This document shows positions 1 through 64,000 of a stretch of DNA of 64,000 nt, piece after piece; position 1 is the stretch's first letter, and every line of letters starts with the position of its first letter. The stretch is taken from assembly GCF_001705235.1 (NCBI RefSeq), contig NZ_MCGV01000001.1:1116001-1180000 (forward strand). Reading direction: 5' to 3'. This stretch comes from Clostridium pasteurianum (GTDB lineage: Bacteria > Bacillota > Clostridia > Clostridiales > Clostridiaceae). The translations under genes and the position numbers were made by a program. Under the pieces are notes generated by a model. It had not been told where the DNA came from, made no database searches, and saw nothing but the letters and a program-made list of their open reading frames with translations.

Positions 1-96
1 TGATATAATTTTTTTTAATTTCTTTGATCTCATTACTCTCACCACCAATTTTTTTAATTATGGCTACCATAAAATTATTTTTTATACACAAAGATA

Positions 97-145
97 TACC
101 ACTTCGCAACATATTTTTTAATAAATGCTAAGCTTTGAAGTGGTA
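97..145 (-). other. Inverted repeat downstream of cel5
   Basis: A 9-bp inverted repeat (TACCACTTC / GAAGTGGTA, arms 97-105 and 137-145) lies just past the cel5 stop codon with a 31-nt loop. On the minus strand it is not followed by a clean T-tract, so it looks more like an intercistronic processing or stabilising hairpin than a terminator. The cellulosome operon probably continues beyond the left edge. Confidence 0.35.
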
Positions 146-158
146 CATCATATAATAT

Positions 159-1634
159 CTATTTCAACATTTTTTTCAAAAGGATCAGATCAAGAACATT
201 TACTTGTCCATCACCATTTAAATCATACTTTTTATCATATACACTTGATCCATTTTGTAAGTACTTTTTCATTAGTATACAATCCAATACATTAACAACA
301 CCATCACCATTAAGATCACCCGTAATAATGTCGTCTTTCGGCTGTACATGAGTACCATTTTTCCCAAGGTTCACTTCATGATCTAGCCCCATATATTTTC
401 CTGTCTTTTCATCTTTCCAAAGTGTTGGCTGTACTAGTGCTAATTTTTTGGTATCTACAGTCTTAAAATCATATCCAAGAATTCCACCTGTATCACCAGA
501 ATTTGCATTTACACACCAAAAAGTATGATTCATATTATTATCTGCAATAAATTTAGCAAGGTAGCTCATCCATTGTTCGTTTTTTCCACCGTCCATATTT
601 CCACCCCATTCTCCAATGAGAAGTGGTGCTATATTTTGTTCCTGTATATAAAACCAACTTGGACGCCAAACATCATTTGTAAGACTATCCTCGGTGAAAT
701 CTTTATCAAACCATGACTGATCTGATACACCAGGCCCGTATTCATGTGGTGAATATACTACTTGCTTACTTGCAGTGCCTAAATCTACAGGATGATCTTT
801 AACTCCTCTAAGATTTCCTCCCCACCAGCCGCCGTAGTAATCATCAGCGCTTGAACTTCCAGAGTATGAACCACTCTTAGGATATGTCTCAACTCCTTCA
901 ACAACTATAAGAAGCTTTGGATTTATTGCAAGAATTTTCTTGCCTACTCTTTCCGCTTCATACTTCCAGTTGTCTGGATCTGTGGAGTCATTCCACTTTG
1001 CAGATTCTTCTTTTCTATATGCTTTTCCGTGAGGTTCATTAAATATATCTGCTGCTATAACTGTATCATCGTTTTTATAACGATCTGCAAGATATTGCCA
1101 GCATTTTTCGTAATCATCTGTAGTATACTTGCTCGTATACCATAGATTTGTTTGACCAGCACTTTCTATTCTGTGCATATCAAGCATAATTTTAATTCCA
1201 TCTTTTTTACACTGAGCTATTGCTGCGTCAAGTACTTGAAGACTAGTAAATCCTTTCATTTCAGGGCTTATATAGTCATTAAGTGAATCAGCTTTAGGAT
1301 AGATTCCCTGTCTCCACTGATTTACAAGTTCAACAGATAGTGGCACCCTAAGGGTGTTAAATCCACTATCTGCTACTATACCCAAAATGTTATCAAGCCT
1401 ATTCGCCCACAAACCGTGAAAGGAATAGTTAGGTGTTTCAAGTCCAAACCACGCAATACCAGTCATTCTTACTTGATTGCCATAGTCATCATAAAGTTTA
1501 CTGCCATCTGTGTGTAAGTAATCATTAGATGGCTTTACTGTAACATCATCTGCATAAACCAGGCTGCCAAAGGTACTGCTAATTGTCATCAGAGATGCTA
1601 GCAAAATGCTGAGACAAGCTCTCCTCTTTTTCAA
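159..1634 (-). CDS. GH5 endoglucanase with type I dockerin
   Basis: Secreted cellulosomal endo-beta-1,4-glucanase. Residues 1-28 are a signal peptide ending in VYA. The GH5 catalytic domain spans about 35-425, with the acid/base Glu200 in FNEPHG and the nucleophile Glu342 in GEWGG. Residues 436-491 are a type I dockerin with two calcium-binding repeats (DLNGDG at 440 and 471). The specificity positions after each Asn are Val-Leu, a hydrophobic pattern typical of mesophilic clostridial dockerins. The start is TTG, supported by GAGAGGTG 7 nt upstream; no ATG fits. It follows cel48 by 24 bp in the same operon and should dock onto the CipA cohesins. Family, catalytic residues and dockerin are clear; exact substrate preference is inferred. 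Confidence 0.95.
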   Translation of the reverse strand: MKKRRACLSILLASLMTISSTFGSLVYADDVTVKPSNDYLHTDGSKLYDDYGNQVRMTGIAWFGLETPNYSFHGLWANRLDNILGIVADSGFNTLRVPLSVELVNQWRQGIYPKADSLNDYISPEMKGFTSLQVLDAAIAQCKKDGIKIMLDMHRIESAGQTNLWYTSKYTTDDYEKCWQYLADRYKNDDTVIAADIFNEPHGKAYRKEESAKWNDSTDPDNWKYEAERVGKKILAINPKLLIVVEGVETYPKSGSYSGSSSADDYYGGWWGGNLRGVKDHPVDLGTASKQVVYSPHEYGPGVSDQSWFDKDFTEDSLTNDVWRPSWFYIQEQNIAPLLIGEWGGNMDGGKNEQWMSYLAKFIADNNMNHTFWCVNANSGDTGGILGYDFKTVDTKKLALVQPTLWKDEKTGKYMGLDHEVNLGKNGTHVQPKDDIITGDLNGDGVVNVLDCILMKKYLQNGSSVYDKKYDLNGDGQVNVLDLILLKKMLK

Positions 1635-1658
1635 ATTAAAACACCTCTCAATAAGATT

Positions 1659-3851
1659 CTATTTCAACATTTTTTTGAGTAAAATCAAATCCATTACATT
1701 AACTGTTCCATCCTTATTTATATCTGCATTAGTTTTATTTATTTTAACAGAGTCATCTTTTAAATATTTCTTAAGTGTTATTACATCAAGTACATTAACC
1801 TGCTTATCACCATTTACATCTCCGTAAACAGGAGCAACTGGGAATAAACTTCCATAAGTTGCATTAGCTATCGCATATTCACTTTGAGCCCAGAAACGAT
1901 GGTAATTAAATATACTCTTGTTTCCAGCTTCAACATCAGCCTTAACTCTAGCATAATCAGGGTCTTGTTTATACTTTGAACGTATATCTATAAATTTGTC
2001 TCCTGATTTAATTACATCACCATTAGGCATTGTTCCAGTCCATCCCTGTGGAATATATACTTCCTGATTGAATATACGGTTATAAGAATCCATTACGCAT
2101 GGAGCAGCTACACCCTTATCATCCTTGTAGTTATTCCACATATCATCAAGCATAGTTGCTGCAAGTTGCTGTGATTCAGTATCTCCAGTAGCTTTTGCAT
2201 AATATGAAAGTGCATTAGCAAGTGAGGATGCTGTTCCTATATCTGTACAATAATTAACAACATTTACATGTAAATCGGAATTTGTTGTATGCTCATCACC
2301 ATTCTTCCATGAATTTGGTTGTCCTGACCAGCTTAATGTTGATGGTACTTCAAATGTTCCTTTTGCACTATCTACTTTAACTACTGACTTTATCCACTTA
2401 ACCCAGTTATCAAGTAAGTTCTTTGCCTTTGCATCTTTTGTTGTATAGTAATATTGAGCTATACGCTGCATTGACCATGCTTGCATTCCAAACCAAGTGT
2501 TGCTGCCTGGATCATGATATACTGGTTCTTCTTGATATCCCATTCCATTGAATGTAGCTGTTCCTGATGGCCAAGCTTCATAACGTCCATGATTTGAGTT
2601 ACTAGCTCCACCTGCTATAGCTCCTTCTGAAGATTGTAACCATTGATAGAAATCAAGTTGTGTTGATAAACTCTTTGCCCAGTCAGTTGAACCAGTTGCT
2701 GATTTAGGTTTGAAAGCACCACTGTCTGCATCATTACTTGAAAGTACCCATGCAGTAAATGGATTTTGATATCCAAAGTGACTGTGGCTGCAGCCTATCT
2801 TCCATGACCAGTCATTATTCTGAGATCCACCCCAAGCATAGTACCATGACATTAAATAATGCATTGCATCTTTACCTGTTCCTGCTTGAGTTGAATCACC
2901 TATTTTTCTAAAGTATTTATCACACATAGCATATCTTAAGTAATCTCCCATTTTAGAAGCTTTACCTATATCCGTGCTTAAATCAACTCCATCTTCTTTA
3001 GCTGCCTCAGCTGCTTCATAAGTTGCCTGTATTGCACGGGCATCAGCATCTGGTGCATCTGTATACTTAGCTTGTCTTGTATAACTGTTGTCCTTTGTAA
3101 ACAAGTCAAGATATCCATTTTGTCCGCCAAATTTGAAAGAATCCCAGCAAGGTTGAGGTACTGTTTCAAAAACAGATTCTTGTTCTCCTCTTTGATAAGT
3201 GTTTATATATGAATTCTTTGAAGTTCCATCTGCATGATTTCCAAAACCATACCAGTTATCTACATCCATTAACCAATGCATTCCATACATGTCTGAAGTT
3301 CCATATGTTGATTTAAGTTCATCACTTATTGGATCTTGTCCCTTTGCAGCACCAGGATCCATTTGAGCTGGATATTTACTTGGGTCTTCCCATTCTGGTG
3401 CATAAGTTGCTGGACTACTAGTATTGTATCTATCCATACCAGGTTGATCTGCATGTGATGGAATTATATATTTTTCAGCTGTATCCCATGCAGTACCTAC
3501 TCCTTTGTAATCTCCTGTAAGTTTTCCCTGCATTGCTTCAAGCCACATATAGTAACTGAAAGCTTCACTTGTAGTTTCATGTCCATAATCAGGTGCTTCA
3601 ACTATAAAGGTTTCAACTGAATGATATGGCACACCATCTTTACTAAAATATCCATTATTAGAATCATGGATCTTATTATACATTTCCTCAAACCTTTCAG
3701 TATAAGGATTGTCATATTTTTGCTTTATAGTAGTACTATTTGTAGCAGCTGAAACTTTATTATTAAATATTCCTGATAATGAGGTAACCATAACTGTAGA
3801 TGTAAGTGCTACAGCCATTACTTTCTTAAAGTTTTTACTTGTTTTTAACAT
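1659..3851 (-). CDS. GH48 cellobiohydrolase with type I dockerin
   Basis: Processive reducing-end cellulase, the hallmark exoenzyme of clostridial cellulosomes. A signal peptide spans residues 1-35 (cleavage after VSA). The GH48 domain fills about 45-660; the conserved motif [11 protein letters not shown] near residues 88-98 holds the family's catalytic acid. A C-terminal dockerin (about 668-730) has two DxNxDGxVNVxD repeats with the same Val-Leu or Val-Met specificity pattern as the Cel5 neighbour. Length (730 aa) is normal for dockerin-bearing GH48 enzymes. The ATG is preceded by AAGGAGATATT. It lies 101 bp after cipA, separated by a strong hairpin, in the usual scaffoldin-cel48 order of mesophilic cellulosome clusters (cel48A/celF type). 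Confidence 0.96.
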
Positions 3852-3908
3852 ACTAATATCTCCTTTTAAATAAATTAATTAACATAGTTTAAATCAAATA
3901 ATTTATTT

Positions 3909-3940
3909 GTATATACTGCCGCCTTTAGCAGCAGTATATA
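3909..3940 (-). other. Intercistronic hairpin between cipA and cel48
   Basis: TATACTGC and GCAGTATA arms surround a short GC-closed loop in the 101-bp gap. No U-tract follows on the minus strand, so it is not a classical terminator. In other mesophilic clostridia, cip-cel mRNA is cut at intercistronic sites and stem-loops protect the upstream fragment, giving much more scaffoldin mRNA than enzyme mRNA. The position directly after cipA fits that role. The function here is inferred. Confidence 0.6.
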
Positions 3941-3952
3941 TTTAACTTTTTA

Positions 3953-6900
3953 TTATTCTATAGTTACACTTCCGTCATCAAATTCATGATCTATAGATTC
4001 ACCATCTACATCTCCTACAGAAGAAACTTTTTGGTTAAATGTAAGTTTTGATTCACCTGCTGCTGCATCACTCTTTGCAGTAAGTTTTATATTGGCAAAA
4101 ACACCATCTTTATTTATAAGTCTTGATCCCATTGAATCATCAAAGAATGTTATTTGTATTTCGCCGTTTACATTTTTAACCAAGAAATCTGTATTAGGAT
4201 TTGTAACTAATTCTCCTGGTGTAATTGAAGCTACATCAAATTTACTAGCATCATAATCTAAGCAGGCAGTTATTCCTTCAATATCTTTACCCTCTACTAC
4301 TTTTATAGTTAAAGGAATTGTTATTGTATCTCCAGCTTTAACAGTATAAGTTCCTGCGCTTACTGTTGCTTTTGTTGCAACTGGTGATGATATTGGCTTA
4401 ACAGTAAGAGTATAATCTGCTGACTTTCCTGCGCTAAAATCAAATGTGAAAACATTTGCTCCTGCTGGCAAAGTTGCAAGATAAGCCTTACTAAATGTTA
4501 CTTCTGTTCCATCTGCTGATACTGTGTAATTTGATGGATCAACTACTGCACCTCCAAGTTTTATATCCTTAAGTGTATTACCATTTAAGTTCATATCTAC
4601 AGTTACATCTGCTGGAGTATTATTATCAAATGTTCCACTAGTTTCTTTTAACGTAGAATCCTTTACTACTGGTACATCTTTCGCTGCAACAGTAAGAGTA
4701 TAATCTGCTGATTTTCCTGCACTAAAATCAAATGTGAAGACATTTGTTCCTGCTGGTAAAGTTGCAAGATAAGCCTCACTAAATGTTACCTCGCTTCCAT
4801 CTGCTGATACAGTATAATTTGATGGATCAACTACTGCACCTCCAAGTTTTATGTCCTTAAGTGTATTGCCATTTAAAGTTATATCTACACTTACAGCTTT
4901 TGGTGCATTATTATCAAATGTTCCACTAGTTTCATTTAATGTAGAATTTTCTTTTACTGGTGCTACTCCTTTAACAGTTATACTTCCATCAGTAAGTACA
5001 TGATCAATAGCTGTTCCGTCTAGGCTTCCTACTGTAGAACCTTTAGGATCAAACTCAAGAGCATACTTTCCTTCTTCTGTATCTTGTTTTATAGCAAATT
5101 CCAAATATGCTAGAATTCCATCAGTTGTTATCTGCTCAGTTCCCATTGAGTCATCATAATATGTTATTTCTACTACTCCATTATTGTCTTTCCACATAAA
5201 GTTTACATCAGGATCTTTAACTAATGCTCCTGTCTTTACTCCAGTTAAAGTGAATTTAGTGTTGTCGTATTTTATATAAGCACTTACTCCTTCAATAGAA
5301 TTACCCTTTACACTCTCTATGCTTACTGGAACTTCTACTGAATCACCAGTAGCTCCTGTAACATTTGCAACTTCCATATCAACGCTGCGAGATACCTTAA
5401 CAGTTAATGTTGCTGTCTTAACACCTTTTTCACCACTAAATTCAAATGTAAATGTATATGTTCCATTAGCTAAGCCTGCAAAATAGGATTTATTTATTGT
5501 TGCAGTTGTTCCGTCTGCTGATAATGTATAGTCTGTTCCTGCTTTAAGTAAATTACCATCTTGATCCTTTATATCCTTAAATGTATAACCATTTAAAGTC
5601 ATATTAACTGGTACGTCACCTTGAGTGCTTGAAGCTGGCTGAACATCTACTTCTTCAGGATTAATAACTGGAACTGGTACCTTCTGAACAGTTATACTTC
5701 CGTCACTAAGTACATGATCAATATTTGTACCATCTAAACTTCCTATTGCAGAACCTTTAGGATCAAATGCAAGATCATACTTTCCTTCTGCTGCATCTTG
5801 TTTTATAGCAAATTCTAAATATGCTAGAATTCCATCAGCTGTTATTTGCTCAGTTCCCATTGTGTCATCATAATATGTTATTTGTATTACTCCATTATCA
5901 TCTTTCCACATGAAGTTTACATCAGGGTCTTTAACTAGTGCTCCTGTTTTTACCCCAGTTAAAGTAAATTTAGTATTGTCATATTTTATATAAGCACTTA
6001 CTCCTTCAATAGAGTTACCCTTTACACCCTCTATGCTTACTGGAACTTCTACTGAATCACCAGTAGTGCCTTTAACATTTGCAACTTCCATATCAACTAT
6101 TTGAGCTATATTTACAGTAAATGTACATGCAGTACCATCACTAAAGTCAATTGTAAATGCAAATTTAGCTGCATCGGGATTTGCTTTTACTAAAGCTGCA
6201 AGATAATTTTTACTTATTGTTATAGTTCCATCTGATGCTACCGTATAATCTGTACCTAATGTAAGTGCTTTACCATCTTTATCCTTTACATCTACAAGTG
6301 TATTACCTGCAAATGTTGCAACAGTTTTCACATCTGCTTGAGATCCACTATTTGTGTAGAAAACTGCAGTATCTGGAGTAATATATGGTACTCCTATTAC
6401 AGTTATACTGCCGTCTACAAATGCACTATTTATTTTATTTCCATCTAAATCTGAAACAGCTGATTTAACTGTATCCATTGTTAATGGACTTTTTCCTGCT
6501 GCAGCATTTTGTTTTATTACAAAGTCTAAATATGCTAAAATTCCATCAGTTGTTATCTGCTCAGTTCCCATTGTGTCATCATAGTATGTTATTGATATTA
6601 CTCCATTATCATCTTTCCACATAAAGTTTACATCAGGATCTTTAACTAAATCACCTGGTTTTACATCCTTTAAAGTAAACTTAGTATTATCATAATTTAT
6701 AATGGCAGATATACCTTCAATGCTTGTCTTTGTTGATACTTTTACTGGAACTGTAACTGGATCGCCAGCTTTTTCTGTAGCATTATCAACTTTTACGCTT
6801 GCCTGCATAGAAGTAACTTTAATTGTTACAGTAGCAGAATAAGCTTCACCATTTGCTTTAGTAAAATCTATTGTAAAAGTATATGTTCCATCTTTAAGGG

Positions 6901-7987
6901 TTGAAAGATAATCCTTGCTGAATACTATGTTATTGTCTGATAAAGTATAATCTTTTCCTTGTTCAAGTATGTTACCATTTGAATCTTTTACATCAACAAA
7001 CTTACCGCCATTTAAAGTCATAGCTGTAGTTTGATCTGTAGGATTATCCTTACTGAAGTTCATTTCAGTAGGTGTAACTATAGGATTTGGTGCAGGTATT
7101 ACAGTAAGTTTAAAAGTTGCAGCTGTATTATTACCTTTTGCATCAGTAAAATTAAATGTAATATTATAATTTGTACCTGCTGCATCTGTAGCTGGTAGAC
7201 TACTAAGATACTTTTGAGTAAATGTCACTTTATTATCTGCTACAGTATAATCCTTGTCAGCACCCTCTTGTAAAGTTGTAGTACCATTAGTAATACTGTT
7301 AAGTTTGCCGCCGCATAAAGACATAGTAGTTGATACTTCAGATGGATCAGCTTGTTTATAAGTACCTGATTCAGGACTTATAGTAGGTGCTGGATTTGGT
7401 TCTTGTCCCCATTCTTGCTTACCATTAACATACCCAGTTACGTTATTAGCATCTGCATAATCCGTTGCTGAAGGATTAAATGAATAATCATTTGATTGAT
7501 CATAGCTAGTCCAGTCAGATTTTGCAAATCTCATCTGAACCATAAGATATGCTCCCTTTTCAAGTGTTCCTGAACCACTACCAAAACTTATTTCAACATA
7601 TTGATTAGCTTTATCTGTTGATTGAGCTGCATCTAATTTTACGAAATTACCACTTACCTTACTTGTATCTACATTATGATATCCAGTAGCACCACCCATT
7701 AATCCAGAATAATCGCACCAGAAGCTTTCAGCTTCAGTACCTTCTTCAGTAAAGTAATATCTTAACTTTAAAGTCGATAAATCTACATCTGCTCCTGTAT
7801 TGTTAATGACTTTAATGTTAGCTTTTATACTATTGGTGCTTGTACTTGTTGGTGTATTAAACGATTGAACTTCAATTCCAGATGTGTTAGAAGTAACATT
7901 AGTAGCCGCAAAGACATGATTCTTTGAAATACCTAGGGATGCCATCATCATAAACATTCCTAAAATAGCCATATTCCTTTTTTTCAC
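3953..7987 (-). CDS. cipA: Cellulosomal scaffoldin: CBM3, six X2, four cohesins
   Basis: Non-catalytic scaffold that binds cellulose and the dockerins of Cel48, Cel5 and others. Order by residue: signal peptide 1-27; CBM3 about 33-190; X2 198-297; X2 299-392; cohesin 394-531; X2 533-628; cohesin 630-768; X2 770-866; cohesin 868-1006; X2 1008-1101; X2 1105-1197; cohesin 1205-1344. There is no dockerin or SLH domain, so no obvious cell anchor; X2 domains of related scaffoldins are thought to touch the cell wall. Cohesins 2 and 3 are almost identical, as are X2 modules 5 and 6, showing recent internal duplication. The GTG start has AGGAGG 8 nt upstream. At 1344 aa it is about one cohesin shorter than the 1483-aa, five-cohesin CipA I recall from strain ATCC 824. 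Confidence 0.96.
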   Translation of the reverse strand: MKKRNMAILGMFMMMASLGISKNHVFAATNVTSNTSGIEVQSFNTPTSTSTNSIKANIKVINNTGADVDLSTLKLRYYFTEEGTEAESFWCDYSGLMGGATGYHNVDTSKVSGNFVKLDAAQSTDKANQYVEISFGSGSGTLEKGAYLMVQMRFAKSDWTSYDQSNDYSFNPSATDYADANNVTGYVNGKQEWGQEPNPAPTISPESGTYKQADPSEVSTTMSLCGGKLNSITNGTTTLQEGADKDYTVADNKVTFTQKYLSSLPATDAAGTNYNITFNFTDAKGNNTAATFKLTVIPAPNPIVTPTEMNFSKDNPTDQTTAMTLNGGKFVDVKDSNGNILEQGKDYTLSDNNIVFSKDYLSTLKDGTYTFTIDFTKANGEAYSATVTIKVTSMQASVKVDNATEKAGDPVTVPVKVSTKTSIEGISAIINYDNTKFTLKDVKPGDLVKDPDVNFMWKDDNGVISITYYDDTMGTEQITTDGILAYLDFVIKQNAAAGKSPLTMDTVKSAVSDLDGNKINSAFVDGSITVIGVPYITPDTAVFYTNSGSQADVKTVATFAGNTLVDVKDKDGKALTLGTDYTVASDGTITISKNYLAALVKANPDAAKFAFTIDFSDGTACTFTVNIAQIVDMEVANVKGTTGDSVEVPVSIEGVKGNSIEGVSAYIKYDNTKFTLTGVKTGALVKDPDVNFMWKDDNGVIQITYYDDTMGTEQITADGILAYLEFAIKQDAAEGKYDLAFDPKGSAIGSLDGTNIDHVLSDGSITVQKVPVPVINPEEVDVQPASSTQGDVPVNMTLNGYTFKDIKDQDGNLLKAGTDYTLSADGTTATINKSYFAGLANGTYTFTFEFSGEKGVKTATLTVKVSRSVDMEVANVTGATGDSVEVPVSIESVKGNSIEGVSAYIKYDNTKFTLTGVKTGALVKDPDVNFMWKDNNGVVEITYYDDSMGTEQITTDGILAYLEFAIKQDTEEGKYALEFDPKGSTVGSLDGTAIDHVLTDGSITVKGVAPVKENSTLNETSGTFDNNAPKAVSVDITLNGNTLKDIKLGGAVVDPSNYTVSADGSEVTFSEAYLATLPAGTNVFTFDFSAGKSADYTLTVAAKDVPVVKDSTLKETSGTFDNNTPADVTVDMNLNGNTLKDIKLGGAVVDPSNYTVSADGTEVTFSKAYLATLPAGANVFTFDFSAGKSADYTLTVKPISSPVATKATVSAGTYTVKAGDTITIPLTIKVVEGKDIEGITACLDYDASKFDVASITPGELVTNPNTDFLVKNVNGEIQITFFDDSMGSRLINKDGVFANIKLTAKSDAAAGESKLTFNQKVSSVGDVDGESIDHEFDDGSVTIE

Positions 7988-8371
7988 TTTTCAAAACCTC
8001 CAATTTTTATTATAAATTTACGATAAGATTCTATTGTCAAGTAACATAAACAAAGCCTTTTACTTATAAACCCATTCATCCCCCTTTTGAATTAATAATT
8101 TAGTTCTCCATAAAAGTGAATTTCGTTTTCAGTAAATTTTACGTTTTACGATAGTTTATATTTTGTTTACATTTTAAATTATAGTTAATTAATATATAAA
8201 CTTCAAACTTAATATAATTTTACCATTTGTTGAAATAAACTCATTCCCATTAAGAATTATCTCAATATTATTAATACTTGTAATTTCTTTGTTTTACTTT
8301 GATTTTCTTTTGTTGAGCTTAAAATTGCATTAAATTAGCCTTATATCATAATATTTTTCAATTTTATGAAC
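7988..8371. other. cipA upstream region
   Basis: This AT-rich region holds the presumed promoter of the cellulosome operon. On the minus strand TTGACA (8037-8032) and TATAAT (8011-8006) are present, but the spacing of 20 bp is longer than the optimal 17, so the core promoter call is weak. No riboswitch, small gene or clear CcpA site was found. A near-cre sequence around 8120-8140 is off register by one base. Confidence 0.35.
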
Positions 8372-8443
8372 AAAAAAATTAAAGCAGTTAGCTTTAACGT
8401 AGATGATTTAATTTACATATACGTATAATTGCTAACTGCTTTA
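8372..8443 (-). terminator. Terminator of the chemoreceptor gene
   Basis: Twelve-bp arms AAAGCAGTTAGC / GCTAACTGCTTT (8381-8392 and 8431-8442) enclose a 38-nt loop. On the minus strand they are followed by AATTTTTTTG. It lies about 80 bp past the stop of the chemoreceptor gene and separates it from the cellulosome promoter. The loop is longer than usual. Confidence 0.6.
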
Positions 8444-8524
8444 AATAATAATTATAAAATTATCTTTTTTAAAAAATTCAATTTTCAACTTCGATATCTT
8501 GCTTATTTACATTTTTTTGTAATG

Positions 8525-10507
8525 TTATAAAATAAATTTATTTATTTCCTTTTCAAGCTCTGCTGCAACTTTTTCTAAATCTTGTGACATCTTATTAAAT
8601 TCATTCATACTAGCAGATACTTCTTCTGCCGCTGCAGATACCTCCTCAGAACTTGCAGCCGATTCCTCGGATGAAGAAGATATACTTTCCAATTTTTCCA
8701 ATATAAAATTTTTGCTATGGTAAGTATCATTTATAGAAACTTCTATATTTCTTATATCACTAACTAAATTATCTAGTGCCTTTAAAATCCTATTAAATAT
8801 ATCTTTAGTTTGAGTTACAGACACAGTTTGTTCATTAGAAAATTTTAAAGAAGTATCAATTGAATTAACTACCATACTATTTTTACATTTTATATCTTCA
8901 ATAAGCCTTTTAACTTCTTTGGTTGCTTCAGTTGATTCCTCTGCAAGCTTTCCAACTTCTTCTGCTACTACAGAAAATCCCTTTCCAGCTTCCCCAGCTC
9001 TAGCTGCTTCAACTGCTGCATTTAATGCCAAAAGATTTGTTTGCTCTGCAATTCCATTTATAGTATCCGTAATAGTTCCTATAGTATTTGAGGACTCAAT
9101 CATATCATTTACAGCCTTTGATACTTCCTTCGAAGAATCATTTGAAAGTTTTGTTTTCTCAATTAAAACATCCATCATATTAAGTCCACTTTTACTTAAG
9201 TCATTAGCATTTTGGGATAGTTCATTTATTTTATCTGTCATGGATTTAATTGATGTAATTTTATCACCTAATTTATTAAACTCATTAACTCCATTTGATA
9301 TATCCTCTGCCTGTGAATAGGCTACCTGTGCTATCCCATCAATTGTCTCAGCTACTTCCTCTACAGCTTTGTTGGTTTCACCAGACATTTTTAATATAGT
9401 CTTAGATGAATTCATAACATTATTTGAAGAGTTCTTTACATTACTTAATAGGCTATGTATATTTTCTATCATTTCATTAAAATATTTAGCTAGTCTACCA
9501 AATTCATCCTTAGTATTAATTTCAACCTTCCCTGATAAATCACCATCAGCTCCAAGTTTAGTAACATCAACTATTTTATTTATATGCTTAGAAAAAGTTT
9601 TACTTATTAATATTGCCGCGATAACTGATAGTATGATAATAATAAATATTAATAGTAATGTCATTTTTAATATTGAAGATGTGTCTCTTGAGAGTTCATT
9701 TTCGTTCATTGAGCCTACTATCTTCCACCCCAAATTATCATTTAATAAAAATGCCGCATAACGTTTCTGATTACCAGTTTTATATTGAATAAATCCTGTT
9801 TTATTATTCTTTATATTATTCCAAATTGATAATTTAGTTACATTTTTCTTTCCTCTTTGTGACTTGTCAGGATGTATAATCATAGTTCCTTCTCTATCAG
9901 TTACATATACATATCCTTCCTGTCCAATTTTAATACTGCTCATACTTTCACTTAGCTTAGTTAAATCAACATCCATACAAACTACACCAACTAAATTGCC
10001 ATCTTTATATACAGCTTTAGATACAGATATTATATTTTTCTTAGTAGCTGCATCTGTGTATACATTGCTAAATACGTCCTTTCCTGTATTTTGAACTGCA
10101 TTTTTATACCAATCCCTACTTGTCGGATCAAAACCATCTGGAAGCTTAACTTCAGGATACATATAAAGCTTTTTTGAAGTATTCGCAAAATATACATTTA
10201 TAGCATCTTTATTGTTTTCCTTTATATCCTGCAAAGCTGATAACACATATGTCTCAAACTGTGGATTAGAATTTACATTCTGCACATCATAGTTTCCACT
10301 AAGAATATCTATATTATTTTCCATAGTCTTAAAATAATTATCTATACCCCTATTCACTTCTATCAAATTCTGTTTAGAATCTCTACTTAGCTTGTTCATT
10401 AAAACATCATAAACATTCCTGTACATAATAACACCAAACACTATAAAAGGAATCATACATACTGAACTAATACTTATTATGAGCTTATTTTTAATACTTC
10501 TGTTCAC
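8525..10507 (-). CDS. Methyl-accepting chemotaxis protein with dCache sensor
   Basis: Transmembrane chemoreceptor. The N-terminal helix (about residues 11-31) and a second membrane segment (about 282-304) bracket an extracellular double-Cache ligand domain. HAMP follows at about 305-358, then the long coiled-coil signalling domain with the hairpin tip motif [19 protein letters not shown] that binds CheA and CheW. I place the start at the GTG at 10505-10507, because AAAGGTGG sits 5 nt upstream; the in-frame GTG at 10514-10516 overlaps that ribosome site. The protein is then 660 aa. The ligand is unknown. It is followed by its own terminator, so it is monocistronic beside the cellulosome operon. 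Confidence 0.93.
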
Positions 10508-10927
10508 ATTATCCACCTTTTTTCTGTAAAATTTATATTACATAAAAATCCTTGTATACAATATATCACAAGTTTATTTTATTTGACAAAATAGATTATT
10601 TTTTGTAATTTAGGATTATGAGTGTGTTAAATGTTTTCATATACTAAATTCTTAATATTTGTATTTATTTCTACACAATTATTAAAATTTTTAATAATTA
10701 GTACTGTTTTATGAATATAATATTGCTATAAAATAAAAAAATGTTAAAATTAATATGTTCTATAGATTTTAAATAGTTAAGCTTTATTAAAACATATACG
10801 TAGCTTTAATTTTCAAAATGCCACGTATACATATAATAAAACACTTAATCCAAATCAATATAATATATAAATTAAATTTAAAGGTGGTGAAAAGTCTGTA
10901 ATTCAAATAAAATTGCAGATTATATAA
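10508..10927. other. Divergent intergenic region chemoreceptor / tcdA
   Basis: About 420 bp of very AT-rich DNA between divergent genes, presumably holding both promoters. AAAGGTGGTGAAAAG at 10881-10895 looks like a ribosome-binding site, but an in-frame stop at 10925-10927 excludes it as the tcdA start. I see no repeat element, RNA motif or convincing small ORF. Confidence 0.4.
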
Positions 10928-11689
10928 ATGCGTCAACATTTTCTCTCGAGAACTGAACTATTAATTGGAAAAGAAAAATTAGAAAAATTAAAAAATAGTA
11001 AAGTAGTTATATTCGGTGTAGGTGGGGTTGGAAGTTATTCTGTAGAAGCACTTGCGAGATCCGGCATAGGTAAAATCATTCTAATAGATGATGACACTGT
11101 ATGCCTCACAAATATAAATAGGCAAATTGAAGCAACCTTTAAAACCATATCTAAACCCAAAGTAGATGTAATGAAAGAAAGAATACTTGATATAAATCCT
11201 AAATGTGATGTTCAAACTCACAGAACTTTTGTAACAGAAGATAACCTTAAAGATTTAATACCTTCTGATATAGACTACGTTATTGATGCTATTGATACAG
11301 TATCAACTAAAATAGCCCTCGCGGTATGGTGCGAAAAAAGCGGTATAAACCTGATAAGCTGTATGGGTACCGGAAACAAGTTGGATCCAACTAAATTTGA
11401 AATTACAGATATATATAAGACATCGATTTGCCCTCTTGCAAAAGTTATGAGACATGAACTTAGAAAAAGAGGTGTTAAATCTCTTAAAGTTCTATATTCA
11501 AAAGAAATTCCTATGAAACCAAAAGCAGATGAAGTTATAACTTGCAAGGAAGGCTGTGTATGTGCTAATGGTTCTAGAAAATGCACTAAAAAAAGGCAGA
11601 TACCTGCAAGTATATCCTTTGTTCCTCCCGTTGCCGGAATGATTATTGGAGGAGAAGTTATTAAATCTCTAATGAACGATGAGAAGTAA
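10928..11689 (+). CDS. tcdA: tRNA threonylcarbamoyladenosine dehydratase
   Basis: E1-like ATP-dependent enzyme (ThiF/MoeB superfamily; CsdL/YgdL) that cyclises t6A37 in tRNA to ct6A. The nucleotide-binding motif GVGGVGS is at residues 30-36, the NRQ motif follows near 64, and a C-terminal CxxxCxC...C cluster (KEGCVCANGSRKC) matches the family. Length, 253 aa, is normal. The window also holds tsaD, which makes the t6A substrate. The ATG has no clear Shine-Dalgarno; an in-frame stop directly upstream rules out a longer protein. The last codons GAG AAG TAA lie inside arm 1 of a class A palindromic element. Confidence 0.93.
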   Translation: MRQHFLSRTELLIGKEKLEKLKNSKVVIFGVGGVGSYSVEALARSGIGKIILIDDDTVCLTNINRQIEATFKTISKPKVDVMKERILDINPKCDVQTHRTFVTEDNLKDLIPSDIDYVIDAIDTVSTKIALAVWCEKSGINLISCMGTGNKLDPTKFEITDIYKTSICPLAKVMRHELRKRGVKSLKVLYSKEIPMKPKADEVITCKEGCVCANGSRKCTKKRQIPASISFVPPVAGMIIGGEVIKSLMNDEK

Positions 11690-11868
11690 CAATATTTTGG
11701 AACATTAAATAAAATTAATAAATCTAAGGGTGATATTTTAAAAATCCTAAGAAATTTCAATAACTCACTAACGTTCAGACAAATTGAAATTTCTAAGTCT
11801 TTTCAAAATATCACCCTAAGATTTATACAATTTTATTTAAATCGTTCCCAAAATATTGTTACTTCTCA
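11681..11868 (+). repeat. Palindromic repeat element, class A, full
   Basis: A 188-bp imperfect palindrome. Arm 1 begins GAGAAGTAACAATATTTTGG and includes the tcdA stop codon; arm 2 ends with the complementary sequence. The arms differ at fixed places: arm 1 reads GGAACATTAAATAAAA, arm 2 (read inward) GGAACGATTTAAATAAAA. The stem continues through AAGGGTGATATTTT to an apical AATTTCAATAACTCACTAACG region. A copy at 47749-47935 is about 98% identical over its length. In this list the strand of each element is the arm 1 to arm 2 direction. Confidence 0.9.
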
Positions 11869-12260
11869 TACAGAATAAATGCATGGTAACTTTTTCTCCG
11901 CTCCACTACGAAAAATACTAAATAATGAATAAAAACAGTATTATCATGCACGAGGTTTGGGCTTTAGCCCATTATCCTTCTTAACCTAATACAAGCATTC
12001 TTTAAATTACGCATGGCTTAACACTTTATTTATTATCCTTCTTTACTTTAAACAGGAACTTTCTATATTATGAGAGTACCTGTTTAGATAATCTTCAATA
12101 TTGATATTAAATATTAAAGTAGCCTATACTTTATAAATAAGGATAATATGCTTGGCTCAAGCCTTTTATATGTTAAAAAGTACTTATAATAAAGTTCAAC
12201 CCAATCTACGCCCAAAATTCCGTAGACACGGAGAAATTTCTTCCTTGCTTTACCCATAAA
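11869..12260. repeat. Inner (E) and flanking (D) repeat modules, degenerate
   Basis: Next to arm 2 of the class A element is a worn D module (TTTTTCTCCGCTCCACTACG...). An E2 motif follows (ACGAGGTTTGGGCTTTAGCC then CATTATCCTTCTTAACC, 11950-11987). A GGATAATATGCTTGGCTC motif appears near 12142. A second D module (CCCAAAATTCCGTAGACACG, 12211-12230, then TTCCTTGCTTTACCC) abuts the next element. It has no coding potential; the short ORF here lies entirely within repeats. Confidence 0.7.
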
Positions 12261-12535
12261 GGGAAGTAACAGTGCTGAAGGAACAATTTTAAAAATTCTA
12301 ATGAATGTTATCATACACGAGGTTTGGGCGAAGCCCATTATCCTTCTTAATCATATAAGAGCACTCATACCATATGCGAGTTATTGAAACTTTTAGGATT
12401 TTAAGCTAAGTTGTTAGCCGTAAACATTAAGATAGCCTGTATTTTATAAAGAAGGATAATGGGTCCTTGACCCAAACCCCACCTATAATAAGATTTATAC
12501 AATTTTTTTAATGTTCCAAAGCACTGTTACTTCCC
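12261..12535 (-). repeat. Palindromic repeat element, class B, long form
   Basis: Arm 2 starts GGGAAGTAACAGTGCTGAAG at 12261; arm 1 ends at 12535 as the complement of GGGAAGTAACAGTGCTTTGG. It carries the inner modules E2 (12305-12340) and E1 (12440-12481, AGAAGGATAATGGGTCCTTG then ACCCAAACCCC). Arm 1 faces the yjbQ-like gene, whose stop codon is 8 bp away. The GAA versus TTT mismatch inside the arms is the same as in all other class B copies. Confidence 0.85.
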
Positions 12536-12542
12536 TTTAATT

Positions 12543-12941
12543 CTATATTATTTTAACAAATAATTTTCTATTTCTCGGTCCGTCAAACTCGGTAAAGTAT
12601 ATCCCCTGCCAGGTTCCAAGTTTCAACCTTCCATTTTCAATAATAATTTCTTTACTAGTTCCCATAAGTGAAGATTTAATATGTGCATGTGAATTGCCTT
12701 CAATATGTTTATAGTCACCTTTTTTTGGAAAAGCTTTATCTAAATTAACTAAAATATCACGTACAACATCTGGATCTGCATTTTCGTTTATAGTAATTCC
12801 AGCGGTAGTATGTGGACAAAACACAATAGCCACACCATTAAAAATCCCACTTTCATCCACAGCCTCTTGAGCTAAACTTGTTATATCTATAAACTCTTCA
12901 TCCTTATGCGTTTTTACTGAAAATTCAAACAAATTTTTCAC
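12543..12941 (-). CDS. YjbQ family protein (UPF0047)
   Basis: Small cytoplasmic protein of the YjbQ/UPF0047 family, 132 aa, the usual length. The conserved signature HTTAGITINENADPDV is at about residues 45-60, and further His residues of the presumed metal site lie in EGNSHAHIKSSLMG. Some members show weak thiamine phosphate synthase activity; the physiological role is unsettled. The start is GTG with AAGGGGTG 7-8 nt upstream. It is flanked on both sides by palindromic repeats and is probably transcribed alone. Confidence 0.88.
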   Translation of the reverse strand: MKNLFEFSVKTHKDEEFIDITSLAQEAVDESGIFNGVAIVFCPHTTAGITINENADPDVVRDILVNLDKAFPKKGDYKHIEGNSHAHIKSSLMGTSKEIIIENGRLKLGTWQGIYFTEFDGPRNRKLFVKII

Positions 12942-12971
12942 CTAAATCACCCCTTGCATGTTATAGTTTGC

Positions 12972-13270
12972 GAATTAACATTAATCTGTAACATTAAAAA
13001 AATTCTATAAATCTTATCCTAACTGGGGTTTGGGTCATATTGTATTACCGATAATAGTTAATATATTACTGTAAATATAAAGATATATTATATCTTGTAA
13101 AGAAGGATAATGGGATTTCACCCAAACCCCAAGAATGATAATTATCCTTCTTAACCATATAAAAGCACTCTTATCATATATGAGCTATTAAAGGTTTAGC
13201 CCTATATAAACTTTTAATTCCGATTTTCCGCAGCGGAGCGGAAGAAAATCCTCCTTGCATCTACCTTCTA
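12972..13270 (+). repeat. Class C half element with E and D modules
   Basis: Arm 1 of class C (GAATTAACATTAATCTGTAAC, then ATTAAAAAAATTCTATAAATC) begins 31 bp upstream of the yjbQ-like start. E1 follows (GGGGTTTGGGTCATATTG), then a paired motif AAGAAGGATAATGGGATTTC and CACCCAAACCCC, an E2 remnant (TTATCCTTCTTAACCATATA) and a D hairpin (TTTTCCGCAGCGGAGCGGAAG, split at 13231). The first 160 bases recur inverted at about 25848-26008 with only a handful of differences. Confidence 0.8.
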
Positions 13271-13463
13271 AGCAAAGTAATAATATTTTGGAAACGATTT
13301 AAATAAAATTCAATAAGTCTTGTTCCAAATTATAAAAAGACTTAGAAATTTTAATTTGTTTGAGCTTTTTTTCAGCGAGTTATTAAAATTTCTTAGTATT
13401 TTTATAATTTGGAACTTAGACTTATGATTTTTATTTAATGTTTCAAAATATTATTACTTTGCT
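13271..13463 (-). repeat. Palindromic repeat element, class A, full
   Basis: Arm 2 begins AGCAAAGTAATAATATTTTG at 13271; arm 1 ends at 13463 with the exact complement. Both ends carry the AGCAAAGTAATA variant instead of GGGAAGTAACA, so the two ends change together. The stop codon of the alanyl-tRNA editing gene (TTA at 13454-13456) lies inside arm 1. An inverted near-copy of most of this element is at 25623-25780. Confidence 0.88.
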
Positions 13464-14620
13464 TCATTTCTTAAAAACTCAGCAAATTTACTTAAATCAT
13501 CTTTATTCTTAAATGCTGCCTGAGCTCTCTTGGCATTTCCGCCGCCACGTCCATTATATTCTTTTATATTCTGCTTAAATATCTTTCCACATTCAATAGA
13601 ATCACTGCCATTCTGAGCAAATAAAATTCTATTATCTATACCAGAAGTTAAAATAGCAACAAACTTCTCATCTTTAATATCATCATATATTGCCTCAATA
13701 AAGCTAAAATCGCCATCATCATAATGTGCTGATATAACACCATTACTTGCATTTTGGGTAAGCTTTTTAGCCTCTCCTTTAGCTTCTGTCTTCTTATAAT
13801 CAGATACTTTTTTCTTTAAAGATGTAATTTCATCTTTGTTAGATTCAACCTTATTTAAAATGTTATCTTCATCTATTGAAAGACTTTTTTGAAGTTCTAA
13901 TACAATCTCATGTTCTTTAGCACATTGATCAAAAGCTCTCTTTCCGCACTTAAAGTATACTCGTGTCATACCTTTATATTTTTCAGTTTTAAGTACTTTT
14001 ATAATGCCAACTTCACCAGTCCTATTAACATGAGTTCCACAGCAAGCACTGTAATCCACATCACCAAGCTGAACTATTCTAATTCTTCCTTCTGCCTTTA
14101 TTGCCTTTCTAAGTGGCAATTTTTCTGCTTCAGATTTACTCATAAAATAAGTCTTTGTTGGTACATTCGCATATACATATGAATTTGCCTCATCTTCAAT
14201 TTTTTTAACCATAAGAGGTGTTACATTCTCCATATCTATGTCGACAGTTATGTAGTCATCCCCCATATGAAAGCCACAGTTTACGCCTCCATATAATTTA
14301 AAGAAAGCAGCCGACAGCAAATGCTCACCTGTGTGCTGCTGTATGTTATCCAGTCTCCTATTAAAATCCACCTTACACTTTGCAGTATCTCCTTCAGGTT
14401 TCACACTCATAACATGATAAATAGTATCATCTTTTTCATATACATATTCAACAGGTATACCATTTATAGTGCCTAAATCACAAGGCTGTCCTCCTCCTTC
14501 TGGATAGAAAGAAGTTTTATCCAAAACTACCTCATATTTATTATCTTTTTCCTTTATATCAACTATTTTTCCTTCTGACTCGCATATATACGGATCATCA
14601 TAAAATAATTTATTTGTCAT
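13454..14620 (-). CDS. Alanyl-tRNA editing protein AlaX (DHHA1-containing)
   Basis: Free-standing editing enzyme that hydrolyses mischarged Ser/Gly-tRNA(Ala). The zinc site is complete: HTGEH (His96, His100) and CCGTH (Cys193/194, His197). A helical linker about 230-285 and a C-terminal DHHA1 domain ending in RGGGGNAKRAQ follow, so this is the long AlaX-L type (388 aa). It lacks the AlaRS synthetase domain. The ATG start is the first in frame. Its last codons GAA GCA AAG TAA run into arm 1 of a class A repeat. It lies 55 bp after an FAD oxidoreductase on the same strand. Confidence 0.93.
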   Translation of the reverse strand: MTNKLFYDDPYICESEGKIVDIKEKDNKYEVVLDKTSFYPEGGGQPCDLGTINGIPVEYVYEKDDTIYHVMSVKPEGDTAKCKVDFNRRLDNIQQHTGEHLLSAAFFKLYGGVNCGFHMGDDYITVDIDMENVTPLMVKKIEDEANSYVYANVPTKTYFMSKSEAEKLPLRKAIKAEGRIRIVQLGDVDYSACCGTHVNRTGEVGIIKVLKTEKYKGMTRVYFKCGKRAFDQCAKEHEIVLELQKSLSIDEDNILNKVESNKDEITSLKKKVSDYKKTEAKGEAKKLTQNASNGVISAHYDDGDFSFIEAIYDDIKDEKFVAILTSGIDNRILFAQNGSDSIECGKIFKQNIKEYNGRGGGNAKRAQAAFKNKDDLSKFAEFLRNEAK

Positions 14621-14675
14621 AATATCATCTCCATTTCACAAAATAAGTATAATCCATAAAAAGGCAAATATCAAA

Positions 14676-15623
14676 CTATTCCTCATTCATATTAACATAT
14701 TCTGCAGAAATCTCTCCTATTTCATAGCTCTCTAAAACTATATCCTGAGAATTAAATTCATGTATGTACGATGAATTACCAACTATAAAAATTCCAGGGA
14801 CATTAGTGCTAACTTTATGAATGTTACCAACAGAATCCGCTTTTTTAATATTAGCTTTCTTAATAAGTTTATCATTGGGTAATAACTTTGAAGCAAGAAT
14901 AAGTGTATCACAAGAAATAAATTTTTCTTCTCCCCTAGCTAAAATGTATACTCCTTCTAGCCTATCTTTTCCCTTTAATCGTACAACTTTATAATCATAT
15001 AAAAAAGGTATATTAACTTCAGCCAATGATTCTATAGTTTCATCTCGCTTTTCAAGGTCAAGTTCATTATCTATTACAGCTTTTACTTTTCCTCCCTCCA
15101 AAAATATCCTTTTAGCAAGTAAAACTCCAATTTTATTTGCACCTAATATTATCATACTCTTACCGGGCATATAACCATCTACATTTATGAGTTTCTGCAC
15201 CATAACTGCCGAATAAATACCGCTCAAACCATTTGATAAAAATCTTATATTCTTTTTCATTTTATCTAAGGCTCCTGCAGCCCAAATTATACTTTTAGCC
15301 TTTATTTCAATTATACCGTCTTTTTCATTTACAGCATTTACTACTTTATCATTACTTATGCTAGTTACCATAGTATTTAATTTATATGTTATATTTAATT
15401 CTAAGAATTCATCTATAAACTTTTGTACATATTCTGTACCTGTAAGTTCTTCTTTAAAAATTTCTTTACCAAAACCATTATGAATGCATTGATTTAAAAT
15501 TCCTCCAAGTTCATCTTCAAGCTCAATTAAAACTATATCCTCTATTCCAGATTTTTTTGCAGAAATAGCTGCTGCAAGTCCTGACACTCCTCCGCCTATA
15601 ACAACTAAATCATGTTTTTCCAT
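14676..15623 (-). CDS. FAD-dependent NAD(P) oxidoreductase
   Basis: Flavoprotein of the pyridine nucleotide-disulfide oxidoreductase type. The N-terminal dinucleotide-binding motif GGGVSGLAAAISA (about residues 10-22 after start correction) binds FAD, and a second Rossmann segment near 155-175 (GKSMIILGANKIGVLLAKR) should bind NAD(P). VPGIFIVGNSS near the C-terminus is the usual FAD-contacting motif. Similar proteins occur beside glycerol-3-phosphate dehydrogenase GlpA, but no GlpA or partner gene is here, so the substrate is unknown. I chose the ATG at 15623, which has GGAGGAG about 6 nt upstream; the upstream TTG overlaps that site. Length 315 aa. Confidence 0.82.
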   Translation of the reverse strand: MEKHDLVVIGGGVSGLAAAISAKKSGIEDIVLIELEDELGGILNQCIHNGFGKEIFKEELTGTEYVQKFIDEFLELNITYKLNTMVTSISNDKVVNAVNEKDGIIEIKAKSIIWAAGALDKMKKNIRFLSNGLSGIYSAVMVQKLINVDGYMPGKSMIILGANKIGVLLAKRIFLEGGKVKAVIDNELDLEKRDETIESLAEVNIPFLYDYKVVRLKGKDRLEGVYILARGEEKFISCDTLILASKLLPNDKLIKKANIKKADSVGNIHKVSTNVPGIFIVGNSSYIHEFNSQDIVLESYEIGEISAEYVNMNEE

Positions 15624-15770
15624 TATTAACTCCTCCAATTGGAATAATATCTAACATTTATATTATAAACTATATTGTGCTTTTTTTTAAATAAATTAAT
15701 CTGTGAATTTCTTTTTTCTTTGATATAATATAATTAAACGCAAACTTGAAACATGGAGATGATGATACTT

Positions 15771-18026
15771 ATGGTTACTTGTTCTGTATGTAAAAAAAAT
15801 GTAGCAGTTATTTTCACAAACAAAGAAGTAAATGGTAAGCAGGAATTAGTAGGTTTATGCCTGCCTTGTGCAAAAAAATTAGGAATCTCTCCCTTAACTC
15901 AAATGATTGATCCTAAAGATATGAAGGAAGAGGATTTTCAAAACTTAAATAATCAAATGAATGAAATGCTTAATGGCGTTGATTTAAATAAAATATCAGA
16001 TGAAAATGGTGCTGGAGGTTTATTAAATTTTCTGAATAATAGCCTTAATGATTCACAGCAGTATCAAGATAAAACTTCTGAAAATATCAGCACACAAACG
16101 AGTAATAGCAATAAAAAAATCAAAAAGAAAAAATATCTAGATTCGTATGGAATAAATTTAACTTTAAAGGCTAAAAATGGTGAAATTGATACCATAGTAG
16201 GTAGAGAAAGAGAAATTGACAGATTAATTCAAATTTTAAACCGAAGGACAAAAAATAATCCTATATTAATAGGAGAAGCTGGTGTTGGTAAAACAGCTAT
16301 AGCTGAAGGTTTTGCTTTAAGAATAGCACAAAAAAACGTACCTGCAAGATTTCTGAATACCGAAGTATATATGCTTGAACTGAATTCCATAGTAGCAGGT
16401 ACTCAATTTAGAGGACAATTTGAAGCTCGAATGAAAGGCATTATTGATGAAGTATATCATTATAAAAATATAATTTTAATCATCGATGAAATTCATAATA
16501 TAATGGGAGCTGGAAATGCAGAAAGTGGTTCATTAAGTGCAGCAAACATTTTAAAACCAGCTCTTGCTAAAGGTGAGCTTCAAATTATAGGTGCAACAAC
16601 TATAGACGAATATAGAAAATATATCGAAAAAGACTCCGCCCTTGAGAGACGTTTTCAACCAATCATGGTAGAGGAACCTACTATGGAGGAAACAGTTGAA
16701 ATCATAAAAGGAATTAAACCTTATTATGAAAATTATCATAAAATAATTATTCCAAATGATATAATCGAGAGTGCTGTAAAATTATCAGGTAGATATATAT
16801 CTGATAGATTTTTCCCTGATAAAGCAATTGACGTAATAGATGAAGCTGGTTCCAGAGCAAACTTAAAGAACAAAGGTCTTGTAGAATTAGAAGCACTGAA
16901 AAAAGAACTTACAGATGTGCAAGATAAAATAAGCACATGTGCAGAAGCAAATGATTTTGAAAAAGCTGCTGAATATAAAGTTGACGAATGTAAAATACAA
17001 ACTAAAATAGATACTTTTAATAAAGATTGTAATAACGTTGTACTAACTTTAGATGATGTAGCTTCTGTTGTAGAATCATGGACCAAGATTCCTGTACAAA
17101 GGATAACAGAAATGGAAGCAGAAAAGCTACTTAATCTTGAAGAAAGACTTCATAAGAGAATTATAGGTCAAAATGAAGCTGTATCGAGTATAGCTAGAAC
17201 CATCAGACGAAATAGATCTGGTTTTAAAAAATTAAAGAAACCTTCTTCATTTATATTTGTTGGTCCTACTGGTGTTGGTAAAACTGAACTCGTTAAAACA
17301 TTAGCTTCAGAATTATTTCAAAATGAAAAGGCACTCATAAGAATAGATATGTCTGAATACATGGAAAAGCATACAGTATCTAAATTAATAGGAGCTCCTC
17401 CAGGATATGTAGGTTACGATAATGGTGGTCAATTAACTGAAAAGGTCAGAAGAAATCCTTACTCAGTTATATTGCTTGATGAAATTGAAAAAGCACATCC
17501 TGATGTCTTCAATATATTACTTCAAATACTTGAAGATGGCAGGCTTACAGATAGTCAGGGAAGAACTGTTAATTTTGAAAATACCATAATAATTATGACC
17601 TCAAATGCTGGAACTAATTTAAAATCCAGCGGAATAGGTTTTACACGTGACAACTATTCCTCACTTTCTGGTAAAATTAAAGATGTACTTCGTGAAACTT
17701 TTAGACCAGAATTTCTTAATAGAATAGACGAAACTATCATATTCACGGAATTGAATAAAGAAGAATTATTAAAGATAACAGATCTAATGCTTAAAGAAAT
17801 AATAAATGAAGGTAAAGAGAAAAATATCAACATAGAAATAACTGATGATGTCAAAAACTTCATATTGGAAAAGGGCTATAATAAAAAATATGGTGCCCGT
17901 CCATTAAGACGTACAATACAAAAATATATAGAAGATGAACTTGCTGAATTCTATATAAAGGGAATATACAAAAAAGGAAGTAACGTTAAAATATCTGTTA
18001 AAGATAACAAAATAGAATTTAACTAA
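15771..18026 (+). CDS. ClpE-like ATP-dependent protease ATPase subunit
   Basis: Hexameric AAA+ unfoldase. It has an N-terminal zinc finger (CSVC...CLPC, first 40 residues) instead of the ClpC N-domain, then AAA-1 with Walker A GEAGVGKT and Walker B ILIIDEIHN, a UVR-like coiled coil in the middle (EANDFEKAAEYKVDE), and AAA-2 with GPTGVGKT and VILLDEIEKA. The tripeptide IGF after SNAGTNLKSSG is a ClpP-docking loop, so it probably works with ClpP. This layout is that of ClpE. The start is set at the ATG at 15771 (GGAG 12 nt upstream); an upstream ATG at 15753 lacks a ribosome site. No CtsR operator was seen. A class C repeat starts 6 bp after the stop. Confidence 0.9.
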   Translation: MVTCSVCKKNVAVIFTNKEVNGKQELVGLCLPCAKKLGISPLTQMIDPKDMKEEDFQNLNNQMNEMLNGVDLNKISDENGAGGLLNFLNNSLNDSQQYQDKTSENISTQTSNSNKKIKKKKYLDSYGINLTLKAKNGEIDTIVGREREIDRLIQILNRRTKNNPILIGEAGVGKTAIAEGFALRIAQKNVPARFLNTEVYMLELNSIVAGTQFRGQFEARMKGIIDEVYHYKNIILIIDEIHNIMGAGNAESGSLSAANILKPALAKGELQIIGATTIDEYRKYIEKDSALERRFQPIMVEEPTMEETVEIIKGIKPYYENYHKIIIPNDIIESAVKLSGRYISDRFFPDKAIDVIDEAGSRANLKNKGLVELEALKKELTDVQDKISTCAEANDFEKAAEYKVDECKIQTKIDTFNKDCNNVVLTLDDVASVVESWTKIPVQRITEMEAEKLLNLEERLHKRIIGQNEAVSSIARTIRRNRSGFKKLKKPSSFIFVGPTGVGKTELVKTLASELFQNEKALIRIDMSEYMEKHTVSKLIGAPPGYVGYDNGGQLTEKVRRNPYSVILLDEIEKAHPDVFNILLQILEDGRLTDSQGRTVNFENTIIIMTSNAGTNLKSSGIGFTRDNYSSLSGKIKDVLRETFRPEFLNRIDETIIFTELNKEELLKITDLMLKEIINEGKEKNINIEITDDVKNFILEKGYNKKYGARPLRRTIQKYIEDELAEFYIKGIYKKGSNVKISVKDNKIEFN

Positions 18027-18032
18027 AGAAAG

Positions 18033-18362
18033 AGAATTAACATTGATTCGTAACATTAAAAAAATTCTATAAATCTTATCATAAATGGGGTTTGGGTCGT
18101 AGACCCATTATCCTTCTTTATAAAATATAGGCAATTTTAATATTTACGATTAATAACTTTTATTTTCCAATATTAATGATGATTTAAACAGGCACTCTCA
18201 TAATATAGAGAGTGCTTGTATTAGGTTAAGAAGGATAATGTGCAAAGCCCAAACCTCGCATATGATAACGTTCAAACAAATTGAAATATCTAAGAATTTA
18301 TTATTTTTTTATCAAGATTTATTAGAATTTTTTTAAATTGTTACTTCATCAATGTTAATTCT
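18033..18362 (+). repeat. Palindromic repeat element, class C, long form
   Basis: Arm 1 (AGAATTAACATTGATTCGTAA) begins 6 bp after the ClpE-like stop; arm 2 ends at 18362 with the complement of AGAATTAACATTGATGAAGTA. The inside holds E1 (GGGGTTTGGGTCGTAGACCC), a perfect hairpin GCACTCTC...GAGAGTGC near 18195-18220, and E2 in reverse (AAGAAGGATAATGTGCAAAG). This is the cleanest example of the order arm 1, E1, hairpin, E2, arm 2. Confidence 0.88.
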
Positions 18363-18620
18363 CTTTTGGGGTAAAACAAGGTAAAAATTCCTCCGTGCCT
18401 ACGGAATTTTGGGCGTAGACAATGTGCTTTGACCATAATTAGTTTAAAAGATGCTGACATTGCTTTTCTCGTCAACACGTGATGGTTTTGTACAAAACTT
18501 ATGTATTATAATACTATCTAAATATTTTATGATTTTTTTGCCAAGATTTATTAGAGTTTTTTTCAATTGTTACTTCATCAATAGTAATTCCCTTTGGAGT
18601 AAAACATGAAAGTACTATCC
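18363..18620 (+). repeat. D module and a second class C arm 2 fragment
   Basis: Directly outside arm 2 is a D module (GGGGTAAAACAAGGTAAAAA, TTCCTCCGTGCCTACGGAATT). A partial second arm 2 follows (AGATTTATTAGAGTTTTTTT through CATCAATAGTAATTCCCTTT, about 18545-18595) with a worn D remnant. This looks like a decayed tandem copy. Confidence 0.7.
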
Positions 18621-18850
18621 ATCTGTAATAACAATTATGATTGACACATGCCTTGCCTAAAGAATTAAAAAGTATTGTGTAAAAAATACTTATATATTAA
18701 AATTATTAGAATAAGTTAAATACATTATTTAAACTAACTGAAAATGATTTAAATAACATACCTTTTGATTATATGCATAGTATTGTTATTGTTTATCTTT
18801 TCTTGTTGAATTGTTTTATTGATACAATAATATATTGGTAGGTGATAATA
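18621..18850. other. Upstream region of the RpiR gene
   Basis: About 230 bp of AT-rich DNA between repeat remnants and the RpiR-type regulator. It presumably holds the regulator's promoter; I see no clear operator palindrome or RNA motif. Confidence 0.35.
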
Positions 18851-19729
18851 ATGTTAATAAATGAACAGATGGAACAAATAGAAAAGTTTTCTTCAAATGA
18901 ACAAATTATTATAGAATACATTCAGAAAATGGGAGTAGAAATTAATTCGCTTTCAGCAAGAAAAATCGCAAATGAAACACTTACTTCCGCTTCTACCGTT
19001 GTTAGATTGTGTAAAAAATTTGGATGTAAAGGTTTTGAAGATTTCAAGAAAACATATATTCATGAATTAAGGTATCTAACTTCTATTCAAGAAAATATAA
19101 ATAAAAATATACCCTTTACCGAAAAAGATAATAAATATAAAATTGCAAATAATTTAAGCCTTCTTTACCAAGAAATAGCAAAAGATACATTGGAGTGTTT
19201 AAGTATAGAAAACTTAAGCAAGGCAACTCAAATGATTTTAAAAGCAGATAATATATATATTTTTTCGTCAGGATCTTCTATTAATTTAGCAAAAATTTTT
19301 CAAGAGCGAATGCTTAGAATTACTAAAACCGTTGTACTATATGAAAGTTTAGATATGCAATATATTCGCAGTGTAAGTTCACAAAAAAAAGATTGTTATA
19401 TTTTATTATCTTATAGCGGCGAAGTTACAAGAATTGTACGAGTGGCACAAACATTAAAGCGGCAAGGTGTACCTACAATTGCAATTACATCTTTAGGAAA
19501 TAATAGGCTAAGTAAGATTGCTGATTGTGTTTTAAATGTTAGTACAAGAGAAAAAATTATCTATAATATTTGTAACTATTCTTCTTTGATAAGCACAGGA
19601 CTCATTTTAGATATTTTATATTCATGCTGTTTTAATGAAAATTATCAAAAAAATTTAGAATATAAGATAGAATTAGAGAAAAGATATGAATTGCAGAGAC
19701 AAAAGTATAGTCAAAAAAATATATTATGA
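18851..19729 (+). CDS. RpiR/MurR-type transcriptional regulator
   Basis: Sugar-phosphate-responsive DNA-binding protein. The N-terminal HTH_6 domain (about residues 1-75, with SARKIANETLTSASTVVRLC as the helix-turn-helix) is followed by a SIS sugar-isomerase-fold domain (about 105-245) containing IFSSGSS and LLSYSGEVTRIV, the usual ligand loops. I set the start at the ATG at 18851, which has TAGGTGAT 5-6 nt upstream, rather than the GTG at 18842. It lies upstream of a membrane protein and a decayed 6-phospho-beta-glucosidase, so it probably once controlled beta-glucoside use. Confidence 0.88.
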   Translation: MLINEQMEQIEKFSSNEQIIIEYIQKMGVEINSLSARKIANETLTSASTVVRLCKKFGCKGFEDFKKTYIHELRYLTSIQENINKNIPFTEKDNKYKIANNLSLLYQEIAKDTLECLSIENLSKATQMILKADNIYIFSSGSSINLAKIFQERMLRITKTVVLYESLDMQYIRSVSSQKKDCYILLSYSGEVTRIVRVAQTLKRQGVPTIAITSLGNNRLSKIADCVLNVSTREKIIYNICNYSSLISTGLILDILYSCCFNENYQKNLEYKIELEKRYELQRQKYSQKNIL

Positions 19730-19761
19730 CAGTACTGTTTCATTAAAATACAAATTTAGAA

Positions 19762-19796
19762 GAAAAAAAAAGCAACATTGTTGCTTTTTTTTTAGT
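19762..19796 (+). terminator. Rho-independent terminator after the RpiR gene
   Basis: AGCAAC (19771-19776), loop ATT, GTTGCT (19780-19785), followed by nine T. It is short but textbook; the preceding A-run makes it potentially bidirectional. Confidence 0.85.
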
Positions 19797-19847
19797 TTTA
19801 TTTACGCCATTATTATAAAGTAATAAACTACCATTGAGGTGAGATAT

Positions 19848-21456
<1,609 letters not shown>

Positions 21457-21516
21457 ATATAACAAATTATAGTATCACTAAAATTAGCAGACTTTTATTT
21501 ATGAATATTATATTAA

Positions 21517-21562
21517 AATCTCCAATCTGATTGCCTTATTAAAGCATATTAAATTGGAGATT
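21517..21562. terminator. Inverted repeat between convergent genes
   Basis: AATCTCCAAT (21517-21526) and ATTGGAGATT (21553-21562) form a 10-bp stem with a 26-nt loop between the GH1 relic and the convergent histidine kinase gene. T-tracts are weak on both strands, so terminator function is only possible. Confidence 0.4.
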
Positions 21563-21645
21563 ATTTACATGGCGGTATTTGTTCCAGCACTTACTAAGCA
21601 TACGTAGGTTTTGGAGCAAATTTTATTACCGATAATATATTGATA

Positions 21646-23697
21646 TTAAAGATCCGATAATTCTATATTTATTTTTTGCTTTCTGTTAAGGTCATCCCCG
21701 CCTAATTTGTTGCCGTCCTTGGAAACTAACCTTATTGGAAGGTCAATTATAAATTCACTTCCAACATTAATTTTACTATCTATTCTAATGGTACCACCAT
21801 GCATTTCTACAAGTGCTTTAACAATAGAAAGTCCTATTCCGCTTCCCTCTTTCTCTCTTGTGAATGTTTTATTAACCTGTATAAATCTTTCAAATATAGC
21901 CTGCTGCATATTATCAGGGATTCCTATTCCATTATCCTTAACTCTTATTTCAATACTGTCCTTTTTATCGTTAACGCTAACAATTATCTTACCACCAGCT
22001 GGTGTGAATTTTACAGCATTAGATAATAAATTAAGCATTATTCTTTCCATACTATCTTTATCAACTGCTGTTATCTTTTCTTCTATATCTGTATCAAATA
22101 TAATATCTACACCTTTACTTTTTACAAACTCAATTACGGACATAGTTATATCTTCTACAACACTTACAATATTTTCATTATGAAATTCAACTGAAAAATA
22201 TCCTGCATCTATTTTAGTTATATCAATTAAATTATTTATAATCTTAGTAAGTCTATAACTATTTTGATTCATCATATTAAAATAGTTCATTACTTTTTCA
22301 CTATCATTATTCTCTAAACTAACTTTTATTAACTGCATTGCAGAACAAATTATATTTAAAGGAGTTCTTAATTCATGAGATAGATTTGCAAAAAATTCTT
22401 TACGTATTTTATCATAATAAAGAGCATGTTCAACAATTCTTTTACTCTCTTCATTCTTTTTCTTTTCCGTTATATCTCTAACTATACTTATACTTAATTT
22501 AGAACTTTTGGAAAACATCATAGTGGCAGCTTCAACGTAAGTCTCATCGCCGCATGTACTTATAATTTTTTCCTCTTTAAATTGACAGTCCTCTCCAGTA
22601 CGATTTACCATGTCTATTCTTTCTTTTGCACTCTCCCTATAATCCTTATGTATAAAATCAACTATATCCTTACCTATAATATCATCTATGTTTTTAATTT
22701 TAAGCAATTTTATACCCATATTATTTACAAAAGTGCATTTACCATTATCATGAATAAATATAGCATCCGGCAGCATTTGAAGTATCTGCATATATCTTTG
22801 AGAACTTTCCAAAAGAACATTACTTACAGATTTTCTTATATTATTTTCATTTGAAAGTTGCACATTAAGTTTTTCAAGTTCAATATTTTTATCATTAAGT
22901 TCCTTATTAGTCACTTTTATTTTATAAAATAATTTTTCATAAGGATTTATTATCGACATGCTCACAACCAAATTTTGAATTACATATATAGATAGAGTTT
23001 TAAAAATCATACTAGTAACCCAAACCAAATTATTAACAATACCAAAATTTAAAACTAAAATAGATATTATTTTAAAAAGTAGACTGATTATAAAATAATA
23101 AACTATTCTATTTTTAATTTTACCTTTTTTATGTATAAAAAGCCAAATGGAAATAATACATATACTTATTAATATAAGTTCATTAATATAAAAAAATCTA
23201 CTACCATTTAAATGGTCTATATAAAAATTCAGCAAATTATACTTTTGTGTATATAAATACGCAATAACAGCACCTGTAATTGCAAAACAACTTATTGAAA
23301 AATATTTAACTTTTACTTTTTTATCTATTACTGCACTTAAAAATAATATAGACAGACTTTCAAAATATAATGCAGAAGCTGATATTTTATATAAATAATC
23401 TATACTATTTTGATTATATGCAGCATAAAAACATGAGCAAAAATTAAAAACGCCTATGAATAGATAAACAATACCTACAGTTAAAATCAATGTGTTCTCA
23501 GTGTACTTATATATAGAAACAGAACTTACAAATATAAAAAGAATCATAATGTCCAAAATTATTTCAACAAAGAAATACATGACTCTAAAATCAACTTTTC
23601 CAATAAATACAAACATTATAACAAACAGGCATATTATCATTGCCATACTTACAATAAAATTAACATCTGTTATTTCATTTTTTAAATTTTTAAACAC
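21646..23697 (-). CDS. Membrane sensor histidine kinase with PAS domain
   Basis: The N-terminus has about eight hydrophobic segments (roughly residues 15-250), resembling a MASE3-type integral membrane sensor. A short coiled coil, a PAS domain (about 300-415, QMLPDAIFIHDNG...), a HisKA domain with the phospho-acceptor in NLSHELRTPLNI, and an HATPase domain with NLLSNAVKFTPAGG and GSGIGLSIVK follow. No receiver domain or response regulator gene is adjacent. I favour the GTG at 23697, preceded by GGAAGGGAA; a longer ORF reaches 23736 but has no ribosome site and overlaps the upstream gene. The signal is unknown. Confidence 0.85.
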   Translation of the reverse strand: MFKNLKNEITDVNFIVSMAMIICLFVIMFVFIGKVDFRVMYFFVEIILDIMILFIFVSSVSIYKYTENTLILTVGIVYLFIGVFNFCSCFYAAYNQNSIDYLYKISASALYFESLSILFLSAVIDKKVKVKYFSISCFAITGAVIAYLYTQKYNLLNFYIDHLNGSRFFYINELILISICIISIWLFIHKKGKIKNRIVYYFIISLLFKIISILVLNFGIVNNLVWVTSMIFKTLSIYVIQNLVVSMSIINPYEKLFYKIKVTNKELNDKNIELEKLNVQLSNENNIRKSVSNVLLESSQRYMQILQMLPDAIFIHDNGKCTFVNNMGIKLLKIKNIDDIIGKDIVDFIHKDYRESAKERIDMVNRTGEDCQFKEEKIISTCGDETYVEAATMMFSKSSKLSISIVRDITEKKKNEESKRIVEHALYYDKIRKEFFANLSHELRTPLNIICSAMQLIKVSLENNDSEKVMNYFNMMNQNSYRLTKIINNLIDITKIDAGYFSVEFHNENIVSVVEDITMSVIEFVKSKGVDIIFDTDIEEKITAVDKDSMERIMLNLLSNAVKFTPAGGKIIVSVNDKKDSIEIRVKDNGIGIPDNMQQAIFERFIQVNKTFTREKEGSGIGLSIVKALVEMHGGTIRIDSKINVGSEFIIDLPIRLVSKDGNKLGGDDLNRKQKINIELSDL

Positions 23698-23726
23698 TTT
23701 AAAGTTTCCCTTCCGCACATACACTT

Positions 23727-24419
23727 TCAGCTGCACAACAGTTGAAGCTTTGTCTTGAGTGATGTTATATCAATTTTAAATAAAGCATTTACTTCTATAC
23801 TAAACCCCTTTATTAACTCATTATACTCTTTCATGTATGGATAATCTTTAAGAGCATAACACTGCATAACTTCAAGATGCTTATTTATCCTTATTTCATA
23901 ATCTATCAATTTATCCATTTGACAATAATAATCAAAAAGTTCTTGAAGCTCATTTTTAGTTAACTTAGACGATATTCTGCTAAAAGCATCAATCCAATTT
24001 TTTAATATAGTAATATTGCTTATTTTAATAAAATTAAACCTTTTGTTTCTAAACAATCTGCTCGTTCTCTCTATATCGGCTTTTATAATTCTAGAATAGT
24101 TTTTTATATCTTCATCATTTTGTACCATAGTTACTTTTTTTCTATACCATGCAGCTCCTATAATAGATAAAAAGCATCCAAATAGTATTCCAATTAATGT
24201 AAAACCGAAACTCATCTTTACAATATACACTGCATTTTTACTAACAAAGTTATAAGTTGTTAAATTTAAGAAAACAACTGCAACTACAAATAAAATAAGA
24301 ATCACTAAAGCTATAGTAAAAATTTTTTTGTGTGATACATATTTATAAACAATATGTTTTTTACTTTTTGCAATTTCTATTTTACCGCCACCATTTCGCG
24401 TATATGCTCCCGAAACCAT
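23727..24419 (-). CDS. Membrane protein of unknown function
   Basis: About 230 residues. Two close transmembrane segments are visible (about residues 37-60 and 71-95), followed by a charged, mostly helical cytoplasmic part of about 130 residues rich in Lys, Asn and Ile. I do not recognise a family. The ATG at 24417-24419 has AAAGGTGTGG about 5 nt upstream and is preferred over the upstream in-frame start. Its end lies just upstream of the sensor kinase start, so the two are likely cotranscribed and it may be an accessory or signal-input protein. That link is inferred from position only. Confidence 0.65.
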   Translation of the reverse strand: MVSGAYTRNGGGKIEIAKSKKHIVYKYVSHKKIFTIALVILILFVVAVVFLNLTTYNFVSKNAVYIVKMSFGFTLIGILFGCFLSIIGAAWYRKKVTMVQNDEDIKNYSRIIKADIERTSRLFRNKRFNFIKISNITILKNWIDAFSRISSKLTKNELQELFDYYCQMDKLIDYEIRINKHLEVMQCYALKDYPYMKEYNELIKGFSIEVNALFKIDITSLKTKLQLLCS

Positions 24420-24527
24420 GCAAACCCACACCTTTCATATCGATTTATGCGGTTTATTAAAATTGTAAATATATTACATATATATTGTAGTATAAATTTT
24501 CTAAATTTACAACCATTTTTTTACAAT

Positions 24528-25550
24528 TTATCTTTCACCAAGCTTCAAATTAGGTATTGCATTTAAATTTAATGGCGCTATATTTCCCTTTTTAAACTCA
24601 AAGTATGCAGCACTTCCAATCATAGCTGCATTATCAGTACAAAGTATTGGCTCAGGAAATAAAACTTCTATTTTGTTCTCTTTTCCTTTACTTATCATAC
24701 TATTTCTAAGGCAACTATTTGATGCCACACCACCCGCAACAGCTATTCTATGTATATTTTTAATTTTGCATGCTTTAATAGTATTATCAACTAAAACATC
24801 AACAACACTTTTTTGAAACGAAGCAGCAACATCAGCTCTATTTATCTCTTTTTCTTGCATTCTCATAGTATTTAAATAATTTAATACAGCAGATTTTATC
24901 CCGCTGAATGAAAAATCAAGGGAATCGTCATGAAATTTAGCTCTTGGAAATTCTATTGCATTTGGATCTCCCTTTTTAGATATTTCCTGAATTTTAGGTC
25001 CACCTGGGTAACCAAGTCCTATTGCCCTAGCAACTTTATCAAAAGCTTCTCCCGCTGCATCATCCCTGGTTTGACCTAATACCTCAAATTCACCATAATC
25101 CTTCATATACACTATAAAAGTGTGACCACCTGAAACAACCAAACATGCAAAAGGTGGTTCAAGTTCAGGGTATTGTATAAAATTTGCGCTTATATGTCCT
25201 TCTATATGATTAACTCCTACAAGTGGTTTATTTATCGAATAAGCAAGTCCTTTGGCATATTGAAGTCCTACAAGTAATGCTCCCACAAGCCCAGGACCAT
25301 ACGTAACACCAACAGCATCAATATCATTAAAATCCACATTTGCTTCTTTCATGGCACTCTCTACAACTAATGCTATATTTTCAATATGCTTTCGCGATGC
25401 AATTTCTGGAACAACCCCACCAAATTTTTCATGTATATTTATCTGAGATGATATTATATTTGATAGCACTTTTCTACCATTAACAACAACAGCAGCAGCA
25501 GTTTCATCGCAGCTACTTTCTATAGCAAGTATTTTAATGTCCTTATCCAT
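24528..25550 (-). CDS. tsaD: tRNA N6-adenosine threonylcarbamoyltransferase
   Basis: Universal Kae1/Qri7/TsaD enzyme that transfers threonylcarbamoyl from TC-AMP to A37 of ANN-decoding tRNAs, together with TsaB, TsaE and TsaC (not in this window). Visible motifs are [14 protein letters not shown] at the N-terminus, the metal-binding HIEGH near residue 110, VSGGHT near 132, and [13 protein letters not shown] near 268. At 340 aa it is full length. It works upstream of TcdA, encoded about 13 kb away. A composite palindromic repeat lies about 70 bp upstream of its start. Confidence 0.97.
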
Positions 25551-25622
25551 TTAATTACTCCTTCCAACCTTTTTCCTCTTATACTATTTTATCACATGAT
25601 AGTATAACTTCAAAACACTATT

Positions 25623-26008
25623 GCGAAGTAATAATATTTTGAAACATTAAATAAAAATCATAAGACTAAGCTCAAAATTATAAAAATAATAAGTAATTTT
25701 AATAACTCGCTGAAAAAAAGCTCAAACAAATTAAAATTTCTAAGTCTTTTTATAATTTGAAGCAAGTCTTATTGAATTTTATCATACACGAGGCTTGGGC
25801 TTTGCCCATTATCCTTCTTAACCTAATACAAACACTCTCTACATTATACGAGGTTTGGGTGAAATCCCATTATCCTTCTTTACAAGATATAATATATCTT
25901 TATATTTACAGTAATATATTAACTATTATCGGTAATACAATATGACCCAAGCCCCAGTTATGATAAGATTTATAGAATTTTTTTAATGTTACAAATCAAT
26001 GTTAATTC
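25623..26008. repeat. Composite palindromic element (class A plus class C arms)
   Basis: The left end is class A arm 1 (GCGAAGTAATAATATTTTGA) running to the apical region and back to ATTGAATTTTAT. There it is interrupted by E2 (CATACACGAGGCTTGGGC, TTTGCCCATTATCCTTCTTA) and a second E motif. The right end is class C arm 1 in reverse (TTACAAATCAATGTTAATTC). It is an inverted, internally rearranged copy of 12972-13463: the outer parts match at roughly 95% or better, while the middle is swapped. It contains no gene; short ORFs through it are artefacts. Confidence 0.85.
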
Positions 26009-26079
26009 GCAATATTATTGAACGTATGTTTGTGTTATACTATATATAGTTTGTTTTATATTTATTAAAGGAGTATCTT

Positions 26080-26706
26080 ATGAAAAATTCTTATGCAAAA
26101 ATAGTGGTCAGTGGTTCTCCAATATCAAAATCCAATTTTAAATTATCTAATGTAAATGGAAGAGCTATTTTGCCATATAATTCTGGAAAATATTATGATA
26201 GATATGCTGTATACGAAGAAACTATAGCTTACGAAGCAAGATCACAAAATCCAAATACAATAATTTCTGAATCTGTCATTGCTGTCTTAAAGGTTTTTTA
26301 TAAAAGTGAAAAAAGGCATCCGGACACAAATAATATAACTAAAAGCATTTTTGATGGTATAGAAAAAAGTGGAATTATAATAAACGATGCTCAGGTGAGA
26401 AGAATAATTATAGAGGAATCTTATGATTCAAAAAATCCTAGATTTGAATTGGAGCTTTTCCCCGAAAGTAAATTTAAAATGCAGTATTCTATACTAAAAA
26501 AAGACGAAGAAGATGAACCTATAAATTATGATCCACCTTCCAATAAAAAAAGACTTAAACCTAAAATTTTAAAAGAAAAAAAATCACCAAAAGAAGACAC
26601 ACTAGTTTGCAGTATTTGTGGTAAATCTATAACTAAAGATACTGCTATCTTTGCCGATAAAGGTAATACTGTGCTCTGTAAAAATTGCTTAATGAAGTCA
26701 TTTTAG
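26080..26706 (+). CDS. RusA-like nuclease domain with C-terminal zinc ribbon
   Basis: Residues about 1-130 resemble RusA family Holliday-junction endodeoxyribonucleases: the core HPDTNNITKSIFDGIEKSGI followed by INDAQV matches the family pattern of three acidic residues and a lysine (PDxDN..K...D.L....DD). Here the middle Asp of the first motif is Asn. A Lys/Pro-rich linker leads to a C-terminal zinc ribbon with two CxxC pairs (CSICG, CKNC) in about the last 30 residues. This fusion is unlike the roughly 120-aa phage RusA. AAGGAG precedes the ATG. It starts 72 bp after a large palindromic repeat and overlaps aroQ tail to tail by 9 bp. Confidence 0.72.
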   Translation: MKNSYAKIVVSGSPISKSNFKLSNVNGRAILPYNSGKYYDRYAVYEETIAYEARSQNPNTIISESVIAVLKVFYKSEKRHPDTNNITKSIFDGIEKSGIIINDAQVRRIIIEESYDSKNPRFELELFPESKFKMQYSILKKDEEDEPINYDPPSNKKRLKPKILKEKKSPKEDTLVCSICGKSITKDTAIFADKGNTVLCKNCLMKSF

Positions 26707-27132
26707 CAGCATATTTTTAAGAGCCATAATGCCCATAATGTATCCATAAAATCCAAATCCACAAATTTGTCCAACGCAAGCAGGTGCAGTAACAGATTTT
26801 CTTCTATATTCTTCTCTTGTATGTATATTACTTATATGTACCTCAACTGTTGGTATACTTATTGATTTTATAGCATCATATATTGCTATGCTATAATGGG
26901 TATATGCACCTGGATTTATCACTATACCGTCAACCTTGTTATAAGCTTCTTGAAGAAAGTTTATTATTTCCCCCTCAATATTGCTTTGAAGAGTTTCTAT
27001 TTCAATTCCAAGCTTATTCCCCTCTTCTTTTACATACTTACATAAATCCTCATAAGTATTTTTACCATATATATTCTTTTCCCTTATTCCTAGGAAGTTT
27101 AAATTAGGTCCATTTATAACAAGAATCTTCAT
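26698..27132 (-). CDS. aroQ: Type II 3-dehydroquinate dehydratase
   Basis: Third step of the shikimate pathway (dehydroquinate to dehydroshikimate). Motifs: NGPNLNFLGIRE at the start with the catalytic Tyr in the flexible loop (NIYGKNTYEDL), NPGAYTHYS in the middle, EVHISNIHTREEYRRKS with the catalytic His. I use the ATG at 27132, which has AAAGGAAATG a few bases upstream; the ORF extends six codons further. Length 144 aa is standard. It is the last gene of the aro operon, only 1 bp from aroK. Confidence 0.96.
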   Translation of the reverse strand: MKILVINGPNLNFLGIREKNIYGKNTYEDLCKYVKEEGNKLGIEIETLQSNIEGEIINFLQEAYNKVDGIVINPGAYTHYSIAIYDAIKSISIPTVEVHISNIHTREEYRRKSVTAPACVGQICGFGFYGYIMGIMALKNMLLK

Positions 27133-27133
27133 T

Positions 27134-27628
27134 CTAACATTTCCTTTCAAAATAACATTTTATATTTCCCACTGTTTCCTCTATAATGAGTTCATTTAAA
27201 ACTTCAAAATCGCAATTTTTTTTATAAAGCTCATGTCTATCTCTGTAAAGCTTAAAAAGCTTATCTTTTCCTTCCTTCAATAGAGGTCTATTGGACGTAT
27301 CCACATCTTCTATTATTTTGTCAACAGGCCTGTTTATAAATACAATTTTACCTGTTTTTCTTAAGGCTATCATATTTCTTTCTCTTGTAACTGCTCCACC
27401 ACCTGTTGATATAACAGAGTTTTGCATGTAACTCAATTCTTCTAAAGCCTTACTTTCTAAATCTCTAAAAAAATCCTCACCTATATTAAACATTTCAGAT
27501 ATTCTCATGTTATTTTTAATTTCTAAATAATCATCTGCATCATAAAATTTCATATTTAATTCTTTTGATAAAAGCTTTCCAATTGTGGTTTTTCCGCATC
27601 CCGGCATGCCTATAAGCACCAAATTCAT
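27134..27628 (-). CDS. aroK: Shikimate kinase
   Basis: Phosphorylates shikimate to shikimate 3-phosphate with ATP. The P-loop is GMPGCGKTT at residues 8-16, the shikimate-binding DxD-like segment is YDADDYLE, and STGGGAVTR is the conserved Gly-rich shikimate/ATP loop. Length 164 aa is typical. It overlaps the preceding CM/aroE gene by 4 bp (ATGA-type coupling), showing translational coupling inside the aro operon. Confidence 0.96.
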   Translation of the reverse strand: MNLVLIGMPGCGKTTIGKLLSKELNMKFYDADDYLEIKNNMRISEMFNIGEDFFRDLESKALEELSYMQNSVISTGGGAVTRERNMIALRKTGKIVFINRPVDKIIEDVDTSNRPLLKEGKDKLFKLYRDRHELYKKNCDFEVLNELIIEETVGNIKCYFERKC

Positions 27629-28728
27629 GGTTTAACCTTCTTTTCAATAATATTAAAGATTTCGTCAGCTACACTATCCTCTATAGAAATATCATTCCAT
27701 ATTTCCTCTGAAGATATAGCCTGACTCACTAGCATATATAAACCATTTACTGCTGTTATACCTGCATCCTTAGCATATTTTAGAAATAGGGTTTCAACTG
27801 GATTGTATATCAAATCTACAGCAGCAGAATATTTAGCTATAGTGCTTTTATTAACAGGTGATTCATCTACTTTAGGATACATGCCCTTAGGAGTACAGTT
27901 TATGATTACATCTCCACTTTTACTTTCAAGTTCTTTATAATTTATGACATCAAAATCTTTATAAGCATCCCTTACTCTTTCAGGATTTCTGCTAACAATA
28001 TATATTTTTTTAGCATCACTATCTTTTAAGTACTGTATTACTGCCTTAGCAGCTCCACCACTTCCAAGAACCATACAGGTTTTATCCTTAACTTCAACAC
28101 CAAATTTTTTGAGCATCTTTCCAAACCCAATATAATCTGTATTAAATCCCATTATACCTTTTGCAGTAAATTTCAAGGTATTTACTGCACCTATCTTTTT
28201 AGCTTCATCGGAAACTTCACATAAGTCTTCCATAACATCAACTTTATAGGGTATGGTAACATTGAGACCCTTGCATTTTATAATTTCAAAGGTGTCCACT
28301 GCTTGATGCAGTTTTTTTCTAGGAATCTCAAATAAATTATATATTCCCTTAATACCTATTTTACCCATTATAAGCTTATGAATATCTGAAGAATAGCTGT
28401 GTCCAAGCTTTTCTCCTATAAGTCCATAAATGTTCGTAAATTCTTTTTCATGACCTTCAGCTGAAATCTCTTTTCCCTCTAATTTTTTACTGAGCTCAAT
28501 AAAATTAGTATAAAATTCTTTAAGGGGTTCGGCAAACTTTTCATTCCTTAAAAAAGATACATTTTTGCTTATTACCTTTTTTTCACGTACTGCATCAAGT
28601 ACAGGAAGATTATTTTTCTTCTTATATTCAGCAACTTCCATAACAAGTTTCATTCTTTTTTCAAAAAGCTCTACCATATTCCTATCAACAGCATCTATTT
28701 CTTTTCTTATTTCATTAAGATCTTTCAT
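27625..28728 (-). CDS. aroE: Chorismate mutase / shikimate dehydrogenase fusion
   Basis: Bifunctional protein. Residues about 1-88 are an AroQ-class helical chorismate mutase (EIRKEIDAVDRNMVELFEKR, the usual first helix); about 100-367 are shikimate dehydrogenase with the substrate motif NVTIPYK, NTDYIGF, and the NADP-binding GSGGAAKAV. It therefore joins an early pathway step (dehydroshikimate to shikimate) to the branch step from chorismate to prephenate for Phe and Tyr. TyrA from the same operon uses the prephenate. The start has a usable ribosome site; it lies 7 bp after aroC. Confidence 0.95.
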   Translation of the reverse strand: MKDLNEIRKEIDAVDRNMVELFEKRMKLVMEVAEYKKKNNLPVLDAVREKKVISKNVSFLRNEKFAEPLKEFYTNFIELSKKLEGKEISAEGHEKEFTNIYGLIGEKLGHSYSSDIHKLIMGKIGIKGIYNLFEIPRKKLHQAVDTFEIIKCKGLNVTIPYKVDVMEDLCEVSDEAKKIGAVNTLKFTAKGIMGFNTDYIGFGKMLKKFGVEVKDKTCMVLGSGGAAKAVIQYLKDSDAKKIYIVSRNPERVRDAYKDFDVINYKELESKSGDVIINCTPKGMYPKVDESPVNKSTIAKYSAAVDLIYNPVETLFLKYAKDAGITAVNGLYMLVSQAISSEEIWNDISIEDSVADEIFNIIEKKVKP

Positions 28729-28735
28729 TAAATTA

Positions 28736-29812
28736 TCACCTCAAAATAATATCTAATACAGCAAGTGCCGCTGCAGCTTCTACTACAGGCACAGCTCTCA
28801 AAACAATGCACGGATCATGTCTTCCTTCAATGCTTATTTCAGTATTCTCTTTAGTCTTCATATTTATAGTCTTTTGAGGCTTATAAATAGATGGCGTTGG
28901 TTTAAACGCAGTTCTGAATACAAGAGGCATTCCACTTGTTATTCCACCTAAAATTCCACCATTATTGTTTGAATATGTTTTTACATTTCCGTCTTCAACA
29001 TAAAAATCATCATTTGCCTGTGAGCCATTCATCTTAGTTATATTAAATCCTTCACCAAATTCCACACCTTTTACAGCTGGAATGGAAAAAAGCATATGAC
29101 TTAAAGTACTCTCACAAGAATCGAAAAAAGGATCACCCTTTCCTGTCGGAAGGTTTAAAATGCAGCATTCAATAATTCCTCCAACAGAATCTAGATTATT
29201 TTTAGCTTCTAATATAACCTTTTTCATTTCCTCTCCAACTTTATCATCTAAAACAGGAAACTTTTTCTCAGTTAATTTTGTAAGAGTTTCTCCATCTATA
29301 TTAACCTTATCAAAATATTCTTCTTTAGTATTCTTAATACTTAAAATATGACTTCCAATTATTATATTTTTCTTTCTTAATATTTGTTTTGCTACAGCTC
29401 CTGCAAAAACAAGTGGTGCTGTAATTCTACCTGAAAAATGGCCACCGCCTCTATAATCATTAAAACCTTTATATTTTACAAATCCAGTGTAATCAGCATG
29501 ACCTGGCCTTGCAACATCCTTTAGCTTTGAGTAATCTTTAGAATGCTGATTGCCATTCCATATAAGTGCACACATAGGAGTTCCTGTAGTTTTTCCGTTA
29601 AAGAAGCCGCTCACAATCTCAAAACTATCCTTTTCGTTTCTCTGAGTTGAATACTTATTTCTTCCTGGTGCTCTTCTTTCCATTTCCCTATTTATAAAAT
29701 CAAGATCAAGCTCTATTCCAGGCTCTAAGCCATCAATTACTATGCCAATAGCCTTTCCATGAGATTCTCCAAAAATAGATAACTGTACTTTATTGCCCCA
29801 TGTTCCACTCAC
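28736..29812 (-). CDS. aroC: Chorismate synthase
   Basis: FMN-dependent elimination of phosphate from EPSP to give chorismate. Signatures: GESHGKAIGIVIDGLEPG at the N-terminus, RPGHADYTGFVKY, FNDYRGGGHFSGRITA, and the C-terminal RHDPCIVLRAVPVVEA. 358 aa is full length. The start overlaps the end of aroA by 23 bp, so the two are tightly coupled. Sixth gene of the operon. Confidence 0.97.
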   Translation of the reverse strand: MSGTWGNKVQLSIFGESHGKAIGIVIDGLEPGIELDLDFINREMERRAPGRNKYSTQRNEKDSFEIVSGFFNGKTTGTPMCALIWNGNQHSKDYSKLKDVARPGHADYTGFVKYKGFNDYRGGGHFSGRITAPLVFAGAVAKQILRKKNIIIGSHILSIKNTKEEYFDKVNIDGETLTKLTEKKFPVLDDKVGEEMKKVILEAKNNLDSVGGIIECCILNLPTGKGDPFFDSCESTLSHMLFSIPAVKGVEFGEGFNITKMNGSQANDDFYVEDGNVKTYSNNNGGILGGITSGMPLVFRTAFKPTPSIYKPQKTINMKTKENTEISIEGRHDPCIVLRAVPVVEAAAALAVLDIILR

Positions 29813-31073
29813 ATATATCGCCTCCTAACTTTTTAAAATCCTGCCAGAACTCAGGGTACGACTTAGAAACGCATTGGCTTCCATTTATAGTTACAGCTTC
29901 CTCACATTTAAGCGCCGCAATTCCAAGAGCCATAGCTATTCTATGATCATTCCAACTTTCAACAATACCGCCCTTTAATGTTTTCTTCCCATTAATTATA
30001 AGTCCATCCTCTAATTCGGTTACATCTGCCCCCAATTTATTGAGTTCTGTCGCCATGGCTTTTAATCTATCTGACTCTTTTATTCTAAGTCTTGCTGCAT
30101 TAATTATCTTCGTAGTTCCTTCGCTTAGCGCCCCAACTACAGCTAAAATAGGAACTAAATCTGGACACTGAGATGCATCTATAGTAATTCCATGAGTAAT
30201 GGATTTTTTAGCATTAAAATTCTGCCTACTTATATTACCTTCCATTTTTTCTAAGATATCAACTATAATTTTATCTCCCTGAAGAGAACTAAAATCTAAG
30301 TTCTTACAATTTATATTTCCATTTAAAACACCTGCTGACATCCAAAAAGCCGCCTGTGAAAAATCCCCTTCCACCTTATAATTTACAGCTTTACCTCTCT
30401 GATTACCTTTTATGTTAAAACTTTTATAATCATTGTTTTCTATTTCTATACCAAATCTTTTTAGCATATCAAGAGTCATATCTATGTAGCCTACAGATTC
30501 TAAATTAGTTGTTATGTTAATTGTCGAATCACCATCTAAAAATGGCAGTGAAAACATGAGACCACTTATAAACTGAGAACTAATATTTCCCGGAATATTA
30601 AACTCTCCAGCCTTTAACTTTCCATTAATTTCAAGTGGAAGTACTCTATCCTCTGGATGCTCATACTTTATTTTTTGTTCATCAAATATATCAAAATATG
30701 TTTTTAATGGTCTATACGCTAACTTACCGTGTCCTTCAAAAACAGTATCTCTTTTCTTTATAAGTGCTATTGGAATTAAAAATCTAACAGTAGAACCTGA
30801 CTCACTGCAATCTATCCATACTTTTTCTTCAGAATCGCTATGCTGTCCCTTTATTTTTAATTTTTTACCTTCATCTGACGATATTATTAAAGCCCCCAAT
30901 TTACTCATTCCACTGCATGTAGCCTTTATATCTTTGGAATAGCTCACATTATCTATAATACTTTCTTGTTCACAAAGAGATGCACATATTATAGCTCTAT
31001 GCGCTAAACTCTTTGATGGTGGTATCTTTATATCTCCCTTTAATGTACATGGATTTATTTTAACACACTTCAA
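29790..31073 (-). CDS. aroA: EPSP synthase (3-phosphoshikimate 1-carboxyvinyltransferase)
   Basis: Adds the enolpyruvyl group of PEP to shikimate 3-phosphate. Visible motifs: PPSKSLAHRAIICASL near residue 18 (S3P binding), SGSTVRFLIPIALI near 91, and RIKESDRLKAMATELNKLGA near 342 followed by DHRIAMALGIAAL. At residues 91-97 the sequence SGSTVRF differs from the usual GNSGTTMR, and PEP-binding Gly96 is replaced by Val or Thr depending on alignment; this resembles class II-like clostridial enzymes. 427 aa. Confidence 0.96.
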   Translation of the reverse strand: MKCVKINPCTLKGDIKIPPSKSLAHRAIICASLCEQESIIDNVSYSKDIKATCSGMSKLGALIISSDEGKKLKIKGQHSDSEEKVWIDCSESGSTVRFLIPIALIKKRDTVFEGHGKLAYRPLKTYFDIFDEQKIKYEHPEDRVLPLEINGKLKAGEFNIPGNISSQFISGLMFSLPFLDGDSTINITTNLESVGYIDMTLDMLKRFGIEIENNDYKSFNIKGNQRGKAVNYKVEGDFSQAAFWMSAGVLNGNINCKNLDFSSLQGDKIIVDILEKMEGNISRQNFNAKKSITHGITIDASQCPDLVPILAVVGALSEGTTKIINAARLRIKESDRLKAMATELNKLGADVTELEDGLIINGKKTLKGGIVESWNDHRIAMALGIAALKCEEAVTINGSQCVSKSYPEFWQDFKKLGGDICEWNMGQ

Positions 31074-31087
31074 AATTCATGCTCCTT

Positions 31088-32158
31088 TCAAACTACCCGA
31101 AGATATTTACTAGCTTCACTTTTTTCTATTTTCTTTATAAAACAGCCGCCTATATCATTTAAAAGAATCAAATTTATAAAGTTTCCTCTACTCTTTTTAT
31201 CAAGTGCTGCTATTTCATAAATTTTTTCATTTTGAAGTCCCTCTACATCACAACTTAATTTATATTTTTCAATTACTTCTCTTAATTTTTGAGTAGTACC
31301 CTCCTTTGTAATTCCAAGCTTCTCACTATTTTTAGTTATAGCATACATGCCATATGCAACACATGCCCCATGAGTATATTTATCATAGTGGAAAAATTCC
31401 TCTACTGCATGACCTATAGTATGCCCAAAATTAAGTATCATCCTCTCGCCGTTGTCCTTTTCATCATTTTCAACAACTTGCTTTTTAATACTGCAGCAGG
31501 TATGTATAACATAATCTATATTCTCCATAAGTTCTGCATCATCTTTAAATCCTGCTAGCTTATTAAATAACTCTTTATCACGTATAGCCCCATATTTTAT
31601 AACTTCTCCCATACCATCATGAAAAAATTTATCACTTAAGGTTTTTAAACATAACGGATCTATATACACAGCCTTAGGTTGATAGAAATTTCCAACAAGA
31701 TTTTTACCTGTATCTAGATCAACAGCAACTTTGCCTCCAATACTGCTGTCAATTTGAGCTAAAAGCGAAGTTGGAATTTGAATGTACGGAACACCTCTCA
31801 AATAAGTAGCTGCTGCAAAGCCTCCTAAATCTCCCACGACCCCACCGCCAAGTGTAATTATAAGATCACTTCTTGTTAGCTTAAATTCAGAAAGTTTAGA
31901 ATATATATCTGTTAAAGTTTTTATGCACTTACTCTTCTCTCCAGCTTTTACAACTATCTTAAATACATGAAAACCGCTTTTTTCAATATTCTTTTGAATT
32001 TTTTCTCCATAAAATTTATCCACATTAGTATCAGTTATTAAAACTATTTTCTCTCCAGAATAAATTTCTGAAATTCTTTCACCTAAACTGTTCATTATAC
32101 CTTTTTCAATAAAAATACTATAGCTATTTTCACCTAAATTCATATTTAAAATTTTCAA
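31088..32158 (-). CDS. aroB: 3-Dehydroquinate synthase
   Basis: NAD- and metal-dependent cyclisation of DAHP to dehydroquinate. The NAD-binding segment GGGVVGDLGGFAAATYLRG, the motif IPTSLLAQIDSSIGGKVAVD and metal ligands in ILNFGHTIGHAVEEF are all present. 356 aa is typical. It overlaps tyrA by 4 bp and lies 14 bp before aroA in transcription order. Confidence 0.97.
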   Translation of the reverse strand: MKILNMNLGENSYSIFIEKGIMNSLGERISEIYSGEKIVLITDTNVDKFYGEKIQKNIEKSGFHVFKIVVKAGEKSKCIKTLTDIYSKLSEFKLTRSDLIITLGGGVVGDLGGFAAATYLRGVPYIQIPTSLLAQIDSSIGGKVAVDLDTGKNLVGNFYQPKAVYIDPLCLKTLSDKFFHDGMGEVIKYGAIRDKELFNKLAGFKDDAELMENIDYVIHTCCSIKKQVVENDEKDNGERMILNFGHTIGHAVEEFFHYDKYTHGACVAYGMYAITKNSEKLGITKEGTTQKLREVIEKYKLSCDVEGLQNEKIYEIAALDKKSRGNFINLILLNDIGGCFIKKIEKSEASKYLRVV

Positions 32159-33018
32159 ATTATCCCATCCTTTTTTGAAGAGGCCTTTTCTAAAATTCTT
32201 TTAATATTATCCGTATGCCCTTCTTCTATAGCTTTTTTTAGTTCATCTATACTATCTTCAAAATCATTTATTACCTTAAGAAGATTATCTTTATTCTTCG
32301 TAAAAAGCTGACACCATAAGTCAGGATTAATTCTTGCAACTCTTGTAGCATCCCTAAAACTTCCTCCAATAAAATGTTTTATGCTGCTATCTACATAACT
32401 GGAGTTCATAAGAGAAACAGCTATAACATGCGGAAGTTGACTTGTAAGTGCAATTATCTCATCATGCCTTTCAGGTGTAACTTCTGTAATGTCTTTAAAT
32501 CCAATAGCCCTTACAAATTTCCTCATAGCATCTATAGTTTCTCTCTTATTTTTAGATGTAGGAGTTAAGATATAATTTGCATTCTTAAATATTGCCCCAT
32601 CAGCATTATCAAATCCGCTTAATTCCTTTCCTGCCATAGGATGCCCACCCAAAAATTCAGCATCATTTCCCAAAATATTCTGTATATAGTCTATATTTTT
32701 TCCCTTTATACCAAGTACATCTGTAATTATAGAACCTTTTTTAAAATTGCTCACATTGGATTTTACAAACTCTATCAATGCTTCAGGATATATAGCTATT
32801 ATAACAATATCTGATTTTTTAAGAGGGATATACGCATTATTCATGCTGTATCCCTCATCTATTATATCCTTTTTAGCTGCTTTTTTTAGGGTATTTTCAT
32901 TTAAATCAATTGCCCATATCCTACCTTTGTTCACTTTTCTAAATGCCATGGCATAGGAACCACCTATAAGCCCAAGTCCAACAATAGTTAAATTAATCTT
33001 AAAGTCTCCATCATCCAT
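32155..33018 (-). CDS. tyrA: Prephenate dehydrogenase
   Basis: NAD-dependent oxidative decarboxylation of prephenate to 4-hydroxyphenylpyruvate, the tyrosine branch. The Rossmann motif GLGLIGGSYAMAF is at about residues 13-25; GGHPMAGKELSGF carries the catalytic His; LTSQLPHVIAVSL matches the helical dimerisation domain. At 287 aa it lacks a C-terminal ACT domain, so direct tyrosine feedback through ACT is not expected; operon-level control by the leader could substitute. It lies 25 bp after aroF. Confidence 0.95.
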   Translation of the reverse strand: MDDGDFKINLTIVGLGLIGGSYAMAFRKVNKGRIWAIDLNENTLKKAAKKDIIDEGYSMNNAYIPLKKSDIVIIAIYPEALIEFVKSNVSNFKKGSIITDVLGIKGKNIDYIQNILGNDAEFLGGHPMAGKELSGFDNADGAIFKNANYILTPTSKNKRETIDAMRKFVRAIGFKDITEVTPERHDEIIALTSQLPHVIAVSLMNSSYVDSSIKHFIGGSFRDATRVARINPDLWCQLFTKNKDNLLKVINDFEDSIDELKKAIEEGHTDNIKRILEKASSKKDGII

Positions 33019-33043
33019 TAAATCACCCCCAGCTAAAAAAAAT

Positions 33044-34057
33044 CTATATTTCTCTTCCTTCTATTTCTGCAATCGCTCTAACTTTCTTCATAACTTCATC
33101 AAATTTATCAGGCTTTATTGACTGTTGTCCATCACTCTTAGCATTAGCAGGATCATTATGAACTTCTATCATAAGACCATCTGCCCCAACTGCTGTTGCA
33201 GCTTTAGCTAAAGGTTCAACCATCCACCACATTCCAGCAGCATGGCTAGGATCAATAATTATAGGTAAATGACTTAATTTCTTTATTGCTGGTACAACAC
33301 TTAAATCAAGTGTATTTCTAGTGTAAGTTTCAAAAGTTCTTATTCCTCTTTCACAAAGTATTACATTTTCATTTCCTTCTGACATTATGTACTCAGCCGC
33401 CATTAAGAATTCTTCAATTGTTGCACATAATCCTCTCTTTAAAAGAATAGGTTTATTAGTTTTACCAAGTTCCTTTAAAAGCGTGAAGTTCTGCATGTTT
33501 CTTGCCCCAACCTGAATGACATCAACATCCTCTACAAATTTATCAACAAAATCTGTACTCATAATTTCTGTAACTATAGGAAGTCCTGTTTCCTTTTTTG
33601 CAATTTTAAGAAGTTCTAATCCTTCAAGTTCTAACCCCTGAAAACTATATGGTGAAGTTCTAGGCTTAAAAGCACCACCTCTTAAGAAATTTGCCCCACT
33701 TTGTTTTACTCTTTTAGCTATTTCGACTATTTGTTCTTCACTTTCTACTGAACAAGGTCCTGCTATAACTGCAAGCCTTTTTCCACCTATTTTATTTCCA
33801 TTAACATCAATTATTGTATCCTTAGGATGGAAATGTCTTCCTGCCTTCTTGTATGGTTCTTGAACTCTTACAACTTTTTCTACACTTTCACGTGCCTGAA
33901 TTCTTTCTACATTAACTCTACTTGTGTCTCCTATTACCCCTATAACAATATAATCATGACCATGTGATATAGTTGTTTGACAACCCTCTTTTTCTATGAA
34001 ATCCTTAATTTTTGTAATTTCTGATTTTTCAGTATCTTGTTTCAATATAACTACCAT
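33044..34057 (-). CDS. aroF: DAHP synthase, type I-beta with N-terminal regulatory domain
   Basis: Condenses PEP and erythrose 4-phosphate, the entry step of aromatic biosynthesis. Residues about 1-70 form the ferredoxin-like domain found in Thermotoga-type I-beta enzymes ([20 protein letters not shown]), which mediates Tyr/Phe feedback in that group. The KDPG-aldolase-like barrel follows with [34 protein letters not shown] and IIDPSHAAG. 337 aa. AAAGGGG lies 9 nt before the ATG. It is first in the aro operon, 33 bp downstream of the leader terminator. Confidence 0.96.
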
Positions 34058-34089
34058 TTATAATAGCCCCTTTCAAATTTTGTTATTTT

Positions 34090-34122
34090 TATAAAAAAAA
34101 TAAGGCTCAAATGAGCCTTATT
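34090..34122 (-). terminator. Attenuator terminator before aroF
   Basis: A perfect stem AATAAGGCTC / GAGCCTTATT (34099-34122 including a 4-nt loop) is followed on the minus strand by eight T. It lies between the leader peptide stop and the aroF ribosome site, in the direction of aro transcription, so it must be bypassed for expression of all eight genes. That placement is diagnostic of attenuation. Confidence 0.9.
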
Positions 34123-34136
34123 GTTTATAAACAATA
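34119..34136 (-). promoter_or_regulatory. Palindrome overlapping the attenuator
   Basis: The perfect 18-bp palindrome TATTGTTTATAAACAATA shares four bases with the base of the terminator stem. As RNA it could fold into a hairpin that competes weakly with the terminator, or it could be a protein site. A further hairpin (arms 34156-34165 and 34173-34182) covers the leader stop codon. The exact antiterminator is not obvious by eye. Confidence 0.5.
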
Positions 34137-34164
34137 CTTAATCTTTCAAATTCTTAATTATGTT

Positions 34165-34317
34165 TTAAACTGAAACATAATTTAAATTATAAAACTCATC
34201 AGAAGGAAAATTTATTATTTTTTTGTATACAAAAAAGCCAACGCTAAAAAAGTAATAAAAGCCTAGGCTAAAATAATAATAATTTTTAGTTGTAATTTCC
34301 TTCCTTATAGTATTCAT
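34165..34317 (-). CDS. Tyr/Phe-rich leader peptide of the aro operon
   Basis: A 50-codon ORF between the promoter and the attenuator. It begins MNTIRKEITTKN, continues YYYFSLGFYYFFSVGFFVY (residues 13-31, of which 12 are Tyr or Phe) and ends LNYVSV. In all it has 8 Tyr and 8 Phe and no Trp. GGAGTG lies 8 nt before the ATG (34315-34317). Ribosome stalling at these codons when charged Tyr- or Phe-tRNA is scarce would be expected to alter folding of the downstream hairpins and allow read-through, as in enterobacterial pheA or pheST leaders. The coding signal and layout are seen; the mechanism is inferred. Confidence 0.85.
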   Translation of the reverse strand: MNTIRKEITTKNYYYFSLGFYYFFSVGFFVYKKIINFPSDEFYNLNYVSV

Positions 34318-34358
34318 AACATCAACACTCCATATAATAAAATTTATTTAATGATGTA

Positions 34359-34388
34359 ATTATATATCATATATGCAACATATGTCAA
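34359..34388 (-). promoter_or_regulatory. Sigma-A promoter of the aro operon
   Basis: On the minus strand TTGACA (34388-34383), an 18-bp spacer, and TATAAT (34364-34359), both perfect matches to consensus. Transcription should start near 34352, about 35 nt before the leader peptide start codon and almost 300 nt before aroF. Confidence 0.85.
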
Positions 34389-34508
34389 TACAAATTTATA
34401 TTTATACATTTTTATGTGAATTTTAAAGACTATTTTACCTGTTATTTTCTTTAAGATTGCTAATATGTTATTATAGTATTTGAAAATATTAAATTCAGGA
34501 GTTATATA

Positions 34509-35660
34509 ATGTCAATTTTACAATTAAAATCAAAAATAGTCTCATACAAATATAAGAGCAAAAAAAATATCACTTTATTTATAATTATAATTACTGCCTG
34601 TATACTTGGCATATATTTTGTAAATTCAAATGAAACTTTATACCAAAAATCAATTGCTAAAATATCATCCATATCTGAAACTAATTTTTATTCTAGAACT
34701 TCTGATGGAAAATATGAAAGCATGAAAAAGCAACATATAACTGCCGTAATTATGAATGGCACCTATATAGGTAAAAAAGTAAAACTTGAAAATACAGTTT
34801 CCTACTCTGGTGTAAACAACATAAATTTCAAAACGAATGATGAAGTCTTTATATCTACACCTAAAATCAAAGGAAAAACCATTTCTTCAAAAATACTTGA
34901 TCTTAAGCGTGATACCTACGTTTTATACATAATATTAATATTTATACTATTTATGATAATCATAGGTGGAATAAAAGGAATTCGCTCAATAGGAAGTGTA
35001 CTCGTTAATATACTAATATATTTCTCCGTAATTGAACTTTTTTTACACAATTTCAATTTAATATTTATATTTATAACCTCTGCCTTACTCTTTACGCTTT
35101 TGTCATTATTTATTGTAGGAGGAGTAAATAGAAAAACTATTTCTGCGGTAATAAGTACTTTAACTGGAACCACAATAACAATAATAATAGCTTTATTAAC
35201 TATAAAAATAAATAACGCCAGAGGTGTACGTTTCGAAGAATTAGAATTCTTAACCCATCCTCCAGAAAAAATATTTTATATAGAACTTTTAATAGGAACC
35301 CTAGGTGCTGTTATGGATATTGCAATTTCAATTTCTTCAGCAATAAATGAGCTCTATACTAAAAATCCTTCTATAAAGAAAAGTTCGCTCATAAAATCAG
35401 GATTTGAAATAGGGAAAGATATTATGGGGACTATGTCCAATACTATGCTCTTTGCTTATATCAGTGGAAGTATACCAATGATACTGCTTTTGCTTAGAAA
35501 TAGGATTCCAGTTTATAACATACTAAGTGAGAATTTATCACTTGAAATAATCCGTGCCCTTACTGGAAGTATTGGCATAGTAATAAGCATACCAATATCC
35601 ATATTCATCTCAATAGAACTTTTAAAACATAAATTGACTGGAGGGCTTAGAAAATCATGA
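34509..35660 (+). CDS. YibE/F family membrane protein, long form
   Basis: Integral membrane protein of the YibE/YibF-like family, 383 aa. An N-terminal membrane anchor (about residues 20-42) is followed by an extracytoplasmic stretch (about 45-135), then seven or so transmembrane segments to the C-terminus. Conserved YibE/F features are GGIKGIRSIGSVLVN and the polar segment GTLGAVMDIAISISSAINEL. AGGAGTTATATA precedes the ATG. Its end overlaps the next YibE/F gene by 4 bp (ATGA). Function of the family is not established; a transport role is often suggested. Confidence 0.85.
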   Translation: MSILQLKSKIVSYKYKSKKNITLFIIIITACILGIYFVNSNETLYQKSIAKISSISETNFYSRTSDGKYESMKKQHITAVIMNGTYIGKKVKLENTVSYSGVNNINFKTNDEVFISTPKIKGKTISSKILDLKRDTYVLYIILIFILFMIIIGGIKGIRSIGSVLVNILIYFSVIELFLHNFNLIFIFITSALLFTLLSLFIVGGVNRKTISAVISTLTGTTITIIIALLTIKINNARGVRFEELEFLTHPPEKIFYIELLIGTLGAVMDIAISISSAINELYTKNPSIKKSSLIKSGFEIGKDIMGTMSNTMLFAYISGSIPMILLLLRNRIPVYNILSENLSLEIIRALTGSIGIVISIPISIFISIELLKHKLTGGLRKS

Positions 35661-36418
35661 GTGTATCATTTGCATTATTAACTATTCTCTTTGTTTTAAT
35701 GATAATCATAGGCGGCACAAGAGGCGTAAAATCATTTTTTACATTGATCTTTAACTTTATAACTATGTTTATTTTGCTTGTACTTATAGGTGCAAAGTTT
35801 GATCCAATAAAAGTAACTATTATAGGCTGTATTTTGATAACTATAGTAACTCTATTTTTTATAAACAGCTTCAATTTAAAAACATTATCTTCATTGATTT
35901 CTGTTATCCTTGTTGTAATTATCACTATGCTTTTAATATATAAATTAAGTTATAACGCCAGAATCCAGGGCTTCTCAAAGGAAGAGGCAACTGAAATAGG
36001 TTATCTTTCAACTTACGTTCAATTAAATTTTTCTAAAATAGTCTCCTGCCAAATTTTATTTGGTTTACTTGGAGCAATAATTGATGTTTCGATTTCAATT
36101 TCATCCTCAATGCAAGAAATATATAAAAATGACCATTTAGCAGAAAAACAAAATTTATTTAAATCTGGAATCACTATAGGAAAAGATATAATTGGAACTA
36201 TGACAAATACACTGCTATTTGCTTATATAGGCAGCTTTATGACACTGTCAATATATTTCAGTGAACTTCATTATTCCTTCTCAACCATAATGAACTCTAA
36301 AATTTTTTGCAGCGAAGTATTTCAGAGCTTATGCAGTGGTATAGGCATAATTTTGATAATACCTGTAACTGCATTCGTAACTTCAGAGCTTTTAATATTA
36401 AAAAATAACATAAAATAA
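35657..36418 (+). CDS. YibE/F family membrane protein, short form
   Basis: 253-aa paralogue of the preceding protein without the extracytoplasmic domain. It has the same core motifs GGTRGVKSFFTLIFNF and GLLGAIIDVSISISSSMQEI, and about seven membrane segments. The 4-bp start/stop overlap suggests coupled translation and a heteromeric complex. It converges with the tetR gene, 29 bp away, with no terminator between them. Confidence 0.85.
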   Translation: MSVSFALLTILFVLMIIIGGTRGVKSFFTLIFNFITMFILLVLIGAKFDPIKVTIIGCILITIVTLFFINSFNLKTLSSLISVILVVIITMLLIYKLSYNARIQGFSKEEATEIGYLSTYVQLNFSKIVSCQILFGLLGAIIDVSISISSSMQEIYKNDHLAEKQNLFKSGITIGKDIIGTMTNTLLFAYIGSFMTLSIYFSELHYSFSTIMNSKIFCSEVFQSLCSGIGIILIIPVTAFVTSELLILKNNIK

Positions 36419-36447
36419 ATAGTTCACTTAAATTTGCAACACAGTTC

Positions 36448-37047
36448 TCATTTTTTAAATTTTTCAAGGAAACAAGAAAGCATCTCTGCAAGATATTCCA
36501 TATACTTTTCCTGCTTTTTAGAATCTTCCATTGAGAAAACAACTACAGCATTTCTGCTGGTTGTTTCAACTATTAGTTTTGCAATAACCTCTGAATCTTT
36601 GCTTGAAAAATAGTTTGCAACTTCTTTAATTATTTCTTCATCACGTATTTTTATTAATTTTTTTATTTCAGGATAATCAGTCATAATCCTGTCTCTCTCC
36701 ATGACAATTTTTATTTTTGATCTTATTTTTAATAATCCATCGTATAGATAATTATAAATTTTTGTTTTTAAATCCTCATCTTCGTCAAACAGCCCTTTTA
36801 ATAATTCTATAATTTTACTACTGTCATCATCATATCCTAGATTTAAACATTCGTAATAAATTCTACTCTTATCTTTAAAGTAATTATAAAATATTCCAAT
36901 AGAAACCCCAGCTTCCTTTGCAATATCCTTAGAAGTTGTATCATAAAATCCTTTTTTATTGAAAAGCTCTTCTGCTGCTATAATTAGCTTTTTTCTAGTC
37001 TCAAATGCTCTTTTTTGTTTAGGTTTTTCATCATAATTTTTTTCCAT
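36448..37047 (-). CDS. TetR family repressor
   Basis: 199 aa. The N-terminal helix-turn-helix (about residues 12-60; TSKDIAKEAGVSIGIFYNYFKDK) is canonical; the rest is the helical ligand-binding domain. It is divergently transcribed from a DHA2-type exporter, and two copies of the same inverted repeat lie in the shared intergenic region, so it very likely represses the exporter and itself and is released by an exporter substrate. The ligand is unknown. Confidence 0.92.
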   Translation of the reverse strand: MEKNYDEKPKQKRAFETRKKLIIAAEELFNKKGFYDTTSKDIAKEAGVSIGIFYNYFKDKSRIYYECLNLGYDDDSSKIIELLKGLFDEDEDLKTKIYNYLYDGLLKIRSKIKIVMERDRIMTDYPEIKKLIKIRDEEIIKEVANYFSSKDSEVIAKLIVETTSRNAVVVFSMEDSKKQEKYMEYLAEMLSCFLEKFKK

Positions 37048-37122
37048 AGAACCACCTTTTATATAAAAATTAATATTTAATAAATTAATTATAGGACTTA
37101 AAAAAATTTAGGTCAATAATTT

Positions 37123-37138
37123 TTGAACCAAAGTTCAA
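37123..37138. promoter_or_regulatory. TetR operator O1
   Basis: TTGAACCAAAGTTCAA, a 6+6 inverted repeat (TTGAAC/GTTCAA) just upstream of the exporter's -35 box and about 75 bp from the tetR start. It shares its arms exactly with O2. Confidence 0.8.
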
Positions 37139-37145
37139 TTTTATA

Positions 37146-37174
37146 TTGACAGTAACATTTTACGTATATATAAT
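37146..37174 (+). promoter_or_regulatory. Promoter of the MFS exporter
   Basis: TTGACA (37146-37151), 17-bp spacer, TATAAT (37169-37174): a consensus sigma-A promoter flanked on both sides by the TetR operators, a layout that permits tight repression. Confidence 0.85.
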
Positions 37175-37179
37175 AAAAG

Positions 37180-37195
37180 TTGAACCTTAGTTCAA
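37180..37195. promoter_or_regulatory. TetR operator O2
   Basis: TTGAACCTTAGTTCAA, same arms as O1 with the central bases changed. It covers the expected transcription start of the exporter, 57 bp from O1. Confidence 0.82.
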
Positions 37196-37225
37196 TTTTT
37201 ATTTAAAAATACGTTGGAGGCCATT

Positions 37226-38872
37226 ATGGACAATAAAAAAAGTTATTTAGGACTTGTAGGCTTATTATTAGTTGGTTTCATAGGAAATATAGACATTTCA
37301 GTAGTTAACATTGCTTTACCATCTATAGAAAAATACTTTAATTCGGATTTAAACACTGTAATGTGGATAACGTTAATATTTGCTCTAGTAAGTACAAGTA
37401 CTTTAATTCCAATATGCAAATTGGGAGATATGTTTGGAAGGAAAAAAGTTCTTCTTATATGCTTAATTATTTTTTCAATAGCTTCAGTAATTTGTGCTAT
37501 CTCTCACTCTTTAAGTATTTTAATATTAGGACGTGGACTTCAAGCCTTAGGTGCTTCTGCTTTGATGACTATTTCTATTCCACTCGCTTTAGATATTTTT
37601 CCAAAAGAAAAAAGGAATCTTATTGCAGGTATATGGGGAGCTATTTGTGCCTTGGCAATAGCAGTAGGTCCATCTTTGGGAGGATATATTATTCAGTGCT
37701 CCAGTTGGAGATATATTTTCTTTATTAATATACCTATTTGTCTTATAAGTTTTATTTTAATTTTTAGTTTTACAGAAGAAAGTTTTAATCAAAATGGCAA
37801 TAAAAGCATTGACTTTATTGGAACAATTATTTTAGCTGCTGCTCTCTCAACCCTTACATATTCACTTACTGAAGGAAACAACTATGGTTTCACTTCTAAA
37901 AGAATACTTGCTTTATTTATACTAAGTGCCATATGTTTTATTGGGTTTACACCTTTAGAAAAAGCAATTTCTAATCCTATAATAGATTTTTCATTGTTTA
38001 AAATAAGAAGTTTCTCTATCTCATCTTGCACTATAGGTTTTTTAACAATTATAAGCGTAATTTTTTCTAATTTTATTAATTTCTTTTTTAATGGAATATC
38101 AAATTATACTGCCTCAGAAAGTGGTAATATAATTTTCTTCTATGCTTTAGGTCTTATGATTTCATCAATTATTGCTGGAAAGTTAACTACAAAATTTAAA
38201 ATATCTACTGTAGTATTTTTTTCCGTTATCATATGTATAATTTCAATTTTTTTAGTAACTCATGTTACTCCTAACACAACTAAATTGAATTTTATAATAA
38301 TATTATTCATTGCAGGTTTAGGCTCAGGTGCTCCTAGCGGTCAATTAGTGGCTTCCGCACTTTCTGATGTTCCAAATGAGAAATCCGGATTAGCTTCTGG
38401 TTTAACTAATATAATAGCAAAATTATTTTTCCTTGTGCTAACTGCTATTATGACTTGCAGCTTAACATATAGAGAAAATATTGCATTTAACAACACTAAA
38501 AAATATTTAATTAGCAATGTATCCTCTTCTCAAGTTTTAGATAAAAAAACAAAGAGTATTATTAAAGGCAGTCTAGTTTCCCTAAATGAAAATAATTTTA
38601 GCTTAATACAAAAGAATATTACCTTAAACCTAAAAAAAGATGCCCAAACTACTATAAAGAATAGTTCAGACACCAAAACAAGAGAATTACTACTACAAAA
38701 GACACCCTATATAAACAATTATTTAACTAAAACAATAAAAACTACTAAAGTAGAACTTAAGAAAAATTATTCTAATGCTTTTACAACTACCTTTAAGTTA
38801 AGCTTTATATTCCTTGTAATATCAATTTTATTATGTCCTTTTGTAAATCCTAGCCACAAATATTCTGATTAA
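37226..38872 (+). CDS. DHA2-type MFS drug exporter
   Basis: EmrB/QacA-like proton-driven efflux permease with 14 predicted transmembrane segments. Motif A is GDMFGRKKVLL near residue 70, motif C-like AIAVGPSLGGYI near 147. Between the last two membrane segments lies an unusually long soluble loop of about 100 residues rich in Lys, Asn and Thr. I set the start at ATG 37226, preceded by GGAGG, four codons inside the ORF; length 548 aa. It is controlled by the divergent TetR. The substrate is unknown. Confidence 0.9.
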   Translation: MDNKKSYLGLVGLLLVGFIGNIDISVVNIALPSIEKYFNSDLNTVMWITLIFALVSTSTLIPICKLGDMFGRKKVLLICLIIFSIASVICAISHSLSILILGRGLQALGASALMTISIPLALDIFPKEKRNLIAGIWGAICALAIAVGPSLGGYIIQCSSWRYIFFINIPICLISFILIFSFTEESFNQNGNKSIDFIGTIILAAALSTLTYSLTEGNNYGFTSKRILALFILSAICFIGFTPLEKAISNPIIDFSLFKIRSFSISSCTIGFLTIISVIFSNFINFFFNGISNYTASESGNIIFFYALGLMISSIIAGKLTTKFKISTVVFFSVIICIISIFLVTHVTPNTTKLNFIIILFIAGLGSGAPSGQLVASALSDVPNEKSGLASGLTNIIAKLFFLVLTAIMTCSLTYRENIAFNNTKKYLISNVSSSQVLDKKTKSIIKGSLVSLNENNFSLIQKNITLNLKKDAQTTIKNSSDTKTRELLLQKTPYINNYLTKTIKTTKVELKKNYSNAFTTTFKLSFIFLVISILLCPFVNPSHKYSD

Positions 38873-38940
38873 TCATCACACTCTCATAGTATAATAACTA
38901 TTCTGTGATAGCTTATTAAAATATATCATTGTTAAAACTA

Positions 38941-39452
38941 TGTACAAACCTTTAATTCAGATTTTTCGCAGCGCAGCGGAAGAAAATCTTCCTTGCCTTT
39001 ACCCTTTATGGGAATTAACAATATTTTGGAAACAATTTAAATAAAATTTTATAAATCTTAGGGTGATATTTTGAAAAGGCTTAGAAATTTGAATATTATC
39101 ATACACGAGGTTTGGGCGAAGCCCATTATCCTTCTTAACCATATAAAAGCACTCTTATCATATGCGAATTATAAAAAGCTTATCTCTGCATAAGCTTTTT
39201 ATTCACATTTTCCGCAGCACAGCGGAAGAAAATCTTCCTTGTCTTTACCCTCTATGGGAAGTAACAGTATTTTGGAAACAATTTAAATAAAACTCAATAA
39301 GACTTTGCTCCAAATAATGAAAAGACTTAGTAATTTTAATCTGTTTGAGCACTTTTTTCAGGGAGTTATTAAAAGTTTACTTCTGTTTAAACTTTTAATT
39401 CAGATTTTCCGCAGCGCAGCGGAAGAAAATCCTCCTTGCCTTTACCCTCTAT
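38941..39452 (-). repeat. Tandem truncated repeat elements with D modules
   Basis: Three D hairpins (CGCAGCGCAGCGGAAGAAAA type) occur at about 38963, 39209 and 39410, each followed by TCCTTGCCTTTACCC or near variants. The first two D modules precede arm 2 halves starting at 39010 (GGGAATTAACAATATTTTGG) and 39256 (GGGAAGTAACAGTATTTTGG). The first half is cut by an E2 motif (ACGAGGTTTGGGCGAAGCCC near 39106), the second at its apical region. These are 3'-end remnants of elements whose arm 1 is gone. There is no gene here. Confidence 0.75.
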
Positions 39453-39644
39453 GGGAAGTAACAATATTTTGGAAACGGTTTAAATAAAACTCAATAAGAC
39501 TTTGCCCCAAATAACGAAAAGACTTAGTAATTTTAATTTGTCTGAGCTTTTTCCCAGCGAGCTATTAAAATTTCTTAGTATTTTCATTATTTGGGGCTTA
39601 GTCTTATGAGTTTTATTTAATGTTCCAAAATATTGTTACTTCCC
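39453..39644 (-). repeat. Palindromic repeat element, class A, full
   Basis: Arm 2 begins GGGAAGTAACAATATTTTGG at 39453 and arm 1 ends with its complement at 39644. Inner stem sequence pairs GACTTTGCCCCAAATAACGA with CATTATTTGGGGCTTAGTC. The ltaS-type gene stop (TTA 39636-39638) is inside arm 1. Confidence 0.9.
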
Positions 39645-41459
39645 ACTTTTTACTCCGTAATATTCGCTCTGAACCATCTTATCACTTACATCAAAAGACT
39701 GCGAAAGATGTTCAAGATCACTTTTACTCGGACTTCCAAGAACCTTTCCATTATTAAGAAGATCATAATTTTTCGATGTATTTAAAATGTTTCTTCCCAT
39801 TACAGTGTTTACATAATAACTTTTATCCACACCCATTATATAAAGTAATGTAGGCATTAAGTCTATTTGTCCACTAGTTATAGTTTTTTCCTCTCCTTTA
39901 AGAGTTCCACTTCCATCATATACTATAAGTGGTATCTTCATCTGATCATCTACCATCCAGCTCTGAATTCCCGGCATTTTAGGTATTTCATTTTGGAAAT
40001 ACTTGTGTATACCCGTATGATCTCCATAAATAACAACTACAGTATCCTTAAGTATCCCTTCTTTGTCAAGCTTGTCTAAGAAAATTCCAATCTGCTTGTC
40101 AGTGTAATGTATACACTGCATATATCCTCCCATTTCTGTACTGTCAAAGTCTTTGCTTAACTTTAACTCCCTATATTTAGATGGAAGAATGAAAGGGGTA
40201 TGGTTCGTAAGTGTCACAACAAAATCATAAAAAGGTTTTTTCTCCTTAACAATAATAGGCTCAACCTGTTTTAAATATGCACCATCTGATATACCAAGAT
40301 TTATTTTTTCATATTCATCAAAATAAGATGCATCTATTCTCTTATCAAAGCCGCCCATAGATGTAAGTGCTGGCATCCAGTTCCAGTACATTGCCTTATC
40401 TGGATGTATAGCCATAGTATAATATCCGTATTTCTTCATAATAGAAGGCAATGAATTATATTTATTATAAGGGAATCTAAAAAATGTACTTCCACGCCTT
40501 ACTGGATATACCGAAGCATTAGTCATCAAATCTGCATCTGAACTTACTCCTTGATTTACATTCTCATGATAATTCGAGAAATATATACTGTTTTTTAATA
40601 GCTTGTTTAAATTTGGAGTTACTTCCTGTCCATTTATGCTTTTATTGATAACAAAATTTTCAAGGGACTCAGTTTGAATTACTATTAAATTTTTTCCTTT
40701 AAACATTCCCTTGTATTGGTTATCAGGATTATTTTCTTTATTATCTTTATACCAGGTTTTAATTTCCTTTTTATCATCAGCTTTCAGATTAATTGGATTT
40801 AAGTCGCCAAAGAAATCAATTCCATCATATACATGATAACCTATAGGTGATACTCTCTTCATTGTATATATTGGATTCCATCTACTGCCTACCCAATAAC
40901 TATATGTATAATTGTGAAACACCTTTATTGAAACAGGAATATAAAATATAGAAACTAAAGCAAAACAAATAAATAGTTTTATATTACGCTTACTATTTGC
41001 ATGGCTTTTTCTAAAAAATAAATATATAGGAGTAATAATTAATATATCTATAACAAATATGATGTCTTCTTTGTGTATCAATGCAATTATACTAGCTTGA
41101 AGGTCGTCCAAATTTGTTGTTTCCTTTAAAAGATGGAATGACAGAAATGAATTTAAACCTCTATAATACCATAAGTCTCCTATAATCACTATTGACATTA
41201 TCAGATTCAACACTATAAGTGCAAAACCTCTTCCTCTACCTTTAAATAAAAATGATATAGATAAATATCCTAAAAGAAATATAGCAAAAATAGGATACGA
41301 CTGTATTTGAAAAAATCCCTTAAATAATTGCAATATACCTGGACTAGTATATGTTATAAAACCAAGAAATACGGAAAATTTCAAAATCAATATAATAAAT
41401 GTTATAATAAAAAGCATGTCGATTCTTACTTGTTTAATTTTTTCAACAAATTTATTCAT
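39636..41459 (-). CDS. LTA synthase-type membrane sulfatase
   Basis: Polytopic phosphoglycerol transferase family. Five transmembrane segments occupy about residues 10-190; the extracellular sulfatase-fold domain follows with the nucleophile-region motif IVIQTESLENFV (the Thr is the expected catalytic residue), the metal site in VVIYGDHTG, and NHTPFILP. It probably polymerises glycerol phosphate into lipoteichoic acid or a related polymer at the membrane outer face. I use ATG 41459, preceded by GGAAGGATAA (607 aa). The last codons GGG AAG TAA lie in arm 1 of a class A repeat. Confidence 0.9.
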   Translation of the reverse strand: MNKFVEKIKQVRIDMLFIITFIILILKFSVFLGFITYTSPGILQLFKGFFQIQSYPIFAIFLLGYLSISFLFKGRGRGFALIVLNLIMSIVIIGDLWYYRGLNSFLSFHLLKETTNLDDLQASIIALIHKEDIIFVIDILIITPIYLFFRKSHANSKRNIKLFICFALVSIFYIPVSIKVFHNYTYSYWVGSRWNPIYTMKRVSPIGYHVYDGIDFFGDLNPINLKADDKKEIKTWYKDNKENNPDNQYKGMFKGKNLIVIQTESLENFVINKSINGQEVTPNLNKLLKNSIYFSNYHENVNQGVSSDADLMTNASVYPVRRGSTFFRFPYNKYNSLPSIMKKYGYYTMAIHPDKAMYWNWMPALTSMGGFDKRIDASYFDEYEKINLGISDGAYLKQVEPIIVKEKKPFYDFVVTLTNHTPFILPSKYRELKLSKDFDSTEMGGYMQCIHYTDKQIGIFLDKLDKEGILKDTVVVIYGDHTGIHKYFQNEIPKMPGIQSWMVDDQMKIPLIVYDGSGTLKGEEKTITSGQIDLMPTLLYIMGVDKSYYVNTVMGRNILNTSKNYDLLNNGKVLGSPSKSDLEHLSQSFDVSDKMVQSEYYGVKSGK

Positions 41460-41550
41460 AATTTTATCCTTCCTGATAATCAAGAACTTTTAAGTGATAT
41501 TGAACTATACAAAATTTAAATACATTTCTCTTAAAATGGCCAAAACTAAA

Positions 41551-41569
41551 TGCAGCCATAAAAGCTGCA
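41551..41569 (-). other. Small hairpin upstream of the LTA synthase-type gene
   Basis: TGCAGC / GCTGCA arms with a 7-nt loop, about 95-110 bp before the start codon. On the minus strand TTTAGTTTT follows. It could be a leader hairpin or a remnant terminator. Confidence 0.3.
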
Positions 41570-41759
41570 CAAATATCACATAATCTATATTAATACAACA
41601 CATCCATTTTTATGTCTGGAATGCTTGCCTAATTATAATTTTATATTATGCCACTCTACTAATAACTTATGTAAATTTCCTACTTAGAGCAGACTAGCAA
41701 GTTCATTATATAATAAGTATAGTATCAAATTCAACATTTTTTTGCATAATAACCTAAAA

Positions 41760-41869
41760 GGGAAGTAACAATGCTTTGGAACATTAAAAAAGTCCTATAA
41801 ATCTAAGATTTTTTCACCAAGATTTATTAGGATTTTTTTAAATCGTTCCTTCAGCATTGTTACTTTCCT
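41760..41869 (+). repeat. Palindromic repeat element, class B, compact
   Basis: Arm 1 GGGAAGTAACAATGCTTTGG, then AACATTAAAAAAGTCCTATA; arm 2 read inward GGAAAGTAACAATGCTGAAG then GAACGATTTAAAAAAATCC. This copy shows the class B asymmetries clearly (TTT/GAA, CATTAAA/CGATTTAAA, CCTATAAAT/CCTAATAAAT). It lies upstream of the LTA synthase-type gene and is not at a gene end. Confidence 0.88.
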
Positions 41870-41930
41870 TTTAAGGATAAAACAAGGAAAAAATTCCTCC
41901 GTACCTACGGAATTTTAGGCATAAATAATA
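41870..41930 (+). repeat. D module outside arm 2
   Basis: GGATAAAACAAGGAAAAAAT followed by TCCTCCGTACCTACGGAATTT. It is in the standard position directly outside arm 2. Confidence 0.75.
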
Positions 41931-42059
41931 TATACTAGTTATTATCAATCTGTGTAGTACTTACATCGATTCGCCCTTCAGTAGATAATAAGTTTATTTT
42001 TAACATTAGAATCTCTACATTTAAAATGGTATTATTAAAATGTGTCTTTGATTCAAACA

Positions 42060-42246
42060 CCGTATATGCTCATTATCCTTCTTAGCCATATAAAATCACC
42101 CTTATCATATCAGAGTTATTAAAAGTTTGGCTCTATATAAACTTTTAATTCGGATTTTGGGCAGCGGAGCGAAAGAAAATCTTCCTTGCCTTTATTCTAA
42201 GCAAAGTAATTTTATTTAATGTTTCAAAATACTATTACTTCGCTTC
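42060..42246 (-). repeat. Deleted class A element at the ferredoxin gene end
   Basis: An E2 remnant (ATTATCCTTCTTAGCCATAT, 42071) and a D hairpin (GGGCAGCGGAGCG) lead to AGCAAAGTAA at 42199, the outer ten bases of arm 2, which is fused directly to TTTTATTTAATGTTTC, the inner part of arm 1. The whole hairpin centre is gone, leaving a short palindrome at the ferredoxin-gene stop. Confidence 0.75.
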
Positions 42247-42945
42247 CTTCACTTCTCCATTAGTTCCTATAACTACTTCTCTATAAGGTAATATAACCTG
42301 TGCCTCAAGCATAGCATTCTTTACAGCTGACACTATACCGCCACAGCATGGTACTTCCATTCTGGTAACTGTAATACTTTTAAGATTATTATTTTCTATA
42401 ATTTCTTTGATTTTATTCTTATAGTACTCAACATCGTCAAGTTTAGGACAACCTATTACAGTTATATGATTTTTTATAAAATCTTGATGAAAGTTACCAT
42501 AAGCATAAGCTGTACAATCCGCTGCAACTAAAAGATTTGCGCCTTCAAAATAGCTTGCATTTGGATTTACTAATTGCAATTGTACAGGCCACTGCATAAG
42601 TTCTGATGCTGCACCCGTATCTTCATGTTTAACTTCTACTTTTTTAGAAACTCTAGTTATCTTTTTTGCCATTGAACCTGGACATCCACATGGCATTTTC
42701 TTTTCTTTACTTTCAATTCTTCTTTTTACAGCTTCTTCATCGTATTCTTTACTTTCTCTTTCTATTATAGTTATAGCGTTTTCTGGACAATGTGGAAGGC
42801 AATCTCCAAGTCCATCACAATATTCATCCGAAACAAGTTCTGCTTTTCCATCAATTATTTCTATAGCATTTTCATGGCATGCCTTACTACAAAGTCCACA
42901 TCCATTACATTTTTCTTTATCTATATTCACTATTTTTCTTTTCAT
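42235..42945 (-). CDS. 4Fe-4S ferredoxin-domain protein
   Basis: 236 aa. The N-terminal CxxCxxCxxxC motif (CNGCGLCSKACHENAI, residues 11-26) binds one 4Fe-4S cluster. A second motif (CDGLGDCLPHCPENAI) has only three Cys in CX5CX3C spacing, so a fourth ligand must come from elsewhere. The C-terminal ~150 residues contain CGCPGS and VPCCGG and are of unassigned fold. It is divergent from a Crp/Fnr regulator with a small palindrome between them, consistent with redox- or nitrosative-stress control. Its end, GAA GCG AAG TAA, lies in a repeat arm. Confidence 0.85.
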   Translation of the reverse strand: MKRKIVNIDKEKCNGCGLCSKACHENAIEIIDGKAELVSDEYCDGLGDCLPHCPENAITIIERESKEYDEEAVKRRIESKEKKMPCGCPGSMAKKITRVSKKVEVKHEDTGAASELMQWPVQLQLVNPNASYFEGANLLVAADCTAYAYGNFHQDFIKNHITVIGCPKLDDVEYYKNKIKEIIENNNLKSITVTRMEVPCCGGIVSAVKNAMLEAQVILPYREVVIGTNGEVKEAK

Positions 42946-43005
42946 TTTTATCCTCTCCCATTTGTGTTTATGATTAAATTATATTAAAATTATGTGTATA
43001 TATCA

Positions 43006-43019
43006 GTAACATTTGTTAC
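43006..43019. promoter_or_regulatory. Candidate Crp/Fnr-type operator
   Basis: GTAACATTTGTTAC (GTAAC-N4-GTTAC) lies about midway between the divergent ferredoxin and Crp/Fnr genes. Its symmetry and size suit a Crp/Fnr dimer. Assignment rests on position and symmetry only. Confidence 0.6.
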
Positions 43020-43089
43020 ATATTAAAATATTATATACGAAAACTAAGTATAATTTAGTAACTAAACTAGTTTTGAGTAGGAGATATTT

Positions 43090-43773
43090 ATGGATAAAGA
43101 ACTTTTAAGTATATTAAAGAACTGTATTTTATTTTGCAAAATTGATGATACTAAAATTAATGAGCTTTTTTCATATATAAATTATTCAATAAAAAAATAC
43201 TCAAATGGAGAAACTGTGGCCATTGAAGGTGACGAGTGCAGCAGCATAGGTATAATTTTAGACGGTTTTGCTGAGATACAAAAAATCTACGAATCCGGCA
43301 AAAGTTTAACTATAGAGACCTTAAACACTAACAAGATATTTGGTGAAGCAATAATATTTTCTAAAAAAAATACTTATCCGGCTACAATAATTTCATGTGC
43401 CAAAACAAGTATATTATTCATACCAAAATCCTCAATAATTAAATTATGCAGCGAAAATTCAAATTTTCTAAACGGCTTTATGTCTCTTCTATCTAATAAA
43501 ATATTAATGCTAAATAAAAAGTTAAAAAATCTTTCATATAACACAATTAGAGAAAAAGTAGCAAATTACCTACTTGAAGAGACTATAATCCAAAAAAATC
43601 CAAATATAAAAATGAATAAATCAAAAAAACAGCTGTCTGAATTACTCGGTATTCCACGTCCTTCTCTGTCTAGAGAATTAATAAAGTTAAGGAACGATGG
43701 TATCATTTCCTTTGATAGAAATTATATTAAAATATTAAATATGGATGAGTTAAAAAATATCCTAGATAAGTAG
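43090..43773 (+). CDS. Crp/Fnr family transcriptional regulator
   Basis: 227 aa. Residues about 15-125 form the cyclic-nucleotide-type beta-barrel (YSNGETVAIEGDECSSIGII), then the long dimer helix, and a winged HTH at about 150-215 (KKQLSELLGIPRPSLSRELIKLRNDG). The barrel lacks a Cys cluster, so it is not an Fnr-type Fe-S sensor; a haem/NO-sensing HcpR-like role is possible. AGTAGGAGATATTT precedes the ATG. It ends 7 bp before the convergent MATE gene. Confidence 0.9.
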   Translation: MDKELLSILKNCILFCKIDDTKINELFSYINYSIKKYSNGETVAIEGDECSSIGIILDGFAEIQKIYESGKSLTIETLNTNKIFGEAIIFSKKNTYPATIISCAKTSILFIPKSSIIKLCSENSNFLNGFMSLLSNKILMLNKKLKNLSYNTIREKVANYLLEETIIQKNPNIKMNKSKKQLSELLGIPRPSLSRELIKLRNDGIISFDRNYIKILNMDELKNILDK

Positions 43774-43780
43774 TTTAGTT

Positions 43781-45214
43781 TTATGCTTCTCTTATTTCAC
43801 TTATTTTTTTCATCTCAATCATTATAAATATGGTAGTGATAACAAAAGAAATAAAATCAGAACAAGGTCCTGCTACCCAAACACCATCTAATCCAAAAAA
43901 TTCAGGAAGTATAATAACCAGCGGCAGTAAAACTATTACTTGTCTTAAAAGACTTAAAAGCATTGATGTTTTAGCTTTTCCGACAGCTTGAAAATAATTT
44001 GTACAAACAGCCTGAGCCCCTACTACTGGCAGCATTATAAGAAAAATTGCTATTCCCCTAGTTCCTACTTTTATAAGATTTTTATCAGTTTTGTTGAATA
44101 TAGATATGATTTGTGATGGAAATAATTCAGCAAATAAAAAGCCAATAATAGAAACACCTGTTGCCGCAATGACAGCATATAACAAAGCTTTTTTTACTCT
44201 TTTTATACTTTTTGCTCCATAGTTGTACCCTATAATCGGCTGTGAGCCTTGATTTATACCAAGTATTGGCATAAAAATAAGCATTGCAACACTATTTATA
44301 AGCGAAAATGCTCCTATAGCAGTATCACCACCATAATAAGCTAATCTCTTGTTAAAGGTAATCGTAATTAGACTTGCTGCAAGCTGCATAGCAAAAGGTG
44401 ACATTCCTATAGAAACTATTTCTCTTACAAATTCCTTTTTCAATTTTATATTAGCTTTCTTTAGTTTTAAGAAACTCTTTCCTCTTATAAAATAATTTAA
44501 AACCCATACAGAGCAAACAGTCTGTGATACTATAGTTGCTAAAGCTGATCCCCTTACTCCTAACTTGAACACAAAAATAAAAATAGGGTTCATAATAAAA
44601 TTCAAAATAGCTCCTATAAGCATAGTTTTCATTGCCATTTTAGGATCTCCTTCAGACCTCATTGTAGCATTAAGACCAAAGCCCATATTCTGAAGAACTA
44701 CTCCCAGTAAAATTATAAATCCAAACTGCTTTGCATAAGGCATAGTTTCCTTACTAGCTCCTAATAATTTAAGCAGTGGTTCAAGAAATATTATTCCAAA
44801 AAATGTTACCATAAGTGAAAATATAATCAAAAGCGTAAATGTATTGCCAAGTATCTTTTCTGCCTGTCTAACTTTTTTCTGTCCAAGTTTTATTGAGACA
44901 AGAGCAGCGCATCCAATACCACCAAGCATACCAAAAGCAAGTATAATATTGCTTATAGGATATGTAACTGCTACCCCTGAAAGGGCTGTAGAATTTACCC
45001 CTCTTCCCACAAAAATTCTGTCAACTATACTGTATAAGCCATTTACTAACATTCCTATTATAGATGGTATAGAAAACTTTAAAAGAAGCTTAACAATACT
45101 CTCATCCGCAAGTTCATTAGGTGCATCCATTGTATATTGCATGACAAAATCATATTCTGTTTTGTCATACTTCCCCCCATTCCTTAAATTTTGCAAAATA
45201 AAAAGGCTGTTCAT
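43781..45214 (-). CDS. MATE family efflux transporter
   Basis: Multidrug exporter with 12 transmembrane segments and two MATE repeats. Characteristic segments are GLYSIVDRIFVGRGVN and INQGSQPIIGYNYGAK. The start is uncertain: the ORF opens at 45214 without a ribosome site. The best Shine-Dalgarno (GGGGGGAAG) precedes an out-of-frame ATG at 45168. In-frame ATGs at 45127 and 45115 (MQYTMDAPNE) are closer to where homologues begin. 451-477 aa depending on the start. Confidence 0.85.
   Translation of the reverse strand: MNSLFILQNLRNGGKYDKTEYDFVMQYTMDAPNELADESIVKLLLKFSIPSIIGMLVNGLYSIVDRIFVGRGVNSTALSGVAVTYPISNIILAFGMLGGIGCAALVSIKLGQKKVRQAEKILGNTFTLLIIFSLMVTFFGIIFLEPLLKLLGASKETMPYAKQFGFIILLGVVLQNMGFGLNATMRSEGDPKMAMKTMLIGAILNFIMNPIFIFVFKLGVRGSALATIVSQTVCSVWVLNYFIRGKSFLKLKKANIKLKKEFVREIVSIGMSPFAMQLAASLITITFNKRLAYYGGDTAIGAFSLINSVAMLIFMPILGINQGSQPIIGYNYGAKSIKRVKKALLYAVIAATGVSIIGFLFAELFPSQIISIFNKTDKNLIKVGTRGIAIFLIMLPVVGAQAVCTNYFQAVGKAKTSMLLSLLRQVIVLLPLVIILPEFFGLDGVWVAGPCSDFISFVITTIFIMIEMKKISEIREA
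45079..45168 (-). other. Overlapping out-of-frame ORF at the MATE gene start
   Basis: ATG at 45166-45168, preceded by GGGGGGAAGT, opens a 29-codon frame (MTKQNMILSC...) that overlaps the beginning of the MATE coding region in another frame. Either this is a regulatory upstream ORF, or a frameshift has separated the MATE gene from its original start, or the ribosome site serves a non-standard in-frame start. Confidence 0.4.
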
Positions 45215-45391
45215 AGTAGCAGCCGAATTTTCATATTATAAATTAAACTCAATAAATTTAACTTTTTATTACTTAAGAATATCATAAAATTTAATATGTG
45301 TCTACATAACTTATTTAACAAATTAGGAAAAAATGATATAATTAACATTAATATTAGTCTTGTAATTATACTTAAATGGAGGTTAAGCTTT

Positions 45392-46231
45392 ATGATAATT
45401 GGTCACAATTTGGCAGCAAGTAAGGTTCTTTACTTTTTAAATATAAACCAAATGCATATGCAAAAAGCAATGTTTAGATTATCTACCGGTAAGAGAATAA
45501 ACAGTGCTGCGGATGATCCGGCTGGTCTTACAATATCCGAACACATGCAAGCACAAATAAATTCATTAGATGCCGCCTCAAGAAATACACAAAACAGTAT
45601 TTGTATGCTTCAAACAGCAGAGGGTGGTCTTAATGAAACTCAATCTATACTTCAAAGGATGAACGAACTTGCCACTCAAGCAGCTAACGGCACTAATTCA
45701 CCTACAGCTATAAGTGGAATTAAAAGTGAATTATCTCAATTAGAGGATGAAATAAGTCATATATGCAATTCAACTAATTTTAACGGCATAAATTTATTAG
45801 GATCTTCGTCAAACTTAAATATGCAAATTGGTGCAACCGATAATTCCTATGATAAACTCTCATTAAACCTATCATCATTTAATACTGCTAAGTCCTTAGC
45901 AAGCATAATTAATGGTGGAAGTATAAATGTTGACAATGTGACTGACGCGCGTAATTCAATTTCAGTTATTCAAAATGCAATTGATGAGATATCATCATCT
46001 AGATCTTTAATTGGTGCATATGAGAATAGACTTAATTATTCAATAGATAATTTGAATAGTGAAGAAGAAAATCTAACATCAGCAGAATCTAAAATTACAG
46101 ATGCTGATATGGCAAAGGAAATATTACAATATTCAAAATACAGTCTTCTTCAACAAGTCGCTCGAGCTATGATGTCTCAGGCCTTACATCAAGAACCAAA
46201 TAGTGTGCTAAAACTGCTCGATTCATTGTAA
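45392..46231 (+). CDS. Flagellin family protein (orphan, short)
   Basis: 279 aa. The conserved N-terminal D0/D1 region (RLSTGKRINSAADDPAGLTI and TAEGGLNETQSILQRMNELA) and C-terminal D1/D0 region (ITDADMAKEILQYSK...) are intact, but the variable central domain is reduced to about 40-50 residues. The first residues MIIGHNL replace the usual MRINHN. GGAGG lies about 10 nt before ATG 45392. No other flagellar gene is near, so it is an orphan minor flagellin. No sigma-28 promoter was recognised. Confidence 0.9.
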   Translation: MIIGHNLAASKVLYFLNINQMHMQKAMFRLSTGKRINSAADDPAGLTISEHMQAQINSLDAASRNTQNSICMLQTAEGGLNETQSILQRMNELATQAANGTNSPTAISGIKSELSQLEDEISHICNSTNFNGINLLGSSSNLNMQIGATDNSYDKLSLNLSSFNTAKSLASIINGGSINVDNVTDARNSISVIQNAIDEISSSRSLIGAYENRLNYSIDNLNSEEENLTSAESKITDADMAKEILQYSKYSLLQQVARAMMSQALHQEPNSVLKLLDSL

Positions 46232-46249
46232 TTTAATTTTGGTTCACTT

Positions 46250-46894
46250 TTAAAGAACGTAACTGTATATCATAATAAAGTGAAAAGCACTTCCTGCCAT
46301 AACAAATATATGAAAAATTTCATGAAATCCAAAATATTTTCCGTTTCTAATAGGCCATTTTAATGCATATATTACTCCACCTAAACTATAAACAATTCCT
46401 CCTAGAACCATAAATACAATTCCAGGGAGCGCCATAATTTTGCTTATAGGTGCAAATGCAAACACAACTAGCCACCCCATAGCTATATAAAATAAAGTGT
46501 ATAACCACCTTGGAGCATTGAACCAAACAAGTTTTAGTACTATTCCAAGTATAGCAACTGCCCATATTGAAAATAATATGATATTTCCGGTTTTACCTGT
46601 TAACGTTATTAAACATATAGGCGTATATGTTCCAGCTATTAAAACAAATATCATCATATGGTCTATCCTTCTTAAAACAGCTGTGATTTTTTTAGATACG
46701 TTTATTAGATGATACGAAGCACTAGCTGAATATAAAAGTATTAAGCTAAAACCAAAAACTAAAGAAGCAACAATGCTAGTTTTACTATTTAAGCTTATAG
46801 AATGATAAATCATAAATATAAGTGCAATAACTGATAACACTGCACCTGCCAAATGAGTTAATCCACTTACGGGATCCTTTAATTTTGATAACAT
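46250..46894 (-). CDS. Hemolysin III / YqfA-type membrane protein
   Basis: 214 aa, seven transmembrane segments, PAQR/HlyIII superfamily. Signature residues: DPVSGLTHLAGAV at the N-terminus, SASYHL near 60, and the C-terminal HEIFHIFVMAGSAFHF carrying the metal-binding His residues. Hemolytic activity has been reported for a Bacillus member, but the normal role is thought to be in membrane homeostasis. AGAAGGTGATATT precedes the ATG. A strong palindrome covers its putative transcription start. Confidence 0.93.
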   Translation of the reverse strand: MLSKLKDPVSGLTHLAGAVLSVIALIFMIYHSISLNSKTSIVASLVFGFSLILLYSASASYHLINVSKKITAVLRRIDHMMIFVLIAGTYTPICLITLTGKTGNIILFSIWAVAILGIVLKLVWFNAPRWLYTLFYIAMGWLVVFAFAPISKIMALPGIVFMVLGGIVYSLGGVIYALKWPIRNGKYFGFHEIFHIFVMAGSAFHFIMIYSYVL

Positions 46895-46923
46895 AATATC
46901 ACCTTCTAATAAAATTTCATCAT

Positions 46924-46951
46924 GTAGTTTTCAAAACTACGTTATATTATA
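46924..46951 (-). promoter_or_regulatory. Operator palindrome and -10 box of the hlyIII-type gene
   Basis: The perfect inverted repeat GTAGTTTTCAAAACTAC (46924-46940) lies directly after a TATAAT -10 box (46951-46946 on the minus strand), covering the expected start point. Eight-bp arms with one central base suggest a dimeric repressor; none is encoded next to it. Confidence 0.6.
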
Positions 46952-47151
46952 TTAATATAATATCTCATATTTATATGTATTGCAATGGTTATTTGAAATT
47001 TATATCTAGATTTATTAGTATTACTAATTTAATTATATAAGTACCATTGCAAAATATTTTATTATCTCTTTATATATTTTACCACTAATAATAAAATAAA
47101 TTCATGTTGTTACATTAGATACAATACTATATAATATAAAAAGGTGATAAT

Positions 47152-47721
47152 ATGGATAATGAAATTTTAGAACTAGCAAAGCAAATACTTAATTGTAGTG
47201 AAATTAAAAACCACGAAATTCCAGATATAAATTTATATATGGATCAAGTTACATCCTTTATGGATAGCAAACTTAAAAATCTTAAAAGAAATGAAAATGA
47301 TATAATTTTAACCAAAACCATGATAAATAACTACACTAAAAATAAACTTATTACGCCACCAGTAAAAAAGAGATACAGCAAAGAAAATTTAATGATGCTT
47401 ATATTTATATACCATCTAAAACAATCTCTTTCTATTAGCGACATAGGTAGCTTAATGAATTTTATAGTTGATGACGCTAAAAGCACTAATCTTAACGAAC
47501 TGTACAATGATTTTGTTGATATTGAAAAAAATACTTCTGCTTCATTTATTGAAAATTTAACCTCCAAAATAAATTTCATAAAAGAAACAACTGATAAAAA
47601 TCATGATAAAAGTGAAAAACTTTTTTTATTAGTAATTGAATTGATTCTGAGTGCTAATATAGAAAAAAGAATGGCAGAAAAAATAATCGATACTTATTTC
47701 CAAAATGATGATGAGAAGTAA
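47152..47721 (+). CDS. DUF1836 protein
   Basis: 189 aa, DUF1836 family, common in Firmicutes. The middle (about residues 55-115; TKTMINNYTKNKLITPPVKK then RYSKENLMMLIFI) looks like a MerR-like winged helix, so DNA binding is plausible. No function is established. AAAGGTGATAAT precedes the ATG. The last codons GAT GAG AAG TAA run into a class A repeat arm, the same ending as tcdA. Confidence 0.82.
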   Translation: MDNEILELAKQILNCSEIKNHEIPDINLYMDQVTSFMDSKLKNLKRNENDIILTKTMINNYTKNKLITPPVKKRYSKENLMMLIFIYHLKQSLSISDIGSLMNFIVDDAKSTNLNELYNDFVDIEKNTSASFIENLTSKINFIKETTDKNHDKSEKLFLLVIELILSANIEKRMAEKIIDTYFQNDDEK

Positions 47722-47748
47722 CAGTATTTTTAAACATTAAATAAAAAT
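47713..47748 (+). repeat. Class A arm 1 fragment at the DUF1836 gene end
   Basis: GAGAAGTAACAGTATTTTTA then AACATTAAATAAAAAT: the outer 36 bases of arm 1, including the host stop codon, cut off where the next complete element begins. This looks like one element inserted into another. Confidence 0.8.
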
Positions 47749-47935
47749 GGGAAGTAACAATATTTTGGAACATTAAATAAAATTAATAAATCTAAGGGTG
47801 ATATTTTAAAAATCCTAAGAAATTTCAATAACTCACTAACGTTCAGACAAATTGAAATTTCTAAGTCTTTTCAAAATATCACCCTAAGATTTATAAAATT
47901 TTATTTAAATTGTTCCCAAAATATTGTTACTTCCC
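47749..47935 (+). repeat. Palindromic repeat element, class A, full
   Basis: 187 bp, nearly identical to 11681-11868: apart from the outermost bases I count two internal differences (ATAAAA for ATACAA, AAATTG for AAATCG). Both outer ends read GGGAAG here and GAGAAG there, so the ends changed as a pair. Same orientation as the other copy, 36 kb away. Confidence 0.92.
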
Positions 47936-48200
47936 ATAAGAGGTAAAAACAAGGAAGATTTTCTTCCGCTACGCTGCGGAAAATCTAAATTAAAGGTTTA
48001 TACGTAGTTTTAATAATAAAAATACTAAGAAATTTTAATAACTTGGTTTTCGCCTCAGACAAATTAAAATTTCTAAGCCTTTTCATTATTTAGGGCAAAG
48101 TCTTATTGAGTTTTATTTAAATCGTTTCCAAAATACTGTTACTTCCCATTGATGGTAAAGCAATGTAAATTTTTCCCCGCTTCTCTACGAAAAATATCAA
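47936..48200 (+). repeat. D modules and a truncated class A arm 2 half
   Basis: D hairpin at about 47942-47990 (CTTCCGCTACGCTGCGGAAA), then a class A half from the apical region (AGAAATTTTAATAACTTGG) to the arm 2 end at 48147, then another D remnant (GGTAAAGCAATGTAAATTTT). It lies between two full elements. Confidence 0.7.
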
Positions 48201-48399
48201 ATAACTATATAATATCTTGTCACAGAAAACTAACCATTAAAGAATGTATATATGATCACATCCTAAGCACTTATATAATCATTACCCTTATTAACCTAGT
48301 GCAGACACTCTCATATTTATGCAAAACCTATCACCTACTGACCGGCTAAGCAATGATGTCAACACCCCACAAATATTGATGACTAGTACACATTATTTA
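48201..48399. other. Spacer with weak repeat remnants
   Basis: About 200 bp between the D remnant and the next D module. It holds a worn E-like stretch (CATTACCCTTATTAACCTAG near 48280) and nothing else recognisable. Short ORFs here overlap repeats and lack family resemblance. Confidence 0.4.
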
Positions 48400-48647
48400 C
48401 TCCCAAAATTCCGTAAGCACGGAGGAATTTTTTCCTTGCTTTACTCCAAAAGGAAAGTAACAATGCTGAAGGAACAATTAAAAAAAATCCTAATAAATCT
48501 TGAATTAAAAATCATAAAATACTTAGATATTTCAATTTGTCTGAGCATTTTCCCAGCGAGTTATTGAAATATCTTAGGATTTTATGATTTTTAATTCTTA
48601 GATTTATAGGATTTTTTTAATGTTCCAAAGCATTGTTACTTCCCTTT
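48400..48647 (-). repeat. D module and class B palindromic element
   Basis: D hairpin at 48400-48447 (AAAATTCCGTAAGCACGGAG), then arm 2 from 48451 (AGGAAAGTAACAATGCTGAA) and arm 1 ending at 48647. The central stem pairs GAATTAAAAATCATAAAATA with the complementary stretch near 48575-48595, and the apex carries TGTCTGAGCATTTTCCCAGC. Arm 1 is 2 bp from the cfa stop codon. Confidence 0.87.
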
Positions 48648-48649
48648 GT

Positions 48650-49825
48650 TTATTTATACATATATTTCCTTGTCCATGGAATATCATTGTTAATCCCTTT
48701 GGTGAATAAGAATTGATGTATATCAATATTACCGCAGTTAAAAGACGCTGCACAAGCATTAAGATACATTCTCCACATTCTTATAAATCTTTCATCTTTC
48801 ATCTTTCTAACTTCATCAATGGAATTCTCAAAATTCCTTGTCCAATTTTCAAGAGTTCGTCCATAATGTCTTCTTAAACTTTCAACATCTACTATATAAA
48901 AATTCTGCTCAGCAATGTTATCAATTAATTCTCTAATGGCAGGTACATATCCACCAGGAAAAATGTAATTATTTATCCAAGTATTTGTTCCACCATTTTT
49001 AATTCCAGTTATACAGTGAAGAAGTGAGATACCACCATTATTTAAAAGTTTATTAATAGCTTCAAAATATTCATGTATATTCTTTTTACCCACATGTTCT
49101 ATCATTCCAACACTTACTATTCTATCAAAAGTTCTATTTTTTATTTCTCTATAATCTTGAAGTATTACATCTACTCTGCCCTCAAGTCCTTCTTTTTTTA
49201 TTCTTTCTTTGCAAGCTTTAAATTGTTCTTCACTTAAAGTTACACCAAGGGCTTTAGCTCCATATTCTTTGGCTGCTTTTATTATAAGATTTCCCCAACC
49301 ACATCCTATATCAAGCAAAGTATTGTCCTTTTTAATTGATAATTTCTTTAATATATGTTCTACCTTGTTATTTTGGGCTTCTTCTAAAGTATCATTCTCA
49401 GATTTAAAATATCCACATGAATATGTCATAGTTTTATCAAGCCATAATTTATAAAAATCATTTCCTATATCATAGTGATATTTTATATCATTTTTGCTCT
49501 TTCTGATTGTGTTAGGTAAAATTTTAATAAGCTTTGAATATTTCTCTCCATTACTTATAAAACTATCTTTATTATTATAAAGGGATTCTATAACATCTTG
49601 TACATTTCCTTCAATATCTAATTTTTTGTCCATATATGCTTCACCTAATGTCATACTCGGATCTCTTATAACATCTCCCTTAGGTATGGGCTCATAGAAA
49701 ATTATTCTGAATTTTGGATCACCATCGCCATATTTTTCTGTATCTCCATCCCAATATTTAACTTCACATGGGTCAGAAAAAAGTCCCTTAAATAATGTCT
49801 TATAAAATATTTTATTTGTATCCAT
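48650..49825 (-). CDS. cfa: Cyclopropane-fatty-acyl-phospholipid synthase
   Basis: SAM-dependent methylenation of membrane unsaturated fatty acids, a solvent and acid stress response in clostridia. The SAM-binding motif is LDIGCGWGNL near residue 172; the catalytic region includes MTYSCGYF and EHVGKKNIHEYF. 391 aa, normal for the family. It lies 25 bp after a MarR-type gene and is probably cotranscribed and regulated by it. Confidence 0.95.
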   Translation of the reverse strand: MDTNKIFYKTLFKGLFSDPCEVKYWDGDTEKYGDGDPKFRIIFYEPIPKGDVIRDPSMTLGEAYMDKKLDIEGNVQDVIESLYNNKDSFISNGEKYSKLIKILPNTIRKSKNDIKYHYDIGNDFYKLWLDKTMTYSCGYFKSENDTLEEAQNNKVEHILKKLSIKKDNTLLDIGCGWGNLIIKAAKEYGAKALGVTLSEEQFKACKERIKKEGLEGRVDVILQDYREIKNRTFDRIVSVGMIEHVGKKNIHEYFEAINKLLNNGGISLLHCITGIKNGGTNTWINNYIFPGGYVPAIRELIDNIAEQNFYIVDVESLRRHYGRTLENWTRNFENSIDEVRKMKDERFIRMWRMYLNACAASFNCGNIDIHQFLFTKGINNDIPWTRKYMYK

Positions 49826-49850
49826 CCAATCCCTCCTAAAGATTATTATT

Positions 49851-50303
49851 TTAAAATGTATTTAATTTATTTAATAACATTTTCATATTATTTAATGTTT
49901 GCATGAGTAACTTTAAATCATCATCATTTAATTTATAAAGTTTTCTGCTAAATAAATCCTTTAAGCACTTTTCATAATTCTTAATAATTTCATTTCCATT
50001 ATCTGTGAGTGATATATATATAATTCTTCTATCATTTTTATCATATATTCTCTTTGCCAAATCACTCTTAACTAACCTATCCACCCAACATGTAACATTA
50101 GGCTTATGTGCATAAAGTACTTTTCCCAAATCGGTAATAGTAATTTTTTTATATTTATCTAAAACAAATAAAACTTTAATATGAGCTTTAGATAAATTAT
50201 CATCAATAACAATATCATCAAAAATTTTTATAATTGCTTTCGCAAATACAGGGGTAACTGAAAAAATATCATTTAGCAATTCACTAATTTGTTGATCTTC
50301 CAT
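49851..50303 (-). CDS. MarR family regulator
   Basis: 150 aa winged-helix regulator. The DNA-binding region is about residues 45-105 (ITDLGKVLYAHKPNVTCWVD and RIIYISLTDNGNEII, the wing). As the first gene of the marR-cfa pair it likely controls membrane lipid cyclopropanation. An inverted repeat upstream is a plausible autoregulatory operator. The ligand is unknown. Confidence 0.9.
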   Translation of the reverse strand: MEDQQISELLNDIFSVTPVFAKAIIKIFDDIVIDDNLSKAHIKVLFVLDKYKKITITDLGKVLYAHKPNVTCWVDRLVKSDLAKRIYDKNDRRIIYISLTDNGNEIIKNYEKCLKDLFSRKLYKLNDDDLKLLMQTLNNMKMLLNKLNTF

Positions 50304-50340
50304 TCTTATACCTCTTCAAAATTTTATTATATTTTGTAAC

Positions 50341-50357
50341 TGTTATATATTATAACA
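50341..50357. promoter_or_regulatory. Candidate MarR operator
   Basis: TGTTATATATTATAACA: arms TGTTATA / TATAACA with a 3-bp centre, 38 bp upstream of the marR start. Size and symmetry fit MarR family sites; it also contains -10-like sequence. Confidence 0.55.
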
Positions 50358-50698
50358 AATTTCTATTTAAAATAAAAGCTTGTGTGCTTTATAGGCAAAA
50401 TACACCACTAAAAAGTGCTGCATTAACTAATAAAAACTCAAACATAGCTGCCAGTCGTCTAGTTTTTCTTGCTAAGTTATAGTTTTATCACATTCTTTCG
50501 CCACTCTCATATTAATTCCCCCAAAACATCTCAGCTTCACCAATTACAACCTTTACCTCTTAATTATATGATGTCCTTTTAACTTAATTCACAATACTTT
50601 AAAACTACAAATTATTAATTTTTAACGCAACAGCTTCATACCTTGCATATGATAATCTTAACAGCAAATTAGTAATTACTACTACATTATATAGATAA
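50358..50698. other. Intergenic DNA without recognised features
   Basis: About 340 bp of AT-rich sequence between the marR promoter region and the repeat block. I see no gene, RNA motif or clear repeat. Confidence 0.4.
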
Positions 50699-51184
50699 CA
50701 AAGTAAATCTATACATTTCACACCTAAAATTTCCTAGGCACAAAGAAATTTTTCCCTTTCTTTACTCTTAAATGGAAGTAACAGGGCTAAAGGAACTATT
50801 TAATCCTAATGAATATTATCATATACGAGGTTTGGGCTCTGCCCATTATCCTTCTTAACCCAATACAGGCACTCTCTAGATTACACAAGGTTTGGGCAAT
50901 TTAGGAAATGCTTATATGGAGTTGTTGGTGATAATGTAAAAAATGCCTATTGATAATTAAGAAGGATAATGGGTCTTTGACCCAAACCCCGTATATGATC
51001 GTTATCCTTCTTTACTTAATATAGGCAATCTTTATATTATAAAACATTTAGATAAGCCTTTGAATCAAAGTTGTTAGCCATAAATATTAAAATAGTCTGT
51101 ATTTTGTACAAAAAGATAATAGATATATGGCACAAATAAAATTCCGTAGGCACGGAAAAATTTTTTCCTTGCTTTGCCCTTAAA
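50699..51184. repeat. Mosaic of D, arm 2 and E modules
   Basis: D remnant near 50727-50765, class B arm 2 stub at 50774 (GGAAGTAACAGGGCTAAAGG), E2 (ACGAGGTTTGGGCTCTGCCC near 50826), a second E2-like motif (50885), an inverted E1 (AAGAAGGATAATGGGTCTTT, 50959), another E stretch and a final D module (AAAATTCCGTAGGCACGGAA, 51138) abutting the compact element. It is highly scrambled and non-coding. Confidence 0.7.
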
Positions 51185-51279
51185 GGGAAGTAACAGTGCT
51201 GAAGGAACGATTTAAAAAAATCCTAATAAATCTTAGATTTATAGGATTTTTTTAATGTTCCAAAGCACTGTTACTTCCC
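51185..51279 (-). repeat. Palindromic repeat element, class B, minimal
   Basis: At 95 bp this is the smallest complete copy: arm 2 (GGGAAGTAACAGTGCTGAAG) and arm 1 meet almost directly at TCTTAGATTTATAGG. The 3' end of the EamA gene is read through arm 1 in a different frame from that used at class A sites. Confidence 0.9.
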
Positions 51280-52181
51280 TTAGAAAGAATTACTGTAGTC
51301 ATTATAATACACATAGTTCCTATCCCTTGAAAAATAGTAAATGTTGTATTTAAAAATATCAATGACAGAAATGCAGCTGATAAAGGTTCAAAAGCTCCAA
51401 GTACACTTGCCTCAGTTGGTTTTATATGTTTCAAACTATCCATATAAAGCATAAACGGAATTAAAGTTCCCAAAACAATTACTACAGCAACTAAAACAAC
51501 AGCACTTACAGATAGCTTGCCCACAAAATTAAATGGACTATGAATAAAAGACATAAAAATACCACCTAATAGCATTCCCCAACCTGTAACAACATTAGAA
51601 CCCCATTTTGCTAAAATACGTCTTGGCAAAAGTGTATTAAACGCAGCTGCAACTGCCGATATAATTCCCCAAAAGAGTGTGATTTTTGAAACAATAAGTG
51701 AGCTCATATTTCCATTAGTAATTATTAAAAATGTACCCATGAGTGCTAATAAAATAGCCATACATTCCTGGGGTGTTGGCAATTTTCGAAAGCGAAATAT
51801 TAAAAATAAAGCAATTACTACCGGTGATAAATATTGAAGTATTGTAGCTGTAGCCGCATTACTGTATTTAATTGTAATAAAATATGTATATTGCACTCCA
51901 AGCATACCTATAAAACTAAAAACTATAATACTAAATATGTCATGTTTAGTACTAAATATTTTAAATATGTTATTTTTTAATATTGTATGTGTGAAAAAGA
52001 GAAGACAAATTCCTGATACCAGTAATCTAATTACGACAAGCCACTCAGGACTAAACCCTTCACTTTGAAACAAATATTGAGCTGACGTCCCAGATATCCC
52101 CCATAGACTAGCAGCCACCATGGCAAATATTCTGCCTCTTCTTCTAAAATAAATTTCTTGTGATATATTTTCTTTTAGCAT
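51252..52181 (-). CDS. EamA/DMT family permease
   Basis: 309 aa with ten transmembrane segments arranged as two EamA repeats (ASLWGISGTSAQYLF near residue 20; GTLIPFMLYMDSLKHIKPTEAS near 240). Drug/metabolite exporter of unknown substrate. AAAGGTGTG precedes the ATG. The last eight residues, GSNSALEH, and the stop are encoded by arm 1 of a class B repeat, so its natural C-terminus seems to have been replaced by insertion of the element. Confidence 0.88.
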   Translation of the reverse strand: MLKENISQEIYFRRRGRIFAMVAASLWGISGTSAQYLFQSEGFSPEWLVVIRLLVSGICLLFFTHTILKNNIFKIFSTKHDIFSIIVFSFIGMLGVQYTYFITIKYSNAATATILQYLSPVVIALFLIFRFRKLPTPQECMAILLALMGTFLIITNGNMSSLIVSKITLFWGIISAVAAAFNTLLPRRILAKWGSNVVTGWGMLLGGIFMSFIHSPFNFVGKLSVSAVVLVAVVIVLGTLIPFMLYMDSLKHIKPTEASVLGAFEPLSAAFLSLIFLNTTFTIFQGIGTMCIIMTTVILSKGSNSALEH

Positions 52182-52340
52182 TAAATTTTACACACCTTTA
52201 TTCATATTTATATTCAAAAAAATAATTATGCATTTAACAAACTTTATACTCTGCTTAATGCATAAATTATATTTCTAGGACATTAATTTTACCACACCAA
52301 TAATATTTATTCAATAAAATACATAACTATCAAAATATTT

Positions 52341-52766
52341 TTAATTTGAATGTCCCAATTCATTTACTGCATTTTTTATCGCCGCATCAATTAATTCTTT
52401 TTTATTTTCATCTATATCTATATTAAGCTCTTTTAAAACAGACTCAACAACACTTTCAGCAACTTTTGTCCTTTCATCTTTACTTATATCTCCTGCATGA
52501 TATAATTGTTCCGCATCGCCAACAGCTATTTGAGCCCATTTCTGCACTATATCTAAAATATTTAATACACCATTATTGGGTACTGCACTTTTAACAATAG
52601 TTAAAATCTTTCCTGAGGAATCCACTGCTTTTCTAGTTTGTTCAAGCACATCGTTTACATCTATTCCCCTTTTCTTTAAAATTGGAAATACTATTAACAT
52701 AACCATAATAGCACCAGCCAATACTCCAAGAATACTTGACCAGGTTATTAATTGAATATTTGTCAT
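52341..52766 (-). CDS. LLH-type phage holin-like protein
   Basis: 141 aa from ATG 52766 (AAGGTGATTATT upstream). One N-terminal membrane segment (about residues 8-28) and a soluble helical tail with AEQLYHAGDISKDERTKVAE and ELIDAAIKNAVNEL, the pattern of Holin_LLH (superfamily 6) proteins. No prophage genes surround it. Divergent from a membrane-anchored glucosaminidase, it could take part in export or release of cell-wall hydrolases or bacteriocin-like particles, or be a domesticated phage gene. Confidence 0.75.
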   Translation of the reverse strand: MTNIQLITWSSILGVLAGAIMVMLIVFPILKKRGIDVNDVLEQTRKAVDSSGKILTIVKSAVPNNGVLNILDIVQKWAQIAVGDAEQLYHAGDISKDERTKVAESVVESVLKELNIDIDENKKELIDAAIKNAVNELGHSN

Positions 52767-53011
52767 AATAATCACCTTCCTAAAATTATACTACTCTAGG
52801 AAAACAAAAATGTGACATGTCATGTGCACCTTTCTCAAGAAATAATATTAAAGGATTTTAAGAAATTATGAAGAATATTAATATATTAAGCAGAAATTTT
52901 AGAGAACATCAAGTTTCCTAAATTATATGCATTTCTTAGAAAATTCTTTGAATAGAAATTTACTAATTTGAATCTATATAAATCATATTTTAGATTGGAG
53001 TTTACCCGTTT

Positions 53012-54079
53012 ATGGAATCCTTTGTAAAAGAACTTGAAAATACAGAAGTGCTTTCAATTAAAGATATAATTAAAATAAAAAGTTATATCTATAAAAAGTA
53101 TACCAATTTTTCCAATGCTCAAAAAGCCAAGATTCTATCAAACACAGTACACCAAGTACTGGACAAAAATATCAAAGGATTAAGCACTGAACATTCCAAT
53201 GCTATAGAAAAAAATCTTTTAAAATCTTTAATAGTAGACAAGAAAGCATCAATAAAATTAAGCGATATATTCAATACTTATATTTCATTTAAAGATAACT
53301 CAACTGATTATTCTGAAAGCCTTTTGAATTGGCTTAACCTTCACACAAAATGCGAGATTTCAAAAGCACAGTTAGAAGAAACTTTTAATCTTAATTTTAC
53401 CGAAGAAGCAAGTGTTATAACTTCTCCATCACAAGAAGTAACTGACTATAACGATATGACCCATGCTGCTCCTTCTAGTAAAAATTTCAAACTGATATCT
53501 ATATTGTTATCTCTATGCCTAGTTGTAATATCTTCAGCTTGCTTTATCAAATTTAAAACTTCTACAAACAGCTCATCACTAGGAAATGCAAAATCTAAAA
53601 ATATAAGTGCACAAATTAAATCAACTAAATATTCAAAAAAAGAAGAATTAAATCTTCCTAATGAATTTAAATATAGAGAAATAAATTCAGAAGCAACTAA
53701 AAAATATTTGAATAGCAAAAACTCATTATTAGCCTCTGAACCTTATTTTTCAAAAATAATTAATGCATGCAAAGACCGCAATTTAAACCCCTTAGTATTA
53801 TTTGCAATAGCCGGTCAAGAACAAGCCTTTGTACCAAAGGATAATCCAGACTCTAAAAAAATAGCAAATAATCCTTTCAACGTTTATCATAGCTGGAAAG
53901 AATATAATACAAATATAGAAGATTCATCAAAAATAGCTGCAAAAACTGTAATCAGCTTATGCAGCAACTTGCCTAAAGATAAAGAACCTTTCCACTGGAT
54001 AAATAAAAATTATGCAGAAGATAAAAATTGGGCAGATGGTGTCCAAAGCATATTCAATCAGCTGCAAAAGATCAATTAA
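53012..54079 (+). CDS. Membrane-anchored glucosaminidase-like protein
   Basis: 355 aa with unusual order: about 155 residues of N-terminal helical, probably cytoplasmic sequence, a single membrane segment (about 160-180), then an extracytoplasmic lysozyme-like domain. The catalytic Glu270 is in FAIAGQEQAFVP, followed by NNPFNVYHSWKEY, which matches the endo-beta-N-acetylglucosaminidase (Bax/LytG-like) fold. The N-terminal part is not recognised. GGAG lies 13 nt before the ATG, a long spacing. It is divergent from the holin-like gene. Confidence 0.75.
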   Translation: MESFVKELENTEVLSIKDIIKIKSYIYKKYTNFSNAQKAKILSNTVHQVLDKNIKGLSTEHSNAIEKNLLKSLIVDKKASIKLSDIFNTYISFKDNSTDYSESLLNWLNLHTKCEISKAQLEETFNLNFTEEASVITSPSQEVTDYNDMTHAAPSSKNFKLISILLSLCLVVISSACFIKFKTSTNSSSLGNAKSKNISAQIKSTKYSKKEELNLPNEFKYREINSEATKKYLNSKNSLLASEPYFSKIINACKDRNLNPLVLFAIAGQEQAFVPKDNPDSKKIANNPFNVYHSWKEYNTNIEDSSKIAAKTVISLCSNLPKDKEPFHWINKNYAEDKNWADGVQSIFNQLQKIN

Positions 54080-54088
54080 TTGTTCTTA

Positions 54089-55033
54089 TTATTTTGTTAT
54101 TTTATAATTTACATCCTCCGTAAAATTCACAGGAGCTTTTATGTCTTGTAAAATTCCTGCATTACTATCTTCTAAAAATGTAATAAATCCGCTTATATCG
54201 TATTTAATTTGAGTATTATGAATAAGACCTGTTTTTTTATCAATGCTAAGTTTTCCATTTCCGTTACCTTTTAAATCAACTTCAGCTTTTAAATCATTAA
54301 GATAAATTTTCTTAGCTTTTTCTCCAGATGAAATAGTATCTTTTTCAGATAAGTTTATTAAGCCATCTTTTTCACTATTAAAAGTATATTTACTAATAAT
54401 ATTCATATCAACAGATTTCTTTAGACTTGATTTTTTTGTCCATTTATCACCCTGTTTGATTTTATTTCCATTAGTATAATTCATAGTATCTTCAATATAT
54501 TTTTTCACAGAATCATCACTGAAATTTTCATTTAAACATGTCCTTGTAATTTCCCTTGTATTGTCATCTAATTTAGCTTTTTGCACTAAATTATTAATCA
54601 TGCCGTCAACTCCATGCATATATAAAACCTTACCATTTTTATTCAAAGTGATTGTGCAGTCTTGCTTCATTATATTGTCATATATTGTATTCAAGGGATT
54701 ATTACTATCCTTTTTTTCAGAATTATATGCTATATTTCCCGAATAGGTATTATACTCCATGTTGATTCTTTTGTACTTGTAATTTAAAATTACATTTCCA
54801 TCATTATCCACATTCCTTACATTGATACTCATATCATAATTTTCTTTATCTTCTACACTCATATCTTTGTTCAACATATTAATTGTAAATTTAGAATTAT
54901 CAACACGCTGCAAAGTATACCTATCTCCTTCTTTCACCCCAAGTTTAAGTACTGTATCCTTGCTCCCGCATCCATTTAACGTAATAACTGATAATAGCAC
55001 ACACATACCTATAGCTATTCTTTTTATTTTCAT
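54089..55033 (-). CDS. Putative lipoprotein of unknown function
   Basis: 314 aa. The signal peptide ends in the lipobox LNGC (Cys22), so the mature protein should be lipid-anchored outside the membrane. The rest is beta-rich with many Asn, Asp and Lys. I do not recognise a named family with confidence. It is 67 bp downstream of an ABC-2 permease gene and on the same strand, so it may belong to that transport operon. Confidence 0.7.
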   Translation of the reverse strand: MKIKRIAIGMCVLLSVITLNGCGSKDTVLKLGVKEGDRYTLQRVDNSKFTINMLNKDMSVEDKENYDMSINVRNVDNDGNVILNYKYKRINMEYNTYSGNIAYNSEKKDSNNPLNTIYDNIMKQDCTITLNKNGKVLYMHGVDGMINNLVQKAKLDDNTREITRTCLNENFSDDSVKKYIEDTMNYTNGNKIKQGDKWTKKSSLKKSVDMNIISKYTFNSEKDGLINLSEKDTISSGEKAKKIYLNDLKAEVDLKGNGNGKLSIDKKTGLIHNTQIKYDISGFITFLEDSNAGILQDIKAPVNFTEDVNYKITK

Positions 55034-55100
55034 TTGCTCCTCCTGATGTAAAACATATTATTTTTTCTAACCCTTCTATCACAGTAGCAACTTTCGTCAA

Positions 55101-56156
55101 TTATTCTTTTTCTCTATGTGCAAATTCAAAATATTGAAAACCACCAAATGTAAATAGTACTACTGACATTAATACTATTATAATAGCATTGGGAAATATT
55201 CTAGATTTCTCCACACTGTCTATAACCCAATAAAATGGATTTAACTTCTTAAATTTTATTATATTGGTACCCATGCTGCTTTCACTAATACCACTTGAAA
55301 ACATCATCATTAAAGCAATCATTGCTCCAACTACTGATATAAGCATATCTGTTTTAAACATTCTAGATAGCATAATTTCTATTCCAATACACAATATGCT
55401 CATAAGCCCAATATTTAAAATTACTATACCAAATTCGCTGAAATTATGTCTAAATACTATAGAAATCACAAAAAAAGCCATTGAATATAAAATCATTTGA
55501 ACAATAAACATAGAAATATAAATACTTAACATTATAGAATATGTACTATTACCTGTTACTGTAAGCCTTTCAATCACTTTATCCTTTTTAAGTCTTAACA
55601 AATCTATACTTAAAATCATAGAAAAAGCCAACATTAAATATAGAAGAGTAAATGTATCACTGTTGTAACTTTTATTTTCTATTTTCCTATTATATTTTAT
55701 ACTTATACTATTTGGGTGTTTTTCATTCGATATATTATCGGCTATTATATTATTTAATTTTAGTTCTAACTTGCTTTCAAAAACAGCTTCAGCATTACTG
55801 TTCTTAGTTTTATATGAATTTATGGTAGGCTTCACACCCTTATTTACACTTTCTGAAAAGTTTTGTGGCAATTCATATACCGCATAGTATTTATACTGTT
55901 TTAGTTTTTGAAGTGCTTCAGTTTTACTGTGATAAACATCCCTTATTCCCAAACTTTTAATAAATTCATTTGCACGATATCCTTTATCCAAATTTATTAT
56001 GGCTGTCTTGTAACTACTGTCATCACTAACCAAATTATTACTAAAAACATTCATTGAATTCACTAAAATTACAGGAAGAATAAACATCACTAATATATTT
56101 TTAAAATTTTTTAAATACCGTATACAATTTGAAAATACCATTCTAAAAAAATTCAA
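55101..56156 (-). CDS. ABC-2 type permease
   Basis: 351 aa. One N-terminal membrane segment (about 20-38), a large extracytoplasmic domain (about 40-165), then five C-terminal membrane segments, the usual ABC-2/YhgE-like layout. Second permease of the operon, 3 bp after the first. The substrate is unknown. Confidence 0.87.
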   Translation of the reverse strand: MNFFRMVFSNCIRYLKNFKNILVMFILPVILVNSMNVFSNNLVSDDSSYKTAIINLDKGYRANEFIKSLGIRDVYHSKTEALQKLKQYKYYAVYELPQNFSESVNKGVKPTINSYKTKNSNAEAVFESKLELKLNNIIADNISNEKHPNSISIKYNRKIENKSYNSDTFTLLYLMLAFSMILSIDLLRLKKDKVIERLTVTGNSTYSIMLSIYISMFIVQMILYSMAFFVISIVFRHNFSEFGIVILNIGLMSILCIGIEIMLSRMFKTDMLISVVGAMIALMMMFSSGISESSMGTNIIKFKKLNPFYWVIDSVEKSRIFPNAIIIVLMSVVLFTFGGFQYFEFAHREKE

Positions 56157-56159
56157 ATT

Positions 56160-57260
56160 TTATTCCTCCCATGATGTTTTAACTTTTACTAATGAAACAA
56201 GATAAAATACAGTTGACACAACAATCATAATAAACAAATCCGCACTGATAGCCTGAAATGAATTGAACATAATAGCATTTTTATATGCACTTGATATAAA
56301 GCTTAAAGGAGAATATTTTGCCATGGCCAAATAAATAGTATTATTGACTTCTTTTAAAGGTATAAATCCTCCTCCCAAAATAGTCTCAACAACTAGCAGC
56401 AATGTGAGAATTAGCTGAGAATATATTTTATTAAAAAATACATTGCAAAATCCAGAAACTGCTGCGCAGAACATACTCTGCCCTACTAATATTAAAATCC
56501 AATTAATTAAATTAACGTTTGTAAAGGCAACACCCGAAACTATAAAAGCCAATATATAAACTGCTCCTAAACAGAAACTATATACAAAATATATTAAAAC
56601 ATTTATATTGAATAAACCTTCTTTTTTTATAGGCGTAGATACTAATCTTTTAAAAACTCCCGTTTTTCTATCAATATCATGAGATTTAGTACAACCCATA
56701 AGTATAACTATTATCATATAACCTATTAAAGATGATGCTTCAATTTCATATGCAGATAATGTTCTATCTCCCTTAACCACGTTGTTTTTAAATGTTTTAG
56801 TAATCATAGCAGCATCATATGCTTTTTTATTATTTGTGCAAAATCCTTCACTATAGTCTTTTATTATATTTTTAATTAGCTTCTCATTATAATCTGAAAT
56901 ATGCTTCTTTTCATCAACCGTTATTTCTACTGACTTATATTTTTTTAAATTTTCACCATATCCCTTATTTACAGTTATAATATAATCACCTTTTGATGAA
57001 ACATTAAAAATCTGTCCAGTTTCTTTACCTTTAAATAAATTTTTAAAATCCTTAGATTCTTCACTTTTGTCATTATCAACTATAGTAATATTTACCTTAT
57101 CAAAATTTGATGCACTGTCATAAACATCTTTAAAAAAATGCCCCAGTACAAAACATATTGAAAGTGGCATTACTCCGTATACAATGATAATCTGCTTCCA
57201 GTTTAAAACAATTCCTTTAATAGTGAGCATACTCACAATTTTAGCTTTCATATACTTCAC
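56160..57260 (-). CDS. ABC-2 type permease
   Basis: 366 aa with the same topology as the following gene: a membrane segment near residue 25-45, an extracytoplasmic loop to about 165, then membrane segments with the conserved LLVVETILGGGFIPLKEV region. The pair forms the membrane part of an exporter with the upstream ATPase. It begins 1 bp after the ATPase gene. Confidence 0.87.
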   Translation of the reverse strand: MKYMKAKIVSMLTIKGIVLNWKQIIIVYGVMPLSICFVLGHFFKDVYDSASNFDKVNITIVDNDKSEESKDFKNLFKGKETGQIFNVSSKGDYIITVNKGYGENLKKYKSVEITVDEKKHISDYNEKLIKNIIKDYSEGFCTNNKKAYDAAMITKTFKNNVVKGDRTLSAYEIEASSLIGYMIIVILMGCTKSHDIDRKTGVFKRLVSTPIKKEGLFNINVLIYFVYSFCLGAVYILAFIVSGVAFTNVNLINWILILVGQSMFCAAVSGFCNVFFNKIYSQLILTLLLVVETILGGGFIPLKEVNNTIYLAMAKYSPLSFISSAYKNAIMFNSFQAISADLFIMIVVSTVFYLVSLVKVKTSWEE

Positions 57261-57261
57261 C

Positions 57262-58203
57262 CTAGTCCCTCAATTTTTTACCTGTAAGAGCAAGAAAAAC
57301 CTCTTCTAAAGATGCTTCTTTTTTTTCAAAATTAATTATATTTTTGTTTTCTCTCGATATAACTTTAAGCAAATTTTCAATTTTAAACTTATATTCATCT
57401 ATAAATAGGTTAATTAAGTCTCCTTCAATAGAGTAACCTTTAACTCCTTCTATTTCCCTAAGTGCAAGCAAAATTTCATTATCTACATCTTGAATTCTAA
57501 GTGATATGGTACCATAAATATTCGTAAGAGACTTTATTTCTGCTTTGCTGCCACTTGCAATTTCCTTCCCTAAGTCCAAAATAAATATATTTCTGCACAA
57601 AATCTCTACTTCCTCCATATAGTGAGAAGTATAAATAATCGTGGTTTTTTCTTCTTTATTAACTTTCCTTATGTACTCAAAAATGCAATTTCTAGATTGC
57701 GGATCTACACCTACCGTTGGCTCATCCATTATGAGAATTTTAGGCTTATGCATTATAGATGCTGCTAAATTTAACCTTCTCTTCATACCACCTGAAAATT
57801 TCTTGACCTTGTCATTTTTTCTCTCTGTAAGCCCGGTTATATGAAGTACTTCATTTATTCTTTCTTTAAGTAAATTTCCAGACATACCATAAAAAGCGCC
57901 AAAATATTTAAGATTATCATAGGCAGAAAAGTTATCCATCAAAGCTAATTCCTGAGGAACAAGCCCTATTAACTTTTTTGCTTCTATTGGTTCTCTTAAA
58001 ATAGAATGTCCACCAAGTTTTATATCTCCACTGCTTGGTCTTAATATTCCTGCCATTATATTTATAAGAGTTGATTTTCCTGCTCCGTTAGGACCTATAA
58101 AACCGAAAATATCTCCCTCATGCACATTAAATGAAATATTATCTAGCACAAGCTTATCATTAAATCTTTTAGTAATATTTTTAACTTCAACCATACTATT
58201 CAT
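57262..58203 (-). CDS. ABC transporter ATP-binding protein
   Basis: 313 aa, drug-export type (CcmA/DrrA-like). Walker A GPNGAGKST near residue 37, Q-loop GLVPQELALM, signature FSGGMKRRLNL, Walker B ILIMDEPTVGVD, H-loop TSHYMEE. The C-terminal ~90 residues form the DrrA-type extension. First of three transporter genes downstream of a two-component system, which likely induces them. Confidence 0.94.
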   Translation of the reverse strand: MNSMVEVKNITKRFNDKLVLDNISFNVHEGDIFGFIGPNGAGKSTLINIMAGILRPSSGDIKLGGHSILREPIEAKKLIGLVPQELALMDNFSAYDNLKYFGAFYGMSGNLLKERINEVLHITGLTERKNDKVKKFSGGMKRRLNLAASIMHKPKILIMDEPTVGVDPQSRNCIFEYIRKVNKEEKTTIIYTSHYMEEVEILCRNIFILDLGKEIASGSKAEIKSLTNIYGTISLRIQDVDNEILLALREIEGVKGYSIEGDLINLFIDEYKFKIENLLKVISRENKNIINFEKKEASLEEVFLALTGKKLRD

Positions 58204-58291
58204 AAAATCACTTCCATTATTATGTCTTATACAACTATTTTATAAATTCCTATTGAAATTTGTAAGTCCTCATAGTAACTTTTAACATTAC

Positions 58292-58951
58292 TTAAGTAAC
58301 TATATTATTTTTAAATGCAAATATAGTCACTTGTGTTCTATCCCTTAAATTTAATTTAGAAAATATAGTGCTTATATTATTTTTTATAGTTCCCTCTGAT
58401 AAAAATAGTTTTTCTGAAATTTCTTTATTTGATAATCCACTAGCTATTTCTTTTATGATATTAATTTCTTTATCACTCAAGCCATACTGTTCTTTCACAT
58501 TTTTAAGAAAATTTTCTTTGTTATACTCACCATTTTCACTTATTATTTTTGAAGCTACTTCTGGATTAATTACCACATTTCCCTTAAATGCAGCCTTTAT
58601 GCCTTCATATATAAGATCATAATCACTATCTTTTAATATATAACCTGATGCACCATATTTAAGTGCTTCATGAATATACTTAACATCATTAAATGTAGTT
58701 AAGATAAGTATTTTTATATCTTTAAATTCCTTTTTAATAAGTTTAGTTCCTAAGACTCCATCACACTTAGGCATTCTTATATCCATCAAAACCACATCAG
58801 GACACTTTTTTCTGCAAACTTTAAGTGCTTCCTCTCCATTCTGTGCTGATCCAACTACTTCAATATCATCATAAGTTTCAAGTATTATTTTAAGTCCATC
58901 AACCACTAATTTTTCATCATCAGCAATTACAACTTTAATTTTGTCCATCAT
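58292..58951 (-). CDS. NarL/LuxR-type response regulator
   Basis: 219 aa. Receiver domain 1-120 with phospho-acceptor Asp in VVLMDIRMP (about residue 55) and Lys in LKDSD; LuxR-type HTH at about 150-210 (GLSNKEISEKLFLSEGTIKN). It overlaps the kinase gene by 17 bp and lies 88 bp before the ABC genes it probably activates. Confidence 0.94.
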   Translation of the reverse strand: MMDKIKVVIADDEKLVVDGLKIILETYDDIEVVGSAQNGEEALKVCRKKCPDVVLMDIRMPKCDGVLGTKLIKKEFKDIKILILTTFNDVKYIHEALKYGASGYILKDSDYDLIYEGIKAAFKGNVVINPEVASKIISENGEYNKENFLKNVKEQYGLSDKEINIIKEIASGLSNKEISEKLFLSEGTIKNNISTIFSKLNLRDRTQVTIFAFKNNIVT

Positions 58952-60119
58952 TCTTCCCCCCAGAATATGCCTTAAGTTTCTCTTGCTTTGAGAGTTCTAT
59001 CTTTACAGTAAAGCCTTCGTCAGCCTTACTTTTATATTCAAAATGCCCTCCTATTTCTCTTACTCTTTCACGCATACTTTTCATTCCAATACCTTCTACG
59101 ATTTTATCACAGCCACATCCGTTGTCCCTTAAAGTTACAAGTAAATTCTTTTCACTAAATGCCATAGTTATATTTATGACCGTTGCCTTGCCATGTCTCG
59201 CACTGTTGGATAAAAATTCTTGAACTATTCTATATATTACAAAAGCTTGATCTGAATTTAAAGACCATTTCTTCTTTGTAAATGAAAGCCTAACATCTAT
59301 ATTGGACATTTTTTTAAAATTACTTATTAGTTCCTCAATGCTGAGTATTCCTTCGTACTCTTCAAATTCTTTAGGTTTTATTTCCCTTACAGCATTTCTT
59401 ACCTCATCAAGGCTTGTTTGAGTGAATTTTCTCAAGTTGTGTGTTAAACTTTCCGCCTTTTTAGGATCTCTGCCTAATATCTTCTCTATAGCTCCAAGTT
59501 GAATTACCATCGTTGAAAGCGAATGTCCAACACTATCGTGTATTTCCCTGGAAATTCTATTTCTTTCCCTTAAGAGTGTAAGCTCCTCAATAGATGATGC
59601 ATACATCTCTAAATCTCTATTTGCCTTTTTCAGCTTTTCTTCAGATATTCTAAGCCTATCATAGAGATCCTGTGCTTCGATTTTTTTTTCATTTTCGTAT
59701 CTAGTAAAATAAAGTACAGCTATTATCATTATGGGGACACCTAAATTCATAAACTTATAGCTTATACTATAATTTATAGAAAAATAAATTCCAATACACA
59801 CTATGATTACATTAAAAACAGCTGAAAAACTTTTTTTAAATATCACATTAGCATCTATAGAAAGCAGAATCAAATATGTAAATAAATATCCTCCAATAAA
59901 GTAATTAAAAATAACAACAAATACCATTTCAATCACAAAAGATATTGATTTATAGCTCTCTTTTGTCAATGAAAAGAATCTTATTTGGTTGTTAATTATA
60001 AATATGAGAATTAATATAACCATTTCCGCATTAAAATTTTTACTTTGAATAATCATTCCACCAAACATAAAAGCCATAGTAAAATATCTTATGAGTACAA
60101 ATAACTTTTTATTGTCCAT
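58935..60119 (-). CDS. NarL-type sensor histidine kinase
   Basis: 394 aa. About five N-terminal membrane segments (residues 10-140) without an extracytoplasmic domain, a coiled coil (about 145-180), HisKA_3 with the phospho-acceptor in SREIHDSVGHSLST (about 195), and an HATPase domain with DNGCGCD and GMKSMRERV. DesK/LiaS-like intramembrane sensor. The operon order kinase, regulator, ATPase, two permeases resembles antibiotic or envelope-stress export modules. Confidence 0.92.
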   Translation of the reverse strand: MDNKKLFVLIRYFTMAFMFGGMIIQSKNFNAEMVILILIFIINNQIRFFSLTKESYKSISFVIEMVFVVIFNYFIGGYLFTYLILLSIDANVIFKKSFSAVFNVIIVCIGIYFSINYSISYKFMNLGVPIMIIAVLYFTRYENEKKIEAQDLYDRLRISEEKLKKANRDLEMYASSIEELTLLRERNRISREIHDSVGHSLSTMVIQLGAIEKILGRDPKKAESLTHNLRKFTQTSLDEVRNAVREIKPKEFEEYEGILSIEELISNFKKMSNIDVRLSFTKKKWSLNSDQAFVIYRIVQEFLSNSARHGKATVINITMAFSEKNLLVTLRDNGCGCDKIVEGIGMKSMRERVREIGGHFEYKSKADEGFTVKIELSKQEKLKAYSGGKNDGQN

Positions 60120-60197
60120 TTATTCCCTCCAAAAACTTTTACAATACCAATTTATATACTATAATAATATCATACAAATGTTTTTGGAGGTAGAATT

Positions 60198-60539
60198 ATG
60201 TCAGTGTATGCAATATTGATTTTTTCATCTTTAATATATCTCGCAACAGGATTATTGTGCAAACACCATTCTTCTTATCCAGATGTTACAGTTGGATACC
60301 ACAGCAAATTTGCACAAAAAAGTAACAGCACCTGGTTAGAAAGTAACATGTATGTGGGCAAGCTATTAACCACTATATCTATAATAGAACTAATATTATG
60401 TGCAGTTTTTAGATTATTTTTTATTCCAGTATATGCTATACTATTTTTTGTACTACTTACTTTTCCGCTCACTTCAATCATAGCTACAGAACTCCATCTT
60501 AGAGTACATTTTAATGCTGATGGAACAAAGAGAGGATAA
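60198..60539 (+). CDS. SdpI-like membrane protein
   Basis: 113 aa, three transmembrane segments, with the pattern TVGYHSKFAQKSNSTW between segments 1 and 2 typical of the SdpI/YhfL family. SdpI of Bacillus gives immunity to the SDP toxin; small relatives are widespread and mostly uncharacterised. TTTGGAGGTAGAATT precedes the ATG. It lies 5 bp before a glucosaminidase gene and is divergent from the kinase operon. Confidence 0.82.
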   Translation: MSVYAILIFSSLIYLATGLLCKHHSSYPDVTVGYHSKFAQKSNSTWLESNMYVGKLLTTISIIELILCAVFRLFFIPVYAILFFVLLTFPLTSIIATELHLRVHFNADGTKRG

Positions 60540-60544
60540 TTAAA

Positions 60545-61171
60545 ATGATAAATCCTAAATTGAATTTAAATAGAAAAACAAAGACTATAAATATAAAAGC
60601 AGTTTCAGTAATAATGCTTATTATTTTAGCATCCATATTATGTTTCATAGTTAGCCATTCACTTAATAGAAAACCAAATATAACTCCAGTAGATAAAGCT
60701 GCAATTGCAAGAAAGAAATTTATTAATACCGTGGCACCTTATGCAGAAGACGTTTATAAACAGGATAAAATATTTGCTTCAATTACTTTAGCACAAGCTA
60801 TGCTTGAAAGTGATACAGGTAATTCTAAATTAACTAAAAAAGCTAATAATTTATTTGGCATAAAAGCCAATAAATATTGGACAGGCAATACTATTCAAAT
60901 GCCAACAAAAGAAAATTACAATGGAAAAGAAGTAGTTGAAAAGGCTACATTTCGTGCTTATAGTAATTGGGATGAGAGCATTGAAGATCACACAAACTTT
61001 TTAAAGAAAAACAGCATTTATGCGGAGCATGGAGTATTTTCAGCAGCTAATTATGAGCAGCAGGCACAAGCAATTCAAGCAGCTGGATATGCTACAGATC
61101 CAAACTATGCAAAAGAACTTATAACGCTAATAAAAAAGTATAAATTATATAAATACGATAATGTTAAATAG
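60545..61171 (+). CDS. Membrane-anchored exo-glucosaminidase
   Basis: 208 aa. A single N-terminal membrane anchor (about residues 20-40) leads to a GH73-type glucosaminidase domain (about 60-205). The catalytic Glu is in SITLAQAMLESDTGNSKL, followed by ANNLFGIKANKYWTG and FRAYSNWDESIEDH, all family hallmarks. It trims peptidoglycan at the outer membrane face. Cotranscribed with the SdpI-like gene; a terminator follows 88 bp later. Confidence 0.92.
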   Translation: MINPKLNLNRKTKTINIKAVSVIMLIILASILCFIVSHSLNRKPNITPVDKAAIARKKFINTVAPYAEDVYKQDKIFASITLAQAMLESDTGNSKLTKKANNLFGIKANKYWTGNTIQMPTKENYNGKEVVEKATFRAYSNWDESIEDHTNFLKKNSIYAEHGVFSAANYEQQAQAIQAAGYATDPNYAKELITLIKKYKLYKYDNVK

Positions 61172-61258
61172 CAGACTAATTGTTAACTTAAAATCATACT
61201 AACTTTCTCTTAATTGTACTTTTTAAATGCAAATTATGGTCTTTAATAAAGTTTATAT

Positions 61259-61309
61259 AAACCTCCAAACTGATGTAATATGAAATTATTTAGTTTTGGA
61301 GGTTTTATT
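61259..61309 (+). terminator. Terminator after the glucosaminidase gene
   Basis: AACCTCCAAAC and GTTTTGGAGGTTTT arms (61259-61270, 61293-61306) with a 22-nt loop, then TTTTATT. It ends the SdpI-glucosaminidase operon. Confidence 0.7.
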
Positions 61310-61390
61310 AATGATAAAAAATAAATAGTTACAGTAAAAAGCGCTTCACATATGTTGTTGCTATATGACTTAGATATTCCATGAATTTTC

Positions 61391-62206
61391 TTATTTAAAA
61401 ATTATATATTTTTCTATTGCAGCAGCTACTCCATTATCATCATTAGTTAAAGTTACATCATCAGCAAAATCCTTAACTTTATCTGGCGCATTTCCCATTG
61501 CAATTCCAAGTCCAGCATACTGAATCATGTCAACATCATTATAATTATCCCCTATTGCAATTATCTCTGATCTACTTATATTTAATTTTGTGGATAAATA
61601 CTCTATTGCACTTGTCTTTGATGATGATTTAGGCATGATTTCTAAGTATGTTGCTTTAGACGGATATACGTTTACATAGCTTGATAATTTTCCTGAAACT
61701 TTTCTATTTAATACATTTATGTTATCAGGATCCGACATGCATAAAATTTTATTTGGTCCAAGATTATATTTTTTCCATTCATCCAATAATCTGATAAAGT
61801 CCGTTACATTAGGAACAATATGTGTTATGTCACTTTCTTGCTTGGACCACTCATCATCACCTTTTATATACCACTTATCATCTTTATATAAACTCATGTG
61901 TACATTCATTTCTTCTGTGAAATTATATACTGTATCTACTATATTAGATGGAATAAATTTATTTAAAAGTATATCTCCCCCCTTACCTAAGATTAAAGAA
62001 CCACTATAGCAAATTATAGGCTGTTCTACTCCTAATTCTTCTTGTAAATATACTATCCCCTCCGGCATTCTAGCTGAAACCAGCACTACAATTATTCCTT
62101 GATTTGCAGCTGCATTTATTTTCTCTTTTGTCTCTTTAGAAATTTTATGCATAGAATTAAGTAATGTGCCATCAATGTCTAAACATAACATTTTATATTT
62201 ACTCAT
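61391..62206 (-). CDS. Cof-type HAD phosphatase
   Basis: 271 aa, HAD-IIB (Cof/YbiV) subfamily. Motif I is LDIDGTLLNS at residues 8-17 with nucleophile Asp, motif II VSARMP, motif III Lys near 200, motif IV GDNYNDVDMI near 220. It probably dephosphorylates a sugar phosphate or similar metabolite. It follows a DeoR-type regulator by 26 bp in the same operon, a common pairing. Confidence 0.93.
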   Translation of the reverse strand: MSKYKMLCLDIDGTLLNSMHKISKETKEKINAAANQGIIVVLVSARMPEGIVYLQEELGVEQPIICYSGSLILGKGGDILLNKFIPSNIVDTVYNFTEEMNVHMSLYKDDKWYIKGDDEWSKQESDITHIVPNVTDFIRLLDEWKKYNLGPNKILCMSDPDNINVLNRKVSGKLSSYVNVYPSKATYLEIMPKSSSKTSAIEYLSTKLNISRSEIIAIGDNYNDVDMIQYAGLGIAMGNAPDKVKDFADDVTLTNDDNGVAAAIEKYIIFK

Positions 62207-62232
62207 AATAAATCCCCCTACATTTTTTTAAT

Positions 62233-62985
62233 TTAAACAATTATCAATTCAATGTTTTCATCATGTATAATTTGAAGAAAAGCTTTGGAAGGCTTCTCAT
62301 CTGTTATAATGATATCTATATTTTCAAAACTACTACCTTTGTAATAACTTGAACATGCGAATTTTTTATGATCTGCTAAAACAATATTTTTTTTAGTATG
62401 TTTTACAACTGCACGCTTTATATCTGCGTCTTCCTCATCTTCGTAATATATTCCATCCTTCATTATAGCTGCCGCTCCTAAAAAAGCAGCATCAAAATAC
62501 ATTCCATCAAAATAATCTTTAAAATTAGATCTATAAAAAAAGCGATTTTTTCTGTTTAAATATCCTCCAAAAGAAATTAAATTAATATCTTCTTTTTCTG
62601 AAATTATTTCTATATTATCAAGTGAATGAGTAGCTACAGTAATTTTTTTATTTAAATATTCTGCCATAAAGCGCACTGTTGTAGAAACATCCAAAAAGTA
62701 ATGACCTTCTTCATCAATAAATTCTAATGCCTTTTGTGCTATATTTTTCTTTTCATCTGAATAAGCTTCAATTCTTTCCCTGTATGCTTTTATTGTATTT
62801 TTTAGTCCTGGTAAACTAATTCCTCCATGAGTACGAATTACAGCACCTTGCTCGGTTAACTTTATAATGTCTCTTCTTGCAGTATCTCTAGATACATTAT
62901 TTATCCCACAGATTTTTTGTACAGACATGCTATTGTGCTCATTTAAGTACTGTAATATTTTTTCAATTCTTTCTTCCTGATACAT
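62233..62985 (-). CDS. DeoR family transcriptional regulator
   Basis: 250 aa. The N-terminal HTH (about residues 5-55; MSVQKICGINNVSRDTARRD) is DeoR-type, and the C-terminal DeoRC sensor domain (about 75-230, FLDVSTTVRFMAEYL) binds sugar phosphates. AGGGGG precedes the ATG. Its promoter carries spaced direct repeats that are likely its own operator. Confidence 0.93.
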   Translation of the reverse strand: MYQEERIEKILQYLNEHNSMSVQKICGINNVSRDTARRDIIKLTEQGAVIRTHGGISLPGLKNTIKAYRERIEAYSDEKKNIAQKALEFIDEEGHYFLDVSTTVRFMAEYLNKKITVATHSLDNIEIISEKEDINLISFGGYLNRKNRFFYRSNFKDYFDGMYFDAAFLGAAAIMKDGIYYEDEEDADIKRAVVKHTKKNIVLADHKKFACSSYYKGSSFENIDIIITDEKPSKAFLQIIHDENIELIIV

Positions 62986-63018
62986 TTCAATTCCCCCTCA
63001 TATCTATATTGTAATTGT

Positions 63019-63079
63019 TTTTAAGTATTTTATCAACACTTTTAAGTATTTTTATTGCTTAAATGCATTGTTTTAAGTA
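63019..63079 (-). promoter_or_regulatory. deoR promoter with three direct repeats
   Basis: TTTTAAGTA occurs three times (63019-63027, 63040-63048, 63071-63079), start-to-start distances 21 and 31 bp, i.e. about two and three helical turns. On the minus strand a TTGATA / 17 bp / TACAAT promoter overlaps the first repeat. This is typical of a DeoR oligomer operator; binding is inferred. Confidence 0.6.
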
Positions 63080-63082
63080 GCA

Positions 63083-63114
63083 AAAAGGTCACCTAAATAA
63101 ATAAGTGACCTTGT
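63083..63114 (-). terminator. Terminator of the kinase / Cse60-like operon
   Basis: AAGGTCAC (63085-63092) and GTGACCTT (63105-63112) with a 12-nt loop, followed on the minus strand by a short T-run. It lies 53 bp after the Cse60-like stop codon. Confidence 0.75.
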
Positions 63115-63165
63115 AGATAAATATTAAATTATATTTTTAGACTACATAATCTAAGAAAATTCATA

Positions 63166-63324
63166 CTATATTTCTTTAAATATTATCATGGCATAATGGT
63201 AGAATGCCCATTTCCATTTTATATCTACAACCTGAATTTTATCCTTGTTTTCTGCTAAGAAGTTATTTACTCTATTTTCAAACTTTCTTTCATTTACTGC
63301 ATAAATCAATTTAATCTTGAGCAT
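63166..63324 (-). CDS. Small Cse60-like sporulation protein
   Basis: 52 aa (MLKIKLIYAVNERKFENR...), resembling the Bacillus Cse60 family of small sporulation proteins: an N-terminal strand, an EFENxVNxFLxEN-type helix, then a strand pair with VVDIKW and a hydrophobic AMIIFKEI end. GGAAGGATAA precedes the ATG. The kinase stop TAA directly abuts its start (TAAATG), so translation is coupled. Family assignment is by pattern memory and should be read as probable. Confidence 0.65.
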   Translation of the reverse strand: MLKIKLIYAVNERKFENRVNNFLAENKDKIQVVDIKWKWAFYHYAMIIFKEI

Positions 63325-64000
63325 TTATCCTTCCCTTTTTATCATATCAAATTCTACACATATACTAATAACATCATTAATTATCTTTGCTGTAATTTTG
63401 CCGTTCATTTTATCTACAAGTTCTTTGGTTATAGATAGTCCAAGACCTGTACCCTGTCCTGAACGTGTTTTATCCGCCATATAAAATCTATCAAAAATAC
63501 TATTTACATTACAATTTTTTAGATTATTGGAATTATTGTCTATTTTTAGAAATACACTTCTTCCATGAGTAGACAAGGTGACCTTTATATTATTTTCAGC
63601 ATATTTAATAGCATTGGTAATTAAATTATCTATTGTTCTTTCTAAAGCATTTTTATCTGCTGCTATATAAACTATGTTGTCATTTATATTAATTTCAGGC
63701 TCTATCCCTTTATTTTCAAAATCTATATACCTTGAGAACATTATCTCCTGGACTGCTCTTGATATATCAACCTTTTCAATATTAAGTTTAAAATCATGAG
63801 AATCAATTAGCGATAAACTGTAAAAATCATTTAAAAGAATTTCCAAAGTAGCTGCTCTTTTTTCTATAATTTCTATGTACTGTCCTCTCTCAGTATCATT
63901 CAAATCTTCCGTCTTTAAAAATTTAATATATCCCTTAATTGCCGTCAGTGGTGTTCTAAGATCATGTGACATATCAGCAATTGCCTGCCTTAATTTGTCC
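63325..64000 (-). CDS. Sensor histidine kinase, C-terminal part
   Basis: Cut by the right edge; only the last ~225 residues are visible. HisKA begins with DMSHDLRTPLTAIKGYIKFL (phospho-acceptor His), and the HATPase domain includes LITNAIKYAENNI and QGTGLGLSITKEL. The N-terminal sensor lies outside the window. The Cse60-like gene follows without a gap. Confidence 0.92.
   Translation of the reverse strand, partial: DKLRQAIADMSHDLRTPLTAIKGYIKFLKTEDLNDTERGQYIEIIEKRAATLEILLNDFYSLSLIDSHDFKLNIEKVDISRAVQEIMFSRYIDFENKGIEPEININDNIVYIAADKNALERTIDNLITNAIKYAENNIKVTLSTHGRSVFLKIDNNSNNLKNCNVNSIFDRFYMADKTRSGQGTGLGLSITKELVDKMNGKITAKIINDVISICVEFDMIKREG

Follow-up and report, generated by a model that had tools for sequence, protein, structure and literature searches.

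A candidate Tyr/Phe leader-peptide attenuator in front of the aro operon of Clostridium pasteurianum and its relatives in Clostridia and Negativicutes

How a clostridial aro operon could sense the supply of aromatic amino acids is the question raised by a short reading frame, rich in Tyr and Phe codons, that lies between a promoter and aroF in Clostridium pasteurianum. In Firmicutes, T-boxes or TRAP are the usual expectation for such control. Enteric leader-peptide attenuators such as trpL, hisL and the pheA leader consist of an ORF with cognate codons, the pairings 1:2, 2:3 and 3:4, and a terminator before the first gene; in trp-type leaders the control codons lie within segment 1 and the stalled ribosome covers that segment, an arrangement that is not required of the class. 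We analysed the locus within a stretch of 64,000 nucleotides (positions 1,116,001 to 1,180,000 of contig NZ_MCGV01000001.1), which we call the window and whose coordinates are used throughout, and compared it with relatives from other genomes. The sequence evidence for an attenuator is strong: the locus is very probably a transcription attenuator that works through the ribosome and reads the availability of charged tRNA-Tyr and tRNA-Phe, and by its predicted mechanism it is a leader-peptide attenuator, a variant in the position of its segment 1 and in its hairpin H1. Its parts, with the basis of each assignment in brackets, are the following.

34359..34388, minus strand: sigma-70-type promoter, TTGACA-18 nt-TATAAT (12/12 consensus matches)
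34328..34331, minus strand: GGAG, likely ribosome binding site of the leader ORF (sequence)
34165..34317, minus strand: leader ORF, 50 codons plus stop (ORF list, homologues)
34296..34320, minus strand: segment 1, the start codon and first codons, P1 partner of segment 2 (folding, permutation test)
34225..34281, minus strand: control codons 13-31, 12 of 19 being Tyr or Phe (sequence, conservation)
34236..34269, minus strand: H1 hairpin, with AGC-xxx-GGC codon groups as stem and Tyr/Phe codons as loop (covariation, codon shuffles)
34186..34209, minus strand: segment 2, portion pairing with segment 1 (pairing analysis)
34189..34200, minus strand: segment 2, antiterminator portion, whose partner is the terminator 5' arm and loop; 12 bp, -12.3 kcal/mol (pairing, permutation, folding)
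34156..34182, minus strand: stop-codon hairpin, 10 bp, nested between segments 2 and 3 (folding)
34119..34136, no strand: 18-bp palindrome overlapping the terminator start (sequence scan)
34110..34121, minus strand: segment 3, the terminator 5' arm and loop, partner of segment 2 (pairing, folding)
34093..34122, minus strand: intrinsic terminator (3:4) including its T-run (terminator scan)
33044..34057, minus strand: aroF, 3-deoxy-7-phosphoheptulonate synthase, first gene of the operon (TIGR01361, NF006421)
26698..33018, minus strand: remaining operon, tyrA, aroB, aroA, aroC, chorismate mutase-aroE fusion, aroK and aroQ (profile matches)

The features that the original prediction had read from this region were confirmed. 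The consensus promoter (34388-34359) is the only one to score 12/12 among the 9 promoter-like sites of an 801-base scan (8.3 expected), and the 50-codon ORF (34317-34165) lies 10 nt past GGAG and contains 16 Tyr or Phe codons by count, 12 of them within residues 13-31, and no Trp codon. This is the richest 19-residue Tyr/Phe stretch among the 546 ORFs of 20-120 aa in the window (12 residues, against 10 for the next one), and the maximum in 20 block-shuffled windows was 9-11, below the 12 of the leader. Profile matches identified eight aro-pathway genes, ordered aroF-tyrA-aroB-aroA-aroC-(chorismate mutase/aroE)-aroK-aroQ, in agreement with the predicted operon for chorismate, prephenate and the Tyr precursor. 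The Rho-independent terminator is also present, as the single one found (0.1 expected) with its stem at 34122-34099 and the T-run after it, but by recount the T-run lies 35 nt before aroF and not 33. The stop-codon hairpin and the 18-bp palindrome do exist, yet neither belongs to the switch found here, which would actually be built from segment 1 at the ORF start, segment 2 in the ORF 3' part and the terminator 5' arm. The leader fold beats 200 of 200 dinucleotide shuffles (z = -3.4). The Rfam scan of the window detected no family at gathering score, T-box (RF00230) included, and the original prediction had likewise seen no T-box signature; the leader stretch gave eight matches, all sub-threshold (best E 0.1), and none of 17 leader loci gave a family at gathering score. 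Within its own genome no second copy of the leader was convincing, the next match having an E of 0.09 and no ORF of at least 90 aa listed downstream.

Among 40 named loci of AroF relatives, the leader was found in 36, which include Clostridium species, Lucifera, Phascolarctobacterium and other Acidaminococcaceae, together with L031, cut by the contig end and with its core recognised by eye, and L036 and L041, which have divergent aromatic ORFs; in L013 the leader is situated further upstream. The four loci counted without a leader at aroF are L018 (the second tandem aroF copy, judged by eye), L029 (a gene close upstream), L038 (a T-box) and L019, whose contig ends 14 nt upstream and which cannot be judged. 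A search profile of 24 leaders (A1) matched 95 of 146 genomes in the family sample (E<=0.001), 69 of 391 in the class sample (E<=0.01) and 13 of 398 in the phylum sample (E<=0.0001), and all 4 genomes sampled from the same genus carry the leader. At E<=0.0012, a cut-off chosen after the results were known, 55 of 55 class matches are followed directly (taking the first same-strand ORF of at least 90 aa) by a gene of the aromatic pathway, in 53 cases, or by one for an SSF symporter, in 2, the aromatic-pathway genes being aroF in 47 cases (own included), tyrA in 2, chorismate mutase/aroE-like in 2, aroB in 1 and prephenate dehydratase in 1. At E<=0.01 the class search yielded 70 matches, of which 68 were examined and two inside long frames (G325, G328) omitted; 57 of the 68 precede such genes, and the 13 weaker ones (E 0.0014-0.0088) comprise 2 leaders and 11 that are not leaders by frame and context.

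Leaving out those 11 non-leaders and two weak own-genome matches, 93 leaders were compared, and this comparison supports the predicted Tyr/Phe attenuator. A terminator was recognised in 84 of the 93; these 84 leaders, the nine others being removed, form one test set, and removal of ten near-duplicates (similarity >0.9) leaves a nonredundant set of 74. Alignment A2 (MAFFT) holds 40 of the 84, of clostridial type and hand-picked after the pairings had been seen, and its counts favour the tested structures over slid ones because these structures come from single rows (L054, L002, L015).

The aromatic codons, whose conservation the original prediction had proposed to check in related clostridia, are kept together with the ORF. 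In the 72 of 83 nonredundant leaders that have the second SxG motif and could be aligned on it (11 of 83 were dropped), the position -2 from the anchoring Phe/Tyr is aromatic in 68 (Phe/Tyr 36/31) and the position -1 in 67 (Phe/Tyr 15/50); the anchor itself, aromatic by construction, is Phe in 62 and Tyr in 10. Since a Phe-Tyr swap alters the middle base of the codon, it is the amino acid class that is kept, which argues for translation of the leader ORF. Because ATG had been preferred when start codons were assigned, start-codon conservation was not used as evidence. In other species the first SxG motif often contains a Trp codon (SWG); this codon belongs to the H1 stem, where Leu, Gln, Arg or His can take its place, and Trp sensing is therefore not established. 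Searched against Pfam and NCBIfam, 24 leader peptides gave no family that recurred in a second member, the best E being 0.1. The median spacing between the final control codon and segment 2 is 25 nt (quartiles 19 and 29, 84 leaders), so segment 2 would be clear of the stalled ribosome in most leaders.

The two SxG motifs form the strands of H1, and the Tyr/Phe codons its loop. On A2, 88% of the H1 cells are paired, compared with 25-50% when the structure is slid, the covariation score was reached in 0 of 500 shuffles, and four pairs are changed on both sides, a number reached in 40 of 500 shuffles. Synonymous-codon shuffles of the 84 leaders with the motif (9 of the 93, without it, were left out) gave a mean core energy of -6.8 against the -11.2 observed (p = 5e-14), and the observed energy falls in the top 5 of 100 shuffles in 45 of these 84. 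The SxG serine codon is AGC in 93 of 94 motifs, whereas AGC accounts for 359 of the 1607 aroF serines and for 113 of the 310 serines in the remaining parts of the leaders. In L004, L006 and L052 the first motif has GGU as its glycine codon while the partner of this codon encodes Asn (AAC) in place of Ser, with the pair kept. Because Ser and Gly codons follow H1 pairing, the conserved non-aromatic residues are explained by the RNA. This bears on the alternative of nascent-peptide arrest, in which the peptide, through its FSAGYF motif, would stall the ribosome upon free Phe or Tyr, comparable to TnaC for Trp. Such an arrest could account for motif conservation that extends beyond the aromatic residues, but it is very unlikely in view of the pairing followed by the Ser/Gly codons, of paired changes (GGC/AGC to GGU/AAC) that alter the peptide and keep the helix, and of the free interchange of Phe and Tyr. 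As part of a ribosome-mediated attenuator, H1 would probably act as a polymerase pause hairpin keeping ribosome and polymerase in step.

Segment 2 is found in the 3' part of the ORF, which in most clostridial-type leaders holds a segment like UCUAAUGAGUUUU, complementary to the terminator 5' arm and loop AAGRCUCAUUAG. This segment reads SNEF in many leaders and, in another frame, LMS-stop in L006-L008 and L037. Divergent lineages swap both antiterminator partners together, as in L083, L086, L096 and L099, and for these four, as for L102, L080, L103 and L030, no more than 7 of 83 foreign arms match the own arm in pairing. Over the 84 leaders, the own arm outdoes the reversed arm in 71 (Wilcoxon 4e-10) and the average over 60 shuffled arms in 77, reaching the top 5% in 41. 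When arms were exchanged among the 74 nonredundant leaders, the own mean of -11.43, compared with -8.92 for the permuted arms (sd 0.28; best permutation -9.85), was reached in 0 of 5000 permutations. On A2, where the antiterminator was trimmed from 13 to 11 pairs because a loop gap misaligns two of them, 81% of the cells are paired, against 32-45% when slid by 1-3 columns, and the covariation score was reached in 10 of 500 shuffles. In a whole-leader search, just 24 of the 84 pairings came among the best 5 of 100 when ranked against dinucleotide shuffles, with a median rank of 14. Eleven of the 84 leaders (L020, L021, L022, L023, L026, L032, L034, L040, L084, L093 and L098) have a weak antiterminator, outperformed by 15 of 60 shuffled arms, and L020-L023, L026, L032, L034 and L040 are all named Phascolarctobacterium, Acidaminococcaceae or Acholeplasmataceae. 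The SxG codons, tried as an alternative partner of the terminator arm, were rejected as a general solution, the best pairings lying mostly in the ORF 3' part; these codons form H1, not the antiterminator.

The third helix, P1, has as one strand the opening codons of the ORF, in many leaders reaching from shortly ahead of the start codon to around nt 28, and as the other strand segment 2 with the bases preceding it; in L054 and L055 the helix extends to 22 bp. P1 competes with the antiterminator for bases of segment 2. The own P1 is better than the shuffle mean in 74 of 84 leaders, and in the exchange test on the 74 nonredundant leaders its mean of -15.18, against -8.90 for permuted partners (sd 0.37; best permutation -10.33), was reached in 0 of 5000. 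Its covariation score on A2 was reached in 0 of 500 shuffles, and 64% of its cells are paired there versus 67% when slid by one column, the register being uncertain in this alignment. Mutually exclusive structures, which the original prediction had proposed to look for by folding, were found in this way and are backed by compensatory changes. In the window, segment 1 (34320-34296) precedes the control codons (34281-34225), unlike the trp-type arrangement.

Three covarying helices could also belong to an aptamer or protein-binding leader that acts on the terminator with the ORF being incidental, and the palindrome next to the terminator might serve as a protein-binding site; the aromatic positions, however, are kept as amino acids and not as nucleotides, as the F/Y interchange indicates, and Rfam has no matching family, which leaves this reading still less probable than peptide arrest. 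The least probable of the alternatives is that the leader governs the translation of aroF, by re-initiation or coupling, and not termination. P1 does cover a start codon, the leader's own, which would fit translational control, but a terminator follows in 84 of 93 leaders, its 5' arm is the antiterminator partner, and in the window 107 nt separate the leader stop from the aroF start.

For the attenuator, we propose the following sequence of events. With Tyr and Phe plentiful, the ribosome would complete the leader ORF and depart, after which segment 1 would pair with segment 2; with segment 2 sequestered and unavailable, the terminator would form and transcription would halt before aroF. When Tyr or Phe is scarce, the ribosome would stall within codons 13-31, segment 1 would be blocked by this ribosome or by ribosomes queued behind it, and the exposed segment 2 would pair with the emerging terminator 5' arm and loop, allowing transcription to enter the aro operon. 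Sequence and comparison supply the parts, their conservation and the three competing pairings, from which we infer that the ORF would be translated, that the ribosome would stall on it, that H1 would contribute to pausing and that the system would respond to Tyr and Phe.

Folding calculations were carried out with and without ribosome masks. For the free full-length leader of the window, the calculated fold comprises P1, H1, the stop hairpin and the terminator. When the nascent leader, extending to the terminator loop, was masked from its 5' end to 15 nt past the stalled A-site codon, the 12-bp antiterminator was obtained whichever of the 12 Tyr/Phe codons in the cluster held the ribosome. Masking the 5' part of the full-length leader gives the terminator and not the antiterminator (-12.3 for the latter vs about -13 kcal/mol), and since the terminator is the best fold once its 3' arm is present, the antiterminator must win by forming first. 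Of the 74 nonredundant leaders, 68 have P1 and 70 have the terminator in the free full-length fold. One ribosome placed mid-core yields 5 or more antiterminator pairs in 25 of 74, compared with 23 of 74 when there is none; when segment 1 is also blocked by a trailing ribosome the antiterminator appears in 51 of 74, the window's own leader giving neither helix under this mask, and with a ribosome at the stop codon it appears in 7 of 74. Segment 1 must therefore be blocked, because thermodynamic folding favours the antiterminator only then. A lone stalled ribosome lies downstream of most of segment 1, and queued ribosomes or steric effects around the stalled ribosome likely provide the block. 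A ribosome that sits on the stop codon and hides segment 2 was considered as the sole cause of termination and rejected as general, since such a ribosome covers at least 5 nt of segment 2 in only 34 of 71 leaders, and release and P1 must explain the remaining terminations.

A further reading, to which we give somewhat less than an even chance, is that these leaders represent an undescribed architecture shared by many families of Clostridia and reaching Negativicutes, with nearly the whole switch inside the ORF, segment 1 at the start codon, readout by queuing or crowding, and the sensor codons in the loop of a covarying hairpin. Because segment 1 spans the start codon, closure of P1 might then both release the terminator and stop further translation of the leader.

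If the leader works as proposed, leader-peptide attenuation would be a broadly conserved system in Clostridia, and its distribution suggests how many clostridia and some Negativicutes, including gut Phascolarctobacterium, may control the shikimate pathway. In some genomes the attenuator would moreover exist as duplicated copies before scattered aro genes (aroF, aroG-type, aroK, aroE): two genomes have four leader copies each, before aroF, aroG-type synthase, aroK and aroE homologues. The loci L127-L137 present 2-4 leader copies per genome before aroF, aroG-type DAHP synthase, aroK and aroE, resembling a scattered regulon. The leader could also be used as an annotation marker. In genomes G114 and G160, leader and terminator precede an SSF symporter (PF00474; assigned by Pfam in L085, with L094 similar by eye), which is therefore predicted to be an aromatic amino acid transporter. 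Finally, three RNA helices appear to act simultaneously as constraints on a single short coding sequence, an overlap of codes.

Rfam was also run on 10 further loci, comprising six family members without leader match and L013, L018, L029 and L038, and detected a T-box only in L038. This Negativicutes locus (L038:3599-3806) carries the T-box before aroF and T-box-like sequences after it, suggestive of a regulator swap. Three MAGs labelled Acholeplasmataceae gave aroF relatives, and two of them (L020, L026) carry the leader. The aroF genes of these MAGs (L018, L020, L026) fall among Acidaminococcaceae relatives, pointing to possible mislabelling.

Compared with the enteric attenuators, the clostridial leaders share the ORF with cognate codons, the 1:2, 2:3 and 3:4 pairings and the terminator before the first gene; they differ in that segment 1 precedes the control codons and extends across the start codon, in that the control codons lie in a separate covarying hairpin, H1, and in that segments 1 and 2 are mostly inside the ORF. 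T-box leaders (RF00230) also sense tRNA charging and control amino acid genes in Firmicutes, but none was detected at the clostridial leader, and the relative L038 has one before aroF.

The original prediction regarded leader-peptide attenuation as rare in this phylum and knew of no description of this one. That claim goes too far, since leader-peptide attenuators are on record in Firmicutes: 'regular' His leader peptides (hisS/hisZ, his) were presented in 2010 (PMC2965389), his attenuators are known from Eubacteriales and others (PMC9413887), and a Leu-rich ilv attenuator from Staphylococcus aureus (PMC5794164); a 2010 survey by Lopatovskaya and colleagues is cited in PMC4833913. According to the accessible portions of these sources, the his and ilv systems belong to the same mechanism class and phylum but concern other amino acids and operons, and the his attenuators were described for small groups of species. 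The claim was also too strong with respect to candidate Phe/Tyr uORFs. The available text of PMC8632094, a Breaker-laboratory paper, describes uORFC-13-1, with 24 examples before aroF in Acholeplasma and environmental sequences only, and suggests Phe-dependent attenuation. By that description, the only basis of our comparison, uORFC-13-1 shares with the clostridial leader an ORF with Phe codon(s), a terminator and the position upstream of aroF, and differs in its narrower range and in that no antiterminator is named; it is possibly an outlying part of the same family. The possible mislabelling noted above may bear on its Acholeplasma-only range. Fig. 6b of PMC6429828, a five-genome study from the Breaker laboratory that includes Clostridium novyi NT, shows two candidate Phe/Tyr uORFs before shikimate genes; by legend and text they resemble the present leader in codons and position, but these give no mechanism or distribution, and the source genome is unstated in the text. 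The general idea is thus not new, since Firmicutes attenuators and candidate Phe/Tyr uORFs are already published. The portions consulted of PMC2494555 and PMC11109978 contain no mention of a clostridial aro attenuator, and the open-licence full-text literature, which includes few subscription journals, gave no account of this switch or its breadth; as far as that literature reaches, what is new is the switch itself, together with its covariation, breadth and regulon.

Other features of the window were noted in passing. Two adjacent YibE/F-family genes (34509-36418) are divergent from the aro leader promoter. Three 190-nt direct repeats (38920-39552), with 73-100% identity to the reference copy, have 44-nt inverted arms nearby and result in similar short ORFs, and an ORF of glycosyl hydrolase family 1 (20635-21456) is fragment-like, its best stretch matching profile positions 161-371 of 453.
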